A DNA stretch of 64,000 bases from Candidatus Nitrosopelagicus brevis (GTDB lineage: Archaea > Thermoproteota > Nitrososphaeria > Nitrososphaerales > Nitrosopumilaceae), in NCBI RefSeq assembly GCF_000812185.1, contig NZ_CP007026.1, positions 1-64,000 on the forward strand, given 5' to 3'. Made by a program: the position numbers and the translations under genes. The notes beneath the pieces were generated by a model that did no database searches, was not told the DNA's origin, and saw only the letters and a program-made list of their open reading frames with translations. Below, piece by piece: positions 1-64,000 of this stretch. The first letter of the stretch is position 1. Each line of letters begins with the position of its first letter.

Positions 1-3
1 ACC

Positions 4-53
4 TTAACAGTTGTTAACAGTCCTTTATTTCCTACACTTCCTCTACATTTCCT
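4..53. repeat. Short repeats upstream of orc1/cdc6, possible origin element
   Basis: TTAACAG occurs at 4-10 and 14-20. Two directly adjacent 11-bp copies, CTACACTTCCT (32-42) and CTACATTTCCT (43-53), differ at one base. They lie in an AT-rich stretch directly upstream of the Orc1/Cdc6 initiator gene, where archaeal origins are often found. They do not match the Sulfolobus origin recognition box as I know it, so an origin role is inference from position only. The window edge cuts off whatever lies to the left. Confidence 0.3.
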
Positions 54-160
54 CATAATTTTCATTTTTTTGATATCCCACACACCTATCTTTCCAGTGT
101 TGCCTTTTCTAATTTTTTTAAAATGAGAAATCATATCTATACTAATTTTATTTTATTTTA

Positions 161-171
161 TTATACAATCT
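161..171 (+). promoter_or_regulatory. TATA-like box of orc1/cdc6
   Basis: TTATACAATC lies about 25 nt before the ATG at 187. That is the archaeal TATA-to-start distance and would make a leaderless transcript beginning at that ATG. This supports the upstream start over the internal ATG at 307. Confidence 0.4.
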
Positions 172-186
172 AATCTGTCATTAGAA

Positions 187-1542
187 ATGAAGGTGTCTGG
201 GAGCGATCCTATCGATCTGAGAAGAGTCAACAAGAACGATCAGTCTTGTGAAGTTTTTCAAAAAGATCAGTTGAACTGTTGTTTTGAAATAGTAAATGAT
301 CTCAACATGAGTACTACTACTATTGACCCAATCGACCGTCTTTTAGATGCAGCCCAGAACGGCAAAACTCTAATCAAGAATAGAGATGTGCTTCACTTTA
401 CATTCATGCCTAATGATATCCTCCACAGAGACCCTGAGCAGGAGAAAATCACACAATCACTATTACCAATTTTAATGGAATCAAGACCATCAAACCTACT
501 GGTGTATGGCAAGCCTGGAACAGGCAAGACACTAGTAATCAAAAAAGTACTCTCAAAAATTCAAAAAAGAGTTGAAGAGGGATCATTTCCAATCAAACTG
601 GCATATACAAACGCAAAACAAGAGACCACATTATACGGGCTTTTAGTCTCATTTGGTAGACAACTGGGACTAGGCAGCCAGAAGACCAACGACGAGAAGA
701 TGTGGCTCCCAAGCACTGGACTATCCATCAGTGAGGTCTTTAACAGAATTATTCATGTTTTAGACAAAAACGAGGTAAATGCAGTCTTCGTTATTGACGA
801 AATTGACTACTTGGCAGAACTAATCCAGAAAACAGGTAAAGACGTACTTTACCAAATAACCCGAGCAAACGAGCGATTAACCACAGGCTCACTTACATTA
901 ATTGGTGTGTCAAATGACCTAACCTTCAAGGAAAGACTAGACCCTAGAGTCATCAGTACTTTGAGTGAGGAGGAGGTAATTTTCACAAACTACAACCTAC
1001 CACAAATCAAAGAGATTTTGGATGCCCGAATTGAGGTGGCCTTTGAAGAAGGTATAGTCTCAGATGCAGCCTTGAATCTCTGTTCTGCCATGGCCGGAAG
1101 AGAATCTGGAGACGCCAGACGTGCACTAGACCTACTACGAGTTGCAGCCGAGATTGCCGAAAGGAACCAGGAATCAACTGTCACAGAAGAGCACATCAGA
1201 ATGGCAGCCGAAAAGATCGAGGAAAATAAAGAGGTAGTAGCACTTCGCTCATACCCACTACATGAAAAATTACTAATTTTAGCGATAATGAAATCATCAG
1301 AGATATCCACCGGCGAGGTATATTCAACCTACAAAAACCTCTGCAAAGATATACGCCAAAAAGAGCTCACCCAAAGAAGAGTTACCCAAATGCTCAGTGA
1401 GATAGAAATGTCAGGAATCATTGCCGGCAGAATCGTCCACCAAGGAACTCATGGAAACACAAAAAAATTCAGAATTACAGTCTCACCTGATATGGTAAAA
1501 ACCACCTTCAAAGATGAGATGCTATTACAGGATATTCTTTAA
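187..1542 (+). CDS. cdc6: Orc1/Cdc6 replication initiator, AAA+ ATPase
   Basis: This protein binds the replication origin and loads the MCM helicase. The AAA+ core is clear: Walker A GKPGTGKT near residues 108-115, Walker B with VFVIDEIDYL, a sensor region around LIGVSNDL and an arginine-bearing DPRV stretch. A C-terminal winged helix of about 80 residues follows and would contact origin DNA. The length of 451 aa is slightly long; an internal ATG at 307 (residue 41) would give 411 aa, closer to the family norm. A TATA-like box about 25 nt before 187 favours the longer form. It is followed by a mini zinc-finger gene and the PolD small subunit on the opposite strand, so this is a replication neighbourhood. 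Function is secure; the start is not. Confidence 0.95.
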   Translation: MKVSGSDPIDLRRVNKNDQSCEVFQKDQLNCCFEIVNDLNMSTTTIDPIDRLLDAAQNGKTLIKNRDVLHFTFMPNDILHRDPEQEKITQSLLPILMESRPSNLLVYGKPGTGKTLVIKKVLSKIQKRVEEGSFPIKLAYTNAKQETTLYGLLVSFGRQLGLGSQKTNDEKMWLPSTGLSISEVFNRIIHVLDKNEVNAVFVIDEIDYLAELIQKTGKDVLYQITRANERLTTGSLTLIGVSNDLTFKERLDPRVISTLSEEEVIFTNYNLPQIKEILDARIEVAFEEGIVSDAALNLCSAMAGRESGDARRALDLLRVAAEIAERNQESTVTEEHIRMAAEKIEENKEVVALRSYPLHEKLLILAIMKSSEISTGEVYSTYKNLCKDIRQKELTQRRVTQMLSEIEMSGIIAGRIVHQGTHGNTKKFRITVSPDMVKTTFKDEMLLQDIL

Positions 1543-1580
1543 CCACAAACTAAATACGCTCGAATTTCATCCTCCAATTA

Positions 1581-1742
1581 ATGGGTCTCTTTAACAGAAA
1601 TTCTAAAGATACAACAAGCCTAGAGTGTAAAATATGCGGCATGAAATTTTCAGAGCCTGAAAGAACAATGAGGCATATGATGAGAGCCCACTCAAAACCA
1701 CAAAGAGTCAAGAAAAGGTTAGGCAGTGGAAAATACGATTAA
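1581..1742 (+). CDS. Small C2H2 zinc-finger protein (53 aa)
   Basis: An ATG at 1581 opens a 53-codon frame ending 5 bp short of the PolD small-subunit stop on the other strand. The product has one finger, CKICG...MRHMMRAH, giving C-x2-C-x12-H-x4-H at about residues 16-37, followed by a basic tail rich in Lys and Arg. A single finger with a basic tail suggests nucleic-acid or protein binding; no specific role is known to me. It may be cotranscribed with cdc6, 38 bp upstream. Confidence 0.75.
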   Translation: MGLFNRNSKDTTSLECKICGMKFSEPERTMRHMMRAHSKPQRVKKRLGSGKYD

Positions 1743-1747
1743 TACCT

Positions 1748-3223
1748 CTAACTAAGTGGTGCAGGCTCTACACGTTTTGGTTCAATAAAGTCTGATTCTC
1801 GAACACGAAAGTCCTTTTGGTAGACCTTCATTGTTTGTAGATTGACTATGATGGCCATTCCTGGTGTAGGGGTTACTCCGACACTTTCCTGAAAATCAGT
1901 CTGTCTTTGCCAAGCTCCAGAATTTACTATTAGTACTCCTTTGTACATATCCAAGCCTACAAAGTGAACATGCCCAGAATGGAAGATGTCTGGGACATCA
2001 TCAATAACCATCATGTCCTCAGTTTCAGGCGCAATTGGGGTTCGACTTCCATAAATTGGGCTCATATGTCTAGCCCTGAGAAAGTGTCTCATTACGGCAG
2101 CCGGCTTGTCATAACTCACTCCTGGTGTGGTTCTAACTACATCGTCAATTGATTGACCATGATACATCAAAACCTTAACTCCATTTAGCGAAACCATCGA
2201 TGGATTTCCTAACATGAAGAAGTTTTCCCTATCCCATAATTCTGAATTGTACATCTTTGGGATTGCTGGTTGTGGAAGTGCCTTTCTTCCTGCATCGTGG
2301 TTTCCGGATATGAGAAAGACCTTGATGTGTTTTGGTATCTTATCTAAAACCTCAAATGTCTTTTGTAGCTGGTCTTCAGTTGTTAGCTGATCTAACACCT
2401 TGTCTTGACCTGGGAAAACACCTACTCCGTCAATCAAATCTCCTCCGATTACAACAAATCGGATCTTCCGAGCGATTGGGTCTGCGCTAGAAATCCACTT
2501 GATAAATTCAGATAATTCTTCTTCCATGAAGAACTTACTTCCTACGTGTAAATCTGACAGGAAAACAGCATAAGTTTCAGTTTTTGAGCGATTTGTGGTG
2601 TGTTCTGGAATGTCTGGTAATATGATGTCTTTTGCAAAAAATCCACCATTCTTGGCTGGGACTATCTTAAACATTGCAAATTGATCCATGAGTAAAGTAT
2701 CTGCAGCATCTTTCAAGTCTCCTTCAAAGACAACAATTTCCATGGAGCTAGTTGGGTCCTCAACTGTGATTTTTGTAATATTTCTATCAGATTTTCTATC
2801 AGTTACCAATCCCCACACATACAGTTCGTCATCATTTTTTGTAACTGATTTTACAGATTCAATATCTTTGACCTTTTTTGATTCTGGTCTGTCTGACATT
2901 ATCTGTCTTAATTTGTTAAATCTACTAGCAAACAAAGCACCATAGCCTTCAACACCTTCAGCTGAAGTAATCTTCTCAGTAGGGTCTGATAAAATCTCAA
3001 ATTCTACTTGATGTTCCTCATCATCTTTAATTCCTAGATAAATCTCAAAATCTTCTTCATTAATCAAAAACTGCTTTTGTTTTGTCTTTTCTTTAACTAC
3101 ATCTTTGATGATTTGGCCCAATTCTTTAACATCAATTTTATGTAAAATTTCTAATGCATCTGGATGAATCTGGAATCCTTTATTCAACGCATAACTAACT
3201 GCTGAGGAAATTTCTTCGTCCAT
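1748..3223 (-). CDS. polB: DNA polymerase II (family D) small subunit DP1
   Basis: This is the small subunit of the archaeal heterodimeric replicative polymerase PolD, carrying the Mre11-like 3'-5' proofreading nuclease and bridging to PCNA. Visible parts are a helical N-terminus, an OB-fold-like stretch at about 130-205, and a calcineurin-like phosphoesterase domain with SDLHVGS (about 223-229), IGGDLIDG (about 259), SGNHDAGR (about 305) and HSGHVH (about 416). The metal ligands expected of an active nuclease are therefore present. At 491 aa it is shorter than euryarchaeal DP1 because of a short N-terminal region. The catalytic large subunit is not in this window. It converges on the mini zinc-finger gene, separated by 5 bp. 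Confidence 0.95.
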   Translation of the reverse strand: MDEEISSAVSYALNKGFQIHPDALEILHKIDVKELGQIIKDVVKEKTKQKQFLINEEDFEIYLGIKDDEEHQVEFEILSDPTEKITSAEGVEGYGALFASRFNKLRQIMSDRPESKKVKDIESVKSVTKNDDELYVWGLVTDRKSDRNITKITVEDPTSSMEIVVFEGDLKDAADTLLMDQFAMFKIVPAKNGGFFAKDIILPDIPEHTTNRSKTETYAVFLSDLHVGSKFFMEEELSEFIKWISSADPIARKIRFVVIGGDLIDGVGVFPGQDKVLDQLTTEDQLQKTFEVLDKIPKHIKVFLISGNHDAGRKALPQPAIPKMYNSELWDRENFFMLGNPSMVSLNGVKVLMYHGQSIDDVVRTTPGVSYDKPAAVMRHFLRARHMSPIYGSRTPIAPETEDMMVIDDVPDIFHSGHVHFVGLDMYKGVLIVNSGAWQRQTDFQESVGVTPTPGMAIIVNLQTMKVYQKDFRVRESDFIEPKRVEPAPLS

Positions 3224-3299
3224 TCCAAATAGTGATTGATGTTTTAATTAAATCTGTTTTACGACAAAACCTCAAATATAGATCGATTAAACGTGCACC

Positions 3300-3827
3300 A
3301 TGCTAACCATAAAAAGAATAATCTTATTTTTCATTTTTACTGCAATCTTTGCAGTTGTTTATGGTGGCTCAGCTGTAACAAGCGAACCTACAGAAGAAGA
3401 GATCGAAGAGATAATGAGTTTCTTTGAAGAAATTGTTGATACAATAGATGGAATTGGTATCTTTGTACATAATACAACAATCGCATTACCAATGTTTATC
3501 CCAGGTTTTGGGGTTGTATGGGGATTATTTTCAGCATATTCAACTGGGTTTGCATATTCAGCAATAGCTGCTACAAATGCTGAGGTAGCTCAGCTAAATC
3601 CACTTGCAGTACTTTTGACACCATTTGGGTTGATGGAAGTGGGCGCGTACTCTATCGCAATGTCACGTAGTACGTTACTAGCAAAAGACGTAATTCGAAA
3701 AAACTGGAATCAAATTAAAAATGACAAACTTCTCATTTCCATTGAAATTGGAGCTGTTGTTGCATTATTGTTAATTGGTGGAATCGTTGAGATGTGGATG
3801 ATTGAGACTGCCCAAGGAATGCAATGA
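3300..3827 (+). CDS. SpoIIM-like (DUF95 family) integral membrane protein
   Basis: The protein has 175 aa with an N-terminal membrane segment or signal (about 5-24), then hydrophobic blocks at about 60-85, 100-118 and 142-168. The pattern of an N-x-x-I block, a glycine-rich IPGFGVVWGLFSAYSTGF stretch and a PFGLMEVGAY stretch is typical of the SpoIIM/DUF95 membrane family. Archaeal members have no known sporulation role and the biochemical function is unknown. The gene is divergent from polB with 76 bp between; CAAATATAG at about 3271-3279 could serve as its TATA box. The family call is moderately confident; function is open. Confidence 0.7.
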   Translation: MLTIKRIILFFIFTAIFAVVYGGSAVTSEPTEEEIEEIMSFFEEIVDTIDGIGIFVHNTTIALPMFIPGFGVVWGLFSAYSTGFAYSAIAATNAEVAQLNPLAVLLTPFGLMEVGAYSIAMSRSTLLAKDVIRKNWNQIKNDKLLISIEIGAVVALLLIGGIVEMWMIETAQGMQ

Positions 3828-3861
3828 ATAGTGTAAAATACTCATGTTATAGACAATTGCT

Positions 3862-3996
3862 ATGCCAAGTATGAAATGTATAGAATGCGGAATTGGATTT
3901 TTTTCAGCAGATGGAGGAAACAAATGCTCCAAATGCAGACCAAGTGTAACTCAAGGTACTGAGACTCATAGTGGATGTGGCTGTGGCAGCTGCTAA
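3862..3996 (+). CDS. Cysteine-rich mini protein (44 aa)
   Basis: ATG at 3862 starts a 44-codon frame. The product has CIECG at 6-10, CSKC at 22-25 and a C-terminal GCGCGSC tail. Four cysteines in two CxxC pairs form a plausible zinc ribbon or rubredoxin-like knuckle; the tail adds three more. No known family is recognised. It sits between a membrane protein and an SDR gene. Confidence 0.6.
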   Translation: MPSMKCIECGIGFFSADGGNKCSKCRPSVTQGTETHSGCGCGSC

Positions 3997-4058
3997 ACCT
4001 TCTTTTTATCTAAATCACGTAACATTTTTAGTCATAACAAATTTCATAAAATTTAGCT

Positions 4059-4799
4059 TTGATACAAGATAAGGTTGTAGTAATTACTGGTGCATCTAGC
4101 GGAATTGGGCATTCAACTGCCAAAGCACTTGCAAAAAAAGGCGCAAAAATAGTTGCTGGAGCAAGAAGATTAGATAGACTGGAAACTTTGAAAAAAGAAA
4201 TCACCGATGACGGTGGAGAAATAACTATCTGTGAAACAGACGTAACCAAAAAAGCAGATTGTGATAATTTAGTTAAACAAGCACTAGACAAGTATGGAAC
4301 TGTAGATGTTTTGGTAAATAATGCTGGATTAATGCCTCTTAGTTTTGTAAAATCACTAAAAGTTGATGAGTGGGACAGAATGATAGATGTAAACATCAAA
4401 GGCGTATTGTACTGCACTGCCGCAGTCGTCCCTACAATGACTGAGAAAAAATCGGGTCATATCATTAACATTTCATCTGTTGCAGGAAGAATCGTCTTTC
4501 CAGCTGGAAGTGTTTATTGTGCAACAAAACATGCAGTAACTGCATTCTCAGAAGGTTTGAGACAAGAACTTTCTGTAAGAAAAAATATCCGAGTTACCAG
4601 TATAGAACCTGGCGTCGTACAGACTGAATTAACAAATACAATCACTGAAGATTCTCTACAGGGGTTCATTGAAAAAGGTAAACAAATGGAAGCATTACAA
4701 GCAGATGACATATCAAACGCAATAATCTTTGCAATTGATGCACCAAATCATATGAACGTAAATGAAATTCTAATCAGACCAACTACACAAGATCACTAA
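4059..4799 (+). CDS. SDR family NAD(P)-dependent oxidoreductase
   Basis: This is a classical short-chain dehydrogenase of 246 aa. The dinucleotide-binding TGASSGIG is at about 10-17, NNAG at about 87-90, the catalytic serine in NISSVAGRI (about 138-139) and YCATK at about 152-156 supplies the Tyr and Lys; PGVVQTEL follows. ARRL after strand 2 suggests NADP(H) preference. The substrate cannot be told. The start is TTG at 4059, placing the first strand IQDKVVVITG at the normal distance. It is tail-to-tail with a small minus-strand zinc protein (0 bp gap). A second SDR at 30770 has similar motifs. Confidence 0.9.
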   Translation: MIQDKVVVITGASSGIGHSTAKALAKKGAKIVAGARRLDRLETLKKEITDDGGEITICETDVTKKADCDNLVKQALDKYGTVDVLVNNAGLMPLSFVKSLKVDEWDRMIDVNIKGVLYCTAAVVPTMTEKKSGHIINISSVAGRIVFPAGSVYCATKHAVTAFSEGLRQELSVRKNIRVTSIEPGVVQTELTNTITEDSLQGFIEKGKQMEALQADDISNAIIFAIDAPNHMNVNEILIRPTTQDH

Positions 4800-5009
4800 T
4801 TATTCAGATTTTTCTTTTTCTCTATTCATATGTCCTAATAACGCCTTGATCTCTTTGCCCATGTTATTCGGATCTTTTTCTAAATCTAATTTTTCAGTTA
4901 TAGTGTCTTTCAACTGTACATTTTCTAATTCTATTCGTCTCTTCTCTATACAATGTAAATGATCACTATCAGTTGCAGAAATTTTCCTACAAATAGAACA
5001 TGTACCCAT
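4800..5009 (-). CDS. Small Cys/His protein, unrecognised (69 aa)
   Basis: From ATG at 5009 the product starts MGTCSICRK, with C-x2-C at 4-7, followed by DSDHLHC, a treble-clef-like arrangement, and then a charged helical region. A GTG at 5030 would add seven residues. AAGAGG lies just before the ATG. It lies 36 bp downstream of the kinase-AlkA fusion gene on the same strand and may be cotranscribed with it. The role is unknown; metal binding is inferred from the Cys/His spacing. Confidence 0.6.
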   Translation of the reverse strand: MGTCSICRKISATDSDHLHCIEKRRIELENVQLKDTITEKLDLEKDPNNMGKEIKALLGHMNREKEKSE

Positions 5010-5045
5010 GTCCTCTTTTAATCCCACCACGATTTAATTATTTCA

Positions 5046-6413
5046 TTAACCTATAGAATTAATTCTCTGACTCTTCCAAATATACCAGCATGCAATACTA
5101 CGATTTGGCTTCCACCTGGCAGAAAATTTTTCCATAGTTTTTGGATCTGGTAGCTCCTTTAATGAAAATAAATCTCTAATTCCCTTTTGTATTCCTAAAT
5201 CGCCTACTGGAAAAACATCTTTTCTTTGTAAACAAAACATGAGATAAATTTGCGTGGTCCAATTTCCTATCCCCTTGATTTTTGTCAACTCTTCAATAAC
5301 TTGCTGGTCATTGAGCTTTGCAATTTTTTTAAAATCTATTTTTTTTTGAATAATTAGCTTTGATAATCCTTTAATGTAATTGATTTTTGTTCCTGAAAGT
5401 CCTATGTCTTTTAATTTCTTATCAGTTGTATTATTCACCTGTCTTGGTGTAGGGAATTTTTTGTAAAGTTTTAGAAATCTCTTAGTGATTGCTGTGGCAG
5501 AAGCTTCTGATAATTGCTGATAAATTATTGCCTCTACCAATGTTTGAAACGGATTTTTTGTTATTCGCATACTACACGGTCCAATTCTTCTGATTAGTGG
5601 TCCAAGTTTCTTGTCTGAACGTAATAATGACACTTCTTTTTCGAATCTACCTGGGGTTTGTAGTTTCAAACCTATAGTAATTTTCTCAAAATTTTCCAAG
5701 TTTGGATTTTTCTTGTACTGTCGAATTAGATTGATTATGGTTTCTTTTGGAGGTAATTTTATTTTTTTTTGAATAATTTTAGCTAATCCTGTTCCAATTA
5801 GGATTCCTTGCGTTGCACCTGTTACATTTGATGGTTTTCTGTTAGTACTGGAACTTTCAAAATCTATAATTGTATTTTTATTTTTTCCAACTATCACATG
5901 TTTGTCTATAGTACTTAATTCTCCATGATCTAATCCTGCATCATCTAAAAGATAACATTCTCTCAAAACATTATTCAGAACAGAACGAACTTCTTGAGAT
6001 TTTGTCTCCGTTTTCTTCGCCCAATCAATAATTTTTTCACCGTCAATGTATTCCATTACCAAAAAATTTTTTGAATTTTTGATAAATTTTGGACCGATGT
6101 CTAATTTGTTTACAATTTGAAGCAATTTAGCTTCATTTGACATATTCTCTCTTGGCGAATCTATTCTCCTGATTTTTAATGCAACAATCTCATTGTTTTT
6201 TTTCGCAAGAACAACCATTCCAACATAGCCTTTTCCAAGTATGTGACATTTTTCAATTTGTAATGGACCGGTAAATGAAACATGTGTAACGCCTATTTTT
6301 TTTAATTCATTAAGGCGTTTTTTGACTTCAGATTCTTTTACTTTTGGAAAACATAGAATTTTGTTGTATGGTTCCTCTTCGAATATACTAATTTGCTGAA
6401 AACGTTGTGTCAT
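5046..6413 (-). CDS. Fusion of a RIO/COG2112-like protein kinase and an AlkA-type DNA glycosylase
   Basis: One uninterrupted 455-aa frame joins two domains. Residues about 45-230 form a small protein kinase: glycine loop LGKGYVGMVV (59-68), Lys80 in VALKIRR, Glu94, a hinge at LVMEYIDGE, a catalytic-loop-like DHGEL (162-166) and IIDFESS (182-188) for the metal-binding Asp. It resembles archaeal predicted Ser/Thr kinases more than Hanks kinases. Residues about 270-455 form a HhH-GPD DNA glycosylase: EAIIYQQLS (294-302), the helix-hairpin-helix KIKGIGNWTTQIY (378-390) and catalytic Asp405 in VGDLG, as in 3-methyladenine glycosylase AlkA. No Cys-rich FeS tail follows. It overlaps cca by 26 bp. 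The two activities are inferred; whether they regulate each other is unknown. Confidence 0.85.
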   Translation of the reverse strand: MTQRFQQISIFEEEPYNKILCFPKVKESEVKKRLNELKKIGVTHVSFTGPLQIEKCHILGKGYVGMVVLAKKNNEIVALKIRRIDSPRENMSNEAKLLQIVNKLDIGPKFIKNSKNFLVMEYIDGEKIIDWAKKTETKSQEVRSVLNNVLRECYLLDDAGLDHGELSTIDKHVIVGKNKNTIIDFESSSTNRKPSNVTGATQGILIGTGLAKIIQKKIKLPPKETIINLIRQYKKNPNLENFEKITIGLKLQTPGRFEKEVSLLRSDKKLGPLIRRIGPCSMRITKNPFQTLVEAIIYQQLSEASATAITKRFLKLYKKFPTPRQVNNTTDKKLKDIGLSGTKINYIKGLSKLIIQKKIDFKKIAKLNDQQVIEELTKIKGIGNWTTQIYLMFCLQRKDVFPVGDLGIQKGIRDLFSLKELPDPKTMEKFSARWKPNRSIACWYIWKSQRINSIG

Positions 6414-7728
6414 CCGTAGTTATCATTTTTGAAATACTCTTTTTAACAGATTTGTTTTGTTTGTCTTTTCCATTTGCAATTTTAAATCCATTTTTAAAAT
6501 CTGTTCTTAATCCTTTTGGGATTCCAGATTCTCCAATGTGATTTTTTATCAAATCAGTTAGATATGATTTAGCATTTTCATATCTTCTAGTTTGTAATGA
6601 CTGTAATTTTCCATCCTTATCTGCCCACATTAGTTTAGATTTCTTTGAATTAATCTCAATAAATTTAGTTGAAAAATCTCCAGAAAACACATCAGGGCCA
6701 GTTCTAATTTCATTTTTTGAAATAGTTAATGATTCTAAAAGGAATAACAAACTAGCTTTACTCTCATCATACGCAACAGCATCACTTCTCAAAACATTGA
6801 ATCCTTCTTTAGTAATTTGAGATTCAATTGAAGTTGCAGCCCTCTTGATTTGTCCATAAATAATATCATCACTTCTTTTTTTGTACTTGAAGTTTACAAC
6901 TAGTGTATTTTTTGCCAATTCTACAGGAATTTTGTCTTTTGATTTTTCCTTAAAGTATGATAAAGAACTTTTCTTTAAGAAATTTCTAGCAATTAAAATG
7001 AAATTGGTAACATTTTGAATTGATATTGCCGCACCCAAGTTTCTATTCCTGTCTATTGGGTCAATGATGACTATAGGAGACTCAAATTTTCTTGGCGATT
7101 CCCCTATCATTTCATTATTTTTTATCTTTGAAATTTTCTTTAACACATTTTCAAAACTTCCTAAATAATAGACTAAAACCTCACAGACGTATCCACTAAA
7201 TCCTTGTTTTGCAATTTCTGCACCATACATTCCATTAATTTTTAAAAAACATTTCAAAATTCTAATATCATCTTTCATTGAACCAGTTAATTTTTCACTC
7301 ATAAACTCAGTATGGAACGTAGATCTATCTGCTGCACTTTTCCATTCACCTTTTTTAATATCATAACATGGTACAACGTTTACTCCTACTCCATCAATAT
7401 CAGCTTCAACAAATGGATGTTCAGAATATCTTACATACGGTTTGAATTTTTTAAGAGAATCAAACCCGATTTTTTTACCAACTTTTTCAAAATTTTTCTC
7501 TGAAGTTGTTTTTTTAAATTTTACAAAAATATCAATATCAATTTTTTCTGGGGTCCAGGTTTCTTTTGCATATGAACCTCCAAAATGAACTGAGACAACT
7601 GCTTTTTGCTTTTTAGCTTCTTTATTTACGAGACTAAAAACCTGATTTGCAATCTTATCGACTTTTTTTCTTTGTACATTATTTGGAATTGCTATTTGTT
7701 TTGATTTTTTTATAATATCATTTTTCAT
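6388..7728 (-). CDS. cca: CCA-adding tRNA nucleotidyltransferase, archaeal class I
   Basis: It adds or repairs the 3'-CCA of tRNAs with CTP and ATP. The nucleotidyltransferase signature is plain: HFGGSYAKETW (48-58) followed by DIDIFV (64-69) with the two metal-binding aspartates, and a later EADIDGVGVNVVP strand for the third carboxylate. The 446-aa length matches archaeal class I enzymes, with the tail domain following. It overlaps thpR upstream by 4 bp and the kinase-glycosylase fusion downstream by 26 bp, so thpR-cca-fusion form one transcription unit. The pairing of cca with thpR is common in archaea. Confidence 0.95.
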   Translation of the reverse strand: MKNDIIKKSKQIAIPNNVQRKKVDKIANQVFSLVNKEAKKQKAVVSVHFGGSYAKETWTPEKIDIDIFVKFKKTTSEKNFEKVGKKIGFDSLKKFKPYVRYSEHPFVEADIDGVGVNVVPCYDIKKGEWKSAADRSTFHTEFMSEKLTGSMKDDIRILKCFLKINGMYGAEIAKQGFSGYVCEVLVYYLGSFENVLKKISKIKNNEMIGESPRKFESPIVIIDPIDRNRNLGAAISIQNVTNFILIARNFLKKSSLSYFKEKSKDKIPVELAKNTLVVNFKYKKRSDDIIYGQIKRAATSIESQITKEGFNVLRSDAVAYDESKASLLFLLESLTISKNEIRTGPDVFSGDFSTKFIEINSKKSKLMWADKDGKLQSLQTRRYENAKSYLTDLIKNHIGESGIPKGLRTDFKNGFKIANGKDKQNKSVKKSISKMITTDDTTFSAN

Positions 7729-8264
7729 TTTGCATTAACCTCCAGTAAATCTGAATATTCTGGTCCCTTTGGACTTAAAACGCTTTTTTTTAACTTAATT
7801 TTTGATACCATCTCAGCACCAAAATTTGTAGTCTCAAAATCTTTCATTATAGATGAAACATCTCCAATGCGCTTTTTTACTCTAAAAACCGTCAAGTGAG
7901 GTTTGAATTTTTTATCTTGTTCAAAACCTAATGAAATTAATTTCATTTCTACTTCTTTTGCTAATGAAATTAGCTTTTCTGCACCATTTTTTTCAATTCC
8001 AATCCAAATTACTCTCGGGTTTTTTAAATTTGGAAACCCCCCGACACCATTCAAAGATATTTCAAATTCAGAAAAAGATATTTCATTCAATGATTTTTTT
8101 ATTTTTTCACATAATATTTCATCAACTTCTCCTAGAAATTGTAATGTAAAATGAATCTGATCAGTTCTTGTAGGCTTTGCATCTATCTTCACATTTTCTT
8201 GAAATTTCTTAATATTTTCTAAAATTTGAGTTTTAGAAATCTCAATTGCAACAAAGACTCTCAT
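7725..8264 (-). CDS. thpR: RNA 2',3'-cyclic phosphodiesterase (2'-5' RNA ligase family)
   Basis: A 2H phosphoesterase that opens 2',3'-cyclic phosphate RNA ends. Both HxT/S motifs are seen: HFTLQFLGEV near residue 40 and HLTVFRVK near residue 127. With the ATG at 8264 the protein has 179 aa and starts MRVFVAIEI, the family's usual beginning; three extra codons upstream are possible. Its stop overlaps the cca start by 4 bp, so translation is probably coupled. The gene heads the thpR-cca-kinase/AlkA string. Confidence 0.9.
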   Translation of the reverse strand: MRVFVAIEISKTQILENIKKFQENVKIDAKPTRTDQIHFTLQFLGEVDEILCEKIKKSLNEISFSEFEISLNGVGGFPNLKNPRVIWIGIEKNGAEKLISLAKEVEMKLISLGFEQDKKFKPHLTVFRVKKRIGDVSSIMKDFETTNFGAEMVSKIKLKKSVLSPKGPEYSDLLEVNAK

Positions 8265-8328
8265 GAAAAACAAAACATTAGTAATTATTTATCGCTACCT
8301 TCATAGACTAGTCATTCAAAAATAATCT

Positions 8329-8877
8329 GTGTCAAAACTAGTTGTATGTTTAACCGGAATGCCTGGAGCTGGAAAATCAACTATTGTCTCAAAACTAAAA
8401 GAAGATGGCTATGAAACTTTTAGTCTTGGTGATGGTGTTAGAGCAGAAGCTAAAAGACAAAATTTAGAACCTACAGGAGCAAATTTAGGAAAACTGATGT
8501 TAGAGCTACGTGAAAAAAATGGACCAGGAGCTATTGCTGAATTACTTAAAGAATCAATTAAAGAATCAACTCATCAAATCATAATCATTGATGGTGTACG
8601 TTCCATACATGAAATCAATGTTTTAAAAGAAACTGGGAATGTGAAATTATTAGCTGTAGATGCAGCTCCTGATACAAGATTCAATTTTTTACGTGAACGT
8701 AAAAGATCAGACGATCCATTAACAAGAGAAAAATTTGAAGAGCGTGATAATCGAGAAATTGGAGTTGGATTAAAAGAAATTATTGAACTTGCTGATGAAT
8801 CTATAGAAAATAACAATGTGACGATCAATCAAATGGTAGAATCAGCCACTAAAATTTTTCAAAAGTGGATAGAATAA
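8329..8877 (+). CDS. UPF0200 family nucleotide kinase-like P-loop protein
   Basis: A 182-aa P-loop kinase fold protein with Walker A GMPGAGKST at 9-17, a GDGVRAEAK stretch and a lid-like ERKRSDDPLTREKFEERD region, which is the signature of the archaeal UPF0200 family related to dephospho-CoA kinase and adenylate kinase. The substrate is not established. The start is GTG at 8329; no ATG nearby fits the first strand. Its stop overlaps the start of the UPF0201 gene by one base (TAATG), a conserved archaeal pairing. Confidence 0.9.
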   Translation: MSKLVVCLTGMPGAGKSTIVSKLKEDGYETFSLGDGVRAEAKRQNLEPTGANLGKLMLELREKNGPGAIAELLKESIKESTHQIIIIDGVRSIHEINVLKETGNVKLLAVDAAPDTRFNFLRERKRSDDPLTREKFEERDNREIGVGLKEIIELADESIENNNVTINQMVESATKIFQKWIE

Positions 8878-9260
8878 TGAATCAAAAAACAACAATACAG
8901 ATTTTTTGTGCAATAAATCCTTCTGAGGATCCTGATAAAATAAAAACTGCTGTGAATAATATTTTCCCTGAAATAGAACTAGATGTGTCTGAAACAGAAA
9001 TTAGTGGAAAGACAAATAATTTCTCAACTTTATCTAAAATATCCAAATCAATACATGAAAAAAACATCAAAAGTACCTATCAGCGAATTCTTAAACGAAA
9101 TAACGACGGTGACTCTACGTGGTTTTATCTCAATAAACAGGCTGCATTTGTAAATACTGTAGCATTATGTAGTGAGGCAAACGAATCATCTCTTGGCCCA
9201 ATAAAGATAGTTTTACGCTCAAATAACATAGAACAAGTGATTGATTCGCTCACAAATTAA
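8877..9260 (+). CDS. UPF0201 family protein
   Basis: A 127-aa protein in which IFCAINPSEDPDKI near the N-terminus and the later SLGPIKIVL stretch mark the archaeal UPF0201 (COG1325) family, proposed to bind RNA. The start ATG at 8877 overlaps the preceding stop by one base; a GTG at 8865 is possible but overlaps more. Translation is likely coupled to the UPF0200 kinase-like gene. No catalytic residues are evident. Confidence 0.85.
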   Translation: MNQKTTIQIFCAINPSEDPDKIKTAVNNIFPEIELDVSETEISGKTNNFSTLSKISKSIHEKNIKSTYQRILKRNNDGDSTWFYLNKQAAFVNTVALCSEANESSLGPIKIVLRSNNIEQVIDSLTN

Positions 9261-9287
9261 GCAACTAGCTATTTCTATCCATTTTGA

Positions 9288-9304
9288 GAGCTTTTTTTTA
9301 GCTC
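9288..9304 (+). terminator. Oligo-T hairpin, possible terminator
   Basis: GAGCT and AGCTC flank a run of T bases 28 bp after the UPF0201 stop. Archaeal termination uses oligo-T tracts, so this could end the UPF0200-UPF0201 transcript. The stem is only 5 bp. Confidence 0.3.
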
Positions 9305-9337
9305 AGTTATGAAAAATCGATTTTTACAGCATTTGCT

Positions 9338-9625
9338 ATGAAAGTACAATTAGCAATAATTGGTGCAGTATTGGTAGCAGGTGGAATTTTATTCTTACCT
9401 GAAACAGTAAGCCAATTTCCAGCCGGTACATTGATTCTTGATGCATTAGTTGCAGACGCCACTAACATTAAGGAATACAATCAGCATACAAGCCAAGTAG
9501 GTGATACATTGTATGATGTTGGTTTGAAGGCTGGAGATACAGTAGTTGATGTTGCAGGTCAAGTTGAAAATACAATTGATGAAACAGAACTACCTGAAAT
9601 TGATTTACTAAAATTTGATGATTAA
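9338..9625 (+). CDS. Hypothetical small membrane-anchored protein (95 aa)
   Basis: There is an N-terminal hydrophobic segment, IIGAVLVAGGILFL at about 7-20, then a soluble acidic region ending LLKFDD. The tail has no Cys or repeated motif and looks extracytoplasmic with a single anchor or signal. No family is recognised. It ends 1 bp before the rnz stop on the opposite strand. Confidence 0.6.
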   Translation: MKVQLAIIGAVLVAGGILFLPETVSQFPAGTLILDALVADATNIKEYNQHTSQVGDTLYDVGLKAGDTVVDVAGQVENTIDETELPEIDLLKFDD

Positions 9626-9626
9626 T

Positions 9627-10523
9627 CTAAACATCAATTTCAAGAAGATCTTTTGCAGCTATTACTGAATTATGAGTCTGTTTTGCTTCATCTATCAAAA
9701 CTGATTCATCATTATATCTTGCAGAAAAGTGTGTTAAAATGAGATTTTTTACATTTGCTTCTTTTGCAAGTTCTGCAGCTTCTTTTGCTGTTGAATGATT
9801 AGTTTCAATTGCTCTATCTTTTAGTTCATATGAAAATGTACAATCAAAACTCAAATAATCACTATTTTCAAAAAATTCTTTTAATTTTTGGGTTGGGCGT
9901 GTATCCCCTGAAATACCAATTTTTTTACCCGGTCTCTTTTCTCCTGTTACTTGTGATGAATCAATATTTTTTCCGTTAATCTCGATGGAATTTCCATTTT
10001 GTAACTCCTGCCATAGTTTTCCTTCTGGAATTCCCAATTCTTTTGCTTTTTCTGGATAGAAAACTCCTGCTCTTTCATTTTCTTCAAAGCAATATGAAAA
10101 TGCAGGAATTCCATGTTGTGCTTCACAACAATTTATTTGATAATTTTTTTCTTTTACAACATTACCCTCATCTACAATTGTAATGAAAACTGGAAATGGT
10201 AGTCCAAAATTTAATACTTTGATATTTGCTGTAATGAATTCTTCAATTCCAGCTGGGCCATAAATCTCAACAGCTTCTGTTCTTTTTTGTAATGACATTG
10301 TTTGTAGAAGACCTAAAATACCTAAACAGTGATCTCCATGAAGATGTGTAACAAATATTTTCATCTTTTTGTTCCATGGCAATCCTGCTTTCAAATAGGC
10401 AACTTGTGCACCTTCACCTGCATCAAACATTAAAACCTCATTTTCACGAACAAGACAAATGCATGTTAGTGAGCGTTCCACTGTTGGTGCAGCAGCAGAT
10501 GTTCCAAGATAAACTATTTTCAT
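9627..10523 (-). CDS. rnz: Ribonuclease Z
   Basis: The metallo-beta-lactamase endonuclease that cuts the 3' trailer from tRNA precursors. Motif II THLHGDH is at 59-65; other zinc ligands are visible in QHGIP, GISGDTRP and ILTHFSARY. FDAGEGAQ at 33-40 is also typical. At 298 aa it is the short RNase Z form. It lies 10 bp downstream of prs on the same strand and may be cotranscribed. Confidence 0.95.
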   Translation of the reverse strand: MKIVYLGTSAAAPTVERSLTCICLVRENEVLMFDAGEGAQVAYLKAGLPWNKKMKIFVTHLHGDHCLGILGLLQTMSLQKRTEAVEIYGPAGIEEFITANIKVLNFGLPFPVFITIVDEGNVVKEKNYQINCCEAQHGIPAFSYCFEENERAGVFYPEKAKELGIPEGKLWQELQNGNSIEINGKNIDSSQVTGEKRPGKKIGISGDTRPTQKLKEFFENSDYLSFDCTFSYELKDRAIETNHSTAKEAAELAKEANVKNLILTHFSARYNDESVLIDEAKQTHNSVIAAKDLLEIDV

Positions 10524-10533
10524 TATATTATTT

Positions 10534-11409
10534 TCACTTTAATGCATCAGAAATAACTTTTGATACATCCACTTTTGCAGATTCACCCGGTATGGTATTT
10601 GTGCTAATTATTTGAGACACGCCTGCATTTTTGATCTTTTTTGCAGCATCATTGACCAATAACGCATGTGTGCATGCTACAAAAACACGCCTGCATTTTT
10701 GTTTCTTTAAAAATTGAGTTGCTTTGATAATACTTCCACCAGTACTAATCATATCATCTACCAAAATCAAATCTCTGTCTTTAACATCAACTTTTCCTGA
10801 AAGAATTTTCACTTTACCAGTTTTTCTGTCTCTCTGTTTCTTTAACGCGATGAAATCTGTCTTTAAAAGTTCAGAAAACTTTACAGCTCTTTCTTTTCCT
10901 CCCAAATCTGGTGACACAACTACTGGATTTTTCATCTTCATTTTCTTAAAATGTTTGACTAGAACTTCCATCGCTGAAACATTTTCTGATGAAATTCTTA
11001 ATTCTTTTAATGCTAATTTACTATGAATATCTACTGTGAGAATTTTTTTTACACCTGCTGCTTTGAGTAATTTTCCAACAACTCCTATGGTGATTATTTC
11101 TCCTCCAAGAAACTCTCTATCTTGTCTTGCATATCCCATGTAAGGAATAACTGCATATACTTTTGATGAAAATTTTTGTACTTTTGAAACAATACTCAAT
11201 AATTCTAAAAGATTTGAATCAACTGGTGGATAGGTTGATTGGACTACTACCACTATACTTTTTTTTGGAATCTGATTAATTGTTATTTTACTTTCTCCGT
11301 CTGGAAATACCTTTTTTTCAGTTTTAATATATGGCGATTTTATTTTTCTAGCAATTCTTTTGGCTAGATCTGATGATGAATCTCCGCCAACAACTGTAAA
11401 TTTTGCCAT
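10534..11409 (-). CDS. prs: Ribose-phosphate pyrophosphokinase (PRPP synthetase)
   Basis: It makes PRPP from ribose 5-phosphate and ATP for nucleotide, histidine and tryptophan synthesis. GGDSSSDLAKRIA near the N-terminus, FPDGESKI, PYMGYARQDREF and the PRPP loop LILVDDMISTGGSI (about 214-227) are present. The length of 291 aa fits the archaeal form. Followed by rnz 10 bp downstream. Confidence 0.95.
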   Translation of the reverse strand: MAKFTVVGGDSSSDLAKRIARKIKSPYIKTEKKVFPDGESKITINQIPKKSIVVVVQSTYPPVDSNLLELLSIVSKVQKFSSKVYAVIPYMGYARQDREFLGGEIITIGVVGKLLKAAGVKKILTVDIHSKLALKELRISSENVSAMEVLVKHFKKMKMKNPVVVSPDLGGKERAVKFSELLKTDFIALKKQRDRKTGKVKILSGKVDVKDRDLILVDDMISTGGSIIKATQFLKKQKCRRVFVACTHALLVNDAAKKIKNAGVSQIISTNTIPGESAKVDVSKVISDALK

Positions 11410-11434
11410 TAAATCAACGAATCAAAACGGATTC

Positions 11435-12052
11435 TTAAGTTTTCGTAAGATTATTTTTTAATCTAATCTCCTTTCTTTTGTAAAAATAGCTTGTAATTGC
11501 AACTACACTGACCCCAATAATCTGTACTCCAAGCCAATCTAGTCCCTGGAATGATATTGTCTCAAATGTAAATGGTGAAAACAATGGGAATTCAGTATCT
11601 GAATTAAGTGCAACATCTGCTAAGAAAATATCAAATGCAATGTGGGACAAAACCGCACCAAACGCAACAGCACATATTCTGATATCTTTTCCTCGTAGAA
11701 TTACAAAAAACACTATAGATACAATTACCGCAAATGGAATTGAATGACTCATTCTTGAGACTAACTCTATATCCAGAAATTGTAGCAAATGATCCGAATC
11801 TAAGAAGATTGCAAAACTTCCACCTAGAATTATGTATCTAATACTTAATGTTCCCAATCCAATTACTGCGCCCCATAAAATATGACCTAACACATGCTCA
11901 TACGTAACGCTACTCACTACAAGCGGGTTTCCAATTACAATTGTGAATTCACTTTCAGGAAAGAAGGCACCAATCATCGAAAATGCAAATGAAACGAAAG
12001 CAAAAATTATTGAATTTTTTAAAATGAACTTAATGATGTCTTTCAACATCAA
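11435..12052 (-). CDS. YdjM-like membrane metal-dependent hydrolase family protein
   Basis: A 205-aa protein with about five hydrophobic segments. HVLGHILWGAVIGL, FLDSDHLLQFLD, MSHSIPFAV and LSHIAFDIFLAD carry the His and Asp residues characteristic of the membrane-bound YdjM/DUF457 family. Activity has not been shown for archaeal members. It lies 25 bp downstream of prs in the opposite reading order (prs is the next minus gene), so cotranscription is possible. Confidence 0.7.
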   Translation of the reverse strand: MMLKDIIKFILKNSIIFAFVSFAFSMIGAFFPESEFTIVIGNPLVVSSVTYEHVLGHILWGAVIGLGTLSIRYIILGGSFAIFLDSDHLLQFLDIELVSRMSHSIPFAVIVSIVFFVILRGKDIRICAVAFGAVLSHIAFDIFLADVALNSDTEFPLFSPFTFETISFQGLDWLGVQIIGVSVVAITSYFYKRKEIRLKNNLTKT

Positions 12053-12082
12053 TTTTGATTTTCTTAAATAAATTAATCATTA

Positions 12083-13825
12083 CTATTCATCTCCTGATTC
12101 ACCACGACCCAAGTCGCCTAATCCATACTCGTCCATTACCTCGTTACGCTTAGAGTCAAGTTGGTTAATCTCCTGCTCTTCACGTTTTTCATCACCTTGG
12201 TAAACTGTTCTAATTGGCCATGGAATTCTAATATCATATTTCTTGAATTCTTCGTACATAATTAGACGCATATCACTTTTTGTTTTGAATTGTGCACCAT
12301 AATCTCTAACGTAAACCCACATTGAAAAGTCCAAAGATGAATCATTAAACTTGTCAAATCGTACAACTGGTTGTGTTACATCCACATGGATGTCTTTGTC
12401 ACATCCACAACTAGGTTTGTTTTCTTCTAGATATGGACATCTATTTTGTCTTACAAGATGTCTTCCTTTTGCATCTCTGGCTTCAATCATTGCACGTTTT
12501 CCAACTTTAACTAAAATTGATGTGACTTGTCTTGGATTATTCAAATACGAAACACCAACATTTACAACAGCAGGAACAAGTTTGATCTCTTTTGTATAAT
12601 TAATTATTTCTGCACTAACTAATTGTCTAGTTGGAATTATTGCAACTGATTCATTTAATCCATGACGAATGTATGTTACTCTTGGTGTAATTTTATGTAC
12701 ATAACCATTGTATCCGCTCTGTAATTGTACTCTATCTCCTTCCTTGACAACCTTGTCTTTTCTGATAAGTATGTAAGAAAAGTAATTCTCTAACGTTTCT
12801 TTTAATGCTAATCCAACACCAAATGCAAGTCCACCTGTTGCAGTTGCTAAAACTATTAGATCAACTTGCCACCAAGAGACTACTCCAATTACCACACCAA
12901 CAAAAATGAGAATTGGTAAAACCTGTTTTGCTGATTTTGGAACTCCTTCTTTTTGTTTTCTTGAATGTCCTGGCGGTTTATTTCCAGAAATTATTGGATC
13001 AAAACCACTATTCCTTTTTTGCTCTCTCCAGATATCTATAGGATAAATCTCCTCAGGAATTACTCCTGGGAATAACTTTCTTCCCGATGCATTGTTCCCA
13101 CTTGTACAATAATTGAAGTATTTTTCATATTTTTTACGCTCAGATTTTTTCCATTGTTCAAATGGGTTCTTGGCATTTTTCTCATAGCTTCCAATTGGGT
13201 TTCCTTGTGAAGTACGAAAAGTCTCAAGATATTGTATTCCTTGTTCTGTTTGCATGTATGAATTAAATTCTTCATCAGTCAAATCATCTGGTTTTTGTTT
13301 TGGTGGGATCCATTTGTACAATTTATGAAAAAAGTCATCAGCATCATCTGGAAATCCTCTCATTTCTCTCCACGCCTCAAAATCTTGTCGTTCTAAAACA
13401 GAGCTATCACGTTTTGTTAGTGCAATTGGAACTAGCTGTGATATTGTATATCCTATAACCAAAATATTCAGGGTGTTCAACATTTTTGCAAAAACTTCGC
13501 TTGGTGCAAGCTCTCCTTCTAATTGTATTCCTGCTGATTCTTCATCAAACAATTCAAAAACTTGGATGTACATGTTTACAGATGAAATTAAAGCAATTGC
13601 CAAAAATGGTAAAATAATTTTCCTTGCAAATCTTGCGACATGTGGTCTTACGTGATTGAATTTTTGTGTTTTAACCCAAAATGAAAATTTTCTGTAAACT
13701 ACACTAATTATGATAATTCCGATAATCAATCCAATTACAGCTAATTGCAAAGATACCGAGGATGCGATCAGTTGAGATACTGTATCAAATTGACCAACTG
13801 AAATTTCACTAATTTCTTCTGCCAT
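12083..13825 (-). CDS. Mechanosensitive ion channel MscS family protein with two insertions
   Basis: Counting from an upstream ATG at 13894, hydrophobic segments lie at about 48-67, 92-112 and 140-160, and the pore-lining helix and beta domain begin at about 325 (VLPILIFVGV; GLAFGVGLALKETLENYFS). The ATG at 13825 (MAEEIS) is preferred here, giving 580 aa. Two oddities stand out. A hydrophilic stretch of about 160 residues rich in aromatic and charged residues lies between the third helix and the pore helix. A Cys cluster, RCPYLEENKPSCGC at about 475-488 with a nearby His, interrupts the cytoplasmic beta region and could bind metal. Opening under membrane tension is the family role; the insert functions are unknown. 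Confidence 0.85.
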   Translation of the reverse strand: MAEEISEISVGQFDTVSQLIASSVSLQLAVIGLIIGIIIISVVYRKFSFWVKTQKFNHVRPHVARFARKIILPFLAIALISSVNMYIQVFELFDEESAGIQLEGELAPSEVFAKMLNTLNILVIGYTISQLVPIALTKRDSSVLERQDFEAWREMRGFPDDADDFFHKLYKWIPPKQKPDDLTDEEFNSYMQTEQGIQYLETFRTSQGNPIGSYEKNAKNPFEQWKKSERKKYEKYFNYCTSGNNASGRKLFPGVIPEEIYPIDIWREQKRNSGFDPIISGNKPPGHSRKQKEGVPKSAKQVLPILIFVGVVIGVVSWWQVDLIVLATATGGLAFGVGLALKETLENYFSYILIRKDKVVKEGDRVQLQSGYNGYVHKITPRVTYIRHGLNESVAIIPTRQLVSAEIINYTKEIKLVPAVVNVGVSYLNNPRQVTSILVKVGKRAMIEARDAKGRHLVRQNRCPYLEENKPSCGCDKDIHVDVTQPVVRFDKFNDSSLDFSMWVYVRDYGAQFKTKSDMRLIMYEEFKKYDIRIPWPIRTVYQGDEKREEQEINQLDSKRNEVMDEYGLGDLGRGESGDE

Positions 13826-13981
13826 CCTAATATTTTTTGAGAATCCTGAACTTAAGTTAGTAGATTTGTCGTCAAGTTTTAAAAAAACTGTCAATTTTTT
13901 TCGAAAATCGCATTTTTAGGCACAATTTGTACGTGCGTGGCAGATCCTAAAGTTTAACAGAGGATTTGTCGTAATGATGGA

Positions 13982-15358
13982 ATGGCGCAAACAACTAATC
14001 CACAAGAATCTCTTTGGGGTGTTGATTCTTCACCAGCGATCAAATCATACACACTTTCAAACCTGAGGAAAATTCCACAAATTGAAAAGTTTACCGAAGA
14101 GCAAATTTTTGAAATGGAGGTAGTTGCACAAGTTTTACCCTTCAAGGCAAATAATTACGTAATTGAACAATTGATTGATTGGGATAATGTGCCTGGAGAT
14201 TCAATGTTTAATCTAACATTCCCACAAAAACACATGCTCAAATCCGAACATTATGGCATGATGGCTTCTGTTTTAAAAAATAATCCAGCTCCAAAAGAAA
14301 TCAAAGCTATGGCAGATAAAATTAGATTAGAATTAAACCCACATCCTGCAGGACAAATGGAACTAAATGTTCCAGTTCTAAAAGATGGAACCAAACTTTA
14401 CGGAATGCAACACAAATACAAAGAAACAACCCTCTTTTTCCCAAGTCAAGGACAAACATGTCATGCATATTGTAGCTTTTGCTTTAGATGGCCACAATTC
14501 GTTGGTATGGATGAAATGAAATTTGCAATGAAAGAAGGAGATGAACTAGCACAGTATGTTAGAGAGCATCCTGAAATTTCAGATATTTTGTTTACTGGAG
14601 GAGACCCAATGATAATGCCCGCAAAAATATTTTCTGCTTACATCGATACACTACTTGATGCAGATTTACCAAACTTGAAAACAATTCGAATAGGAACCAA
14701 AGCTTTGTCTTATTGGCCATACAAATTCGTCTCTGACAAAGACTATCAAGAAACACTTGAAACATTTAGACGAGTAAACAAAAAAGGAATTCATCTTGCA
14801 ATAATGGCGCATTTCAACCATTTGGCAGAATTAAAAACAGGTGCAGTAAAACTTGCAATTAAAAATGTTAGAGAAACAGGTGCACAAATCAGAACTCAAT
14901 CTCCACTTCTCACCAACATTAACGATGATGCAGACATGTGGGCTGAAATGTGGCAAAAACAGGTAGAACTTGGTTGTATTCCATACTACATGTTTGTTGT
15001 AAGAGATACCGGGGCACAACACTACTTTGGAGTACCTCTAGTCAAAGCACACAAAATTTTCCAACAAGCAATTCAAAAAGTAAGCGGATTAGGACGAACC
15101 GTTAGAGGTCCATCTATGTCAGCTACGCCAGGAAAAGTACAGATTGACGGAGTTGCAGAAGTAAATGGAACTAAAGTTATGGTTTTCAGAATGCTTCAGG
15201 GAAGAAATCCAGAGTGGGTAAATCGTCCGTTCTTTGCAAAATATGATGAAAACGCAATATGGCTTGATGATCTTAAACCTGCATTTGAAGACAAATTCTT
15301 CTTTGAAGACGAATTAAATGAAATTAAACAACAAAAAAAGCAAAGCATGAATAGTTAA
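13982..15358 (+). CDS. KamA-family radical SAM protein (lysine 2,3-aminomutase-like)
   Basis: The 4Fe-4S/SAM motif CHAYCSFC (C160, C164, C167) uses the CxxxCxxC spacing, followed by GGDP at about 205 as in the SAM-binding region. SATPGK at about 371-376 offers the lysine that would hold PLP in lysine 2,3-aminomutase. The family rearranges amino acids such as lysine or glutamate, or relates to epsilon-lysine modification. The substrate cannot be told by eye. The 458-aa length agrees with the family. It is followed 26 bp later by a small conserved gene. Confidence 0.85.
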   Translation: MAQTTNPQESLWGVDSSPAIKSYTLSNLRKIPQIEKFTEEQIFEMEVVAQVLPFKANNYVIEQLIDWDNVPGDSMFNLTFPQKHMLKSEHYGMMASVLKNNPAPKEIKAMADKIRLELNPHPAGQMELNVPVLKDGTKLYGMQHKYKETTLFFPSQGQTCHAYCSFCFRWPQFVGMDEMKFAMKEGDELAQYVREHPEISDILFTGGDPMIMPAKIFSAYIDTLLDADLPNLKTIRIGTKALSYWPYKFVSDKDYQETLETFRRVNKKGIHLAIMAHFNHLAELKTGAVKLAIKNVRETGAQIRTQSPLLTNINDDADMWAEMWQKQVELGCIPYYMFVVRDTGAQHYFGVPLVKAHKIFQQAIQKVSGLGRTVRGPSMSATPGKVQIDGVAEVNGTKVMVFRMLQGRNPEWVNRPFFAKYDENAIWLDDLKPAFEDKFFFEDELNEIKQQKKQSMNS

Positions 15359-15384
15359 AATATGGATTTTTCAGGTAATATGAT

Positions 15385-15711
15385 ATGAGAAAAGAGTTTG
15401 TAGTTATGAGAATTGATGCAGCCCCTGATGGTGCTCCATACGTTCTAGTCACTCTTTCTTTAGCCAAAGATATGGCAGAAGGAAATCAACCTGCAAATCC
15501 ATCTCCAAACGTTATGGGATTTTCCAACATGGACGACATGATGAAAAATCTTAACAAAATGATTTCAGGTGGAGGTATGGGCATGATGGGAGGCGCAGCA
15601 CCAGGAACAACATCAATCAAACTAGATATGCACGAATACAAGCAGCTAAATTTGTCTGTAGGTGACAAAGTCAACTTAGACATCTCAAAATCTGAAACCT
15701 TAGGCGTATAG
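15385..15711 (+). CDS. Hypothetical protein with Gly/Met-rich loop (108 aa)
   Basis: A beta-rich N-terminus (VVMRIDAAPDGAPYVLVTLS), a central Met/Gly-rich segment at about 60-75 with GGGMGMMGG, and a C-terminal VGDKVNLDIS strand. The outer halves look like one small beta-barrel interrupted by a flexible insert. No family is recognised. It is 26 bp after the KamA-like gene and may be cotranscribed. Confidence 0.65.
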   Translation: MRKEFVVMRIDAAPDGAPYVLVTLSLAKDMAEGNQPANPSPNVMGFSNMDDMMKNLNKMISGGGMGMMGGAAPGTTSIKLDMHEYKQLNLSVGDKVNLDISKSETLGV

Positions 15712-15745
15712 ATCTCTTTAAAAATCCGAAATTTCTGTTATTTTC

Positions 15746-15844
15746 ATGGGCGATAAATCTGATGAAATGGTTCAAAACCTCAAGATGGAACTAGACTCCT
15801 ATAAAGAAAAGCTAAAATCTATTTTCTCCAAGAAAAAAAACTAG
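15746..15844 (+). CDS. Very short charged helical protein (32 aa)
   Basis: ATG at 15746 opens a 32-codon frame rich in Lys, Glu, Asp and Ser, with a heptad-like Leu spacing and a Lys-rich end. It stops 4 bp before the hemerythrin gene start, which suggests translation in one message. Coding is plausible but the frame is short enough to occur by chance. Confidence 0.4.
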   Translation: MGDKSDEMVQNLKMELDSYKEKLKSIFSKKKN

Positions 15845-15848
15845 AATT

Positions 15849-16388
15849 ATGAGCGCCAGTGAATTTCTGCGAAATGAACATCAGGATATCCTACGTCTTG
15901 AAAAAGTAATTACAAAATCCTACAAAGCATTGTATGCTGGAGCAGACATACCATTTTCTGATATAGATAAGATTAATTTTCTAATTGCAGAATTTTTAGA
16001 CTCTGTACATTTTACAAGAGAAGAAGGCTCATACTTTCCATGTGTTGCATCCTACGATCATCTAAACAAGGAAATTCGTGAGCTGTTAATTGAACATGAA
16101 TTTAGTAGAAATATTGCAAGATCAATTTCAAAAAATCTAAAACTATGGAAAGAAGGTCAAGACAAACGTGAACCGGTTGCTAGATTTTTGAGCGTATATT
16201 CGACTTTTCTAATAGAACACATGAAAAGAGAAGAAGCATTTTTTGAAAAGGCTGAAAATGAAATTCTCTCAAAAGAAGAAGAACAAGAAATGTTTGAGCA
16301 GTTTCAATCAATATCGGCAATTGCAGAAAAGGTAACCTCTCTTCTCAAAGACATTGATTATTTAGAATCTCAAAACTGGGCAAAATAA
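15849..16388 (+). CDS. Hemerythrin-like (HHE) domain protein
   Basis: A four-helix bundle protein of 179 aa with the expected diiron ligands: H11 in NEHQDIL, H54 and E58 in VHFTREE, H83 in EHEFSR, H124 and E128 in EHMKREE. Such proteins bind O2 or handle nitric oxide or iron; which one applies here is unknown. The gene lies between a tiny ORF and cysC, 32 bp upstream of the latter. Confidence 0.9.
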   Translation: MSASEFLRNEHQDILRLEKVITKSYKALYAGADIPFSDIDKINFLIAEFLDSVHFTREEGSYFPCVASYDHLNKEIRELLIEHEFSRNIARSISKNLKLWKEGQDKREPVARFLSVYSTFLIEHMKREEAFFEKAENEILSKEEEQEMFEQFQSISAIAEKVTSLLKDIDYLESQNWAK

Positions 16389-16420
16389 CATTCTTAAGCG
16401 GTAATTTTACTGCCAATTAC

Positions 16421-16933
16421 ATGGCATTTTGTTTATGGATGACTGGTTTACCTTGTTCAGGTAAGACCACAATAGTAAGAAAACTTGCTGAAACCATACC
16501 AAATCTAGCCATTTTAGATGGAGACGAACTAAGAGAATGGTTCTCACCAAAGGACTTTTCAAAAGAAGCAAGAGATGAGCACAACAGAAGAGTTGCTCAT
16601 TTATCAAAATTGCTTCTAAAGCACAACGTTCCAATGGGCGTATCACTAATCAGCCCATACAAGGAAAATCGTGCAAATGCAAGAGAGATAATTGGTGATG
16701 ATACAAAATTCTTTGAAGTTTATGTCAATGCATCATTAGCACAATGTGAAGAGCGTGATGTCAAAGGAATGTATGCAAAAGCCCGTTCTGGAGAAATCAA
16801 AGGATTCACCGGAATTGACGACCCATATGAGGCACCAGACAGTGCAGATTTAGTCCTAGACACTGAAAACAAGTCTCTAGATGAGAGTGCTGCAGAAGTA
16901 CTAGAATTTTTGAAATCTAAGAATCTAATCTAG
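16421..16933 (+). CDS. cysC: Adenylyl-sulfate (APS) kinase
   Basis: Phosphorylates APS to PAPS with ATP. P-loop GLPCSGKTT at 9-17, LDGDELRE at 32-39, a RVAHLSKLL helix and FTGIDDPYEAP near the end are APS-kinase marks. The 170 aa correspond to a stand-alone kinase. It faces cysQ tail-to-tail and the two frames overlap by 17 bp, which may make their 3' ends antisense to each other. Sat and the reductase are 18 kb away. Confidence 0.95.
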   Translation: MAFCLWMTGLPCSGKTTIVRKLAETIPNLAILDGDELREWFSPKDFSKEARDEHNRRVAHLSKLLLKHNVPMGVSLISPYKENRANAREIIGDDTKFFEVYVNASLAQCEERDVKGMYAKARSGEIKGFTGIDDPYEAPDSADLVLDTENKSLDESAAEVLEFLKSKNLI

Positions 16934-17735
16934 AAATTGCATTTAGTGCATCTTGATGAATTAATCCATTTGTAACTAATATCCCATTTTCATGATTTAC
17001 TGATTCCGTATTGTATACCATTTCCTTGCCTGAAATGTCAGTCATTTTTCCACCCGCCTCTGAAATTATACAATTAGAGGCACAGGTATCCCATTGTTTC
17101 ATCTTGTTTGTAGTTGTCATGTAAATTTCTGCATCTCCTGATGCAATCTCTGTTACTTTTAGAGAACTTCCAATATTTGTGACAACTGAAATCTCCATTT
17201 CATCTAACAACTTTTTCTCTCTTTCTGAAAGATGATGTCTACTTACAAGCGCATGGCAATTCTGTATTTCTGACATCATTGAAACCTCAATTTTCTTCCA
17301 TTCCTCATTGTGGCAAAATGCTCCTTTTCCGGATTCAGCCAAATACATCTTCTTTTTGATAGGCCAATATATCAAACCCAAAACTGATTTTTGTTTTTCC
17401 ACCAATCCTACCATTATTGTAAACTCTCCTGTTCTGTTTACAAAATCCGTTGTTCCATCTAATGGATCAACTATCCAGACCTTTTCTTCTGATAGTCTTT
17501 TTTTGTCATCTGTATCTTCTTCAGATAATACGGTAATTCCCGTTTCTCCCAAAACCTCTTTCAAAATTTTATTACTTTCAATATCTGCCTGAGTGATTGG
17601 CGAATCGTCATCCTTTTTTTCAGTTGAAAAATCTGTTTCATAAACCTCGAGAATTTTCTCTCCAGCTTTTTCTATGCCATCAATAATTTTTCCCAATTCT
17701 GGTATTGTTGATTTAAACGGGAATTCACTAATCAT
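16917..17735 (-). CDS. cysQ: 3'(2'),5'-bisphosphate nucleotidase / inositol monophosphatase family
   Basis: Removes the 3'-phosphate of PAP left from PAPS use, or acts on inositol phosphates. Metal-binding motifs are SEEDTD at 71-76, WIVDPLDGTTDFV at 87-99 and a C-terminal WDTCASNCIISEAGG. PAP phosphatase is favoured because the gene faces cysC, which makes PAPS. Its 5' end overlaps a small membrane gene by 8 bp. Confidence 0.85.
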   Translation of the reverse strand: MISEFPFKSTIPELGKIIDGIEKAGEKILEVYETDFSTEKKDDDSPITQADIESNKILKEVLGETGITVLSEEDTDDKKRLSEEKVWIVDPLDGTTDFVNRTGEFTIMVGLVEKQKSVLGLIYWPIKKKMYLAESGKGAFCHNEEWKKIEVSMMSEIQNCHALVSRHHLSEREKKLLDEMEISVVTNIGSSLKVTEIASGDAEIYMTTTNKMKQWDTCASNCIISEAGGKMTDISGKEMVYNTESVNHENGILVTNGLIHQDALNAISRLDS

Positions 17736-17955
17736 TCTTCAAATCTCTATTTGCCAATTCTGGTTTTAGAGTCCATGCAACTGCTAGACCAACAAATGGA
17801 ATTGAGATCAATCCTGTCATTTGAACTATAATCAATAGTTGCTGTTGTGCCACATCTGGTACTGTGATGAGCCATGGAAGTGGGAGTGATAAAATGAACC
17901 AAATCCCTACTAGTAGTCCAACTATCTCAATTCTCTGTTTTTTTCTAGCATTCAT
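17728..17955 (-). CDS. Small two-helix membrane protein (75 aa)
   Basis: It has hydrophobic segments at about 11-30 and 40-62, a basic N-terminus and a charged C-terminus. The last 8 bp overlap cysQ, and GtrA lies 27 bp upstream, so gtrA, this gene and cysQ read as one string. No family is recognised. Confidence 0.65.
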   Translation of the reverse strand: MNARKKQRIEIVGLLVGIWFILSLPLPWLITVPDVAQQQLLIIVQMTGLISIPFVGLAVAWTLKPELANRDLKND

Positions 17956-17982
17956 TGTAAAATCACTCTGTTCTCATCAAAT

Positions 17983-18417
17983 TTAATTCTTGAACTTTAT
18001 CCCAAAGGTGACCCTTCTATTGAGGACATAATTTATGCCGCTGGCTACGGCAATTCCGATTCCTGCGCCATACATGTGGTAAAATGCACTACTTTCGACT
18101 AGGGTGACTGTAATTCCCAATTGGATGGCCATTCCAATAGCGCTAATTATGAGAAATTTTATGTACATCACAGAATTCTTTTTGTCTTCTACATGACTGC
18201 CAAACGTCCAGTATCTGTTGAAAAAGAAATTTGTAGTAATTGAAACTGAGATTGCTATAATTTGTGATGCGACATACCAGAAGCCAGCAATATCTGTTAG
18301 AATATACAAAATACCTAGATTTACTAAAACTCCGCTAGCGCCTACAATGTAAAATTGAACTGCATGTTTTGCAAATAACGATAGTCCGCCTTTCTTCTCT
18401 CCATCTTCTATCGTCAT
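17983..18417 (-). CDS. GtrA family membrane protein
   Basis: It has 144 aa and four hydrophobic segments. FYIVGASGVLVNLGILYIL, TTNFFFNRYWTF and GINYVLNRRVTF are GtrA signatures. The family is thought to flip polyprenyl-phosphate sugars for cell-surface glycans. GAGGGGAT lies a few bases before the ATG, a weak ribosome-binding sequence. A Dpm1-like sugar transferase, a common partner, is at 45885. Confidence 0.85.
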   Translation of the reverse strand: MTIEDGEKKGGLSLFAKHAVQFYIVGASGVLVNLGILYILTDIAGFWYVASQIIAISVSITTNFFFNRYWTFGSHVEDKKNSVMYIKFLIISAIGMAIQLGITVTLVESSAFYHMYGAGIGIAVASGINYVLNRRVTFGIKFKN

Positions 18418-18514
18418 AATCCCCTCTTAATCCACCCACTATAATTAACATCTGATCAAATAATTTTTAATTTATAAAAAAAGCCTAGTTTTTTTGTAAT
18501 TATTTCATGAATAT

Positions 18515-18523
18515 CTTATATAC
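18515..18523 (+). promoter_or_regulatory. TATA-like box upstream of RNA candidate
   Basis: CTTATATAC in an AT-rich stretch predicts transcription starting near 18541-18546 on the plus strand, just before the structured region. Confidence 0.45.
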
Positions 18524-18542
18524 AATAAAGACATACTGATAG

Positions 18543-18680
18543 TAATGCGAAAGGATGTAAATCCTATCAATTAAACTTGCGTGGTCCTGCAGAGCAGAAA
18601 TTAGAGCCAAAGCACATTTGTGCGGGCAAAAGTGAGGGAATCTCACATTGCTTTGCCAAAGGGCCACGCCCCCATTAATT
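18543..18680 (+). ncRNA. Candidate structured noncoding RNA
   Basis: No convincing frame crosses this GC-rich island in an AT-rich intergenic region. GCGTGGTCC (18579-18587) pairs with GGGCCACGC (18661-18669) to give 9 bp including one G-U that only works on the plus strand. Inside are CTGC/GCAG around 18588-18598, GCAC-ATTT-GTGC (18612-18623), and GGCAAA (18625-18630)/TTTGCC (18652-18657) enclosing GTGAG (18632-18636)/CTCAC (18642-18646). Upstream, AGGAT-GTAA-ATCCT (18552-18565) forms a hairpin with a GNRA tetraloop. A TATA-like box at 18515 fits a start near 18543. The 3' end is a guess. It is not a tRNA, 5S RNA or an obvious SRP or RNase P RNA. Confidence 0.6.
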
Positions 18681-18684
18681 TAGA

Positions 18685-19206
18685 CTAGATGCTTCTATCT
18701 ACCTTAGTTAATGAGATGCTGACAGAACCTTCTAGATTACCAGACCTGTTGATTGTAATTTCATATATTGCTTCATCTGAGCTTGGAATCTCTCCTTCTA
18801 ATTCTGGAATTTGAACATATTTCTGACCGATGTATTCCCATGTGTAGTATTTTGAAATTCCAGTATCAACCAAACTTTTTTCCAAAACAAACTCTTCAGA
18901 AAATATCTGCCTCCAACTAGGCTCCAACCTATAACTCTCAGTCCACTTTCCCTTTATCGTAAGTTTAATTTTAGCAGGAGAATCTCCCATCGGCACAAAT
19001 CCAATTTTGTAAGTTCCTCCTTCTATTACTCCTAAACCAGATGTGATGGTCTGAATATCATTAAACTCCTCACCTGATATTCGGAAACTCCAAATCTCTC
19101 CACCAGAGCGTTGCTCATTCCCACCTGGGTTCATTGATGCTCCATATGCCATAGAAATTATGATTGCAACAGCTACTATTCCTCCAGCAATCACCATTTT
19201 ATTCAT
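18685..19206 (-). CDS. Hypothetical secreted or membrane-anchored protein (173 aa)
   Basis: An N-terminal hydrophobic segment (about 5-23) is followed by a beta-rich extracytoplasmic domain with several Trp and Tyr residues, for example IWSFRISGEEF. No Cys and no recognised motif. It diverges from the first CdvB paralog and lies immediately next to the structured RNA candidate, which is on the opposite strand. Confidence 0.65.
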   Translation of the reverse strand: MNKMVIAGGIVAVAIIISMAYGASMNPGGNEQRSGGEIWSFRISGEEFNDIQTITSGLGVIEGGTYKIGFVPMGDSPAKIKLTIKGKWTESYRLEPSWRQIFSEEFVLEKSLVDTGISKYYTWEYIGQKYVQIPELEGEIPSSDEAIYEITINRSGNLEGSVSISLTKVDRSI

Positions 19207-19325
19207 AATCTAGGCATGAATTTCCCAGATTATAGTCATTTTGTTGAATTCTAGTCACACAATTTCTATAATTGGTGAACCATTATTCACACCGGAAATT
19301 AATAACATATTTCAAAACAGTACGC

Positions 19326-19985
19326 ATGGCAAGTTTCCAAGACAAATGGGCCGCTCCACAAAAGCAGAGTTTCATGGACAAATTAGGTGATACCCTAAAA
19401 CCAAAAGGATCACTAAAACCAAGAGTCGAAATGGCTGTAAAACGATTACAGGCTCAAATCGGAAAACTTGATGGTATGTGCCAAAAACTCCAAGAAAGAG
19501 ACCAGAAAATTTTCCAAAAAATCGTAGCTGCTCAACAAGCACACGACACCTATTCAAGTAAAGTATTATCAAACGAACTAGTAGAAGTTCGAAAAGTTAA
19601 CAAAATTATGACCAACGCCAAAATGGGCTTGGAGAGAATTGAATTAAGATTAACAACCTTCCACGACCTAGGAGATACAGTTACCACATTGATGCCAACA
19701 ATCGGCCTCATGAACGGACTCAAATCATCACTTGTCAAATTCATGCCAGGTGCAGATCAAGAGATTGGTAGAATGACTGAGATGTTAGGTGGACTAATGA
19801 CTGAAACCTTCAGCAGCAGTGGATCATCATTCGGAGTTGAAGAATCAACAAACGCTGAATCTGACAGCATCTTAGCAGAAGCAGCAGCAGTTGCAGAATC
19901 ACAATCAGGAGAACAGTTCCCTTCAGTACCAACAACTGGAATGGAGCAATTTGATATTCCAACTTCTGAATCAAAATTTATGTGA
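19326..19985 (+). CDS. ESCRT-III (Snf7-like) CdvB-family protein, paralog 1
   Basis: Archaeal ESCRT-III homologs polymerise at membranes during Cdv cell division. The Snf7-type core is seen: a basic first helix (TLKPKGSLKPRVEMAVKRL), long amphipathic helices rich in Gln, Lys and Glu, then an acidic linker and the C-terminal QFPSVP stretch. The ATG at 19326 gives 219 aa starting MASFQDKW; an upstream start at 19272 is unlikely. It shares the N-terminal DTLKP..LKPR and the C-terminal FPSVP motif with the paralog at 45205. No winged helix is attached. CdvA and CdvC are not in the window. Confidence 0.85.
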   Translation: MASFQDKWAAPQKQSFMDKLGDTLKPKGSLKPRVEMAVKRLQAQIGKLDGMCQKLQERDQKIFQKIVAAQQAHDTYSSKVLSNELVEVRKVNKIMTNAKMGLERIELRLTTFHDLGDTVTTLMPTIGLMNGLKSSLVKFMPGADQEIGRMTEMLGGLMTETFSSSGSSFGVEESTNAESDSILAEAAAVAESQSGEQFPSVPTTGMEQFDIPTSESKFM

Positions 19986-20072
19986 TTTCTTAAAACAGAA
20001 ACATTCTCAAAAATTCCAAGAACTGTCTGTAAAATTGAATATATTGTTCATGAAAATACAGTATGAATCTAT

Positions 20073-20081
20073 TTTTATATT
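20073..20081 (+). promoter_or_regulatory. TATA-like box of the small IDPG protein
   Basis: TTTTATATT lies about 30 nt before the ATG at 20108 but only about 12 nt before the in-frame ATG at 20090. It therefore supports 20108 as the start. Confidence 0.4.
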
Positions 20082-20107
20082 AAGTAAAAATGGCGTATAA
20101 TTGCATC

Positions 20108-20281
20108 ATGATAATAGACTATAGTTTTTTGATAAATGGTTTTTCTTTGATACAAATTTCAGGCTATATTGATCCAGGTAGTTTTACAGCAATTATGGCC
20201 ATGATAATAGGTGGAATTGCAGGCGTAGGAATGACACTCAAAATGTACTGGTATAAAATTAAAGAAAAGATGTCAAAGTAA
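20108..20281 (+). CDS. Small IDPG-motif membrane protein of a surface polymer cassette (57 aa)
   Basis: SGYIDPGSFTAIMAMIIGG followed by one membrane helix and a basic KMYWYKIKEK tail. Bacterial small proteins with a YIDPG motif and the same helix-plus-basic-tail layout are commonly encoded beside sulfatases and polymer glycosyltransferases, exactly as here, but have no assigned function. An ATG at 20090 would add six residues; the TATA position argues against it. The next gene starts 41 bp downstream. Confidence 0.65.
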   Translation: MIIDYSFLINGFSLIQISGYIDPGSFTAIMAMIIGGIAGVGMTLKMYWYKIKEKMSK

Positions 20282-20322
20282 TTATTAGAAATTATTAAAT
20301 GATAAATTTTTAATCTTCATAT

Positions 20323-21474
20323 ATGAAAATTAATTTTTCTTTAGGAAAAGACTGGTCAGAATTAAAAAAATTTGAAAAATTGTCGTCTGATGAACGATCA
20401 ATTGTATTCTATGCAGAGAATAAGGCATCGATGAATCACTTTAGATTATTAATTTCAGAGCTAACAGAAGAAAAAAATTTTAAAATATGTTATGTGACCT
20501 CTGTCCAAAACGATCCCATGCTATCCTCAAAAAGCAAAAATATATTCGCATTTTACATAGGAGATGGAACTGCACGAACAAAATTTTTCCTAACATTAAA
20601 AGCAAAAATTCTGATTATGGATATGCCAGATTTAGAAACATTTCACATTAAAAGATCAAAGGTGTATTCAGTCCATTATGTATACATCTTTCATTCAATG
20701 TTTAGTATTCATTCGTATTTACGAAAAGGAGCCATAGATAATTATGATACTATTTTTTGTGTTGGTGAACACCACAAAAATGAGATTAGAGAAACAGAAA
20801 AAACATATGGATTAAAACCAAAAAAATTAATCACATATGGGTTTGGCCGACTGGACACTTTATTAAACGAGAAACAAAAATTTTCTCAATCTAATGAAGA
20901 CAATGAAAAATTAATCATAATTGCTCCTTCATACGGCAAAGAAAATCTCTTAGAAGTATGTGGTATAAAATTATTAGAAATTTTACTAAATTCTGGTTTT
21001 AGAGTTTTATTACGACCGCATTTTAGAACATTAATAGATTCTAAAAAATTAATCAAGGCAATAGAAGAAAAATTTATTGATAATCCTAATTTTACCCTAG
21101 AAGAAGGAATTATTCCTCCAGAAAAATTCCAAAATTCCAAATGTATGATCTCAGATTGGTCTGGAATTTCTTTTGAATATGCGTTTACTTTTGAACATCC
21201 GGTAATATTCATTGATGTCCCAAAAAAGGTTTTGAATCCAAATTCAGATGATATATCATTAGAACCTATAGAAATTTCAATTCGAGATAAAATTGGTTAT
21301 GTGATATCTCCAAAAAATTTAGAAAATATTCAAGAGATTATTGAGAAGATACATGGTGATAATCTAACAAAAGAACGAATTATAAAAATACGTTCAGAAA
21401 CAGTTTACAACTTAGGAAAATCAGCAAAAATTGGTGCCGAAGCTATAGAAAAAATTTACACAGAATTAAGTTAA
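20323..21474 (+). CDS. CDP-glycerol glycerophosphotransferase-like protein (TagB/TagF family)
   Basis: A 383-aa GT-B-like protein. The C-terminal half has IIAPSYGKENLL, VLLRPHFRT and the diagnostic MISDWSGISFEYAF, followed by HPVIFID, as in the enzymes that add glycerol phosphate or related units to teichoic-type polymers. The donor in an archaeon is unknown and may be another CDP- or nucleotide-linked group. No membrane helix is evident. It ends 9 bp inside the convergent membrane sulfatase-like gene. The gene is more AT-rich than neighbouring housekeeping genes. Confidence 0.75.
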   Translation: MKINFSLGKDWSELKKFEKLSSDERSIVFYAENKASMNHFRLLISELTEEKNFKICYVTSVQNDPMLSSKSKNIFAFYIGDGTARTKFFLTLKAKILIMDMPDLETFHIKRSKVYSVHYVYIFHSMFSIHSYLRKGAIDNYDTIFCVGEHHKNEIRETEKTYGLKPKKLITYGFGRLDTLLNEKQKFSQSNEDNEKLIIIAPSYGKENLLEVCGIKLLEILLNSGFRVLLRPHFRTLIDSKKLIKAIEEKFIDNPNFTLEEGIIPPEKFQNSKCMISDWSGISFEYAFTFEHPVIFIDVPKKVLNPNSDDISLEPIEISIRDKIGYVISPKNLENIQEIIEKIHGDNLTKERIIKIRSETVYNLGKSAKIGAEAIEKIYTELS

Positions 21475-22989
21475 TGAATTCAATTTGTCTGTAATGTCAA
21501 TGTGGACATATGGTTGAGGTATTATGTTATCATACCAAATATGCCTATCCTCCAGAATCTCATAATCAGTATCAAAGTACGTATTAAAGAATATTCTATA
21601 CAAATTCACCAATGAAAGTTTTTCAGGAATCTCAATATCTTTGTCTGGGAAATATACAGCTGTCAAAACATTAAATGCTTTTACAAAATCTTCATCAGTT
21701 GGATTTGCTTGATCTATTTCATCCCTATAACCATGATCTGAATATATGATTATTACAGATTCAGGAGAACGTTTTTGAATTGAATCGATCAATTCTAAAC
21801 TCTTTTTTTCTGCAAATTGTAATTGGCCAAAATATCCCTCTTTATCAGGTTTTAACTTAGGGTCTCTTTTAGCATCATTTCCTTCTGAATCATAAATGTA
21901 CGGACCGTGTGGAAGAAGCAATAGTGTATGAACAAAATGTGGTTGTTCCCCTACTGATTCATAATTTTCAATATATGAGAATGAACATTCTAGTTTATCA
22001 CGGTGAAATTTAGATAGTAATTCTTCATTAAAAATTGTAACCGGCAAATATGTCATAACTAAATTTTTTCTAAGTTCAAACACTCTATCACCATAAGCAC
22101 ACAAGTATTCATCTGGGACACCACCATAACCAATTGAACTGCCAATTACACTCACCTTGTATCCATACGAGTCAAATATTCTGAAAACTTTGTTCTGATC
22201 AGTATATCTAATGAATAATTGGAAATCTTTAGAATTAGGATCTACATCTTCCACAAGTTCATCCAAATAACCCATATTGAGAGTTGACGCAAAAGAAAGA
22301 AAACTGTGAGGATAATTCGCCCAACTTACATCCGGCATCAAAAATCCTCTATCTTCCAGCTTATTGTAATATGGTGTTAAATCATAATTAAAATCAATTT
22401 TTGCTTGTTTTTCCCCTGCAAATTCGTCTACAATTATAACAAAAACATCCGGCTTTTTCTCAACATCATTAATTATTATTGGTTCTTCCACAAAATTTGA
22501 TAGTATACTATCCACATCATTCCAGTTTGTAGAATAAGAGAACATTAAAGTTGTAATAAGAACTGCAATCATTGCAATTGCAATTATATTAAAAATTGAG
22601 TTTAATTCACTAGATGCCCTTGTTTTTTTAAAAAAGATTATACCAAGAATTCCAATAACTAAAAAGATTGGGCCCAATACCAGATTTGAACCTATAAACT
22701 GAGAAATATCAGAACTGTTAGATTGTAAAATATTGTGTATATTACCATAAATTACAAACAAGAGGATGAATAGAGAGGCTATGAGTCCCGCTTTTTTTCC
22801 ACCTAAAAAGACTCGTAGGCTAATCCAAAAAACAAAACCTATTGCTGCTGAAATTAATATAGGAACTAACGCATCTTGTGCCGTAAGTTCTCCTGAATTT
22901 ATTGAAAGAAGAAAAAGTACTGGAAAACATGCAAATAAAATTGGATGAACAATTGCTGCTTTTCTCTCTCGTAAACTACCATTTTCCAT
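21466..22989 (-). CDS. Membrane sulfatase-like / alkaline phosphatase superfamily hydrolase
   Basis: From ATG at 22989 (MENGSLRERK) the protein has 507 aa. Five or so hydrophobic helices fill about residues 15-170, then a soluble alkaline-phosphatase-fold domain begins with KKPDVFVIIVDEFAG and later shows HTLLLLPHGPYIY and VIIIYSDHGYRDE, the metal-site Asp and His. This layout resembles LtaS/MdoB-type polymer phosphotransferases or sulfatases. In VDEFAG the nucleophile Ser/Thr/Cys is not obvious, so activity is uncertain. With the upstream transferase and IDPG protein it forms a surface polymer cassette. Confidence 0.75.
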   Translation of the reverse strand: MENGSLRERKAAIVHPILFACFPVLFLLSINSGELTAQDALVPILISAAIGFVFWISLRVFLGGKKAGLIASLFILLFVIYGNIHNILQSNSSDISQFIGSNLVLGPIFLVIGILGIIFFKKTRASSELNSIFNIIAIAMIAVLITTLMFSYSTNWNDVDSILSNFVEEPIIINDVEKKPDVFVIIVDEFAGEKQAKIDFNYDLTPYYNKLEDRGFLMPDVSWANYPHSFLSFASTLNMGYLDELVEDVDPNSKDFQLFIRYTDQNKVFRIFDSYGYKVSVIGSSIGYGGVPDEYLCAYGDRVFELRKNLVMTYLPVTIFNEELLSKFHRDKLECSFSYIENYESVGEQPHFVHTLLLLPHGPYIYDSEGNDAKRDPKLKPDKEGYFGQLQFAEKKSLELIDSIQKRSPESVIIIYSDHGYRDEIDQANPTDEDFVKAFNVLTAVYFPDKDIEIPEKLSLVNLYRIFFNTYFDTDYEILEDRHIWYDNIIPQPYVHIDITDKLNSLT

Positions 22990-23067
22990 GAAATTAAGCT
23001 TAAAACGTACTATTTTTATCCTATGCAAGACAGATTAGCGAATTTCTTGTGATTAGTAATATGCTTT

Positions 23068-23547
23068 CTAAAAACTAGAAGTTTTTTCTCGTGACTCTTT
23101 GAAACTAGTAATTCTCTTTCCTTCGTCATCGATGATTTTGTCTATTCCAGATAATTTCTCTCTCATTGATGAGATTAGAGTACCAACCTCATCTGCCTCA
23201 TTTTCTACAGCATTTCTTTTTTGAGATAAATGTTCAATTCCACGTGTTTCCTCATCGATATAATCACTAACTTTCATTAACTTCTCCTTCAAATTTTTAA
23301 TGTCTACAGATTCTTCTTCTATTTCCTTTTCGAGGTTTGTTCTTTTCTCTTTTAGATTGGCAATCAAACCTCCAACATAATCAATAGCCTCTTCTAGCTT
23401 TGCTCGTTTGTTCATCAATGATGAAATGCCGATATCGGAATCTGATTGAGCCATTTCTTGAGGTGGTTCAGGCATAGATTCGGCTGGTCTTTCTTCCATC
23501 ATTTCGCCACCTTCGTCTTCTTTGGAAGAACCTAATAATCCAGTCAC
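23068..23547 (-). CDS. Coiled-coil protein (159 aa), unrecognised
   Basis: An acidic, Met/Pro-rich N-terminal 40 residues precede a long heptad-bearing coiled coil from about residue 45 to the end, with repeated KRxxLE patterns (NKRAKLEEAI, EKRTNLEKEI, QKRNAVENEA) spaced about 27-45 residues apart. The repeating unit suggests an internally duplicated coil. No membrane segment. It could be a structural or scaffold protein. 78 bp separate it from the sulfatase-like gene. Confidence 0.65.
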   Translation of the reverse strand: MTGLLGSSKEDEGGEMMEERPAESMPEPPQEMAQSDSDIGISSLMNKRAKLEEAIDYVGGLIANLKEKRTNLEKEIEEESVDIKNLKEKLMKVSDYIDEETRGIEHLSQKRNAVENEADEVGTLISSMREKLSGIDKIIDDEGKRITSFKESREKTSSF

Positions 23548-23590
23548 GAATTAACTTCATTTTCCTCAAATAAAAAGATGAAAGAACGAA

Positions 23591-23612
23591 TTTTACACAC
23601 ATTTTACACACA
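23591..23612. repeat. Two adjacent TTTTACACACA repeats
   Basis: TTTTACACACA is repeated without a gap at 23591-23601 and 23602-23612, in the divergent space between a coiled-coil gene and a winged-helix regulator operon. An unusually GC-rich CCGCCCCCGCC block follows at about 23630. An 11-bp spacing places both copies on one face of the helix, as in a regulator site. Function is inference. Confidence 0.4.
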
Positions 23613-23753
23613 CGAAAAAATACAATTTTCCGCCCCCGCCACCAAAATTGCCATTTTTAGTTGATTTTTACCCGTTTCAAAGCTGTTCCGCTATGCGTTC
23701 CTATATGAAATTTCAAAATGTCCCTCATAAAGCTGGGGTTCGTATACTACAGC

Positions 23754-24041
23754 ATGTCAAAACAACAATACAGATCCGAAATGGGAATAATGGGAGACAT
23801 CTTAGATGTTACCATGAATGGAGGCCAGCAGGGCGTCATTGTGTCTGCAATCTCCAGAAGAGCAAACCTATCTCACTATGCCGTTCTTGATAAATGTGAA
23901 AAACTCATCAATGCAGGCTTAGTTGAAACAAGACGAGACGATAGAAATCGCAAATTCATGATAACTGAAAAAGGTCTAAAATTCTTTGATGAATTCAAAA
24001 ACTTCCAAAATCTCCTAGAATCTATGAATCTGAGGTATTAG
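23754..24041 (+). CDS. Winged-helix transcriptional regulator (95 aa)
   Basis: ATG at 23754 gives MSKQQYRSEMGIMGDILDV, followed by a helix-turn-helix (ISRRANLSHYAVLDKCEKLINAGLVE is too long to be a turn alone; it covers helices 2-3) and a wing with TRRDDRNRKFMITEKG. This is the small archaeal HTH_45-type winged helix. It starts a three-gene string ending at 26148. An upstream frame start at 23718 is possible. Tandem repeats 140 bp upstream may be its own operator. Confidence 0.8.
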   Translation: MSKQQYRSEMGIMGDILDVTMNGGQQGVIVSAISRRANLSHYAVLDKCEKLINAGLVETRRDDRNRKFMITEKGLKFFDEFKNFQNLLESMNLRY

Positions 24042-24044
24042 AAA

Positions 24045-25073
24045 ATGAACCAAGAGTCAGTGTACTGTGGTTGGTTGGAAGATTCCAAGAATGATGGAAT
24101 GCTTTTAAGCCCAACAGATGCCCTGATTTTGATGGCACGTGTACACGTAGCAGCTTTCGTCCTAATTCTGCTGGCTATGTCTGTACCGCTACAGCACTCT
24201 TTTGGCTCTACTCGAACCCTCGATTTCTTTCTTTTTCCTGATGGATCGACACATGTTACTTATTCTTTAGACTCTGATCCGCTTCTTCCTGATACTGAGG
24301 TCTCACTTTACGGTGATTCTCTTGAAAATCTTGTGGCAGAAGATGAAAATGGTTTTCTTTTGTCCACACAATCTGAAAAAAACATTTTACAAGTTGAGAC
24401 TCTTGGGTCTTCAAATATTCTGATTAATTATGACACATACTCGTTAATTTCAAAAGATGGAAAAATTTGGTCATTTGAGATAGATTCTCCAGTTGAATTC
24501 AATGTGGTAATGCCAGAAAATTCTGTGATAGTAGGAATGTCAACATTTCCAATTGATATGAATGTGGATTCTGATAGAACCAAAATCTTACTTCCTAGCG
24601 GTCCTGCTGAAATTACATATTTCCTAGCAGTTGCAGAATCATCCCAGGTTTTACCTCCTGCAGAAACTCCTGTAACAGCAGATAATGATAACTCTATGAT
24701 GTATGTGGCAGGTGGGGCTGCTGTAGCAATCGCTGCAATCGCTGCAATCGCAATCAAGATGAAAAATAAACCAAAACAAGTCGTTTCTGCCTCACAAACT
24801 ACTGTAGTTGCAGAGAGGAACGAGCCATTCAATATTGAAAAGGTCCTAGAAATGCCAGATCTTAGAGAAGATGACAAAGACATAATCAAATTTATTCATG
24901 AAAATGGTGGTAGCGCACTAGAAAGTGATCTTAGGAAAAAATTCCTCTTACCTAGAACAACAATGTGGAGAGCAGTGAAAAGACTCGAAAGACATGAATT
25001 AATTGAAATCACTAAAAAAGACCAACAAAACCTCATAAAATTGACAAACGTGGAGACTGACAAAAATGAATAA
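24045..25073 (+). CDS. Membrane-tethered winged-helix regulator with extracytoplasmic sensor
   Basis: Domain order in 342 aa: an N-terminal segment with a hydrophobic signal at about 31-50, a beta-rich extracytoplasmic domain (about 55-205), one membrane helix (MMYVAGGAAVAIAAIAAIAI, about 218-237), and a cytoplasmic winged helix at about 275-335 with DIIKFIHENGG and LPRTTMWRAVKRLERHELI. That is a one-component transmembrane regulator. The ATG at 24045 lies 3 bp after the previous stop; a start at 24135 would remove 30 residues. Last 8 bp overlap the next gene. The signal is unknown. Confidence 0.75.
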   Translation: MNQESVYCGWLEDSKNDGMLLSPTDALILMARVHVAAFVLILLAMSVPLQHSFGSTRTLDFFLFPDGSTHVTYSLDSDPLLPDTEVSLYGDSLENLVAEDENGFLLSTQSEKNILQVETLGSSNILINYDTYSLISKDGKIWSFEIDSPVEFNVVMPENSVIVGMSTFPIDMNVDSDRTKILLPSGPAEITYFLAVAESSQVLPPAETPVTADNDNSMMYVAGGAAVAIAAIAAIAIKMKNKPKQVVSASQTTVVAERNEPFNIEKVLEMPDLREDDKDIIKFIHENGGSALESDLRKKFLLPRTTMWRAVKRLERHELIEITKKDQQNLIKLTNVETDKNE

Positions 25074-26148
25074 AATTTATGCAATTCTTGCAATCTTTGC
25101 TTTTGCTGGTCTTTTGTTGCCAACATCAGCTATGCAAGTTGATGCTTCATCTGATTTAGATTACATGTTAAAAATTGCTGAAAAGGCAAAACGTTACATA
25201 AAACACAACATCGATGAAATGGAAAATAACAATACCCAGGATTGGAAAAACAGACAGGTAGTTCTTGAGATATATGACAAAAGTGCTTATGAGATTGATC
25301 AATTAGAATCTGCAATCAAAGAAGGAGATGTAAAATCTGCAAGAGAACATTTCATTTCTTCAATGAGTAAAATCAAACAAATCAGTCAGATGCTAAATCA
25401 AATCGCTGAAACTAAAGCACAAGATGCATCATTACCTGATCATTCTCAAATCATCAAACGATACGAAATGAATTTCCAGAAACTCCAGCAAATTTCTGAT
25501 AAGATTGGAGCAGATATTGACTTTTCAGAAATGAAAAATCTTCTAACACTTGCCAAACAGAATAATCAACAAGGTCAAAGCGATAAAGCAAAACAAACTA
25601 TTGATCAGATTGCTTTGAAAGGATTAGAAATTTACAAAAATCTTCAGACAGTAAATGACAAAAATAAAATAATTCGTGCACAAGCATTAGCTGAAAAATA
25701 TGTTGACAGAATCAATACGTTGATTGTTCAGGCTAAAACCTCTGGCTTGCTAGATTATGTCAAAATGCTGGAAAATTCAAAAATCCAACTAATCTCCTCA
25801 AACTCTACATCTCAAATCACAAAACAAATCAGAATAGTCATTACAATACACAATGATATCGAAGAAATCAACAGAAATAACCTGCAACAAATTGATGTTG
25901 ATCAAATACAATTATCTCAAACACAAAGAATCACATCTGAACTCTCCCAATTTGAGACTAGAGCAAAGCTACTTCATTCTGATGTAAAAGGAAGTAATGC
26001 CGCATTGTATTATGTAGAAAAAGCGATTGCCATTATTGACAATGTACGAAACAATCTAGATGATTCTGAACGAAAAATTAATTCAAAATTACAATTAATA
26101 GACGAACTCCTAACAAAAGCAGAAAAACTTGTACAAGAGTCAACATAA
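25066..26148 (+). CDS. Secreted helical protein (360 aa)
   Basis: A signal peptide (about 1-27, IYAILAIFAFAGLLLPTSAM) precedes an almost wholly helical protein rich in Lys, Gln, Asn, Ile and Glu, without Cys. The pattern looks like several helical bundles or a coiled coil resembling extracytoplasmic stalk or adhesin parts. No family is recognised. Overlap of 8 bp with the membrane-tethered regulator suggests the two proteins meet outside the cell membrane, for example as ligand and receptor; that is inference. Confidence 0.65.
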   Translation: MNKIYAILAIFAFAGLLLPTSAMQVDASSDLDYMLKIAEKAKRYIKHNIDEMENNNTQDWKNRQVVLEIYDKSAYEIDQLESAIKEGDVKSAREHFISSMSKIKQISQMLNQIAETKAQDASLPDHSQIIKRYEMNFQKLQQISDKIGADIDFSEMKNLLTLAKQNNQQGQSDKAKQTIDQIALKGLEIYKNLQTVNDKNKIIRAQALAEKYVDRINTLIVQAKTSGLLDYVKMLENSKIQLISSNSTSQITKQIRIVITIHNDIEEINRNNLQQIDVDQIQLSQTQRITSELSQFETRAKLLHSDVKGSNAALYYVEKAIAIIDNVRNNLDDSERKINSKLQLIDELLTKAEKLVQEST

Positions 26149-26180
26149 ACTTCATATAGATTTCAATCTCGTTTTTCATT

Positions 26181-26378
26181 ATGACTTCAAAAGCAATCAT
26201 CCTCTATGTTGGATTACCGATGGTGATTTTTGGAGCATTCATAGCACTGGCCATAGCACCACTTGCTGTAGGAGTAGAATCAACAATTGAGTTTGTTGGA
26301 AGCCTAATTGGCATACTGGGCGTTGTTTTTATGATCTCAGGTATGTTCTACAAGAAAGAAATAGTTGTTCAAGAATAA
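26181..26378 (+). CDS. Small two-helix membrane protein (65 aa)
   Basis: Hydrophobic segments at about 5-28 and 33-55 with a short basic C-terminus. It begins 32 bp after the secreted helical protein. No family recognised. Confidence 0.6.
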   Translation: MTSKAIILYVGLPMVIFGAFIALAIAPLAVGVESTIEFVGSLIGILGVVFMISGMFYKKEIVVQE

Positions 26379-26401
26379 TCGTGCGTAAATAATTCACATC
26401 C

Positions 26402-26410
26402 TTTAAAATA
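26402..26410 (+). promoter_or_regulatory. TATA-like box of folE
   Basis: TTTAAAATA lies about 26 nt before the folE ATG at 26435, the right distance for a leaderless transcript. Confidence 0.4.
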
Positions 26411-26434
26411 ACCTTTGAAATCAATTAAGATCAC

Positions 26435-26974
26435 ATGGACAAAGAACGTGTGAAAAAACTCGTACGTGAATTAATCATTGAAATCGGTGAGGATCCTACT
26501 AGAGAAGGTCTAAAGGACACTCCTAGAAGAATCGCAGATGCATATACTGAAATCTTTTCCGGATATGACTCTGATTCTGAATTGTCTGTTCAATTTTCAG
26601 AAGACTCTGAGATGGTAGTTGCAAAAAATATTCAATTCTATTCAATGTGTGAACATCACATGTTACCATTTTACGGAACAATACAAATTGCATATATCCC
26701 AAATGGTCGTGTCTTTGGAATATCTAAACTAGTTAGAGTTGTAGAAAAATTCTCAAAGAGATTGCAAATTCAAGAAAGAATTACAAAAAATGTTGCAGAT
26801 GAGATTTATGCTCAGGGTGTTAAAGGAGTAGCAGTAATGGCAGAAGGTGAGCACCTATGTATGAAAATGAGAGGTGTCAGAAATGATGCTCAAATGACAT
26901 CTTCAGCATTTAGAGGGGTATTTGAGGATCAAAAAACCAAAGAAGAGCTACTCAAAGCCATTCAAAACAAGTAA
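26435..26974 (+). CDS. folE: GTP cyclohydrolase I
   Basis: It opens GTP to dihydroneopterin triphosphate, the first step to tetrahydrofolate-type pterins and to preQ0. EDPTREGLKDTPRR near the start, SMCEHHMLPFYG (about 69-80) with Cys and His zinc ligands, and EHLCMKMRGVR (about 138) with the second Cys are classic. At 179 aa it is the type IA form. With queC about 900 bp away it points to preQ0 and archaeosine synthesis. Confidence 0.95.
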   Translation: MDKERVKKLVRELIIEIGEDPTREGLKDTPRRIADAYTEIFSGYDSDSELSVQFSEDSEMVVAKNIQFYSMCEHHMLPFYGTIQIAYIPNGRVFGISKLVRVVEKFSKRLQIQERITKNVADEIYAQGVKGVAVMAEGEHLCMKMRGVRNDAQMTSSAFRGVFEDQKTKEELLKAIQNK

Positions 26975-27017
26975 GATCCTATCAAAAATTAAATAATCCC
27001 CTAATTAGAAAATCATT

Positions 27018-27332
27018 ATGCCTGCACGAAATAACATACATGTTCCAAGCGAATCATGGCCATTTTTTAGTTGGTTTGTTATTGAATTTGCAATAGTTAT
27101 CGCAGTTGCCGTAGTCATATCATGGCAAGTTAATCCATTCTTTGAAGACTCTGTAGTAATGTATGGTTGGGAGTGTGAACAAACATCACAAATAACTGAC
27201 TGTACTATGAGTGATGAGCCAGAAATGCAGCAAACAGCACTAAACTGGATATTCTGGGGAATTGTAGGTATTGTATTTGCAGCATGGTATCTTGGTGCTC
27301 GTAGATTTGTTTTGAAAAGAAGAATTCTCTAA
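27018..27332 (+). CDS. Small membrane protein, two helices (104 aa)
   Basis: Hydrophobic segments at about 16-36 and 76-94 enclose an acidic loop with two cysteines (WECEQTSQITDC). The loop would face outside and could form a disulfide. It follows folE by 43 bp and meets queC tail-to-tail. No family recognised. Confidence 0.6.
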   Translation: MPARNNIHVPSESWPFFSWFVIEFAIVIAVAVVISWQVNPFFEDSVVMYGWECEQTSQITDCTMSDEPEMQQTALNWIFWGIVGIVFAAWYLGARRFVLKRRIL

Positions 27333-27334
27333 CC

Positions 27335-28009
27335 TTACTTCAAATATTTGGTTTTATCTTCAATCTTTGCTTTTGCAAATGCAATCTTTCTATTATTACA
27401 GGATTCACATTTTCCACATTGTACCTTGCCGCTAAGATAGCAGCTCCAAGTTTTGAAAATCTCATTTCCTAATTCCTTGTAGCCTTTTTTTATTAAATCA
27501 CTTTTTGAAATATTCTCTGAATATGGCGACCAAATTTTGATTTCTTTTCTTATTTTATTTTTGATTCCGTCGTATTCACCTTGGTTTAGGGCTGTCTGAA
27601 TTTTTCTAGTAAATTCTGGTCTGCAGTCGGGATATTTTGTGTCTCCTTTTTGTGCTCCATATGCAACTAGTTCTGCATTTAGGGTAAATGCCCATGCTGT
27701 GGCAATTGAGAGAAAAATTGCATTTCTGATTGGAACCACGATGGAATATTCAAAGGTACTAGGCATCTTTTTCTTTGTACTGGTTAGGACATTGCTATCT
27801 CCATACAATTCCTTCATGAAACCAATATCGAGAATTTTATGCTCCTTTAGTTTTAGTAACTTTGCTATACGCTTTGCAGCCTTTATCTCCTCAGATGCTC
27901 TCTGACCATATGCAAAAGTAATTCCATACAGCTGGTACCCTTTCTTCAAATAAGATACCATGCATGCTGAATCTAAACCCCCGCTTAGAATAATAACTGC
28001 TTTTTTCAT
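27335..28009 (-). CDS. queC: 7-cyano-7-deazaguanine (preQ0) synthase
   Basis: An ATP-dependent enzyme turning CDG into preQ0, precursor of archaeosine in tRNA. PP-loop SGGLDSACMV at 9-18, AYGQRASEE, and a C-terminal zinc motif CGKCESC (about 202-208) with an earlier Cys in TWSCYLSG. At 224 aa it matches the family. It lies 3 bp downstream of thrB in one string with the GPN-type GTPase. Confidence 0.95.
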   Translation of the reverse strand: MKKAVIILSGGLDSACMVSYLKKGYQLYGITFAYGQRASEEIKAAKRIAKLLKLKEHKILDIGFMKELYGDSNVLTSTKKKMPSTFEYSIVVPIRNAIFLSIATAWAFTLNAELVAYGAQKGDTKYPDCRPEFTRKIQTALNQGEYDGIKNKIRKEIKIWSPYSENISKSDLIKKGYKELGNEIFKTWSCYLSGKVQCGKCESCNNRKIAFAKAKIEDKTKYLK

Positions 28010-28012
28010 TTT

Positions 28013-28933
28013 CTATCTTTTGATTATTGGTCCTTTGCTTGGCTTACAAATAAAAACCTCTGATTTCTTTTTTGCAGCTTTGAATCCTCTTTTCATTGCA
28101 TTAGAAATTTTCTTTGCATCATGTTTTTTATCTGTAAATGCTATTACTGATGGCCCTGCACCGCTAATTGTAACTCCATATGCCCCAGCAGCCATTGCAT
28201 TTTTTTTCACTTTATCAAATCCAGGAATCATGTGTTTTCTTGCAGGTTCAACAATTACATCTTGTACTGATCTTCCAATTAATTCGGAATTTTTCTCTGA
28301 AAAACCTGCTACAATAGCTGATGCATTTGAAATATTTTTTACCATATCTGACAATGAAACTTTTTTTGGTATAACGCCCCTTGAAACTTTGGTTTTCTTT
28401 GCAGGAACCTTCAATTCTGGTACTGCCACGCACAAAACCAAGTCATTTGGCGGTTGAATCTTGACTACGTTCAAAGGTTTTGTCTTAACTACCACGAATC
28501 CACCTAACGCTGATGCTGCAACATTATCATAATGTATTGTTCCTGCACTAGCCTTTTCCCCAATTCCTGCAAATTCAACTAGTTCCGTATCTGTCAATTT
28601 CAAATTATATAATTTGTTAAGACCTACTGCACATGCAGCAGCTGATGCTGCACTACTTCCCATACCAAATCCTGCAGGAACATTTTTTTTAATTTTAATT
28701 TCTATACCATCTGTTATCTTGAATTCCTTTTTCATTGCAGATACAACTAATCCGGCAGTATTTTTTGATGGGCTAAGAGGAATATTATCTGAACTTACTA
28801 TGACAACTCCCTTTCCTTTCTTTGTTAGAATTACATTATCATATAGCGCATCTAGTGCCATGCCAAACACATCAAATCCTGGACCCAAGTTTGCAGTAGA
28901 GCAAGGAGCACGTACAGTTACTGATTTTGCCAT
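28013..28933 (-). CDS. thrB: Homoserine kinase (GHMP family)
   Basis: It phosphorylates homoserine for threonine synthesis. GHMP ATP loop PAGFGMGSSAASAAACAVGL is at about 98-117; N-terminal APCSTANLGPGFDVFG and C-terminal GAYGVTISGAGPSVIAF complete the three GHMP motifs. The 306 aa fit the family. Its start overlaps the GTPase stop by one base and queC follows after 3 bp. Confidence 0.95.
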   Translation of the reverse strand: MAKSVTVRAPCSTANLGPGFDVFGMALDALYDNVILTKKGKGVVIVSSDNIPLSPSKNTAGLVVSAMKKEFKITDGIEIKIKKNVPAGFGMGSSAASAAACAVGLNKLYNLKLTDTELVEFAGIGEKASAGTIHYDNVAASALGGFVVVKTKPLNVVKIQPPNDLVLCVAVPELKVPAKKTKVSRGVIPKKVSLSDMVKNISNASAIVAGFSEKNSELIGRSVQDVIVEPARKHMIPGFDKVKKNAMAAGAYGVTISGAGPSVIAFTDKKHDAKKISNAMKRGFKAAKKKSEVFICKPSKGPIIKR

Positions 28934-29691
28934 TAATCTTCTATTTCTTCGCCCAAGTTAATAGTTCTGCTTAGTGCGCTTTGTAGATTAACCATTCCAT
29001 CTCCTGTTGCATTAGAAACTGGAATCAAATCCTGCTGAAAGTCATTTCTGTTTATGCTTGTTAACATATCTGATACTAGAGAAAATGTATCCCCATTTAC
29101 TTCTCCTGCCAAATCTGCCTCTAATTTTGAGTCTGTTCCGGACCAGCTTAAAACTTGCTGTAATTTCTCTTCAATCAAATCAGTTTTTGTAATTACATTA
29201 ACTGTTGGTAATCCTAATCGTAATCTTATTGATGTTGAAAGTAACATTAGTGAGACAAAGTTACTTGGGGTTGACACCATTGTTCCGTCAAACAAAAACA
29301 AGTTCATCTTTTCTTCAGCTTCAAAGTTCTGTACAAAAAATGGGCCACTTTGCCTATATGCAAACAATTCAATCTGTCCAGGCGTATCCACAATCAGATA
29401 ATCCGGATTAATTGTGTCTGCCTCTTTTTGTATATCATCAATTTTTGTGGCAATCAAATCATTTGCCATAATCAGTGAGCCATTTGATCCCAATTCGTAC
29501 TGTTCCATCAGTGAATTGACATCTACATAATCTCTGACATCAATATCTGGTGAATATGGTAAGCTGGCAACTCCTGGATCTAAATTTAGTGTAATTGGAA
29601 ATGTGGCATTTTTTGCATAATATTCCTTAATTTTTGAAGTCAGTAATGACTTTCCTGCCCCTGCTGTGCCTGTAACAAAAATAACTTTCAA
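28933..29691 (-). CDS. GPN-loop family GTPase with altered GPN motif
   Basis: P-loop GTPase of 252 aa with G1 GTAGAGKS (7-14), LDPGVASLPYSPDIDVRD, G3 DTPGQIE at about 101-107 and G4 TKTD. The signature tripeptide that gives the family its name reads Gly-Ser-Asn here (ELGSNGSL, about 71) instead of Gly-Pro-Asn. Homologs help assemble RNA polymerase II in eukaryotes; archaeal function is unknown. First gene of a GTPase-thrB-queC string. Confidence 0.85.
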   Translation of the reverse strand: MKVIFVTGTAGAGKSLLTSKIKEYYAKNATFPITLNLDPGVASLPYSPDIDVRDYVDVNSLMEQYELGSNGSLIMANDLIATKIDDIQKEADTINPDYLIVDTPGQIELFAYRQSGPFFVQNFEAEEKMNLFLFDGTMVSTPSNFVSLMLLSTSIRLRLGLPTVNVITKTDLIEEKLQQVLSWSGTDSKLEADLAGEVNGDTFSLVSDMLTSINRNDFQQDLIPVSNATGDGMVNLQSALSRTINLGEEIED

Positions 29692-29749
29692 TGGTTCGAC
29701 AAAAATTCTTTTTTATTCGCTTATATTTGAATCTCTTAAAACTTGAGCA

Positions 29750-30766
29750 ATGAACTGGCGACTAGCAGTAATTCCTGTTACTCTCATTCCAATCATAATA
29801 ATTGCAATTCAGTTTGATATTGAAGCCGAGGATGTCTTTGCAATAGGGGTCATACCTTTCACATTGGCCGTAGTCGCAATAATGGCAAAATTAGGATTAC
29901 AGGGATTGAAACTTGCTTACATTGCACGAACCTTTCTTGGCCCATTTGATTCCATAAAACGATTAACCGCGATGCGTGTTGGTAGTGAGTTTATCAAATT
30001 TACAACTCCAATGTTTGTTGGAGCCGAGTTTGCAGTTATTTACTATATGACAAAAAAAGGAATACCAACATCAAAAGCATCTTGGGTCGCATTATTAGAT
30101 ATTGTAACTGAAGTCTTTGCTGCAGGCGTACTTTCAATTTTAGCAGGAATATTAGCAATAATGTATGGTGCATACGTTGTTGGTGCAGTAGTTTTAGGAA
30201 CCGCTGTTCCAATTACAGGGCTATGGATTGTTTTGTTTTTCTTATCATCAAAACGCACATTTACACTTCCAAGAGTAATCTCATTTCTTGCAACTGCAAT
30301 AGGAAAAGAACGTGGAGAAAAATATGTTAAACAAACCAACGGATGGATTGAAGAAGTTTGTGTAATGAGTAGAGAAAACCTTCACTCTAGTAAATCCAAA
30401 AAAACCTTCACTATAGGATTCTTTGTATCAATAGTATCTTGGATGTGCTATGGAATTTCATTTTTGGTAATTGCAAATGGTGTAGGATATGCAGTAGAAT
30501 TTTTTGATTCAATCATGGCAGTAATGGGTGCTAACGCAATTGCAAATCTTCCAATTACCGTAGGTGGTTCTGGATTGGCAGAATTTGGAATAATTGCATA
30601 TCTAAATAATTTGGATCCATTCAATTTTTCAGCTGATGTTGACTCATTACAATGGAATGCTGTGATTGGTTGGAGAATTGCTACATACTACATACCAATT
30701 GCTGTCACATGGATCTTGCTGGTAAAATTAGCATTAAGTAAAATAAGTAAACCAAATTCTGCATGA
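29750..30766 (+). CDS. Lysylphosphatidylglycerol synthase TM/UPF0104-type flippase-like protein
   Basis: A 338-aa protein with about eight membrane segments. GLQGLKLAYIAR, RVGSEFIKFTTPMFVGAEFAV, a long loop with RENLHSSKSKK and LPITVGGSGLAEFG are the marks of the family including AglD and MprF-type membrane domains. The lipid or glycolipid substrate is unknown. The following SDR starts 3 bp after its stop. Confidence 0.85.
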   Translation: MNWRLAVIPVTLIPIIIIAIQFDIEAEDVFAIGVIPFTLAVVAIMAKLGLQGLKLAYIARTFLGPFDSIKRLTAMRVGSEFIKFTTPMFVGAEFAVIYYMTKKGIPTSKASWVALLDIVTEVFAAGVLSILAGILAIMYGAYVVGAVVLGTAVPITGLWIVLFFLSSKRTFTLPRVISFLATAIGKERGEKYVKQTNGWIEEVCVMSRENLHSSKSKKTFTIGFFVSIVSWMCYGISFLVIANGVGYAVEFFDSIMAVMGANAIANLPITVGGSGLAEFGIIAYLNNLDPFNFSADVDSLQWNAVIGWRIATYYIPIAVTWILLVKLALSKISKPNSA

Positions 30767-30769
30767 GAA

Positions 30770-31570
30770 ATGGATTTTAAAAATAAAGTTGTTGTAATTA
30801 CCGGAGCATCCAGTGGAATTGGTGAGGCAGCAGCTGAACAATTTGCGAAAAGAGGCGCAAATCTAGTCTTAGTTGCACGAAGAAAAGAGAAATTAGAACA
30901 AGTTGCGCAAAAACTTTCAAAATATTCAACCAAAACTTTGATTCAGGTTTGTGATGTGTCTGACAAACAACAAGTTAAAGAAATGTCTGAAAAAGTAATT
31001 GAGACATTTTCTAAAATTGATATTTTAGTAAATAATGCAGGATTTGTTATCTATGGAAAAGTAGAAGAATTGTCCATTGAAGACATTGAATCTCAAATGC
31101 AAACAAACTATTTTGGTACAATTAACTGCACAAAATATTTTCTTCCACACTTTCTTAAGCAAAATTCTGGTCATATGGTTAATGTGGCATCCGTTGGTGG
31201 AAGCTTTGGGGTACCTGGAATTGCATCTTATTGTGCAACAAAATTTGCAATGTTGGGGTTTTCTGAGGGCTTACACCATGAACTGCATGGAACTAATGTT
31301 GGGGTAACTGTTGTTAGTCCAATAATGGTTAGAACAAGCCTGTTTGATCATCCCTCTTTCAAAAATTTTACAAAATTTGCAACCGGAATTTCATTAAGTG
31401 CTGATTCCGTTGCAAACGCAATAATCAAAGCCTCAGATTCATCTAGATTAGAAATTGTTGTTCCATCTTTTGTAAGAATTGGAATATGGTTCAAACAAAC
31501 ATTCCCATTTTTGATTAATCCTATTATTGGAAATAGATTTAGAAAACAGCTTGAGAAAAGAGACTCTTAG
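30770..31570 (+). CDS. SDR family oxidoreductase
   Basis: 266 aa with TGASSGIGE (11-19), ARRKEK after strand 2, NNAGFVIYG, NVASVGGS for the Ser and YCATK for Tyr/Lys. A C-terminal IWFKQTFPFLINPIIG hydrophobic stretch suggests membrane association, as in lipid-acting SDRs. It lies 3 bp after the flippase-like gene, so a lipid-related substrate is a reasonable guess. Confidence 0.9.
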   Translation: MDFKNKVVVITGASSGIGEAAAEQFAKRGANLVLVARRKEKLEQVAQKLSKYSTKTLIQVCDVSDKQQVKEMSEKVIETFSKIDILVNNAGFVIYGKVEELSIEDIESQMQTNYFGTINCTKYFLPHFLKQNSGHMVNVASVGGSFGVPGIASYCATKFAMLGFSEGLHHELHGTNVGVTVVSPIMVRTSLFDHPSFKNFTKFATGISLSADSVANAIIKASDSSRLEIVVPSFVRIGIWFKQTFPFLINPIIGNRFRKQLEKRDS

Positions 31571-31932
31571 ATATTTTCATCTGTAACTATAATTTCTGTT
31601 ACTTCATACTGAATAATTTCTTTTAGATTGATTCCTTGTTCTGCAAGATAATCTACTGTTTGTTTGCTTAGTTTTGCTTTTAGTTCATTCAGTTTGAATT
31701 CACACACAACACCTTTCATCAAATCATTCAAGTTAACATCTTTTCCAAGCTTTAGTCCTTCAAGAATTGTTGTTCCTTGAACAGACTCGTATAACTGTAA
31801 ATCAACTTTCTTATCGTCTTCGTTGATATCTAAAATGTAGCCTGAATTTTTCATTGATTTTGGCTTACCGAATTTTGGTGACTCTAATTCTTTGTTAATC
31901 TCTTCCGGAATCTCGTCCTTTTTTTTAGCCAT
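31567..31932 (-). CDS. Hypothetical conserved-looking protein (121 aa)
   Basis: A charged N-terminal tail rich in Lys, Glu and Pro, then a compact alpha/beta stretch from about residue 28 (SGYILDINEDDKKVDLQLYE) to the end. No Cys or membrane segment. The upstream gene on the same strand is a zinc-binding protein 14 bp away, suggesting cotranscription. Family not recognised. Confidence 0.65.
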   Translation of the reverse strand: MAKKKDEIPEEINKELESPKFGKPKSMKNSGYILDINEDDKKVDLQLYESVQGTTILEGLKLGKDVNLNDLMKGVVCEFKLNELKAKLSKQTVDYLAEQGINLKEIIQYEVTEIIVTDENI

Positions 31933-31946
31933 TTTTCCTCAAAAAC

Positions 31947-32327
31947 TTATTCTGCTTCTTTGTCTTTTTTGCTCTTTTGCCACCAATCTAGATAATCATA
32001 CTGTTTATCTGATTTTGTGCTTTCTTTACGAGATAATTTGTATCTAATATCACTAACCTGTTCTCTTGTAGCATAGAGACCACATCTCTTACAAATGAAG
32101 TGTTTTGTTGCAGGATCTAATTTCATAACAAATCCCATACTCTCAGAATCAATTTCATCTTCTAGTTCTCGATATGGTGGTGCTCGAAATTCATAACCTT
32201 CTTCTTGCTCTTCAGCCTTAAAATCTGCCTCTAGCTGTTTCTTTCTTTTTGCTATTTCTCTACTTACACACTCAGGACAGTTTACCAATATCGATTTTCT
32301 TCTATTTTTACATAAGAGTGTTGCCAC
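31947..32327 (-). CDS. Zinc-ribbon protein (126 aa), unrecognised
   Basis: Two separated CxxC pairs, CPEC at about 18-21 and CKRC at about 78-81, could form one zinc ribbon with a long insert; HFICKRCGLYATREQV looks like a knuckle. The rest is charged and helical with a Lys/Glu-rich tail. The structured RNA candidate lies immediately upstream on the same strand. Confidence 0.65.
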   Translation of the reverse strand: MATLLCKNRRKSILVNCPECVSREIAKRKKQLEADFKAEEQEEGYEFRAPPYRELEDEIDSESMGFVMKLDPATKHFICKRCGLYATREQVSDIRYKLSRKESTKSDKQYDYLDWWQKSKKDKEAE

Positions 32328-32341
32328 ATTTTTTGGATCAG

Positions 32342-32420
32342 AAAAATGACTGATGCGCGGATTAACTCTTCATCCCTTGCGGTCAGTTCGCCCATCGACA
32401 AACCGCGCACCAGTACGCTG
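32342..32420 (-). ncRNA. Candidate structured noncoding RNA with 12-bp closing stem
   Basis: ACTGGTGCGCGG and CCGCGCATCAGT (minus-strand reading, plus positions 32403-32414 and 32349-32360) form 12 bp with one G-U pair; the plus-strand RNA would have an A-C mismatch, so the minus strand is favoured. The 42-nt loop contains CTGA and GATGAAG, which resemble C/D sRNA boxes only loosely. T5 (32342-32346) follows the stem on the minus strand like a terminator. GC content is far above the surrounding DNA and no reading frame explains it. It lies between two minus-strand genes, so a leader or 3' tail element is also possible. Confidence 0.55.
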
Positions 32421-32441
32421 ATTAATTTCTAAAAGATGCTA

Positions 32442-33671
32442 TTATTTTTTGTCTTCTAAAATTTCTGATACAATCTTTGTTGTATTACTGACTCCATTAC
32501 CATTGAAATTTCTTGAAAATCCTTTAACCGAATCAGTATATTCCTCATAATTTTCATACATTTGTTTTACCGCCTCTACTATTTGCCCTCTGTTTTGAGC
32601 AAATAATCCCAGTTTTTTTTCTTTTATCCATTCAATCTGATTCGTGTGTTCATCATAAATTGGAATTCCGATTATTGGTTTTGCATGACCACCTAAAATT
32701 TCCCCCATTACTGTATGAGAACCATTTACTACCGCATACTTGCATAGATCCAACACAGTTTCTTTTTCTTGTTCAGAGAGGAATCCCTTGTCAATCTGAA
32801 TCCAATCAACTTTTTTCTCATATGCTTCTGATATCGAATATTCATTACCATCTTTATCCAAAACTCGATCAATACTTTCATCATTTTTTGCATGAGAAAT
32901 GATCCTTTTTTCATTTTTCAACTCAGGCTGATGAAATGCTTCTTCATATCTTTCCCCTGTTCCATCATTAGTTGATATATTTCCAGTTCTCATCCAATAA
33001 CCATAAACAGAATCTGAAACTAATTTTTCTAAATCACCCTTTTCACCCTTTTCAATTTTTTTCTCATTTGTAAAATGTCCGACATAGACTACTTTTTCTT
33101 GAATATCTTTTGTAAAATTTAGATTATACTCACACATTGTGTATGGTGGTTCTGAATCTGCAACTAAAATTTTAGATGCTTTGGAGATTTGTTTTGCAAC
33201 AAACTCTAATGCTGGTTTAAAATATAATCTTGACTTCCATAATTTCGGTTTAAATTGATTTGTTACAAATAAACTTGTGATATTTCTTCGTTGAGCCAAA
33301 ACGTTTGAACCCATATCTCCATCATTAATTACTAAATCAAATCCAATTTTGTTGTAAAGTTTACCCTCATCTTTAAGATAGCTTGAAATTTGTGTTACTA
33401 GGGGTTCATTACCCTCAACAGGCAATAGAAAATTCCACAAAGATTTTCTTAAACTTGGCCCAAACTTACCATCTATTGGTGTAGGCATCAAAACTTCATG
33501 AATATTCTGTTTTTCATCAGGAAATTTGTCTAATAATTTTTGATAGATATCGCCTTTACTAAAATAATGAAACTCGTTGTCTCCTAATTCTTTTAATTTT
33601 TCATTCAATCTCATCATTCGAGAATAATGTCCATTTCCCCATGGATAGATGAATTGTCCAATTTTTGCCAT
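32442..33671 (-). CDS. GT-B type glycosyltransferase (MurG/UGT-like)
   Basis: 409 aa from ATG at 33671 (MAKIGQFIYPWGNGHYSRM). The GNGHYSR loop, the domain linker and the C-terminal VNGSHTVMGEILGGHAKPIIGIPIYDEHTNQIEW (read across it: G-H-T...E.LG.G.P....P...EQ) match donor-site geometry of GT1/GT28 enzymes. The sugar and acceptor are unknown. A large middle segment (about 225-270) is specific to this protein. No membrane helix. Confidence 0.75.
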   Translation of the reverse strand: MAKIGQFIYPWGNGHYSRMMRLNEKLKELGDNEFHYFSKGDIYQKLLDKFPDEKQNIHEVLMPTPIDGKFGPSLRKSLWNFLLPVEGNEPLVTQISSYLKDEGKLYNKIGFDLVINDGDMGSNVLAQRRNITSLFVTNQFKPKLWKSRLYFKPALEFVAKQISKASKILVADSEPPYTMCEYNLNFTKDIQEKVVYVGHFTNEKKIEKGEKGDLEKLVSDSVYGYWMRTGNISTNDGTGERYEEAFHQPELKNEKRIISHAKNDESIDRVLDKDGNEYSISEAYEKKVDWIQIDKGFLSEQEKETVLDLCKYAVVNGSHTVMGEILGGHAKPIIGIPIYDEHTNQIEWIKEKKLGLFAQNRGQIVEAVKQMYENYEEYTDSVKGFSRNFNGNGVSNTTKIVSEILEDKK

Positions 33672-33701
33672 ATTTCTCACCCAAAATTCCTGCTTAAATT
33701 C

Positions 33702-34820
33702 TCAGTGTTCAATTTCTAAAGAGTCTAAAATTGTATGAACATTATTTGGTCCTAGTTTAACTTTGATTATTTTTTTCATTGTTTTTTCATTGTTCTTTAA
33801 TTTTGATTTAGATTTTATCAAATTACTTTTTAGAAATTTTTCAATTTTTGGAACATATTTTTCCATTCCAATTTCTTTTGCATTTTTCATTATCTCTGAA
33901 TCAATTCCGGATAATGAAATGTGTGGAATTATTCCTGCACTAAAAATTCTCTTTTGTAATGTTTCAACATATGTAGATGGAAAAATTAGCGGTGAAGTAG
34001 CAAGTGAAATATGAGAAATTTGTTTCTCCTTTGCAGATTTAATCAAAATATTAGTAATTAGAGAATTTTTTGATAATAGATCTTCTGACTTTTTTCCAAA
34101 TTTTGATATTTTATGAAATTCTAATTCTACTTCAGATTTTAACATTCTAGGAAGTATTTTATCAACAATTTTTACTAAATGAATTACATCTTCACGTGTT
34201 TCATAACAAATCACGAGTTTTGTCTCAAATCCTTGTTTAATGGTTTCAAGACAATTAACTGCTGAAAACTCATCTGTTACACAACAGATTGATTTTTGTG
34301 ATTGTGAATTGTTTACTGTTCCTCCTAATCCCTCGTCTAGAAAAATACAGACATATGCATTTGTTTTTGTAACATAAATTTGTAACAATTTATCATGTTT
34401 TGATTCTGTACCTGGTTTTGCAGAAATTTTTTGATTTTTTTGTATTAGCGTTGATGTAGATGCTAATTCTAAATCTTTTATGACAAATCCTTTTGGGTTT
34501 CCATCTGCTTTAACATAAAATTTTTCACCTTTTAAAAGAAGATTGGAACTAATCTCTCCAACTTCTGAAACTATTGTTTTAAAATTACTTTTAATTTTTT
34601 TAGCAATTGCTATTTTTTTTATTCCAAATAACAATGCAATTGCACTAGATACAAAGACTGGATCATCTGCTTGAATACAAATTAGAAAATCATCTCTAGT
34701 AATTTTTGCAAATTTTAATTTTTTAATTTTTAAAATCTTTTTAATATTCTCTATTAGTTGATTAATTTTATTTTCAGCAAATAATGATGGGTAAACAACT
34801 ACCAGCGTATCTTCTGTCAT
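33702..34820 (-). CDS. THUMP-domain ThiI-like protein lacking the PP-loop motif
   Basis: 372 aa laid out like tRNA 4-thiouridine synthetase ThiI: N-terminal ferredoxin-like and THUMP region (about 1-160), then a Rossmann-like domain. Where ThiI carries the ATP motif SGGxDS this protein has CVTDEFSAVN (about 180-189), so the adenylation loop is gone. Later parts still align by eye: SLATSPLIFPS for ALATGDS-type, and GIDSEIMKNAKEIG for GMDKEEI-type. No catalytic Cys is apparent. It may bind tRNA without thiolating it. Confidence 0.7.
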   Translation of the reverse strand: MTEDTLVVVYPSLFAENKINQLIENIKKILKIKKLKFAKITRDDFLICIQADDPVFVSSAIALLFGIKKIAIAKKIKSNFKTIVSEVGEISSNLLLKGEKFYVKADGNPKGFVIKDLELASTSTLIQKNQKISAKPGTESKHDKLLQIYVTKTNAYVCIFLDEGLGGTVNNSQSQKSICCVTDEFSAVNCLETIKQGFETKLVICYETREDVIHLVKIVDKILPRMLKSEVELEFHKISKFGKKSEDLLSKNSLITNILIKSAKEKQISHISLATSPLIFPSTYVETLQKRIFSAGIIPHISLSGIDSEIMKNAKEIGMEKYVPKIEKFLKSNLIKSKSKLKNNEKTMKKIIKVKLGPNNVHTILDSLEIEH

Positions 34821-34880
34821 CTAATTTAGTATTTTTAAGGAGTTTATATTTTACAATATCTCTTAACTTGAGCTAATTTT

Positions 34881-34896
34881 GATATAATTATAATAC
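34881..34896 (+). promoter_or_regulatory. TATA-like box of cysH-sat
   Basis: GATATAATTATAATAC ends about 20 nt before the cysH ATG at 34917, consistent with a leaderless sulfate-assimilation transcript. Confidence 0.45.
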
Positions 34897-34916
34897 TTGA
34901 TTAGATAATCAGGTTT

Positions 34917-35636
34917 ATGGGAAAATTTACTCAGCAAGAGCTAGATGAAGTAAACAAAACTCTATCTACACCTGAGGATTGTTTGAAATGGGCATTTGAT
35001 AATCTTCATCCAAAATTAGCAAAGGCATCAAGTTTTGGTGCAGAGGATGCAGCAATTATTGATATGATGTTTAAAATTAATTCTGATTCCAGATTGTTTA
35101 CACTTGAAACAGGAAGATTGCCTAAAGAAACTTTTGATGCAATAGAACAAGTTGAACAACGTTACAATACAAAAATTGAAAAGTTGTATCCTGATCCAAA
35201 TGAAGTTGAAAAAATGATTGAAGAAAAAGGCTTGAACTGTTTCTATGATAGTATTGAAAATAGAAAACTTTGTTGTGGTATTAGAAAAGTTCACCCAATG
35301 AACAAAATGCTTGCAACACTTGATGGTTGGATTACCGGTCTTAGAAATGATCAAAACCAGAATCGTTCTGGTGCTAGCATGCTCGAAATTGATGAAATGC
35401 ATGGAAATATTGTAAAAGTTAATCCACTTGTTAACTGGACCTTTGACGAAACATGGGATTATGTAAAATCAAATAATTGTCCGTATAACAAATTACTCGA
35501 TCAGGGCTATCCTAGTATTGGTTGTGAACCATGTACTAGACCGATTAAGATCGGTGAAGACATACGTGCAGGTCGTTGGTGGTGGGAAAATGACACAAAC
35601 AAAGAGTGTGGCCTTCATATGAACCACGACAATTAA
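34917..35636 (+). CDS. cysH: Phosphoadenylyl/adenylyl-sulfate reductase with FeS cysteines
   Basis: It reduces APS or PAPS to sulfite. [13 protein letters not shown] at about 38, LETGRLP, the C-terminal ECGLH with the nucleophilic Cys, and KLCCGIRK plus GCEPCTRP: a CC...CxxC set that holds a 4Fe-4S cluster, the mark of APS-type reductases. 239 aa. Sat follows by 25 bp. CysC elsewhere in the window means PAPS can also be made, so the substrate should be treated as open. Confidence 0.9.
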
Positions 35637-35661
35637 ATTAATCATACAAAACCGATTCATA

Positions 35662-36789
35662 TTGATTAATGCACACGGTGGAAAATTAGTAAATAGAGTA
35701 AAGGATGTTGATCCATCCGGACTAATCTCAGTTGATATATCTGCAGATTTGGCAAATGATGTAGAAAATATTGCTGATGGAATTTTTTCTCCACTAGAAG
35801 GATTTCTAAACCAACAAGATTTTGAATCTGTTATCTCAAAAGGAAGACTTGCAAATGGTACTGCATGGACTATGCCAACTGTTTTGGATGTTGATGAAGA
35901 AACAGGGAAAAAAATGAAGGATGCTGGAGATGTATTACTAAAAAATCCTGATGGAACAGGAATTGCTGTATTACATGTAGAAGATGTCTACTCTTATGAT
36001 AAACAAGCTACAATGAATGGAGTCTATGGGACAAATGATGACTCACATCCAGGTGTTGCTAAAACGAATTCAATGAAAGATTTTCTTGTTGGTGGTAAAA
36101 TCGATTATATTCAAAGACAAAATGAGACTGAAATTAGAAAACATAGAATGACTCCTACACAAACAAGAGAGTTATTTGAAAAAGTAGGTTGGAAAACAAT
36201 TGTTGCATTTCAAACTCGAAACCCTCCACATGTAGCACATGAAATGTTACAGAAAACTGCAATAACAACACGCGATGGTGTTTTTGTAAATCCACTCATC
36301 GGAAAGAAAAAGCCTGGTGATTTTAAAGATGAAATCATTGTTAAAGCATACGAAGTAATGATTGAAAAATACTATCCAGAAAATAAATGTCAATTAGCAA
36401 CACTACATACAGAAATGAAATATGCAGGTCCTAGAGAAGCAATTCATCATGCCATAATGCGTCAAAATTATGGATGTACACACATAATCATAGGAAGGGA
36501 TCATGCAGGTGTTGGAAAGTTCTACGATCCATTTGCAGCACACAAAATATTTGATGATTACCCAGAACTTGAAATAGAACCAATCTTTTTCCCAGCATTC
36601 TTTTACTGTAACAAATGTCTTACATTTACAAATCCAAATGTATGTCCATGTGCTCCAGAACATAGAGAACAAATTTCTGGAACAAAAATGCGTGAGATGA
36701 TTAACAATGGTGAATCTCCATCAAAATTCATCCTAAGACCTGAAGTTGCCGAAGTAATCATTAATTATGACAAACCATTTGTTGAATAG
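35662..36789 (+). CDS. sat: Sulfate adenylyltransferase (ATP sulfurylase)
   Basis: It makes APS from sulfate and ATP. The motif [14 protein letters not shown] at about 187-200, [14 protein letters not shown] and GTKMREM are diagnostic of the homooligomeric Sat. The start is TTG at 35662 ([12 protein letters not shown] follows, the usual N-terminus); an out-of-frame ATG follows immediately. 375 aa. C-terminal zinc-like CNKC...CPCAPEH (about 313-328) is present. Paired with cysH. Confidence 0.95.
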
Positions 36790-36819
36790 CTTTTTATCAA
36801 GATCTGAAAAATCTAGCTC

Positions 36820-37491
36820 ATGAAATACAAAATTACAATAATCTTTTTTGCCTCTATGATGGTCTTTCCTGCATTTGGACAATGGGAAACACCAAACGAC
36901 TCGCTTTCTATTGCAAGATTTGACATTAATTGGGATGAATTCAATATTCCTGCACGAGATGCAGAAATAATTCCATTTGATGATATTCACGCAACTACGT
37001 GGCAAGTAAATTTACAAAATAAATTACTCTATGGTAATCCTGATGGAGTTGCAGTAGTAAGATTGTATGATGCAAATATTGAAGATAAATTCATAGAAAT
37101 AGGAATGGGTGCAATTCCTGATAGACCGTTTTGGGTTGCAATTCAACTTCCTGAAGAAGGTTATGTTGTAGTTCATGACAAACTTGATAGAGGTTGGCCT
37201 GGAAATGGAAAAGTTATCTTGGCATATTCTGATCCTGCAGGATTGACAATCAATAATGGAGAAAGAATTGTAATTACAAATCTAGATGTAGAGCAATTTG
37301 CAGTAAAATCATACTCTGTTTGGGGTTTGAAAGGTTCTCAGGATCCACCTGCTACTGTTTCAGGATTTCTAAATCTTGAGGTGCTTTCAGGTGATCCAAA
37401 AGAAGGTCCATTGCACATGTTCCCATTTTATGTAGTTGGTGCACTTGGATGTGTAGTTGCATTTTTACTATTTACTAAGAAGCGGAATTAG
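36820..37491 (+). CDS. Secreted beta-rich protein with C-terminal membrane anchor (223 aa)
   Basis: Signal peptide at 1-20 (IIFFASMMVFPAFG), a beta-sandwich-like ectodomain and a C-terminal helix (FYVVGALGCVVAFLLF) followed by KKRN. The body lacks Cys. It could be a surface protein or an S-layer-associated domain; no family recognised. It overlaps nth by 17 bp tail-to-tail. Confidence 0.65.
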   Translation: MKYKITIIFFASMMVFPAFGQWETPNDSLSIARFDINWDEFNIPARDAEIIPFDDIHATTWQVNLQNKLLYGNPDGVAVVRLYDANIEDKFIEIGMGAIPDRPFWVAIQLPEEGYVVVHDKLDRGWPGNGKVILAYSDPAGLTINNGERIVITNLDVEQFAVKSYSVWGLKGSQDPPATVSGFLNLEVLSGDPKEGPLHMFPFYVVGALGCVVAFLLFTKKRN

Positions 37492-38134
37492 TTTTGTAAT
37501 ATTTACAACCATTTCTAATCTTACAAACCTCACACATTGGAGAAATTGGTTTACAGATATTTTGACCATACATAACAAAAGTATCATTCACATCAAGCCA
37601 GTATTTTTTTGGAATTTTTTCCATCAGTGCAAATTCTGTTTCCTCAGGAGTTTTTGTTTTAACTAATCCTAATCTATTTGAAATTCTATGAACGTGAATA
37701 TCAACTGGAATAGCAGGAATCTCATATGCATAAACTAAAACACAGTTAGCAGTTTTCCTTCCAACACCAGGTAAGGCAATTAATTTTTCTAAATCATCAG
37801 GTACTTTTCCTTTATACTTTGAATCAATAATTTTTGCTACTTCAATAATTCGCTCAGCCTTCACATGATAGAACCCTATTGATTTGATAATTTTTTCAAC
37901 ATCTCTTAACTTTGCTTTTGATAATTGTCGTGCATTTTTGTATACCTTAAACAAATCTTTTACAATTCTTGTAGTTGACTCATCCTTAGTTCTTGCTGAC
38001 AAAATTGTACCAATCAAAATACTGAACGGTCCATGATCTTCAGCATCATGTAGATCTCTTAATGCTGTAATTCTTGGTGGTTTAACAGCATTCATTGTTT
38101 TACGCATTCCATCTAGAATTTTTTTCATACGCAT
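37475..38134 (-). CDS. nth: Endonuclease III (DNA glycosylase/AP lyase)
   Basis: It removes oxidised pyrimidines. HhH LPGVGRKTANCVLVYA, catalytic Lys in that loop region and Asp in PVDIHVHR are present, and a 4Fe-4S motif CKPISPMCEVCKIRNGC gives C-x6-C-x2-C-x5-C. The ATG at 38134 gives 219 aa; a longer frame to 38224 would overlap the next gene's promoter. ATATAAG at 38152-38158 is its TATA element, shared with the opposite gene. Confidence 0.9.
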   Translation of the reverse strand: MRMKKILDGMRKTMNAVKPPRITALRDLHDAEDHGPFSILIGTILSARTKDESTTRIVKDLFKVYKNARQLSKAKLRDVEKIIKSIGFYHVKAERIIEVAKIIDSKYKGKVPDDLEKLIALPGVGRKTANCVLVYAYEIPAIPVDIHVHRISNRLGLVKTKTPEETEFALMEKIPKKYWLDVNDTFVMYGQNICKPISPMCEVCKIRNGCKYYKTNSAS

Positions 38135-38150
38135 TCTACTGTGTACAAGT

Positions 38151-38160
38151 CTTATATCTG
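38151..38160. promoter_or_regulatory. Shared TATA element between nth and aconitase X genes
   Basis: CTTATATCTG is centred about 22 nt from the nth ATG (38134, minus strand) and about 24 nt from the aconitase X ATG (38180, plus strand). One palindromic TATAT core could serve both divergent leaderless transcripts. Confidence 0.5.
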
Positions 38161-38179
38161 TAAAACCTTTCAAAATATC

Positions 38180-39343
38180 ATGGAACTTACCTCTGAAGAA
38201 AAAGATGCATTGAATGGTAAGCATGGTGAAACATTACAGATTGCATATCGAATTCTAGTTGCAACCGGAGAAGCAACCGATGCAGAAAAACTAATTCCTA
38301 TAAAATGGGCACATCTTTCAGGCGTAAATTACAATACAATTGGTGATTCGGGAGAACAATTTCTTAGAGAATTAAGTAAAGATGCTCGTGTTAAAGTTAA
38401 AGCAACTGTAAATCCAATGGGAATTGATTTTGATCATATTTCTGAATTTAATCATATTGATGATGAATTTGTAAAAAAACAAGCAAGTATCAGAGACTCT
38501 TACATTCGAATGGGAGTTGAGCCAACCTTTTCTTGCACTCCTTATGATATTTTTGATCTACCAGAAAAAAATACACAAGTTTCTTTTGCTGAAAGTAATG
38601 CTGCAATATTTGCAAACTCACTAGGAGGGTTAAAGACAAACAAAGAAAGTGCATTTAGTGCATTAGCAAGTGCAATTACTGGCAAATCTCCGTATTCTGA
38701 TTTACGAAAAGAAAACATCACAACTCCAATGACAATACGTATGAAAATGGATAATCCAAGTGAATTGGATTTTGGGATGCTTGGATTTTTTGCAGGAAAG
38801 GTTGGTGATACATCTGTCAATATTTCTGGTGTTTCTCAACCAAACAGACGTAGCTGTAAGGCGTTGTGTGGTGGTATGGGCACATCAGGTACGTGTGCTA
38901 AATTCCAGTTTGTGGATAATGAAGATGAAAAATCTGAAAAAGTAGATTTTGGAAAAGAAGAGATGAATGAGATATTTGATGAACTAAATACCGCAGAAAA
39001 AGGTGATGTCATCACTCTTGGAAGTCCACAATTAGGATTAGAAGAAATATCCGATTTATCGAAGATGTTAAAGGGTAAATCATTTCAAAAACGCTGCATG
39101 ATTTTTTGTTCAAGAGCCGTGCAGGAACAAGCACGTACACTTGATTACATTAATGAAATTGAAAGAGCAGGTGGTGAAATTTTATCGGATTGTTGTACAT
39201 GTCTTACACCATTAATTGATACCAATGAAACTGATGCGGTAACTACTAATTCCATAAAAGGTGCATACTACTTGAAAAATTCTACAGGTGTAGATGTAAA
39301 TCTAAAACCATTATCAAAAATTATTGAGGATGAAACCAAATGA
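38180..39343 (+). CDS. Aconitase X catalytic subunit (phosphomevalonate dehydratase large subunit)
   Basis: 387 aa from ATG at 38180. GVNYNTIGDSGEQF, the long Cys-bearing RRSCKALCGGMGTSGTCAKF (cluster ligand region) and DCCTCLTP are aconitase X features. In archaea the large and small subunits together dehydrate 5-phosphomevalonate to trans-anhydromevalonate phosphate in the modified mevalonate route. The small subunit follows with a 4-bp overlap, so they are translated together. The assignment to phosphomevalonate is from family knowledge, not from sequence. Confidence 0.85.
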   Translation: MELTSEEKDALNGKHGETLQIAYRILVATGEATDAEKLIPIKWAHLSGVNYNTIGDSGEQFLRELSKDARVKVKATVNPMGIDFDHISEFNHIDDEFVKKQASIRDSYIRMGVEPTFSCTPYDIFDLPEKNTQVSFAESNAAIFANSLGGLKTNKESAFSALASAITGKSPYSDLRKENITTPMTIRMKMDNPSELDFGMLGFFAGKVGDTSVNISGVSQPNRRSCKALCGGMGTSGTCAKFQFVDNEDEKSEKVDFGKEEMNEIFDELNTAEKGDVITLGSPQLGLEEISDLSKMLKGKSFQKRCMIFCSRAVQEQARTLDYINEIERAGGEILSDCCTCLTPLIDTNETDAVTTNSIKGAYYLKNSTGVDVNLKPLSKIIEDETK

Positions 39344-39723
39344 GTAAGGTAATTGTTCAAGGAAATGCGCAAGGTAAAGTTCTCAAATCAACTAATCCAA
39401 TTAATTTTCTTGGTGCAGTTGATAAAAAAACAGGAATTATTCGTGATAAAAAATATGATATTTTTGAAAAATCAATGAAAGATACTGTACTTGTTTTTCC
39501 ACATGGAATTGGAAGTAGTGTTGGTGCATACACAATTTATTCTCTTAAATCTAATCAATCTGCTCCTATTGCAATGATTTGTACAAAAGCTGATCTAACT
39601 GTTGCATCTGGATGTGCACTCGCAAATATACCGATGATTGTAGTTTCTAATGAAGAATTTGATTCTATACAAGATGGTAATCAAATTACTATTGATACAA
39701 AGTCTGAAAAAATTTTCAACTAA
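39340..39723 (+). CDS. Aconitase X swivel subunit (phosphomevalonate dehydratase small subunit)
   Basis: 127 aa with GNAQGKVLKSTNPINFLGAVD and DTVLVFPHGIGSSVGAYTIY, the swivel-domain signature of aconitase X small subunits. The start overlaps the large-subunit stop by 4 bp (ATGA). Converges with rqcH, overlapping its stop by 4 bp. Confidence 0.9.
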   Translation: MSKVIVQGNAQGKVLKSTNPINFLGAVDKKTGIIRDKKYDIFEKSMKDTVLVFPHGIGSSVGAYTIYSLKSNQSAPIAMICTKADLTVASGCALANIPMIVVSNEEFDSIQDGNQITIDTKSEKIFN

Positions 39724-41624
39724 CCAGTTTCAGTAACCTTACTTGAACCAGTTGGTAATGCTCTAACATAATCATCAATCAGAAATATTTTCTTAAAATT
39801 ATCATTAACTTTATCAAATTCAGCTCTAATCTTTTTTGCAACATCAGACATTGTTGATCCACCCGGTTCGATCACAGCATAACATAGACATTTTTTCTTA
39901 ATTGGTTCGGGTGGGCCACAAACTAACAAGTAATCTTCATCTTGCTTAAAAATTCCAACTGCAAGTTTTAATGATGAAACTTTGATAAAATTTCTTGTAC
40001 CGTTAATCATGAACGCACCTTTGGCCATTGACTGACCTGTAGGTGCACCCTTTTTCACCTGATCTGGGTTAACCCAAAAACTACTCATTCCATACGCAGA
40101 TATCTGCCATGCACGACTGAAACAAACCGTAGCGTGCGCAACCTCCTCTAAACTTAGTGGCAGTAATTCCTCATCCTCTCCTTTTAGTAAAAAGAAGGGT
40201 GAACCGTGAACCTCTGCATGAAAGACCTTGTCATTTTTTTCTAAATATTTTCTAATTATTGCACTGTTCGATGAGCTATCTCTTCCTCCAACTGCCAAAA
40301 CCTCATCTGATGTGTAAAACCACCTGTATCTTTCAAACCAACTCTTCTTCCTTACCTCTTTGAATCCAACTGCTCCTTTTGCAATTTCTCCTTTTTCGAT
40401 TGTTTTTTCTAATTTAGATTCTGTTTTCTTCATCAATTTTTCAATTGATTTTACCGCACCCTTTTGTTTCTTTGATTCATCAAATAGTTTTGAAGCAATA
40501 GTTGGAAGAGATGAGTCAGGGTCTATCTGAATTTTTGATTCATTAATTTTCATGTAAGGAACACCTTTCTCACTAATTATTTCTGCATTTTTTTCTTTTA
40601 GTGAGTTTGTAATCATTTCATTTCGTATGTCATGTTGTCCTGCAGATGTCATTGTAAATAGTAAATTTGCTACTTCTGCTATTGTTTTTGATTTTTCTAG
40701 CACAACATTAATTGCATTTTTTTGCTCAGTTAGTGTTTTTTCTAATGATTCTATTTTTTTATCAGCAGGACTACTGAATAGTGACTTTCCTTTTTCTAAA
40801 ATTTCTTCTGTAAATACAATATCTAATCCCTCGTTAAAACTATCAACTTTTTTTGCATTCAAATTATCATCTGAAAATCTAATTGGGTATGCATCATGTA
40901 CGTCATCTTCAATTATAACAGATGGATCATGTGGGCCTTGTGTTACTTTTGAAAGAGTTGATGTAATTATTTCATACAATGCTTCAAATTCTTCATTTGT
41001 AACTTCATTGCTTGGTTTTTTTGGATCAATTCCTGATAATCTAATAATTTCTTCAACATATTTTTTGGGTAATCCTAATCCTCTACCTATAGTTTTTCCA
41101 ATTCCACTAGTAGAAAATAATTCTCTAAATGATTCTTTTGTTAAATTTAAAACATCTACTCCATCTTCTGGTGGTGGTGAATATTCTAATCCTACACGAA
41201 GTTGTCTGTGTCTTACGTCTATTGAATGCAAAAGTGCTAAAATTTTTCTTTCTTCATTACATAAAATGATATTTCCATCTCCAAAAAATTCTACAATTAA
41301 AGTAAATTCTTTTTCAAAGTTTGTAAATGTGAAATAAGCAATTCTTTCTGTTCCAATTTGTTCAATTTTTGTTAATTTTGCTCGTAAAAGATCGCTACGT
41401 AATCGCCTTAACATCTTGTTTGGTTCAATTGTTTCAATTTTTTTATCTGTAATCCACATTCCTATGCTTGATACCATTAACATGATGTCTGGTTTTGTTG
41501 GATGATGTAACTTGAATAACAGACTATTTCGATTTATTCCCCAAATGTTACTTGCATAGTATCCACTAGTCTTTTCTCCTATGTCTTTTACAAGATATAC
41601 TAATTCAATTCCCGCAAGAGTCAT
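39720..41624 (-). CDS. rqcH: RqcH/NEMF (NFACT) ribosome-associated quality control protein
   Basis: 634 aa in NFACT-N, helical, and NFACT-R order: N-terminal YLVKDIGEKTSGYYASNI..., central coiled coil with ESLEKTLTEQKN, and SWFERYRWFYTSDEVLAVGGRDSSSN (about 436) of the RNA-binding NFACT-R domain. Homologs bind stalled large ribosomal subunits carrying peptidyl-tRNA and recruit tRNA. It is tail-to-tail with the aconitase X pair and divergent from the small repeat-bearing membrane gene. Confidence 0.9.
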   Translation of the reverse strand: MTLAGIELVYLVKDIGEKTSGYYASNIWGINRNSLLFKLHHPTKPDIMLMVSSIGMWITDKKIETIEPNKMLRRLRSDLLRAKLTKIEQIGTERIAYFTFTNFEKEFTLIVEFFGDGNIILCNEERKILALLHSIDVRHRQLRVGLEYSPPPEDGVDVLNLTKESFRELFSTSGIGKTIGRGLGLPKKYVEEIIRLSGIDPKKPSNEVTNEEFEALYEIITSTLSKVTQGPHDPSVIIEDDVHDAYPIRFSDDNLNAKKVDSFNEGLDIVFTEEILEKGKSLFSSPADKKIESLEKTLTEQKNAINVVLEKSKTIAEVANLLFTMTSAGQHDIRNEMITNSLKEKNAEIISEKGVPYMKINESKIQIDPDSSLPTIASKLFDESKKQKGAVKSIEKLMKKTESKLEKTIEKGEIAKGAVGFKEVRKKSWFERYRWFYTSDEVLAVGGRDSSSNSAIIRKYLEKNDKVFHAEVHGSPFFLLKGEDEELLPLSLEEVAHATVCFSRAWQISAYGMSSFWVNPDQVKKGAPTGQSMAKGAFMINGTRNFIKVSSLKLAVGIFKQDEDYLLVCGPPEPIKKKCLCYAVIEPGGSTMSDVAKKIRAEFDKVNDNFKKIFLIDDYVRALPTGSSKVTETG

Positions 41625-41721
41625 GGTATTGTACTTTTGTCTGGAAATTATACTCTTACTATTGCCTAGTGACTGCCAAAGATTTTAAACGAGGCATTTC
41701 TGAGTCAACTCAAGAATTCAA

Positions 41722-42261
41722 ATGGCAAAGTTCAAGAAAAAGAAATTTAGAGCAGAAAAATCAAATTCTGAAGACGAAAATAAGGATCTTCCAGAAATTG
41801 AAGCAACTGAAGACGAAAAAAAAGAAATTGCCAAATGGACATCAAACTCTGATGACGCACCAGAAACCACTGACGCACCAGAAACCACTGACGCACCAGA
41901 AACAGAATCAAAACCTGATCCTACTGATGATCCTATAGACAAATCTGCAACAAAAAAACTAACTGATAGATTATTTTGGTTACGACTTGCAACTGCAATT
42001 GCAGGTGGTGTGATTGCTACATTTGCATTTGAAGATATTGTTGATGTGGAAGAAAAACGTTGGACATCAATTGGTTTTATGATAATGTTGTTTATCGCAA
42101 CCGCAATAGTTGCCAAATCTTGGAAAATTAAAATTGCAAACAGGAAAAAATATGTTACAACAGGAATTGGTAGTTTTGTATTCATGTATTTGTTCGTCTG
42201 GATATTTAGTTACACGTTAGTTAATGCTGGTACAAGCCAATCAATGATTCCTGGTATTTAA
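41722..42261 (+). CDS. Three-helix membrane protein with acidic repeat N-terminus (179 aa)
   Basis: Residues 1-70 are basic then strongly acidic and contain 2.8 copies of DAPETT. The rest has three hydrophobic helices at about 86-103, 115-133 and 145-172. No Cys or catalytic residues visible. It lies 6 bp upstream of cbiT on the same strand, so it may be cotranscribed with the cobalamin genes. The layout recalls small EMC6-like membrane proteins, but this is a loose impression. Confidence 0.6.
   Translation: MAKFKKKKFRAEKSNSEDENKDLPEIEATEDEKKEIAKWTSNSDDAPETTDAPETTDAPETESKPDPTDDPIDKSATKKLTDRLFWLRLATAIAGGVIATFAFEDIVDVEEKRWTSIGFMIMLFIATAIVAKSWKIKIANRKKYVTTGIGSFVFMYLFVWIFSYTLVNAGTSQSMIPGI
41854..41904 (+). 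repeat. 18-bp tandem repeat within a coding region
   Basis: GACGCACCAGAAACCACT occurs twice in full (41854-41871, 41872-41889) and once in part (41890-41904), coding DAPETT repeats. Identical DNA copies suggest recent slippage, so the length may vary among strains. Confidence 0.8.
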
Positions 42262-42267
42262 TAAAAA

Positions 42268-42858
42268 ATGTGGAAATCAAAAACTCCTGGTATTCCAGAT
42301 GAAGAATTTGAGAGAACTGAATCTGTTCCAATCACTAAAGAAGAAATTCGTGCCATACAAATCAGTAAAGGTAGATTATCTGCAGGGCAAACTGTTTTAG
42401 ACATTGGTTGTGGTAGTGGTTCTGTAACTGTTGAGGCTGCTATTCAAGTTGAAGAGTCAGGAAAAGTAATTGGTGTTGATATTGATCCAAATGCAATTGA
42501 ATTAACAAAAAAGAATCTTGAAAAATTTGGAATATCAAATTATACACTAGTTGAAGGAAATGCCAAAGAAAAAATTTCTGAACTACCACAAGCAGACACT
42601 ATTTTCATAGGTGGAACTGGTGGTGATACAAAAGATATTGTTGAATTATGTCAAGATAAAGTCCAATCTGGTGGAAGAATAGTAATTGGTGTTATTTTGA
42701 TTGAAACACTTTATTCTGTATTACAAACAATTGAAAAATTAAATTTTGAATCAATTGATATTACTCAAATCACAATAGGAAAAAGTAGGAAAACAAAAAC
42801 AGGCACAATGATGCTTGCACGAAACCCAGTTACTGTCATTTCTGCAACAAAAAAATAA
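42268..42858 (+). CDS. cbiT: Cobalt-precorrin C15 methyltransferase (decarboxylating), CbiT
   Basis: 196 aa, class I SAM fold. ITKEEIRAIQISKG then VLDIGCGSGSVTVEAA (SAM motif I) at about 46-61, and DIDPNAIEL are typical of CbiT/CobL-C. It methylates and decarboxylates the precorrin-6B stage in anaerobic cobalamin synthesis. Followed by cbiL and cbiF on the same strand. Confidence 0.9.
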   Translation: MWKSKTPGIPDEEFERTESVPITKEEIRAIQISKGRLSAGQTVLDIGCGSGSVTVEAAIQVEESGKVIGVDIDPNAIELTKKNLEKFGISNYTLVEGNAKEKISELPQADTIFIGGTGGDTKDIVELCQDKVQSGGRIVIGVILIETLYSVLQTIEKLNFESIDITQITIGKSRKTKTGTMMLARNPVTVISATKK

Positions 42859-42894
42859 TCTAGCTTTTTAATTGGGAACAAAATCATCTTTCTT

Positions 42895-43617
42895 ATGTCT
42901 CAATTAACCGGAATTGGAGTAGGTCCTGGCGATCCAGATTTGCTTACTGTAAAAGCCGTTAAAGCAATACAAAATGCCGATACCATAATGTGTCCCGCAT
43001 CAAAAGAAGATAGACCTAGCATTGCATTGTCTGTGGTTGATTCATTAATTGATAAATCAAAAAATCAAGAAATTGTAAAACTAATTTTCCCAATGACTAA
43101 AGACAAAGATATTCTTGAAGCACACTGGAAAGAAAACTCAAAAATTATGGCAGAAAAAGTTTTGTCAGGAAAAAATGTTGTATATCTAACAGTTGGCGAT
43201 CCTTATCTTTACAGTACTTGGATCTACATGCACAGAGAAATTAGTCAAAATCATCCTGAAATGAAAATTAACGTTATACCTGGAATTGTTTCTATGTTTA
43301 CATTTGCATCAAAGGTTGGTGTAAGTATTGCAGAAGGTGCAGAAAAAGTTTCAATCATTCCATCATGCTATGATCTTAGTTCTGTCAAAGAAATTGCAAA
43401 AAATTCTGAAGTACTGGTATTTCTTAAAGATGGTCGATATTTTGATCAAGTAATTGAACTAGTCCGTGAATCTGGATTCCCTGATGATTCCATATTTGCA
43501 ATTGGACAAGATTTAGGAACAGACAAAGAAATCATTCGAAAATTAAGATTAGGTGACGTAAATGATGATACTCTTACTACAAAATACTTTTCAATTTTGG
43601 TGATAAAGCGTGTCTAA
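42895..43617 (+). CDS. cbiL: Cobalt-precorrin-2 C20-methyltransferase, CbiL
   Basis: 240 aa, tetrapyrrole methylase fold. GIGVGPGDPDLLTVKAVKA at the start, NVVYLTVGDPYLYST near 100 and NVIPGIVSMFTFASKVG are diagnostic of CbiL/CobI. The next gene overlaps it by 8 bp, so the pair is translated together. Confidence 0.9.
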   Translation: MSQLTGIGVGPGDPDLLTVKAVKAIQNADTIMCPASKEDRPSIALSVVDSLIDKSKNQEIVKLIFPMTKDKDILEAHWKENSKIMAEKVLSGKNVVYLTVGDPYLYSTWIYMHREISQNHPEMKINVIPGIVSMFTFASKVGVSIAEGAEKVSIIPSCYDLSSVKEIAKNSEVLVFLKDGRYFDQVIELVRESGFPDDSIFAIGQDLGTDKEIIRKLRLGDVNDDTLTTKYFSILVIKRV

Positions 43618-44386
43618 GGTCTATTTTGTTGGTTGTGGTCCAGGTGACCCCGAATTAATTACAGTAAAGGCAAAAAAGCTTGTTCAAAAAGCAGACATTA
43701 TAGTTTATTCGGGCTCATTAATTCCTCCTGAGATTTTAAAATATAACAAAAAAGGCAAAATACATGATGCCGCAAAACTCGTACGTGAAGAAATTCTTGA
43801 TTTACTTTTAAAAAATTCCCAAAAAGGTAAAACCGTAATTAGATTACATGATGGGGATCCTGCTGTGTATGGTGCAATTAGAGAACAGATTGATAATTTA
43901 GAAAAAGAAGGTGTAGAATCAATTGTTGTTCCAGGAGTTACATCATTTCTAGCATCAGCTGCTGCACTTGGAACACAACTAACTCTACCTGGAATTACAC
44001 AAACAATGATAATTACACGTGCTGAATCAAGAACTAAAGTTCCTAAAAGAGAAAAAATTTCTGAACTTGCAAAACATCAAGCAACTTTAATTTTTTATCT
44101 CAGTGTTCATCTTTTAAATAAAATTTCAAAAGAAGCAATTGAAGGTGGATACAAAAAATCTACACCTGTTGCTGTAGTCTACAAAGCAAGCAGAAAAGAT
44201 CAAAAAATAATTCTTGGAACACTTACAGATATTGCAAAAAAAGTTAGAGATGAAAAAATTAGAATGACTGCAATTGTCATTATAGGCGATGTAATAAAAC
44301 CAAAATCATATGAATATTCTAAATTATATGATAAAACATTCTCACATGGTTTTAGAAAAGCAAAAAAAACTAAGAAAAAAGAGTGA
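43610..44386 (+). CDS. cbiF: Cobalt-precorrin-4 C11-methyltransferase, CbiF
   Basis: 258 aa, tetrapyrrole methylase fold. VYFVGCGPGDPELITVKAKK, IIVYSGSLIPPEIL, RLHDGDPAVYGAIREQ and PGVTSFLASAAAL are CbiF/CobM marks. GTG start at 43610 lies inside the end of cbiL. The C-terminus is Lys-rich. It overlaps the MurI-like gene by 17 bp tail-to-tail. Other cobalamin steps are not in the window. Confidence 0.9.
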   Translation: MSKVYFVGCGPGDPELITVKAKKLVQKADIIVYSGSLIPPEILKYNKKGKIHDAAKLVREEILDLLLKNSQKGKTVIRLHDGDPAVYGAIREQIDNLEKEGVESIVVPGVTSFLASAAALGTQLTLPGITQTMIITRAESRTKVPKREKISELAKHQATLIFYLSVHLLNKISKEAIEGGYKKSTPVAVVYKASRKDQKIILGTLTDIAKKVRDEKIRMTAIVIIGDVIKPKSYEYSKLYDKTFSHGFRKAKKTKKKE

Positions 44387-45119
44387 CTTTATTAGAAATG
44401 CCCATATTTTTGAGGTTTCTTTGTAGTGCCTTTGGACTTTTTGTTGTATAAATTGTTAAAGAATTATTTTTAGAGGCCTGTTGTTTCAATCTTGAAATCT
44501 TCATTGCTACATCATCTGCTGGGTCTAAGAATTCTATTCCACGAAAAATTTTCTTCAAGAATGGTGAAAGAAACGGAAGATGTGTACTTGATAGTGTAGC
44601 AATCTTAATGTTATTTTCTTTAAATTCATCTTTTAGTACTTTTGATATTGTTTTAACACAATTCTTTTCATTAGTTAAAAATTTTCCAGTTTCTACCAAT
44701 TCAACTAATTCTGAACAATTGATTTTCAAAACATCTTCTAAATTATTGAATTCTGATATGTAATTTTCTAACTCTTTACTTTTAGCAACAATTTCTGTTG
44801 TAAGTATTGCAACATTACTTGCCTTCTGAATTTTTTCAAGTGGTGGTAAAACTGTAATCACATTATCTGGTAATTTTTCTCTAAAAAGCAATGATGGTGT
44901 ATTTGATGCAAGCACTATCACATCTGGATTAAATTTTTCAGAAATTTTTTGAATTGTATCTGTGATAATTTTGTATAATTGGGATTTTGTCTTTTTTCCA
45001 TACGGAAAATTTTTTTTATCTGCCAAATAGATGATATCTGCTTTTGTCCTTTTCTGAATTGCCTTAATTATTGATAAAGAACCTAATCCGGAGTCAAAAA
45101 CAACAATTTTCATCTTCAT
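44370..45119 (-). CDS. Glutamate-racemase-like protein with both catalytic cysteines replaced
   Basis: 249 aa with the MurI layout: VFDSGLGSLSI (7-17), IYLADKKNFPYGKK (30-43), then ASNTPS (71-76) where racemases carry CNT, and TLSSTHLPFL (175-184) where they carry GCTH. Both cysteines are serine, while the neighbouring Asn-Thr, Thr-His and the N-terminal Asp-Ser are kept. Two-base cysteine racemisation is therefore unlikely. Archaea lack murein; a changed reaction or binding role is possible. Function unknown. Confidence 0.75.
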   Translation of the reverse strand: MKMKIVVFDSGLGSLSIIKAIQKRTKADIIYLADKKNFPYGKKTKSQLYKIITDTIQKISEKFNPDVIVLASNTPSLLFREKLPDNVITVLPPLEKIQKASNVAILTTEIVAKSKELENYISEFNNLEDVLKINCSELVELVETGKFLTNEKNCVKTISKVLKDEFKENNIKIATLSSTHLPFLSPFLKKIFRGIEFLDPADDVAMKISRLKQQASKNNSLTIYTTKSPKALQRNLKNMGISNKVTLFS

Positions 45120-45204
45120 TCATGTGTAATTAGTTAGCTAAATTTAGTCTAGTGTTGATCTTATTCCACACTTCTAATTAAGAGCAATTTTTTTGAGACT
45201 ACAC

Positions 45205-45870
45205 ATGCCATCCTTCCATAAAGCATGGGCACGCCAGGATACAGCTGGTATGACTGACAAGTTTCGTGATACCTTGAAACCTCAAGGAGCATTGAAACCA
45301 CGTATTCAGAACGCTGTTAACAAATTACAGGCACAAACTTCTAAGATGGACACTATGTTGGGAAAACTCGAACAACGAGATCAACAATTATTCCAACGTG
45401 TCGTCACAGCAGTTCAAAATCATGATAAAAGTGCAAGCACTGTTTTATCAAATGAACTCGCAGAAGTTAGAAAAGTAAAGAAAATGCTTGGCGGTGCAAG
45501 AATGTCCTTGGAACAAGTTCAATTAAGACTTTCAACAATTCATGACCTCGGTGATGCAATGGTTGCAATTGGACCTGCAATGGGTACAATGAAGAGCCTA
45601 CAATCATCATTAGGTAAATTCATGCCAGAAGCAGATTCAGAATTGAACGCAATGACCCAGACATTAAACGGACTTATGGTCGACTCGATCTCCGGTGATT
45701 CATTTAACATGGAATCCGATGCATCTAGTGAAGAAACAAACGCAATTCTTCAAGAAGCATCCGCAGTTGCAGAGCAACAAATCGGTGACAAGTTTCCATC
45801 AGTACCTTCACTCGAGCTACCAACTCAAGAATATCAACAAACAACAACATCGACATCAACTTTTGAGTAG
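45205..45870 (+). CDS. ESCRT-III (Snf7-like) CdvB-family protein, paralog 2
   Basis: 221 aa from ATG at 45205. The core is near-parallel to paralog 1: DTLKPQGALKPRIQNAVNKL, NELAEVRKVKKMLGGARMSLEQVQLRLS, IHDLGDA and the C-terminal DKFPSVPSLELP. Use in Cdv membrane scission is known for the family. It stands alone, with no cdvA or cdvC beside it. The shared FPSVP end may bind a partner. Confidence 0.85.
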   Translation: MPSFHKAWARQDTAGMTDKFRDTLKPQGALKPRIQNAVNKLQAQTSKMDTMLGKLEQRDQQLFQRVVTAVQNHDKSASTVLSNELAEVRKVKKMLGGARMSLEQVQLRLSTIHDLGDAMVAIGPAMGTMKSLQSSLGKFMPEADSELNAMTQTLNGLMVDSISGDSFNMESDASSEETNAILQEASAVAEQQIGDKFPSVPSLELPTQEYQQTTTSTSTFE

Positions 45871-45884
45871 TTAGCTTTCTTCCT

Positions 45885-46598
45885 TTATTTTCTTCCTATG
45901 TAACTAATGCACATTGTGATAAACTGCATCATTTCACTACTTCCCATTTTTGAGCTACCCTCTGTTCTATTTACAAAAACTGTTGGAACCTCTAATCCTT
46001 TCATGCCTAACTGCTTTAATTGATACAGAACCTCTATCTGAAAGGCAAAACCATCTGATCTAATCTTATCAAAATCAATTCTTTCAAGTGTCTTTTTCTT
46101 AAACATCCTAAAACCACTAGTTGAATCATTGATCTCTATTTTTGCACATGCTTTAGCTATTGCTCCTGCAACAGAATGAGTTGCTTTTCTTCCTATTCCC
46201 CACCCTACGATATCAGAACCTTCAACATGTCTACTTGCAATTAGATAATCAAAATTTTTTATTTTTTCTAACATATTTGGAATTTCACTTGGCTGATGTG
46301 AATGATCTGCATCCATCTGCACAATTAATTCTGAATCAAGTTTATCCAAAATGTATCTAAAACCTTCTTTGTATGCTGCTCCCAATCCCATTTTTTTTGC
46401 TCTTTGGATTACCGTAATTTTGTCATATTTTCCGCCTAATTCTCTAACAATATCTGCCGTACCATCTGGCGAAGAATCATCTATAATTAAAACATCTAAT
46501 TTTTCAACTAACTGCTTTATTTTCTCAAATAATTCTTTGATTAGACTGGGAATTGTCTCAGCTTCATTATACGTTGGAATTACTATTGCCAGTTTCAT
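45885..46598 (-). CDS. Polyprenol-phosphate sugar transferase (Dpm1-like GT2)
   Basis: 237 aa. AIVIPTYNEAETIPSLI, VLIIDDSSPDGTADI, VQMDADHSHQPSEIP and SGFRMFKK are the family's marks. It moves mannose or another sugar from GDP/UDP-sugar to a polyprenyl phosphate for glycan making. No C-terminal membrane segments. It is 31 bp downstream of glyS on the same strand. Confidence 0.9.
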   Translation of the reverse strand: MKLAIVIPTYNEAETIPSLIKELFEKIKQLVEKLDVLIIDDSSPDGTADIVRELGGKYDKITVIQRAKKMGLGAAYKEGFRYILDKLDSELIVQMDADHSHQPSEIPNMLEKIKNFDYLIASRHVEGSDIVGWGIGRKATHSVAGAIAKACAKIEINDSTSGFRMFKKKTLERIDFDKIRSDGFAFQIEVLYQLKQLGMKGLEVPTVFVNRTEGSSKMGSSEMMQFITMCISYIGRK

Positions 46599-46629
46599 AA
46601 AATTTCACCATTCTCTTAGAAGAAATATC

Positions 46630-48087
46630 TTATGGATATGCTGTCTCTTTTGCAAGAATTGACTCTAATTCTGAAATATTGACGCGTTCCTGAGCCATGT
46701 CGTCTCTCCTACGAATGGTAACTGTATTGTCCTCTTTTGTTTGATGGTCTACAGTTATTGCAAATGGTGCTCCAATCTCATCTAATCTTCTGTATCTTCG
46801 CCCAATTGCACCAGAATGATCTAAAAATGAATCAAATTTTGTTCTAATTAGACGGTAAATCTCATCAGTTTTTTCAGAGAGTCCATCTTTTTTCACCAAT
46901 GATAAAACTCCTACATGTGTTGGAGCTAAATATGGCTTGATTGATAGAACCATTCTCTCATTTTCTTTATCTTCTTTTAGTGAATGTTCTAAAATTGTGT
47001 AAAGACTTCTGTCAATACCCATTGATATTTCAAATACATGTGGTAAAACTTTTTCATCATTATCCATAACCTCAAATTTTTCTTTACTTTTCTTTGCGTG
47101 ACTTGATAAATCATAATCTGATCTATAGTTACATGCAACAAGTTCTAACCATCCAATTGTAGTATTTACTTCAAAATCAAATGCAACATCAGCATAGAAC
47201 GCTTTTTCTTTTTCTCCAAGCTTTCTGAATCTACTTTTCTCCATATCAATTCCTGTCTTTTTATAAAATTCTGTTAACAGTCCAAGATAATATGCAACGA
47301 ACTTGTTTGGAATAACTCCTTTTTCTACTGCTTCTTTACATGTCATTACTTGAATATCATCTGAAATCTGAATTCGTAGTGTAGTATTTTCAATTTCTGA
47401 AAACTTATCTAACTCATTTAATTTTCCTGGATTACAAAAAACCTCTATTTCTGCTTGATAAAACTCTCTTAATCTCAAAAGACTTTGTCTAGGTGCGATC
47501 TCATTTCGGAAACTCTTTCCTACCTGTGCTATTCCTAAAGGAAGCTTTCCACGCATAGTTTTGAATAATCTTGGGAAATCAACAAATATTGATTGACATG
47601 TTTCTGGTCTGAGATATGCTTCTTCATCTTCAGGACCAATTCCTACTCTAAACATCATGTTAAATTTTTTTGCAGATTCAAATTCTCCTTTACACTTTGT
47701 ACACACAATATTTTTTTCTTGAATCATTTTATCAAAGTCTTCTAAATCTGCACTTTCTGGAATTTCTACATTAGCAATTTCAGAAATTAATTTATCAGCT
47801 CTAAATGTTAATCCACATTTTTTACATTTTATGATTGGGTCTGCAAAGTTTCCAAGATGACCTGATGCCTCAAATACTGATTTTGACATTATCTGTGAAC
47901 CATCAATCTCAAGCATTCTGTCTCTTCGTACTAACTCTCTTCTCCATAATTCAAGAAACTTATTTTTTACACTAACACCTGTTGGGCCATACTCCCAAAA
48001 ACCTGCTTGAGCATCACCATAAACCTCACAACTTGGAAAGTAAAATGCTCTTTCCAATGCAAGTTTCATGACACTTTCGTAATTCAT
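46630..48087 (-). CDS. glyS: Glycyl-tRNA synthetase (archaeal/eukaryal type)
   Basis: 485 aa class II synthetase. FWEYGPTGVSVKN (motif 1 area), FRNEIAPRQSLLRLREFYQAEIEVF (motif 2, R...E with the arginine), HVFEISMGIDRSLYTIL (motif 3) and a C-terminal anticodon-binding domain with YRRLDEIGAPFAITVD. A CxxC pair (CKKCG, CTKC) in the insertion may bind zinc. The short homodimeric form is normal for archaea. Confidence 0.95.
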   Translation of the reverse strand: MNYESVMKLALERAFYFPSCEVYGDAQAGFWEYGPTGVSVKNKFLELWRRELVRRDRMLEIDGSQIMSKSVFEASGHLGNFADPIIKCKKCGLTFRADKLISEIANVEIPESADLEDFDKMIQEKNIVCTKCKGEFESAKKFNMMFRVGIGPEDEEAYLRPETCQSIFVDFPRLFKTMRGKLPLGIAQVGKSFRNEIAPRQSLLRLREFYQAEIEVFCNPGKLNELDKFSEIENTTLRIQISDDIQVMTCKEAVEKGVIPNKFVAYYLGLLTEFYKKTGIDMEKSRFRKLGEKEKAFYADVAFDFEVNTTIGWLELVACNYRSDYDLSSHAKKSKEKFEVMDNDEKVLPHVFEISMGIDRSLYTILEHSLKEDKENERMVLSIKPYLAPTHVGVLSLVKKDGLSEKTDEIYRLIRTKFDSFLDHSGAIGRRYRRLDEIGAPFAITVDHQTKEDNTVTIRRRDDMAQERVNISELESILAKETAYP

Positions 48088-48128
48088 GCTAAAACTCTAA
48101 AACAATCATGGAATAAATGCGTAATTGC

Positions 48129-48968
48129 TTATGCAAGTGACTTTGCCTTTCGTATATTCTCAAAGTCATCTCGTGTATCATCAATTGGTGTTTCTAGAAC
48201 AATTGGAATCTTATTTTTGTTCATGATTTTAACAATTTCACCTAAACCTTCATTTCCAATTTCTCCTAGTCCGATGTGATTATGTCTATCTAAATTGGAA
48301 TTTAATTCTCCTTTGGAATCATTTAGATGTAGAATTTTTAAATTTTTTAATCCAACCGTCTCGTCAAATTCTTTCATTGTTTTTTTCACTGCAGCTTTTG
48401 TTCTCAAATCATATCCTGCAACAAATGCATGACATGTGTCTAAACAAACACCAAACTTTTTTGCAGGTTTGCACTGTGCAAAAATCTCTGCAAACTGTTT
48501 GAAATCAGAGCCAACTGAGTTCTTTTGTCCTGCAGTATTTTCAAGTAAAATTATTACATCTGCTTTTGTCTTTGCAACTTCGTTTAATGCACTTGTAAGT
48601 CTCTTAATTCCATTTTCTTCTCCTGAACCCTTGTGACTTCCAAGATGTGTAACAAGATAAGGAATTCCAAGCTTGTCACATCTCTTCACTTCTTCAATCA
48701 TTGATTTTATTGATTTTTCATATCCTTCGTCTTCTGGTGTTGAAAGATTTGGTAAGTATGGCATGTGTGCACATGTTGCCATTCTATCTATATCTGATGC
48801 ATCAAGTTTTTCTTTGTACGCTTTTGCTTCATCTAAATCCAAATCTTTTGCAAACCAACTTCTTGGGCTTCTAGTAAAAACCTGAAATGCTGAACATCCT
48901 CTTTCTACTGCATTGTCTACCCAACTATCCATAGTTCCTGATTTGGAAATATGTGCACCAATCTGCAT
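48129..48968 (-). CDS. nfo: Deoxyribonuclease IV (AP endonuclease)
   Basis: 279 aa TIM barrel with three zinc sites. IGAHISKSGTMDSW at the start, VTHLGSHKGSGEE, ENTAGQKNSVGS, GVCLDTCHAFVAGYDL, HLNDSKG and DRHNHIGLGEIG are the usual ligand-bearing motifs. It cuts abasic sites, following on from glycosylases such as nth and the AlkA fusion in this window. Divergent from priL. Confidence 0.95.
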   Translation of the reverse strand: MQIGAHISKSGTMDSWVDNAVERGCSAFQVFTRSPRSWFAKDLDLDEAKAYKEKLDASDIDRMATCAHMPYLPNLSTPEDEGYEKSIKSMIEEVKRCDKLGIPYLVTHLGSHKGSGEENGIKRLTSALNEVAKTKADVIILLENTAGQKNSVGSDFKQFAEIFAQCKPAKKFGVCLDTCHAFVAGYDLRTKAAVKKTMKEFDETVGLKNLKILHLNDSKGELNSNLDRHNHIGLGEIGNEGLGEIVKIMNKNKIPIVLETPIDDTRDDFENIRKAKSLA

Positions 48969-49064
48969 GCTTTTTCTAAGATTTGTTATAATTTAAACTA
49001 GAGATCTACCGAAAATACAAATTTTATAATTGTAATTTTTAAACTAAGTTGGTGCACTAATGTT

Positions 49065-50075
49065 ATGGTTAATCTTGGAAATGACGAAATTGTAAAGTAT
49101 CCTTTTCTTACTGAAGCAGGAAAATATCTAAATGATAAAGGATTCTCACTAGAACAATTTGGTTCTGATCCTGATCTAAAAAAAATTGTCGATAATGCAT
49201 TTGAAAGAATAATTACTTCATCAGAGGGAAGAATTTTCAAATCTGATCCCGCATCAAATAATTCTGCATTACCTCTTGAGATATTTTCATTTTTAATTGC
49301 AGTAATTTTGTTAAAACTCTCTGGAATGAATACTTTGATTCGTCGATTTTCTCTAGCAGAAGCTCGTCGTGCAGAAAAATTCCTAGAAAAAGATTTGATG
49401 AATCATCAAGATGCCACAAAGGCTAAACTCTCACTACAGATACTTCACGAATTATTTTCTGTAACTGTAGAAAAAACTGATGAAGAATTTACAATTTTAG
49501 TTAGCGATTATCTAAAACACTCGATCAACTTTCATGAACGTGAATGGAAATTAATTAATCGAAAGGTTACAAAAGGAAAAGTTCACCTAACTCCACATGA
49601 AACCGTAAGACTAGTTAGAAAAGAACTAGACCGACACATTTACACCAAAATTAATTCTTCATCAACACCACAAATGATAATTGGTTTTGAAACCTATGTT
49701 GATAAGCTAAAACAACTTGCAAAAAAATTCGAGGTAAAAACCGTAGAGTCCAAAGAATTTCCTCCTTGCATTAAACATGCAATAGAAGTTTTAGAAAAAG
49801 GAGAAAACTTGCCTCACTCTGGAAGGTTTATGCTTGCAACATTTCTATTAAACAAAGGACAAACGGTGGAACAAATTGCACCATTATTCAAAAATGCACC
49901 TGATTATAATCCAAAAGTTACAATTTATCAGTTGAATCAACTTTCAGGAACCTCTGGAACTACTGAATACAAATGTCCTTCATGTGAAAAAGTAAAGAGT
50001 AAGGATCTTTGTTTTCCTGTTCCTGCATGTGACACAATAATCAATCCACTTCAGTTTGGGAGAAAAAGAGTATGA
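49065..50075 (+). CDS. priL: DNA primase large subunit
   Basis: 336 aa. PPCIKHAIEVLEKGENLPHSGRF, then RF..A.FL.N.G, and a C-terminal CPSCEKVKSKDLCFP region contain four-Cys ligands for the 4Fe-4S cluster (C249-type, C320s). It forms the primase with PriS, whose start overlaps by 4 bp. Confidence 0.9.
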   Translation: MVNLGNDEIVKYPFLTEAGKYLNDKGFSLEQFGSDPDLKKIVDNAFERIITSSEGRIFKSDPASNNSALPLEIFSFLIAVILLKLSGMNTLIRRFSLAEARRAEKFLEKDLMNHQDATKAKLSLQILHELFSVTVEKTDEEFTILVSDYLKHSINFHEREWKLINRKVTKGKVHLTPHETVRLVRKELDRHIYTKINSSSTPQMIIGFETYVDKLKQLAKKFEVKTVESKEFPPCIKHAIEVLEKGENLPHSGRFMLATFLLNKGQTVEQIAPLFKNAPDYNPKVTIYQLNQLSGTSGTTEYKCPSCEKVKSKDLCFPVPACDTIINPLQFGRKRV

Positions 50076-51193
50076 ATGCAAAAGATATTACATTTCTAGA
50101 AGATACTTTCAAAAAATTTTATTTCGAAAACTTTGATCTTCTACACGTTCCTGATGATCCGAATCAAAGAGAATTTGGCTACCAAAAATTTAACGGCGGT
50201 ATGAATAGACACATATCGCTAAAGTCTGATAAAGAACTTCATCTACTCTTAATGCAAAACAAACCTTCTGATGTTTATTGTTCTAATGCACGATACATGT
50301 TTCCAAACTTACCTATGTCTGAAAAGGATTGGCAAAACGCAGAACTAATCTTTGATATTGATGCAAAGGATCTAAGAAAAGAACATCCTAAAGATAACAC
50401 AATAATCAAATGCTCTGATTGTAATGAAATTTCTCAACTCAATGAATCGTGTCCAAATTGTCAATCAACAAAACTTTCATTCATAACATTAACCTGTAGT
50501 GACTGCATAAAGTCATCAAAAGATGAAGTAAACAAACTAAATCAAATTCTTACAGATGATTTAGGCATAAATGAAGATAACATCAAGACATTCTTTTCTG
50601 GAAACGAAGGCTTTCATATCTATGTACCAAAATCTGAATACGAAAGTGTAGGTTCCAAAGAAAGAGCCGAAATTTCTGATTACATTATGTTCCGTGGAAG
50701 TATTCCTGAAACATTTGGATTTAGAAAATTTAACATGAACAAATCATCTCTCCCAAAATTTGATGATGCAGGATGGAATGGAAGACTTGCAAAACATTTG
50801 TACGGAACAAAATCAAATCGTCCAAAAATTTCTCAAGAAGTTATTTCAGGAGGTTACGCTTTATTCCAAAAAAACCTAGAAGATTTTAGAGATTCAATTG
50901 GAATAAAGATTGATCCGAATGTAACTCAAGATATTCATAGAATTTTTAGATTGCCTGGTTCTATAAACAGTAAGAGTGGTCTTACGAAAATTTTCGTAGA
51001 GGACCTGAAAAAATTTGATCCATACGTAGATGCATGTTTTATTGACGATGAGGAAATAGAAGTTGCAGCAAATTGTCCGATCGAATTTTCATTAAAAAAG
51101 AAAAAGTTTGGACCATTTAACAACGAACAAGTGTCTGTTCCAAAGTTTGCAGCTGTCTATATGATGTGTAAAGGCATAGCATCATGCGTATAA
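50072..51193 (+). CDS. priS: DNA primase small (catalytic) subunit
   Basis: 373 aa. The catalytic DxD is in ELIFDIDAKDL (D95, D97); a zinc-binding CSDCNEISQLNESCPNC follows at about 113; SGNEGFHIYVP (about 198) and a third-Asp region are also seen. It makes the RNA primer. Translation is probably coupled to priL through ATGA. Confidence 0.95.
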   Translation: MNAKDITFLEDTFKKFYFENFDLLHVPDDPNQREFGYQKFNGGMNRHISLKSDKELHLLLMQNKPSDVYCSNARYMFPNLPMSEKDWQNAELIFDIDAKDLRKEHPKDNTIIKCSDCNEISQLNESCPNCQSTKLSFITLTCSDCIKSSKDEVNKLNQILTDDLGINEDNIKTFFSGNEGFHIYVPKSEYESVGSKERAEISDYIMFRGSIPETFGFRKFNMNKSSLPKFDDAGWNGRLAKHLYGTKSNRPKISQEVISGGYALFQKNLEDFRDSIGIKIDPNVTQDIHRIFRLPGSINSKSGLTKIFVEDLKKFDPYVDACFIDDEEIEVAANCPIEFSLKKKKFGPFNNEQVSVPKFAAVYMMCKGIASCV

Positions 51194-51257
51194 TGATAGA
51201 TTTTTTGTAATTCTACCAATAAGGTATTAATTAAATGAAAAACGAGTTTATTTCAAC

Positions 51258-54110
51258 TTGTATAGTGCAAAAAATGAAGATAGCAGTCAACCACCACCAG
51301 ATGCTGGTAAATTCATAAAACTTGGTATTATTGCAATAATTGGAATTATCATTTTTGCACTGGCTGGAAATCAGGCAGTAGTATTGTCAATGAACGTGAC
51401 AGAATTTGCCGACGTCTTTACAAAACCATTAATGTTTTCACTTATCGGCGGTATATCTCTCGCAAGTATCGCATTGCTAAGAGTAAATGCCGTAAAAAGA
51501 TCATCAATTTTTTGGTTTTTCATAAATACCGCAATTAACATGATGAACCGCGGTCCTCAAGACCAGGTTCAACAAACAGTTCCAAACTTTTCAGAATACA
51601 AATTATCTGGAGGACACTTTGCACTTTGGCAAGTCACAAAAATTCTTCTCTTAGGTGCATTTTTTGCAAATCTAATGTTTGGATTTGGTTTGTTGTACAT
51701 GATAGAAGGAAATGATTTAGGAGTTGAAAATATTACAACACTATTCTCACTACCATTTGTAACTCCACCAAATGATCCAACCTTTGCAATGGATAATGTC
51801 ACCCCAATGATTCCTGCACTTCTAATTGTTATTCCACCAATTATTGGCGCAATTGGGCTTCGTTTGATCCTCTTTGTTGGAATTCATTACATAATCAAAG
51901 TTGTAACGTTATACTTACACGACACAAAGGAAGGAAAGCCACGTTATCTAAATTACATGGCTACAATTGAAGCTGTTATCGGAATAGGTATTATCTGGGC
52001 TGCATTTAACATGTTTTTCACAGACACTATTGACTATAACACAAGATACGCAATAGGTGGAACCTTCGTAGTAGGATTTGCACTAATTGCATTTTCAGTA
52101 TTTGATAGAATGCGTGCACGTGTTCTAACTCACATGTTCAAACGTGACGTATACATTCGTGTTGCAGCAATAATTGCAATTGCACTAATTGTTGGTATCG
52201 CAATGGGTGTAAACAACAGTGTAGCCGATGCAAAGAAGATTGAATATCTTGGTCCATATACAGCACAACAAATTGGTGTAAACCGTTACCTAGCAGAACT
52301 TGATATGATTAATGAAAATACACACGAAGTGCAAATTACTTCGGTCAACCCAAATGTTATAGAATCTTACATTGATCAAAATGAAGATGTGCTTAGTAAG
52401 ATTCGTGTTTGGGATTGGAATGCAGCATTTGCAAAACTAAAACCAGAGATTGGTCTTATTCCTTATGTAGACTTTGAAGATAATGATATCCTAAGATTTG
52501 ATGATAAACTATACTGGACCGCATCTATGAAACCAATACTTCCTTCATCTGTAAGTCTTGAAAACCAATGGTATAACGAACATCTTGTATACACTCACGT
52601 GCCTGATGGATTCCTTACTCTAGAAGCGACAGAAGGAACAATCGTAGACAGTTCTGAACTATTTGAACAAAGAGCAATCTACTATGGTGAAGGTGGTTTG
52701 CTTGATGATACTTGGTCTGGTTATCCTGTTAATAGAGTAGATAGTGCAGAACTTAACGGCGCAAAATATGACGGTGCTGGAGGAGTTGACGTACCACCGC
52801 CACTCTCATGGATATTTGAACCAAACTTCATCCTCTCATATCCTGGTGAATCACTTCACATTATGAGGTACAAAGATGTTAATGAAAGAATGCAGACACT
52901 TTATCCTTACTTCTTGTATAACATGTTTGGAAAAGAACTTGATAGTTATCCTGTAACTGATGGAAAGAACACCTACTGGCTTGTTCCATTGATCGTTGGA
53001 TTTGATACAAGAGATGTTCCATACTCTGCAGGTAATCCGTACCTTAGATTAGCAGGATTTGCACTTGTTGATACTTACGATGGTGACATAAGCCTGATAA
53101 AAAACGGTGATGACTTTTTCTCAAACATGTTGATGGCGCAATATGATGATCAAATAATTGAGGCGCCAGCGTGGCTTGAAGAACAAATTCGTTACCCTCA
53201 AGAACTATTCAATTGGAAAACTGAAATGTACAACATTTACCACGTAACTGATGTTGAAACATTCATTCAGGCAAACGAGTTCTATGAAATTCCTAGAGGA
53301 CTAGATACTTACTATATTCAAGCAAAGCCACCAGGATTTGAACAAACAGAGTTCATAGGATTACTATCATTAGAACTTCGTGGTTCTCAAGGACGTAACT
53401 TGGCAGGATACATGATTGTAGAAAACGATATGGATAAACTCGGTAAGATGACCTTCTATGAAGTTCCATTAGATTCTGAAACAAAACTTTTGGGACCAAC
53501 CTCAGTAAGAGAAGCACTTGACCGTGACCCTGACTTTGCACAACTCAAAACTTTATTGAGAAATCCTAGAATTGGTGATAACATTTTGTATCGTGTAGGT
53601 GATCAAGATACTTACTTTATTCCAGTCTATACTGCAGGAGCAGGAGGATCTGTAGCACAACTAGGTACAATTGCCGCAGTAGGTGCAGGATTTACCGGAG
53701 AATATTATGTTGGTTTAGGCGAAACACAAGAAGAAGCATTTGAAGCATATCTCCAAAAGCTATCTGGTGTTGTTAGTACTAGTAAAACCGGCGAAACTAT
53801 TGTACAATTAGACAAAGATGAAAGATTTGAAAGAATCATGGAAATGATTGGCCAAAGTGGTTTGCAGATAACAAAGCCAACTGCAATTCAATTCCCACTA
53901 TCATTTGAGGAAGGCCAGATTGTGTTCTTTAACGAATCTGATGGACCTGCAACTCAGGAAATGATAGATGAATTTGTTGCTAAATTTGCTACAGGAACCA
54001 ATAGAGTATTGATGTGGGAAGAAGAATCTTCTCTCTACTTTGGAGTAGTTAATACTGTAGACGGAATTGCAGAAATTCACTACATACAGATCCAAATCGG
54101 AAAGAACTAG
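51258..54110 (+). CDS. UPF0182 (COG1615) large membrane protein
   Basis: 950 aa starting at TTG 51258. Membrane segments lie at about 21-42, 58-74, 120-148, 180-206, 229-260 and 296-318. The long extracytoplasmic part holds IRYPQELFNWKTEMYNIYHVTDVETFI and NRNLAGYM-type motifs typical of UPF0182. The family occurs in actinobacteria, cyanobacteria and archaea without known function. The stop is 2 bp before the amidotransferase gene. Confidence 0.85.
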   Translation: MYSAKNEDSSQPPPDAGKFIKLGIIAIIGIIIFALAGNQAVVLSMNVTEFADVFTKPLMFSLIGGISLASIALLRVNAVKRSSIFWFFINTAINMMNRGPQDQVQQTVPNFSEYKLSGGHFALWQVTKILLLGAFFANLMFGFGLLYMIEGNDLGVENITTLFSLPFVTPPNDPTFAMDNVTPMIPALLIVIPPIIGAIGLRLILFVGIHYIIKVVTLYLHDTKEGKPRYLNYMATIEAVIGIGIIWAAFNMFFTDTIDYNTRYAIGGTFVVGFALIAFSVFDRMRARVLTHMFKRDVYIRVAAIIAIALIVGIAMGVNNSVADAKKIEYLGPYTAQQIGVNRYLAELDMINENTHEVQITSVNPNVIESYIDQNEDVLSKIRVWDWNAAFAKLKPEIGLIPYVDFEDNDILRFDDKLYWTASMKPILPSSVSLENQWYNEHLVYTHVPDGFLTLEATEGTIVDSSELFEQRAIYYGEGGLLDDTWSGYPVNRVDSAELNGAKYDGAGGVDVPPPLSWIFEPNFILSYPGESLHIMRYKDVNERMQTLYPYFLYNMFGKELDSYPVTDGKNTYWLVPLIVGFDTRDVPYSAGNPYLRLAGFALVDTYDGDISLIKNGDDFFSNMLMAQYDDQIIEAPAWLEEQIRYPQELFNWKTEMYNIYHVTDVETFIQANEFYEIPRGLDTYYIQAKPPGFEQTEFIGLLSLELRGSQGRNLAGYMIVENDMDKLGKMTFYEVPLDSETKLLGPTSVREALDRDPDFAQLKTLLRNPRIGDNILYRVGDQDTYFIPVYTAGAGGSVAQLGTIAAVGAGFTGEYYVGLGETQEEAFEAYLQKLSGVVSTSKTGETIVQLDKDERFERIMEMIGQSGLQITKPTAIQFPLSFEEGQIVFFNESDGPATQEMIDEFVAKFATGTNRVLMWEEESSLYFGVVNTVDGIAEIHYIQIQIGKN

Positions 54111-54112
54111 AC

Positions 54113-54649
54113 GTGTTACTTCTAGTTGATAACGGCTCTGTCTTTACAAAAGACATAGCCAACACTCTTTCAAATTCTGGAATAAAATTTGATCAAAAAT
54201 CATCTGATCAAATTAATCTTGATGACATTTCTGATTATGATTCTTTCATTTTGTCAGGTCGACGAAATAATGATTCACAAATGAATGCAAAAAACTCTAA
54301 AATTATTCTACATGCAGTAAATGAAAAAAAGAAACTTTTAGGAATTTGTTATGGTGCAGAAATCTTAGCTCTTGCTCTTGGTGGAACTATTCGTAAATCA
54401 TCAGTGATACGAGGCGAACAAGAAATTATTTCTAATGATAATACTTTGTGTGAAGGGAAAAATACCGTATTTGAAAGTCATTCATATGAAATTTCTAAAC
54501 TTGGGAGTTCATTAGATGTTATAGCGGAATCTGAGAACTGTAAAAATGAAATTGTAAAGCATAAAGAACTCTTAATTTATGGAACACAATTTCATCCAGA
54601 AATGACTAAAGATGGTCAGTCAATGATAGAAAAATTTGTAAAACTTTGA
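54113..54649 (+). CDS. Class I glutamine amidotransferase domain protein
   Basis: 178 aa starting at GTG 54113. Nucleophile in LLGICYGAEILAL (about Cys81) and QFHPEM at about 162 supply the Cys-His-Glu triad; the fold matches stand-alone amidotransferase subunits such as GuaA-N or TrpG, though an oxyanion-like SGR replaces the usual SGGP. The ammonia-receiving synthase is not nearby, so the partner is unknown. It begins 2 bp after UPF0182. Confidence 0.8.
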   Translation: MLLLVDNGSVFTKDIANTLSNSGIKFDQKSSDQINLDDISDYDSFILSGRRNNDSQMNAKNSKIILHAVNEKKKLLGICYGAEILALALGGTIRKSSVIRGEQEIISNDNTLCEGKNTVFESHSYEISKLGSSLDVIAESENCKNEIVKHKELLIYGTQFHPEMTKDGQSMIEKFVKL

Positions 54650-54681
54650 TGATATTAATATGATAAAATTATTGGATTAAC

Positions 54682-55650
54682 ATGAGTGAAGAACCTGAAC
54701 ATGAATTAGTTTTACCACCAATCTCTGATAATGATAATATTTGCTTACCACTTTCAATTAACGCTGTAGCAAAATACTGGAATATTGATCTTCCAATCTC
54801 CGAAGCAAATGAAATTGCATCAAAATATGCAGGTATGAATGGAAGTATTTTGATTGAAGGAATTAATCTTGCAGAACGTCATGGACTTTCTAGCTTAATC
54901 ATACACTCCAGCATTCCAGAATTAAAACAAGTAATTGATATGGGAATTCCACCGATTGTTATCTTACCTGGATTACATGATGTGGTCCAACATGCATCAA
55001 TCATATCTGGTTATGATGATAAAGAAAAAACAATTTTTCATTATGTTCCAGAACAAAAACCGTCTGAAGAAGGAATCCAGGTAGGTGTAATTCCAGAAAA
55101 AAGATTTGAAAAACTCTGGTCTGAAGATGGTTGCTTAATGATTCTATTGGGTTCATCAGATATCCTTTCTGCACTAAAATCTGATGAAAACAAAACAAAA
55201 TCAAATAGATTATGTTTTGAATCTGAAAAACTTAGTTTACAAAAACAAACAAAGGAAACAACTGATTCGCTAGAAAAAGCTATAGAACTAAATCCAAATA
55301 ATTCTACTGCATTGTGTCTTTTAGGAGGTATACTAAACGAACAAAATAATCCTGAATGTGTATCATATTATGAAAAAAGTCTTGAGAAAAATGAAAATTG
55401 TTATTTGGCATATCGTGGTCTTGGAAATTTCTACCTAAAGAATCAAGAATTTGACAAATCAGAGAAAAATTACACTCGTGCAATTGAAATTAATGAATCT
55501 AGATTTGGACCTATTTACAAGAATCGTGGATATGTGAGACAACAACAAAACAAAATTGATGATGCAAAACAAGATTATCAAAATTATATTAAATTCACTC
55601 CTAATGCAAAAGATCGTGGAATGATAGAACGTGCATTAAATGAAATGTAA
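54682..55650 (+). CDS. C39-like peptidase domain joined to TPR repeats (322 aa)
   Basis: N-terminal half resembles peptidase C39: ICLPLSINAVAKYWN (about 19-33; Cys in the right place), IPPIVIL and QHASIISGYDD (about 107-117) with the His. No signal peptide. C-terminal half, about 185-322, has three TPR-like units with LCLLGGILNEQ, YLAYRGLGNFYLKNQEF and YKNRGYVRQQQNK. It could be a cytoplasmic protein-processing or scaffold protein. Gap of 32 bp after the amidotransferase. Confidence 0.7.
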   Translation: MSEEPEHELVLPPISDNDNICLPLSINAVAKYWNIDLPISEANEIASKYAGMNGSILIEGINLAERHGLSSLIIHSSIPELKQVIDMGIPPIVILPGLHDVVQHASIISGYDDKEKTIFHYVPEQKPSEEGIQVGVIPEKRFEKLWSEDGCLMILLGSSDILSALKSDENKTKSNRLCFESEKLSLQKQTKETTDSLEKAIELNPNNSTALCLLGGILNEQNNPECVSYYEKSLEKNENCYLAYRGLGNFYLKNQEFDKSEKNYTRAIEINESRFGPIYKNRGYVRQQQNKIDDAKQDYQNYIKFTPNAKDRGMIERALNEM

Positions 55651-55698
55651 TTTTAACATCTAGTATACTATCGCTAACTTGTAACAAAAAGAATTTTG

Positions 55699-55872
55699 TT
55701 AATCTCTTTTTGGTTTTTTAATTGTTGTTCTTGGGTGTTCCACAATTAGCAGTTCCTCTTCTTCTTCCATCTGAATCATTGCTTGTTGGAATAATTCAAT
55801 CAAGTGTTGGCAGTTTGATGATTTTCCTTTTGAATACTCAGAAAAAGTCTCTGCAATTTCATTATAGCTCAT
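55699..55872 (-). CDS. Small acidic helical protein (57 aa)
   Basis: ATG at 55872 opens a 57-codon frame starting MSYNEIAETFSEYSKG, with one Cys-His pair and an EEEEELLIVEHP stretch before a basic tail. Helical prediction by eye is good and the frame explains an otherwise empty 295-bp gap. Unknown function. Confidence 0.6.
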   Translation of the reverse strand: MSYNEIAETFSEYSKGKSSNCQHLIELFQQAMIQMEEEEELLIVEHPRTTIKKPKRD

Positions 55873-55945
55873 AAGAAATCTCTGTTCTAATTTTATTTAA
55901 AATCTCACATTAACACTCGATCAGGATTATATACTTTGGATAATC

Positions 55946-56131
55946 ATGAATTACATGCTTGATGCAAGATGCCCTGAATGTGAAAATGTAGCCAAAGTTA
56001 ACGATGAACTTACAAAGGTAACATGTCCTCATTGTAAGTTTGAGAAAACATATGATGAATATTTAGAAATCATGAAAGATCAAGCAGTTAACATGGCAAC
56101 TGATTACATACCAGATAGACCTGGTTTTTAA
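55946..56131 (+). CDS. Zinc-ribbon protein (61 aa)
   Basis: CPEC at 9-12 and CPHC at 27-30 form a classic zinc ribbon of C-x2-C-x14-C-x2-C, followed by an acidic helical tail. ATG at 55946 or, three codons later, at 55955. No further function visible. It abuts the convergent mini zinc gene. Confidence 0.8.
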   Translation: MNYMLDARCPECENVAKVNDELTKVTCPHCKFEKTYDEYLEIMKDQAVNMATDYIPDRPGF

Positions 56132-56254
56132 TTACCAAACTGAACCTTTGTCTGAGCAATCCATATGCGATCCGCATCTAGGACAGATAAGATGACAAGC
56201 CTGAACGTCAAGCATTACTTCATTACATCTTGGACATTCGACTTTTTCTTTCAT
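56132..56254 (-). CDS. Mini zinc-ribbon protein (40 aa)
   Basis: ATG at 56254 gives a 40-codon frame with CPRC at 7-10 and CPRC at 24-27, plus Cys-His in QACHL and Cys in HMDCS. Two CxxC pairs at 13-residue spacing make a zinc ribbon likely. Tail-to-tail with the 61-aa ribbon gene, no gap. Confidence 0.65.
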   Translation of the reverse strand: MKEKVECPRCNEVMLDVQACHLICPRCGSHMDCSDKGSVW

Positions 56255-56345
56255 GTTTAATACAAAAATAAAAACGAATTAAAGATTTTTGCAAACAAAA
56301 TTTGTCCAAAGGTTAATTAGTAGTTTACAAATTTTTGAGATCGCA

Positions 56346-56780
56346 ATGGCTAATTTCAAACTGACAATTTCAGATGTAAAGGGCAAATCCATTACCAAGG
56401 AACTCAAAGAGGGAGACGCAAATCCACTTATGGGTCTTGTAATAGGTGCTGAAACTGACGCTGCAATTGTAGGATTAGCTGGAAAATTGAAAATTACTGG
56501 AGGAAGTGACAAATCCGGTGTTCCAATGCGAGGTGACTTACATGGAATGGCAAGAAAACGAGTTCTATTATCAAAAGGTGTTGGTCTTCAAGATACCGAA
56601 CATGGCTTGAGAAAAAGAAAACTTGTTAGAGGAAACACAGTTTCTGATGAAATATTTCAAGTAAATTGCAAATATGATGGAGAAATAAAAGACGAAGCAC
56701 CTCCAGCAGAAGCAGCAGCAGATGATGCACCTAAAGAAGATAAGAAAGAAGCCCCAGCAAAAGAAGATAAGAAAGAATAG
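56346..56780 (+). CDS. rps6e: 30S ribosomal protein S6e with Ala/Lys/Glu tail
   Basis: 144 aa from ATG at 56346. MANFKLTISDVKGKSITKELK, NPLMGLVIGAETD, GLAGKLKITGGSDKSGVPMRGDL and GVGLQDTEHGLRKRKLVRG are S6e marks. The last 30 residues are a repetitive Ala/Pro/Glu/Lys-rich tail unlike the core, seen in some archaeal ribosomal proteins. Upstream ATG at 56289 is not needed. Confidence 0.95.
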   Translation: MANFKLTISDVKGKSITKELKEGDANPLMGLVIGAETDAAIVGLAGKLKITGGSDKSGVPMRGDLHGMARKRVLLSKGVGLQDTEHGLRKRKLVRGNTVSDEIFQVNCKYDGEIKDEAPPAEAAADDAPKEDKKEAPAKEDKKE

Positions 56781-56818
56781 CATCAAGGGTTTTAATTTCT
56801 AAAAACATACTATCATTA

Positions 56819-58183
56819 TTGAAATACAAAAAATCACTTTTTGTCTTTAGACGTGATTATCGTCTAGATGATAATACAAGCTTAATTCAAGCATGTGAGA
56901 ACTCTGAACAAGTAATTCCTTGTTTCTTATTTGAAAAAAATCTAATTGATAAAAATAATCCTGTCTTTGGAAAAATGCGAATTAGATTCATGATTGATTC
57001 ATTAAAAGATTTGTTTGAACAGGCAAAAGGAAAAAATTGTGAAATTCTTATCAAGAACGATTCAGTTTCCTCACTAATTACATCATCTGTAAAACAAGAT
57101 GAAATAAATGCCATCTTTATGAATCGGGATAATTCTCCGTATGGAAGATTTCGTGATAATCAATTCAAAAGTGCATCTGAGAAAAATAATATTGCCTTTG
57201 AGTCATATGGTGATCTCTTATTACGTGATGCAGGTTCTGTTTTAAAACAAAATGATACGCCATTTCTTGTATTTACGCCATTTTATCGTGCTGCATCTCA
57301 ATTTAAGGTTAGAACGCCACAGGTTTTTAATCACAAAAATCTAATTACATCAAATCAAAATTCTGACGATACTATTTCTAGACTAGAAAAAATAATTCCT
57401 AAAACGACTGTTATTGAAGGAGGAAGAAAAAATGGTCTAAAAATTTTAGAAAATTTTGATAAAATTGCAGATTATAATGTTCAAAGAAACATTCCATCAA
57501 AACCAACATCTCAACTTTCTACACACAATCGCTTTGGTACTGTTTCAATTCGGGAAGTTCACATAGCTGCATCAAAATTCTTTGGGAATGATCATTCCTT
57601 CATATCTGAATTATACTGGAGAGATTTCTTTTCACATCTAATGTTTCACTTTCCTTACTCTCAGAAAAAAGAATTCCAAGAAAAATATCAAGGTCTAAAA
57701 TGGTCCCATGATAAAAAAAAGTTTGAAAAATGGGTTAATGGATTAACTGGATTTCCTATTGTAGATGCTGGTATGCGTGAACTAAAACAAACTGGTTTCA
57801 TGCATAACAGATGTAGAATGATTGTAGCATCATTTCTAACAAAGGATTTGCAGTGTGATTGGAGGCTTGGCGAAAGACATTTTGCAAAATATTTGATTGA
57901 CTATGATCCATGTGTTAACGCAGGAAGCTGGCAGTGGTCAGCATCTACTGGTTGCGATGCCCAACCTTACTTTAGAGTCTTCAATCCTTGGTTACAACAA
58001 AAAAAATTCGATCCTGAATGTGTTTACATAAAAAAATGGATACCGGAATTAGTAAATCTCACAACAAAACAGATCCATGACATTGAAACCACACCCTTGG
58101 ATTCTTCAATTGATTATCCGCGACCTATGGTAATACACAAAGAGGAATCAGCTCGTTCCAAACTAATGTTCAAAGTAGTTTAA
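56819..58183 (+). CDS. phrB: Deoxyribodipyrimidine photolyase, class I
   Basis: 454 aa, start TTG at 56819. N-terminal antenna domain LFVFRRDYRLDDNTSL and C-terminal FAD domain with SELYWRDFFSHLMF, WVNGLTGFPIVDAGMRELKQTGFMHNRCRM, DYDPCVNAGSWQWSASTGCDAQPYFRVFNP, matching CPD photolyases. It repairs UV cyclobutane dimers using blue light. A second unlike photolyase-type gene ends the window. Confidence 0.95.
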   Translation: MKYKKSLFVFRRDYRLDDNTSLIQACENSEQVIPCFLFEKNLIDKNNPVFGKMRIRFMIDSLKDLFEQAKGKNCEILIKNDSVSSLITSSVKQDEINAIFMNRDNSPYGRFRDNQFKSASEKNNIAFESYGDLLLRDAGSVLKQNDTPFLVFTPFYRAASQFKVRTPQVFNHKNLITSNQNSDDTISRLEKIIPKTTVIEGGRKNGLKILENFDKIADYNVQRNIPSKPTSQLSTHNRFGTVSIREVHIAASKFFGNDHSFISELYWRDFFSHLMFHFPYSQKKEFQEKYQGLKWSHDKKKFEKWVNGLTGFPIVDAGMRELKQTGFMHNRCRMIVASFLTKDLQCDWRLGERHFAKYLIDYDPCVNAGSWQWSASTGCDAQPYFRVFNPWLQQKKFDPECVYIKKWIPELVNLTTKQIHDIETTPLDSSIDYPRPMVIHKEESARSKLMFKVV

Positions 58184-58220
58184 TGTCAAGTCTCAAATAT
58201 TCTTCAGTACAATTTTTTAC

Positions 58221-58781
58221 ATGAACCGAATTATTCTTGCCTCAATAGGCATAATGGCTGTATATTTTCTAGTAATGGGAGTTGTATTTCCCGATGCATT
58301 GTCTTTTACCGAAAAAAGAGAAACATCTCCCTTCTTCGTTACATCTCAAGAAAAAAAATCAATTTCAAGTAATGAATCATTTGACTTTATTATTGACACA
58401 GGAATAACTGGTGGAGATTCTGATATGCTAATTTTAATAATTGGTTTTCCCGATGCAAAATCTTTTGATGGAATACAAATTAAATCAAGTGACTTTACAC
58501 AATCTCCAAAATTTTTTGAAGTTGGTGATGAAATAAAGACCTATTATCCAAGTGATTATAAAATTGCCGAGTATCCTTTATTGCACATATTTAATATGCC
58601 AAATCCAATTAATAAAAAACCAATTTTACAATTAGAGATTACTCCTGAAAATTTAGGTGAATATAGAATTTTTACTAAAGCAAAATCTGCTCCATTTACT
58701 GAAGATTCAATCTTTCCAAAAGGTGGTAATGTAGATGAAGATAATGAATTTGTAGAAAAAAAGGTGGTTATTGTTGAGTGA
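58221..58781 (+). CDS. Membrane-anchored extracytoplasmic protein (186 aa)
   Basis: One N-terminal helix (about 4-24) followed by a beta-rich region with several Asp and Ser, no Cys. No family recognised. Its last 11 bp overlap the downstream histidine-motif membrane gene, so the two products probably act together. Confidence 0.65.
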   Translation: MNRIILASIGIMAVYFLVMGVVFPDALSFTEKRETSPFFVTSQEKKSISSNESFDFIIDTGITGGDSDMLILIIGFPDAKSFDGIQIKSSDFTQSPKFFEVGDEIKTYYPSDYKIAEYPLLHIFNMPNPINKKPILQLEITPENLGEYRIFTKAKSAPFTEDSIFPKGGNVDEDNEFVEKKVVIVE

Positions 58782-59829
58782 TCAAACCTTAGGAATAAAA
58801 CAAAAACGATTCTTTTGGAAAATTGTAATTCCATACATTGTTTTAGGAATGGGTGTTGTTCTTGTAACTGGTGGTGGCTCTTGGGATATCACTAATCATA
58901 TTCTAAACAAACCTGAGTCCTTTTTTGCAGAACCACATCTAATTTTGTATGGTGGTGTGGCAGTTTCAATTGGTGGCTTTATTGGTACATTATTACCCAT
59001 ACAAAACAAAAATTTATTCAATCTAAAATTTCCAAAACGTTTGTCTGGACTTGGAATCTTTTTACTAATTATTGCTGGGCCACTAGATTTTTGGTGGCAT
59101 GACATGTATGGTCTTGACGGATTATTGAGCCCAACACATTTGATATTGATGGCAGGCATGTTATTCACAAGCATTGGATCAATTGTAGGAATTATTAGAA
59201 TTGAAAATAAATCTGAACGAAAAACTGGAGTTATTTTACAGGGGTTAGTCTTTTCAGGAGCATGGTTTTCACTAACCGGATTTGCACATTCATTTTCTCT
59301 TCCTTTTTCAAAAACTGATTATGTTGATTTTAATCCTGAACCAACATTTGCAGCAGTATTTGCAACGATAGTTTATCCAATTGTAATGGCATTTATTCTA
59401 ATTACTTCCGCAAAAGTAAACTCTGGAAAATTTGGTTACCTCAGTACGACTGGGGCATTCTACATACTAATCATGATCTTATCTGCTTTGTTACCAAATC
59501 CAGTTTTGGTTGATACCATTCCATTTTATCTGATGAATCTAATTCCATTTGTATTAGCAGATATTATAATAAATAAATCGAAAATAAAAAAATCACATTA
59601 TATTGCAGGAGCTATAATTGGGTCCAGCTTTATCTTTTCATACTTCCCTCTTATTACGTACACATACAACGAAGTAATGTTCGATAGACTTGTGTGGCCA
59701 AGTATGATTCCATTAATCTACTCAGAGTTTATTGTTGTAATATTTCCTATTCTTGTCGCATGCGGCGCTGTTTCAAGTATAATTGGAACTGTAATAGCAC
59801 TTAGAGCTTCACGTAGAATTATCATTTGA
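58771..59829 (+). CDS. Histidine-motif multi-pass membrane protein, paralog 1 (352 aa)
   Basis: About nine hydrophobic helices. Conserved polar motifs lie in the first half: WDITNHI (38-44), PHLILYGG (55-62), HDMYGLDGLLSPTH (110-123), with four His plus Asp residues placed on or near membrane helices. These are shared with the protein at 61471. Such buried His/Asp patterns are seen in metal- or haem-binding membrane proteins; that is inference. TTG at 58771 or 58774 starts it. It overlaps the upstream gene by 11 bp. Confidence 0.7.
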   Translation: MLSDQTLGIKQKRFFWKIVIPYIVLGMGVVLVTGGGSWDITNHILNKPESFFAEPHLILYGGVAVSIGGFIGTLLPIQNKNLFNLKFPKRLSGLGIFLLIIAGPLDFWWHDMYGLDGLLSPTHLILMAGMLFTSIGSIVGIIRIENKSERKTGVILQGLVFSGAWFSLTGFAHSFSLPFSKTDYVDFNPEPTFAAVFATIVYPIVMAFILITSAKVNSGKFGYLSTTGAFYILIMILSALLPNPVLVDTIPFYLMNLIPFVLADIIINKSKIKKSHYIAGAIIGSSFIFSYFPLITYTYNEVMFDRLVWPSMIPLIYSEFIVVIFPILVACGAVSSIIGTVIALRASRRIII

Positions 59830-59970
59830 CATAGATTGTCGCATGCGATGCTGCCCCATTCCAATTTTTTTATGGCCTTGTTTGATTAACTCCATTGCAC
59901 ATTTTATTGATTCTTCGTACGTATGTTCTGAAAGTTTTCTTTCACATAGGTTACAAACAGGGTCTGTCAT
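59809..59970 (-). CDS. Small Cys-containing protein (53 aa)
   Basis: ATG at 59970 opens a 53-codon frame, CNLC at 6-9 and a later Cys in SIKCAMEL, and a Lys/His/Gly-rich end. The last 21 bp overlap the end of the plus-strand membrane gene. Coding is likely by composition but the frame is short. Confidence 0.5.
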   Translation of the reverse strand: MTDPVCNLCERKLSEHTYEESIKCAMELIKQGHKKIGMGQHRMRQSMSNDNST

Positions 59971-60102
59971 ATCCTGTAATACACATCACAAGCAAAAAGG
60001 GTTGCTAATCTCCCAATTTCTGTCATAAAATGTCCAATATGCAAATTATACTATGAATGAATTGTAGGATCCTTTTTTATAGTAATTTTCACTCGATTTT
60101 TT

Positions 60103-60789
60103 ATGAAACAAATTGTAGGACAACTTGCAGCTTTAATGCTAATTACTGTGTTAGTTACATCTGTTGCAGCTACACCTGCTTTTGCTGACTGGGATAAAAC
60201 AAAATATCCTGCAATTCAAGGAACAATTCCTATTGAAGATGGTCAAGACTTTAAACAACTAAGTAACATTTCTCTAGTTGATGCAATGTCTACTGCAGAA
60301 GAAGCAGTTCCTGATAGTAAAGCAATTTACGGAAAACTTACTGTGATTAACGGTTATCTTGTATACAAAGTTGTTATGATGGATGACAATAGAGGTCATA
60401 ACAAAGTTTTAGTTGATGCTGGAACCGGTGAACAACTTTACGTGTCTGATGTTGTTTCAAAAGACTCTTACAAAAATAAAAGAAGTTATGATAAAAAACA
60501 CAACAAAAAGATGAAGGATTACTTCAAAGGAATGACTCCTGAACAAGTTGCTGAAAAGAAACAGCAATTCAAAGAAATGGGAGATGCCTGGAAATCTATT
60601 TCACTTCAAGACAGAGCTACTATGATTATTCATTTCATGCAGATGAAAATGCAATGGGACACAATGTCTGATGACGAAAAAGAGTTAAAGAAACAAGAAA
60701 TGAAAGAGCAATGGAAAGAGTTCTTGCCACTATCTCCTGAGGAAAAGAAACAAAAACTTGAAGATTATGTAAAATCTTTGAAGAACTAA
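60103..60789 (+). CDS. Secreted PepSY-like domain protein with charged helical tail (228 aa)
   Basis: Signal peptide at about 1-28 (ALMLITVLVTSVAATPAFA), then a PepSY-like unit with SLVDAMSTAEEAVPDSKAIYG, YLVYKVVMMDD and KVLVDAGTGEQLY at about 65-125, then a Lys/Glu/Met-rich helical region to the end. PepSY domains inhibit or sense outside proteases or bind metals. Tail-to-tail with the next gene, overlap 4 bp. Confidence 0.8.
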   Translation: MKQIVGQLAALMLITVLVTSVAATPAFADWDKTKYPAIQGTIPIEDGQDFKQLSNISLVDAMSTAEEAVPDSKAIYGKLTVINGYLVYKVVMMDDNRGHNKVLVDAGTGEQLYVSDVVSKDSYKNKRSYDKKHNKKMKDYFKGMTPEQVAEKKQQFKEMGDAWKSISLQDRATMIIHFMQMKMQWDTMSDDEKELKKQEMKEQWKEFLPLSPEEKKQKLEDYVKSLKN

Positions 60790-61247
60790 TCTGAATATTG
60801 TTTTATCTTTACAAGCGCATTTTTAATTGGCTCTAAATCTTTTTGTGCCTCTTGTAAATCTCCCAATAATTTCATAAAATATTCCCTGCCTGTATCTTGT
60901 GCCTTTACAATATCTGATTGGCGACATTCTAATGCTTTTTGTAAAGTATCCAAATCTTGTTCTAATGATTGAGCCGGTATTGAATTTTGTAACACTTGTT
61001 CAATTTTTTTTTGTGCTTCTATGACCATCGGATATCTTTTTTGTGCTTGTGATACCAAAATTGGTGCAAACATAGCGGCTGCTTCTTTTAATTCTGGACT
61101 TTCACTTATTGTTCTTAATCGTTTTTTATAATGAGCAAGCGATCTCAAAACTATCTCATATCCTCCTTCATCTTTGAGAAATATTCCTCCTATCCATACT
61201 GCCATGCATCCCTGTTTTTGCCTTTCATTAAATCTCTTTGTAGGCAT
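60786..61247 (-). CDS. Helical hypothetical protein (153 aa)
   Basis: A basic N-terminus with MAVWIGGIFLKDEGGYEI, then helical stretches with many Lys, Glu, Gln, Leu. No catalytic motif. Overlaps the PepSY gene end by 4 bp. Not recognised. Confidence 0.6.
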   Translation of the reverse strand: MPTKRFNERQKQGCMAVWIGGIFLKDEGGYEIVLRSLAHYKKRLRTISESPELKEAAAMFAPILVSQAQKRYPMVIEAQKKIEQVLQNSIPAQSLEQDLDTLQKALECRQSDIVKAQDTGREYFMKLLGDLQEAQKDLEPIKNALVKIKQYSD

Positions 61248-61470
61248 AAATTCTAAAAATTTAATCTCAAATCATGATCTTAGTGTTGACAATCAAATAC
61301 TTGTTTTAATTAACTTCGAATCTAAAAAATTCAGAGAAGTTGTCATTGGTTACTAACGTGTGTGGCAGATGAACATGCAGTTTCCTTTCTTAAACTTCTC
61401 ATTTTTTAACTAATTCTATTATTAGATTTCACGAGATTGGTTTTTTAATAAAACAAATTGACGCTAAATC

Positions 61471-62070
61471 ATGCTTACAACTTTGATTGAAAAAGTTTCA
61501 GATCGCCTATGTTTAAAGTCAAACACACAATTATCAATAATTTCAATTTTAGCGGTAACTGGACCTGTCATAATTCTCATAGCGGGAATTTGGGATGCGA
61601 TAAATCACATACAAAATGAGCCAGAATTCTTTTGGTCAGATCCTCATATTGTAGTATATGCTGGGGTGACATTAGTCGGTGTTGCAGCGTTATTTTCTGT
61701 TAATCTTTTGATAAAAAATTCTATTCAAGGAATTTTGAAAAGAGGACTACAACTAGTGATAATTGGTTCCATAATCCAATTTGTTTCTGGTTTTGGAGAT
61801 TCTATTTCACATGATATGTTTGGAATTGATGGTTTGTTATCGTTAACACATCAACCGCTTGAAATTGGAATTGTTCTATCTGCATTAGGTGGATTTCTGA
61901 TTGTAAAATCACGTCAAAACTCCAATCTTGAGATATTTTTGCCGTTTGCCATTGTAACTTTTCTTCTAATGACTGCTTGGCTTGCGTTTAATTTTGCATT
62001 ATACTTTGGTCATTACATACAATGTATGCCAATTCATTTGATTTTTTCATCAGGTTGTGCAATTCTATAA
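61471..62070 (+). CDS. Histidine-motif multi-pass membrane protein, paralog 2, C-terminally short (199 aa)
   Basis: About six helices. It shares WDAINHIQNEPEFF (41-54), DPHIVVYAGV (57-66) and HDMFGIDGLLSLTH (114-127) with the 352-aa protein at 58771, including all four His and the Asp residues. It ends 153 residues sooner, close to a Cys-containing SSGCAIL end, and its last 37 bp overlap a minus-strand gene. It may be a truncated copy or a distinct short form. Confidence 0.65.
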   Translation: MLTTLIEKVSDRLCLKSNTQLSIISILAVTGPVIILIAGIWDAINHIQNEPEFFWSDPHIVVYAGVTLVGVAALFSVNLLIKNSIQGILKRGLQLVIIGSIIQFVSGFGDSISHDMFGIDGLLSLTHQPLEIGIVLSALGGFLIVKSRQNSNLEIFLPFAIVTFLLMTAWLAFNFALYFGHYIQCMPIHLIFSSGCAIL

Positions 62071-62525
62071 TTTTTTAGTTTCATATATGATGTGAATAAT
62101 AGTAAGAGGCCTCCAACAAACATAACTCCAGCTGGGATGCTAATGATTAGCGCATTTGTACTTCCTAACTCAACTTCATAATTCATGTTTTCTTGTGCAA
62201 GACTTGTTAAAATTATAGTATAAACTCCTGTTTCTTTGACATCAAAATATCTAATTGACATTTTTGTCTCTGCTATTCCTTTATCTACTGTGTTATAGTC
62301 ATCATCCACAATTCTGTAAAAAACACCTTCACCATCATATTCTGGAATAGAAATTTTGTGATATCCTATATCATCTATCTCAAAATACATGCCTATTTCA
62401 TCTGATTCAGTCTGTTTTAGTGACATAATCTGAAATGATCTTTCTGCTTCTGAAAAAACTATTCCTGTTCCTGAAGCACCAATAACTATCAATAATAAAC
62501 TAATTTTGAATAATGTTAGTTTCAT
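62034..62525 (-). CDS. Extracytoplasmic protein with N- and C-terminal membrane helices (163 aa)
   Basis: Helices at about 5-25 and 128-147 flank a beta-rich domain with Tyr- and Asp-rich strands. C-terminal tail is cytoplasmic. The 3' end overlaps the 61471 membrane gene by 37 bp. Not recognised. Confidence 0.65.
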   Translation of the reverse strand: MKLTLFKISLLLIVIGASGTGIVFSEAERSFQIMSLKQTESDEIGMYFEIDDIGYHKISIPEYDGEGVFYRIVDDDYNTVDKGIAETKMSIRYFDVKETGVYTIILTSLAQENMNYEVELGSTNALIISIPAGVMFVGGLLLLFTSYMKLKNYRIAQPDEKIK

Positions 62526-62612
62526 TCAGTTTTTCCTCAAAATTTTTTCAATAAATAATTTATGAATTTTTTTATGAAGAATTTCTCTACAAACTTTTAT
62601 TCTATGATGCCG

Positions 62613-62619
62613 TATATAC
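62613..62619 (+). promoter_or_regulatory. TATA-like box before a leader with hairpin
   Basis: GTATATA in CCGTATATAC would start transcription near 62639, leaving about 65 nt or more of leader before the downstream ATG at 62703. Confidence 0.4.
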
Positions 62620-62650
62620 AAAGGAAAAGTGATCTTGATAACACATTCTG

Positions 62651-62679
62651 AGAAGTCAACATTCTCCGTTGTGACTTCT
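62651..62679. repeat. Inverted repeat in the leader of a small zinc protein gene
   Basis: AGAAGTCA (62651-62658) and TGACTTCT (62672-62679) are perfect 8-bp complements around a 13-nt loop. TGATCT (62631-62636) and AGATCA (62692-62697) could extend the structure outside. It lies between the TATA box and the start of the 62703 gene. Confidence 0.55.
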
Positions 62680-62702
62680 GTTAATTACTGTAGATCAATC
62701 TT

Positions 62703-62981
62703 ATGTATTATGGATGTACACTATACGCCATGATGTGGGAAAATGTAACTCCATTTCAAATGGACAAATTGTGGTCGCAAGTTGTTCATTATTATGTTGA
62801 TAAAAAGAAAATGTCAAAAGAAGACGCTAACAAAATTGCTGCAGCAGTTGTGAAAAAAGAAATTGAGAAAAATACCTGTCAAAATATATCTTGCAGACAT
62901 TTAAAATCAAAACATCTTGGAGATAAGCGACAATGTATGATTGTCACCTGTCCGTGTTCAGAATTTGTGAAAAAACAATAA
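62703..62981 (+). CDS. Cys/His-rich small protein (92 aa)
   Basis: Helical first half with DKLWSQVVHYYVDKKKMSKEDANKI, then CQNISCRHLKSKHLGDKRQC and CPCSEF: six Cys and two His in a compact zinc site. ATG at 62703; in-frame ATG codons at 62730 and 62733 would drop nine or ten residues. It ends 0 bp before the photolyase-type gene on the opposite strand. Not recognised. Confidence 0.65.
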   Translation: MYYGCTLYAMMWENVTPFQMDKLWSQVVHYYVDKKKMSKEDANKIAAAVVKKEIEKNTCQNISCRHLKSKHLGDKRQCMIVTCPCSEFVKKQ

Positions 62982-64000
62982 TTACATTCTTTTAATTTGA
63001 ATTAAAAAATTCTTAGAATCATTTTCAATTTCTTTTTTCCTTTCTTTTGACATTTTTTTTAAATTTGAAAATACAGTCCATAGTCTAGGATTTTTCTCCA
63101 ATTTTTTTTGATTCTTCAAAAAAAAGTTCCAATAAAGATAATTAAATGGACAAGCATCTTCTCCTTCTTTCTTTTTTACATCATACTGACAGTCTTTACA
63201 ATAATTTGACATTTTGTTGATGTAGTTTCCACTTGCTGCATATGGTTTTGAACCTAATATTCCTCCGTCTGCATATAGTGTCATACCGTGAGTGTTTGGA
63301 AGCTCTACCCATTCGTATGCATCGGCATATACTGACAAGTACCATTCACAAACTTCTTTTGGTTTTATTCCTGCAATTAATGCAAAATTTCCTGTAATCA
63401 TTAGTCGTTGTATGTGATGTGCATATGCTTCTTTGACTGTTTGTCCAATAGAATTTTTCATACAATTCATTTCTGTATTTCCTGTCCAGTAAAATCCTGG
63501 AAGTTTATTTTTTGCATTAAAATAATTTGTTTCTGAATATTTTGGCATGGTGTGCCAGTAAATTCCTCTTATGTACTCTCTCCATCCTAAAATTTGTCTT
63601 ATGAAACCTTCTATAGATTCAACTTTTATCTTCTTTTTTTCTAAGACCCTGCCAAGTACTTGTTTTGGTTGTAACAATCCTATGTTCAAATACATGGATA
63701 AAACAGAATGATAGAGAAAACTTTCTTCTTGATCCATCGCATCTTCGTATGGACCAAACATATCTAATCGATTCTTTATGAAGTCATCCAAACTCTTCTT
63801 TGCTTGTTCATGTGTAACGGCAAACCAAAAAGGTTCCAAATCCCCAAAATGTTTAGAGAATCTTTTTTTTATTTCTGCAATCACTTGCGTTGTTATATCA
63901 TCAGGTTTGTGTTGTAATGGTTTTGGTATATCTGGATGATTCTTTGGTAAACTTTTTCTATTTTTTATATCGTAATTCCATTTTCCTCCTTTTGGTTTTC
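62982..64000 (-). CDS. FeS-type prokaryotic photolyase/cryptochrome family protein (5' end outside window)
   Basis: The minus-strand frame stays open to the window edge, so the N-terminus lies beyond 64000; 339 codons are visible. Readable upstream residues such as GGKWNYD fit the family. The C-terminal half has YADAYEWVELPNTHGMTLYADGG and Cys residues in EVCEWYL, YCKDC and ACPFNYLYW, four ligands matching the 4Fe-4S cluster of the FeS-BCP/(6-4) photolyase group. It differs strongly from PhrB at 56819. Confidence 0.9.
   Translation of the reverse strand, partial: KPKGGKWNYDIKNRKSLPKNHPDIPKPLQHKPDDITTQVIAEIKKRFSKHFGDLEPFWFAVTHEQAKKSLDDFIKNRLDMFGPYEDAMDQEESFLYHSVLSMYLNIGLLQPKQVLGRVLEKKKIKVESIEGFIRQILGWREYIRGIYWHTMPKYSETNYFNAKNKLPGFYWTGNTEMNCMKNSIGQTVKEAYAHHIQRLMITGNFALIAGIKPKEVCEWYLSVYADAYEWVELPNTHGMTLYADGGILGSKPYAASGNYINKMSNYCKDCQYDVKKKEGEDACPFNYLYWNFFLKNQKKLEKNPRLWTVFSNLKKMSKERKKEIENDSKNFLIQIKRM

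Follow-up and report, generated by a model that had tools for sequence, protein, structure and literature searches.

Marine ammonia-oxidizing archaea rank with the most numerous microbes of the ocean, and a search of open-access literature turned up no lineage-specific regulatory RNA of this group. The locus considered here raises the question of whether such an RNA exists and, if so, what it does. It belongs to Candidatus Nitrosopelagicus brevis (NZ_CP007026.1), lies within a window of 64,000 nucleotides (the whole stretch of DNA analysed), and occupies the gap between a divergent GtrA-family gene (17983-18417, minus strand) and a convergent gene (18685-19206, minus strand). The original prediction had placed a candidate structured RNA here, at 18543-18680 on the plus strand.

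Fold and covariation

The plus strand of 18540-18685 folds to -51.9 kcal/mol (z = -5.1), and none of 200 shuffled sequences folded as well. The minus strand of the same interval folds less well (z = -2.8), and the G-U pair in the closing stem that had been taken as a sign of the plus strand is present at 18585/18663. The 9-bp closing stem had been placed exactly, the two inner hairpins correspond to P3 and P4, and the upstream hairpin with its GNRA tetraloop is P1 (Table 1).

Table 1. Features of the RNA gene and its promoter in the window
Feature	Position	Strand	Sequence or form	Basis or remark
TATA box	18516-18522	+	TTATATA (family consensus TTAAATA)	First T 29 nt upstream of the A of the mini-ORF start codon
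Mini-ORF, 9 codons, predicted leaderless	18545-18574	+	ATG CGA AAG GAT GTA AAT CCT ATC AAT TAA (MRKDVNPIN*)	Homolog conservation
P1, hairpin within mini-ORF	18549-18567	+	GUAA (GNRA) loop	Folds; double changes in all 8 pairs across paralogs
Spacer, stop codon to helix P2	18575-18578	+	4 nt here	3-5 nt in homologs, sequence free
P2a, 5' strand	18579-18587	+	GCGUGGUCC	Pairs with 18661-18669
P2b, 5' strand	18589-18595	+	GCAGAGC	Pairs with 18650-18656
P3, variable hairpin of three-way junction	18606-18627	+		Fold prediction
P4 hairpin	18632-18646	+	GUGAG-GGAAU-CUCAC; core GAG-GNAAU-CUC nearly invariant	Near-invariant columns 138-145 and 196-198 of alignment A6
P2b, 3' strand	18650-18656	+	GCUUUGC	Pairs with 18589-18595
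P2a, 3' strand	18661-18669	+	GGGCCACGC	Pairs with 18579-18587
Presumed 3' end region	18670-18684	+	CCCCCATTAATTTAG	U-rich in most homologs, weak here

The same overall shape, with P1, a long interrupted P2a/P2b, a variable P3 and a conserved P4, is obtained in several genera when each sequence is folded alone. A first set of 22 sequences contained 10 pairs with compensatory double changes (31 double-change cells), and in a set of 91 sequences such changes occur in 24 of 29 pairs, in 236 cells compared with 60 in shuffles. Covariation in homologs, on which the original prediction had staked itself, is decisively present. Within the larger set, double changes affect 7/7 pairs of P2b and 6/9 pairs of P2a, where 95.5% of cells are paired, and G-U pairs specific to the plus strand are widespread. 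Each of the 104 distinct P3 segments forms a hairpin with 4 bp or more (mean z -2.2), and the second pair of P4 swaps between AU and UA among homologs. A conserved fold with compensatory changes is thus combined with a promoter of its own, as expected of a self-standing structured non-coding RNA gene, and it is virtually certain that the locus is a structured RNA gene.

The most constant sequences are the P4 core and the GCG/CGCC base of P2, either of which might be a binding site or take part in a tertiary contact. In the 20 nt past the end of the model, T accounts for 46% on average, and a run of at least four T is found in 104 of 139 members. Five loci (L094, L097, L106, L117 and L119) have a hairpin with AGAGAAUGCUUUU in place of P4 and keep the mini-ORF and the base of P2; this subfamily is a second scaffold type.

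Distribution

A DNA search detected the element in 12 of 31 genomes of the genus and, in more diverged form, in 42 of 250 genomes of the family. With a covariance model it is found in 225 of the 250 Nitrosopumilaceae genomes, including 127 of 131 near-complete ones, usually in one to four copies each. No match occurs outside Nitrosopumilaceae among 398 genomes of the phylum, and a broader model built from 91 sequences gives the same family limit among 399 genomes of the order. Homologs had been expected across Nitrosopumilus, a close guess, but the right level is the family Nitrosopumilaceae and not a genus. According to the broader model, the window genome has a single copy. Most of its genus likewise has one, and the 8 of 31 genus genomes without any copy in the first covariance-model search are mostly incomplete assemblies. 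Several copies per genome are present in many relatives of the window genome, and most genera of the family are multi-copy. In named records, the P4/P2b pattern occurs in Nitrosopumilus, Nitrosarchaeum and other thaumarchaeal assemblies, and cultured Nitrosopumilus strains are among the carriers of the RNA.

A few occurrences are anomalous. One bin labelled Hyphomicrobiales carries the pattern (L296, JABSRY010000148.1); the contig is probably archaeal contamination, as the pattern also occurs in a Nitrosopumilus bin of the same isolate series (DT). The pattern is also present in two bins labelled Nitrososphaeraceae, whose labels may be wrong. At L103 (2032-2158) the copy has a GC content of 24%, its stems are broken and its frame closes after 4 codons; another copy in the same genome is intact, and L103 is apparently a decaying member.

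Promoter and mini-ORF

The TATA-like box of the original prediction is located at a fixed distance from the mini-ORF in 128 of 136 homologs: the start codon follows its first base by 29 nt in 112 of them and by 28 nt in the other 16. For long ATG genes in the same loci, the corresponding distance peaks at 27-28 nt, and the transcript should therefore be leaderless or nearly so, a leaderless mRNA being one with a 5' UTR of at most about 5 nt. The predicted transcription start coincides with the A of the ATG (18545) or precedes it by up to 2 nt. The plus-strand promoter thus stands, whereas the start that had been expected near 18543 has moved to this position.

The gap had also been described as lacking a convincing frame, and this part of the original prediction does not hold, as the upstream hairpin sits inside a conserved ORF. 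Among 139 distinct members, which share ancestry and so represent far fewer independent observations, 136 carry an ORF of exactly 9 codons (128) or 8 codons (8) that runs from a start codon to a stop. The start is ATG in 130, GTG in five and TTG in one, and the stop is TAA in 87, TGA in 25 and TAG in 24. The three exceptions are a truncated variant (L110), the AT-rich degenerate copy at L103 and a 10-codon ORF (L182). In an out-of-sample set of 51 members, picked by pattern from the 3' half of the RNA only, the ORF has 9 codons in 48, 8 in two and 10 in one. Sense length differs almost only by whole codons (24, 27 and rarely 30 nt), and frame 0 is open in 136/136 members, compared with just 28 for frame 1. 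In shuffled stretches a stop falls at that place in 8.2% of cases, a chance of 0.082 per unrelated sequence; eight of the ORFs are less than 50% identical to one another. No longer ORF runs through the folded part, where all three frames are usually closed. From these regularities of sequence, the mini-ORF is very probably translated.

P1 lies entirely within this ORF. Its pairs are partial in a fixed register (56% of cells paired), which makes P1 weaker than P2 and P4. The isolated mini-ORF folds better than shuffles (mean z -2.4), and this, together with the covariation of P1, indicates that the same 30 nt carry both a frame and a hairpin.

A possible role for the ribosome

The gene would consist of a promoter, a leaderless 9-codon mini-ORF, a spacer of 3-5 nt, a rigid three-way-junction RNA of about 95 nt and, usually, a U-rich end. 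The reading that we favour, with a probability of roughly 0.55, is that of a ribosome-landing RNA: a standalone gene in which a content-free mini-ORF docks a ribosome against the scaffold. A ribosome would bind the 5'-terminal AUG and read 8-9 codons, and the stop codon would be so placed that the leading edge of the ribosome must run into helix P2. The peptide would be a by-product, and the engaged, terminating or paused ribosome would be the object of selection. The scaffold would most likely act on the landed ribosome, by holding it, by delaying termination or recycling, or by recruiting a factor through P4. Alternatively, ribosome occupancy could serve as a switch on the fold, stability or activity of the RNA itself. 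A ribosome-directed role in trans is put forward tentatively, as a hypothesis that falls somewhat short of even odds. Transcription, translation, action in trans and the ribosome as target are here all deduced from sequence. Some observations argue against ribosome landing: P1 forms immediately downstream of the AUG, where it might impede initiation on a leaderless transcript, and the window genome and most of its genus have just one copy of the RNA, with none seen in 8 of 31 genus genomes.

The geometry between stop codon and helix bears on this reading. Of 79 members with nine codons, 78 have a spacer of 3-5 nt, as do all 8 with eight codons; it is unchanged where the ORF is one codon shorter. 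Judging by the general dimensions of ribosomes, one with the stop codon in its A site would lie over the base of P2 or push against it.

A stop held just before P2 and a neutral peptide would also fit an ORF that serves the life cycle of the RNA. Early capture of a ribosome could protect the 5' end or couple transcription to translation, and the stop could keep ribosomes off a folded domain whose function in trans is unrelated, for example base pairing of the sRNA type. The 5'-triphosphate is known to help archaeal leaderless mRNAs bind the small subunit (PMC11698992), in keeping with such a capture. However, neither a near-constant length of 8-9 codons nor a kept start would be required if initiation were a mere nuisance, and this alternative seems unlikely.

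What selection maintains

Changes were followed on a minimum spanning tree and on a tree of 127 tips constructed from the RNA outside the mini-ORF, in both cases for ORF-bearing members only (3/139 left out), whose relatedness means that the counts are not independent. On the spanning tree, the start codon is unchanged and 14/14 changes in the stop codon lead from stop to stop, always between A and G, although the flanking bases vary freely. On the 127-tip tree, 26/26 stop-codon changes keep a stop, and there is a single start change, to GTG. The sense codons of the same tree show 51 synonymous and 163 nonsynonymous changes, or 23.9% synonymous compared with a neutral expectation of 24.5%; an earlier, coarser count of 16/67 is in agreement. 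Changes by codon position (112/143/128) show no bias, and codons 5-7, in the loop of P1, vary freely. With stops exchanged only for stops and sense codons neutral, selection evidently keeps start, frame, length and stop, and not the peptide. It is thus likely, as far as these substitution patterns can tell, that translation rather than the peptide is what matters.

These counts weigh against a dual-function small RNA, in which the 9-residue peptide itself would work as a signal or regulator, with the 3' structure serving only to stabilise the message or base-pair with targets. The ORF is conserved, the class A peptides follow a loose M-x-K-D-x-x-(P/S)-I-D pattern, and leaderless short ORFs do exist in archaeal sRNAs, such as the 20-aa ORF of sRNA154 (PMC11456600). 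However, there is no synonymous bias, residues 5-7 swap between charged, polar and hydrophobic types, and the peptides of paralogs are mutually unrelated. Neutral codons and unrelated paralog peptides are also the grounds on which a dual-function sRNA with a conserved peptide was rejected as a class, and a functional peptide appears quite improbable.

It may instead be that the RNA is purely non-coding, with the AUG, P1 and a URR triplet acting as protein- or RNA-binding motifs that resemble an ORF in appearance only. The hairpin P1 is indeed genuine, as its covariation shows, and the scaffold is conserved in its own right. Binding motifs would not, however, account for starts that swap to GTG or TTG, for stops that swap among TAA, TGA and TAG only, for length steps of whole codons, or for the openness of frame 0 relative to frame 1. 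This alternative is accordingly held to be very unlikely.

Genomic setting

Among 41 loci, the nearest downstream gene is convergent in most and the upstream gene is usually divergent; with the nearest downstream ORF on the opposite strand in most of them, a cis-leader, attenuator or riboswitch was rejected. Copies occur at several unrelated loci, and the neighbours of different paralog loci have nothing evident in common. No shared functional theme emerges from these neighbours, which by eye include short-chain dehydrogenase, PurP-like, Sir2-like and aroC/aroA-like genes. Convergent downstream genes and unrelated neighbours suggest that the RNA is its own gene, most likely acting in trans. 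The RNA at locus A abuts the stop codon of the conserved convergent gene, and it could in principle serve that secreted-protein gene as a 3' UTR element or terminator, or act in cis as the leader of some gene downstream. Such a role is most improbable given copies beside unrelated genes, the lack of a co-oriented next gene in most loci, the better fold and widespread G-U pairs of the plus strand, and a TATA box at a fixed distance.

The convergent gene encodes a small secreted-type protein of 173 aa without a Pfam match, tail-to-tail with the RNA. In most genera a homolog of this protein is encoded beside the locus-A copy, and its stop codon falls within a few bases of the end of the RNA. Upstream, the GtrA-family gene is present in the window genus and in g2, and most other genera have a short-chain dehydrogenase-like gene (by eye) at the same place, which implies that the RNA stayed and the neighbour was exchanged. 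Beyond the secreted-protein gene, a protein encoded at 19272-19985 on the plus strand resembles archaeal ESCRT-III/CdvB by eye (no Pfam match at E 0.01), and a homolog occurs at the same place at many locus-A copies.

Comparison with known systems

The original prediction had recognised no RNA class in the shape and size of the element, and the covariance models of Rfam 15 likewise give no match at gathering score in the window and 15 homolog loci; the best sub-threshold matches for the element have E values of 0.14 and 1.3. No prior description of the RNA was found in the open-access literature, and an earlier mention in genome papers of subscription journals is possible.

Several specific candidates were rejected. 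ARAGORN finds no tRNA or tmRNA in the window or in the 15 homolog loci. The window's genome has its RNase P RNA (RF00373) at 793363-793642 and its SRP RNA (RF01857) at 99939-100250, both away from this locus; in one complete genome (G087), unlike four relatives, neither is matched, possibly as a result of masked sequence. A guide RNA of the box C/D or H/ACA type was dropped on inspection, with no consistent CUGA or ANA box. P4 has no match inside the 23S gene that would make it a 23S rRNA mimic, and the P4/P2b pattern has no match in viral contigs that would point to a viral origin.

Among systems in which translation itself matters, leader-peptide attenuators such as tnaC, the erm leaders and the cysteine leaders have a very short ORF beside an RNA helix, and translation rather than its product controls what lies downstream in cis. 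The new RNA similarly combines a short ORF with an adjoining helix and appears to depend on translation and not on the peptide, but its downstream gene is mostly convergent and its ORF has no repeated sensing codon. tmRNA is stable and structured and contains a short reading frame that ends in a stop codon; archaea are not known to have it. The new RNA differs from it in lacking a tRNA-like domain and in that its ORF begins at the 5' end with a start codon of its own. Since the RNA lacks the tested defining feature of attenuators, dual-function sRNAs and tmRNA alike, it has been marked, with reservation, as apparently outside the known kinds, as these are represented in the open-access literature, subscription-journal genome papers aside.

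Systems closer to it in habitat or lineage resemble it in part. sRNA154 of Methanosarcina mazei is also an archaeal small RNA with a leaderless short ORF and a proposed dual function, but it belongs to another lineage, its 20-aa ORF encodes a small protein conserved in the genus, and the available part of the report describes no multi-copy three-way junction (PMC11456600); the new ORF has 8-9 codons and a peptide that drifts neutrally. Ribosome-associated sRNAs of Haloferax volcanii are likewise archaeal and occupied by ribosomes, often without evidence of a protein product, although they are not one homologous structured family and no fixed-length mini-ORF appears in the accessible text of that study (PMC12482152). 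Yfr103 (picocyanobacteria, 290-328 nt, multi-copy) and Tan1 (Euryarchaeota, 229 nt) are lineage-specific structured RNAs of marine microbes, but the portion of the report at hand mentions no mini-ORF in either and names no Thaumarchaeota ncRNA (PMC5069720).

The new RNA is almost universal in Nitrosopumilaceae; its structure is conserved, and its frame is preserved in length, start and stop but not in the peptide encoded. It is conceivable, if rather less than an even bet, that it represents a new RNA device, in which a content-free mini-ORF of fixed length would bring a ribosome to a set distance from a scaffold that acts in trans, for ribosome parking, hibernation, termination control or the sensing of translation. 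If translation without a meaningful peptide is indeed its purpose, it would engage the ribosome in a manner unlike that of tmRNA, leader peptides or dual-function sRNAs.
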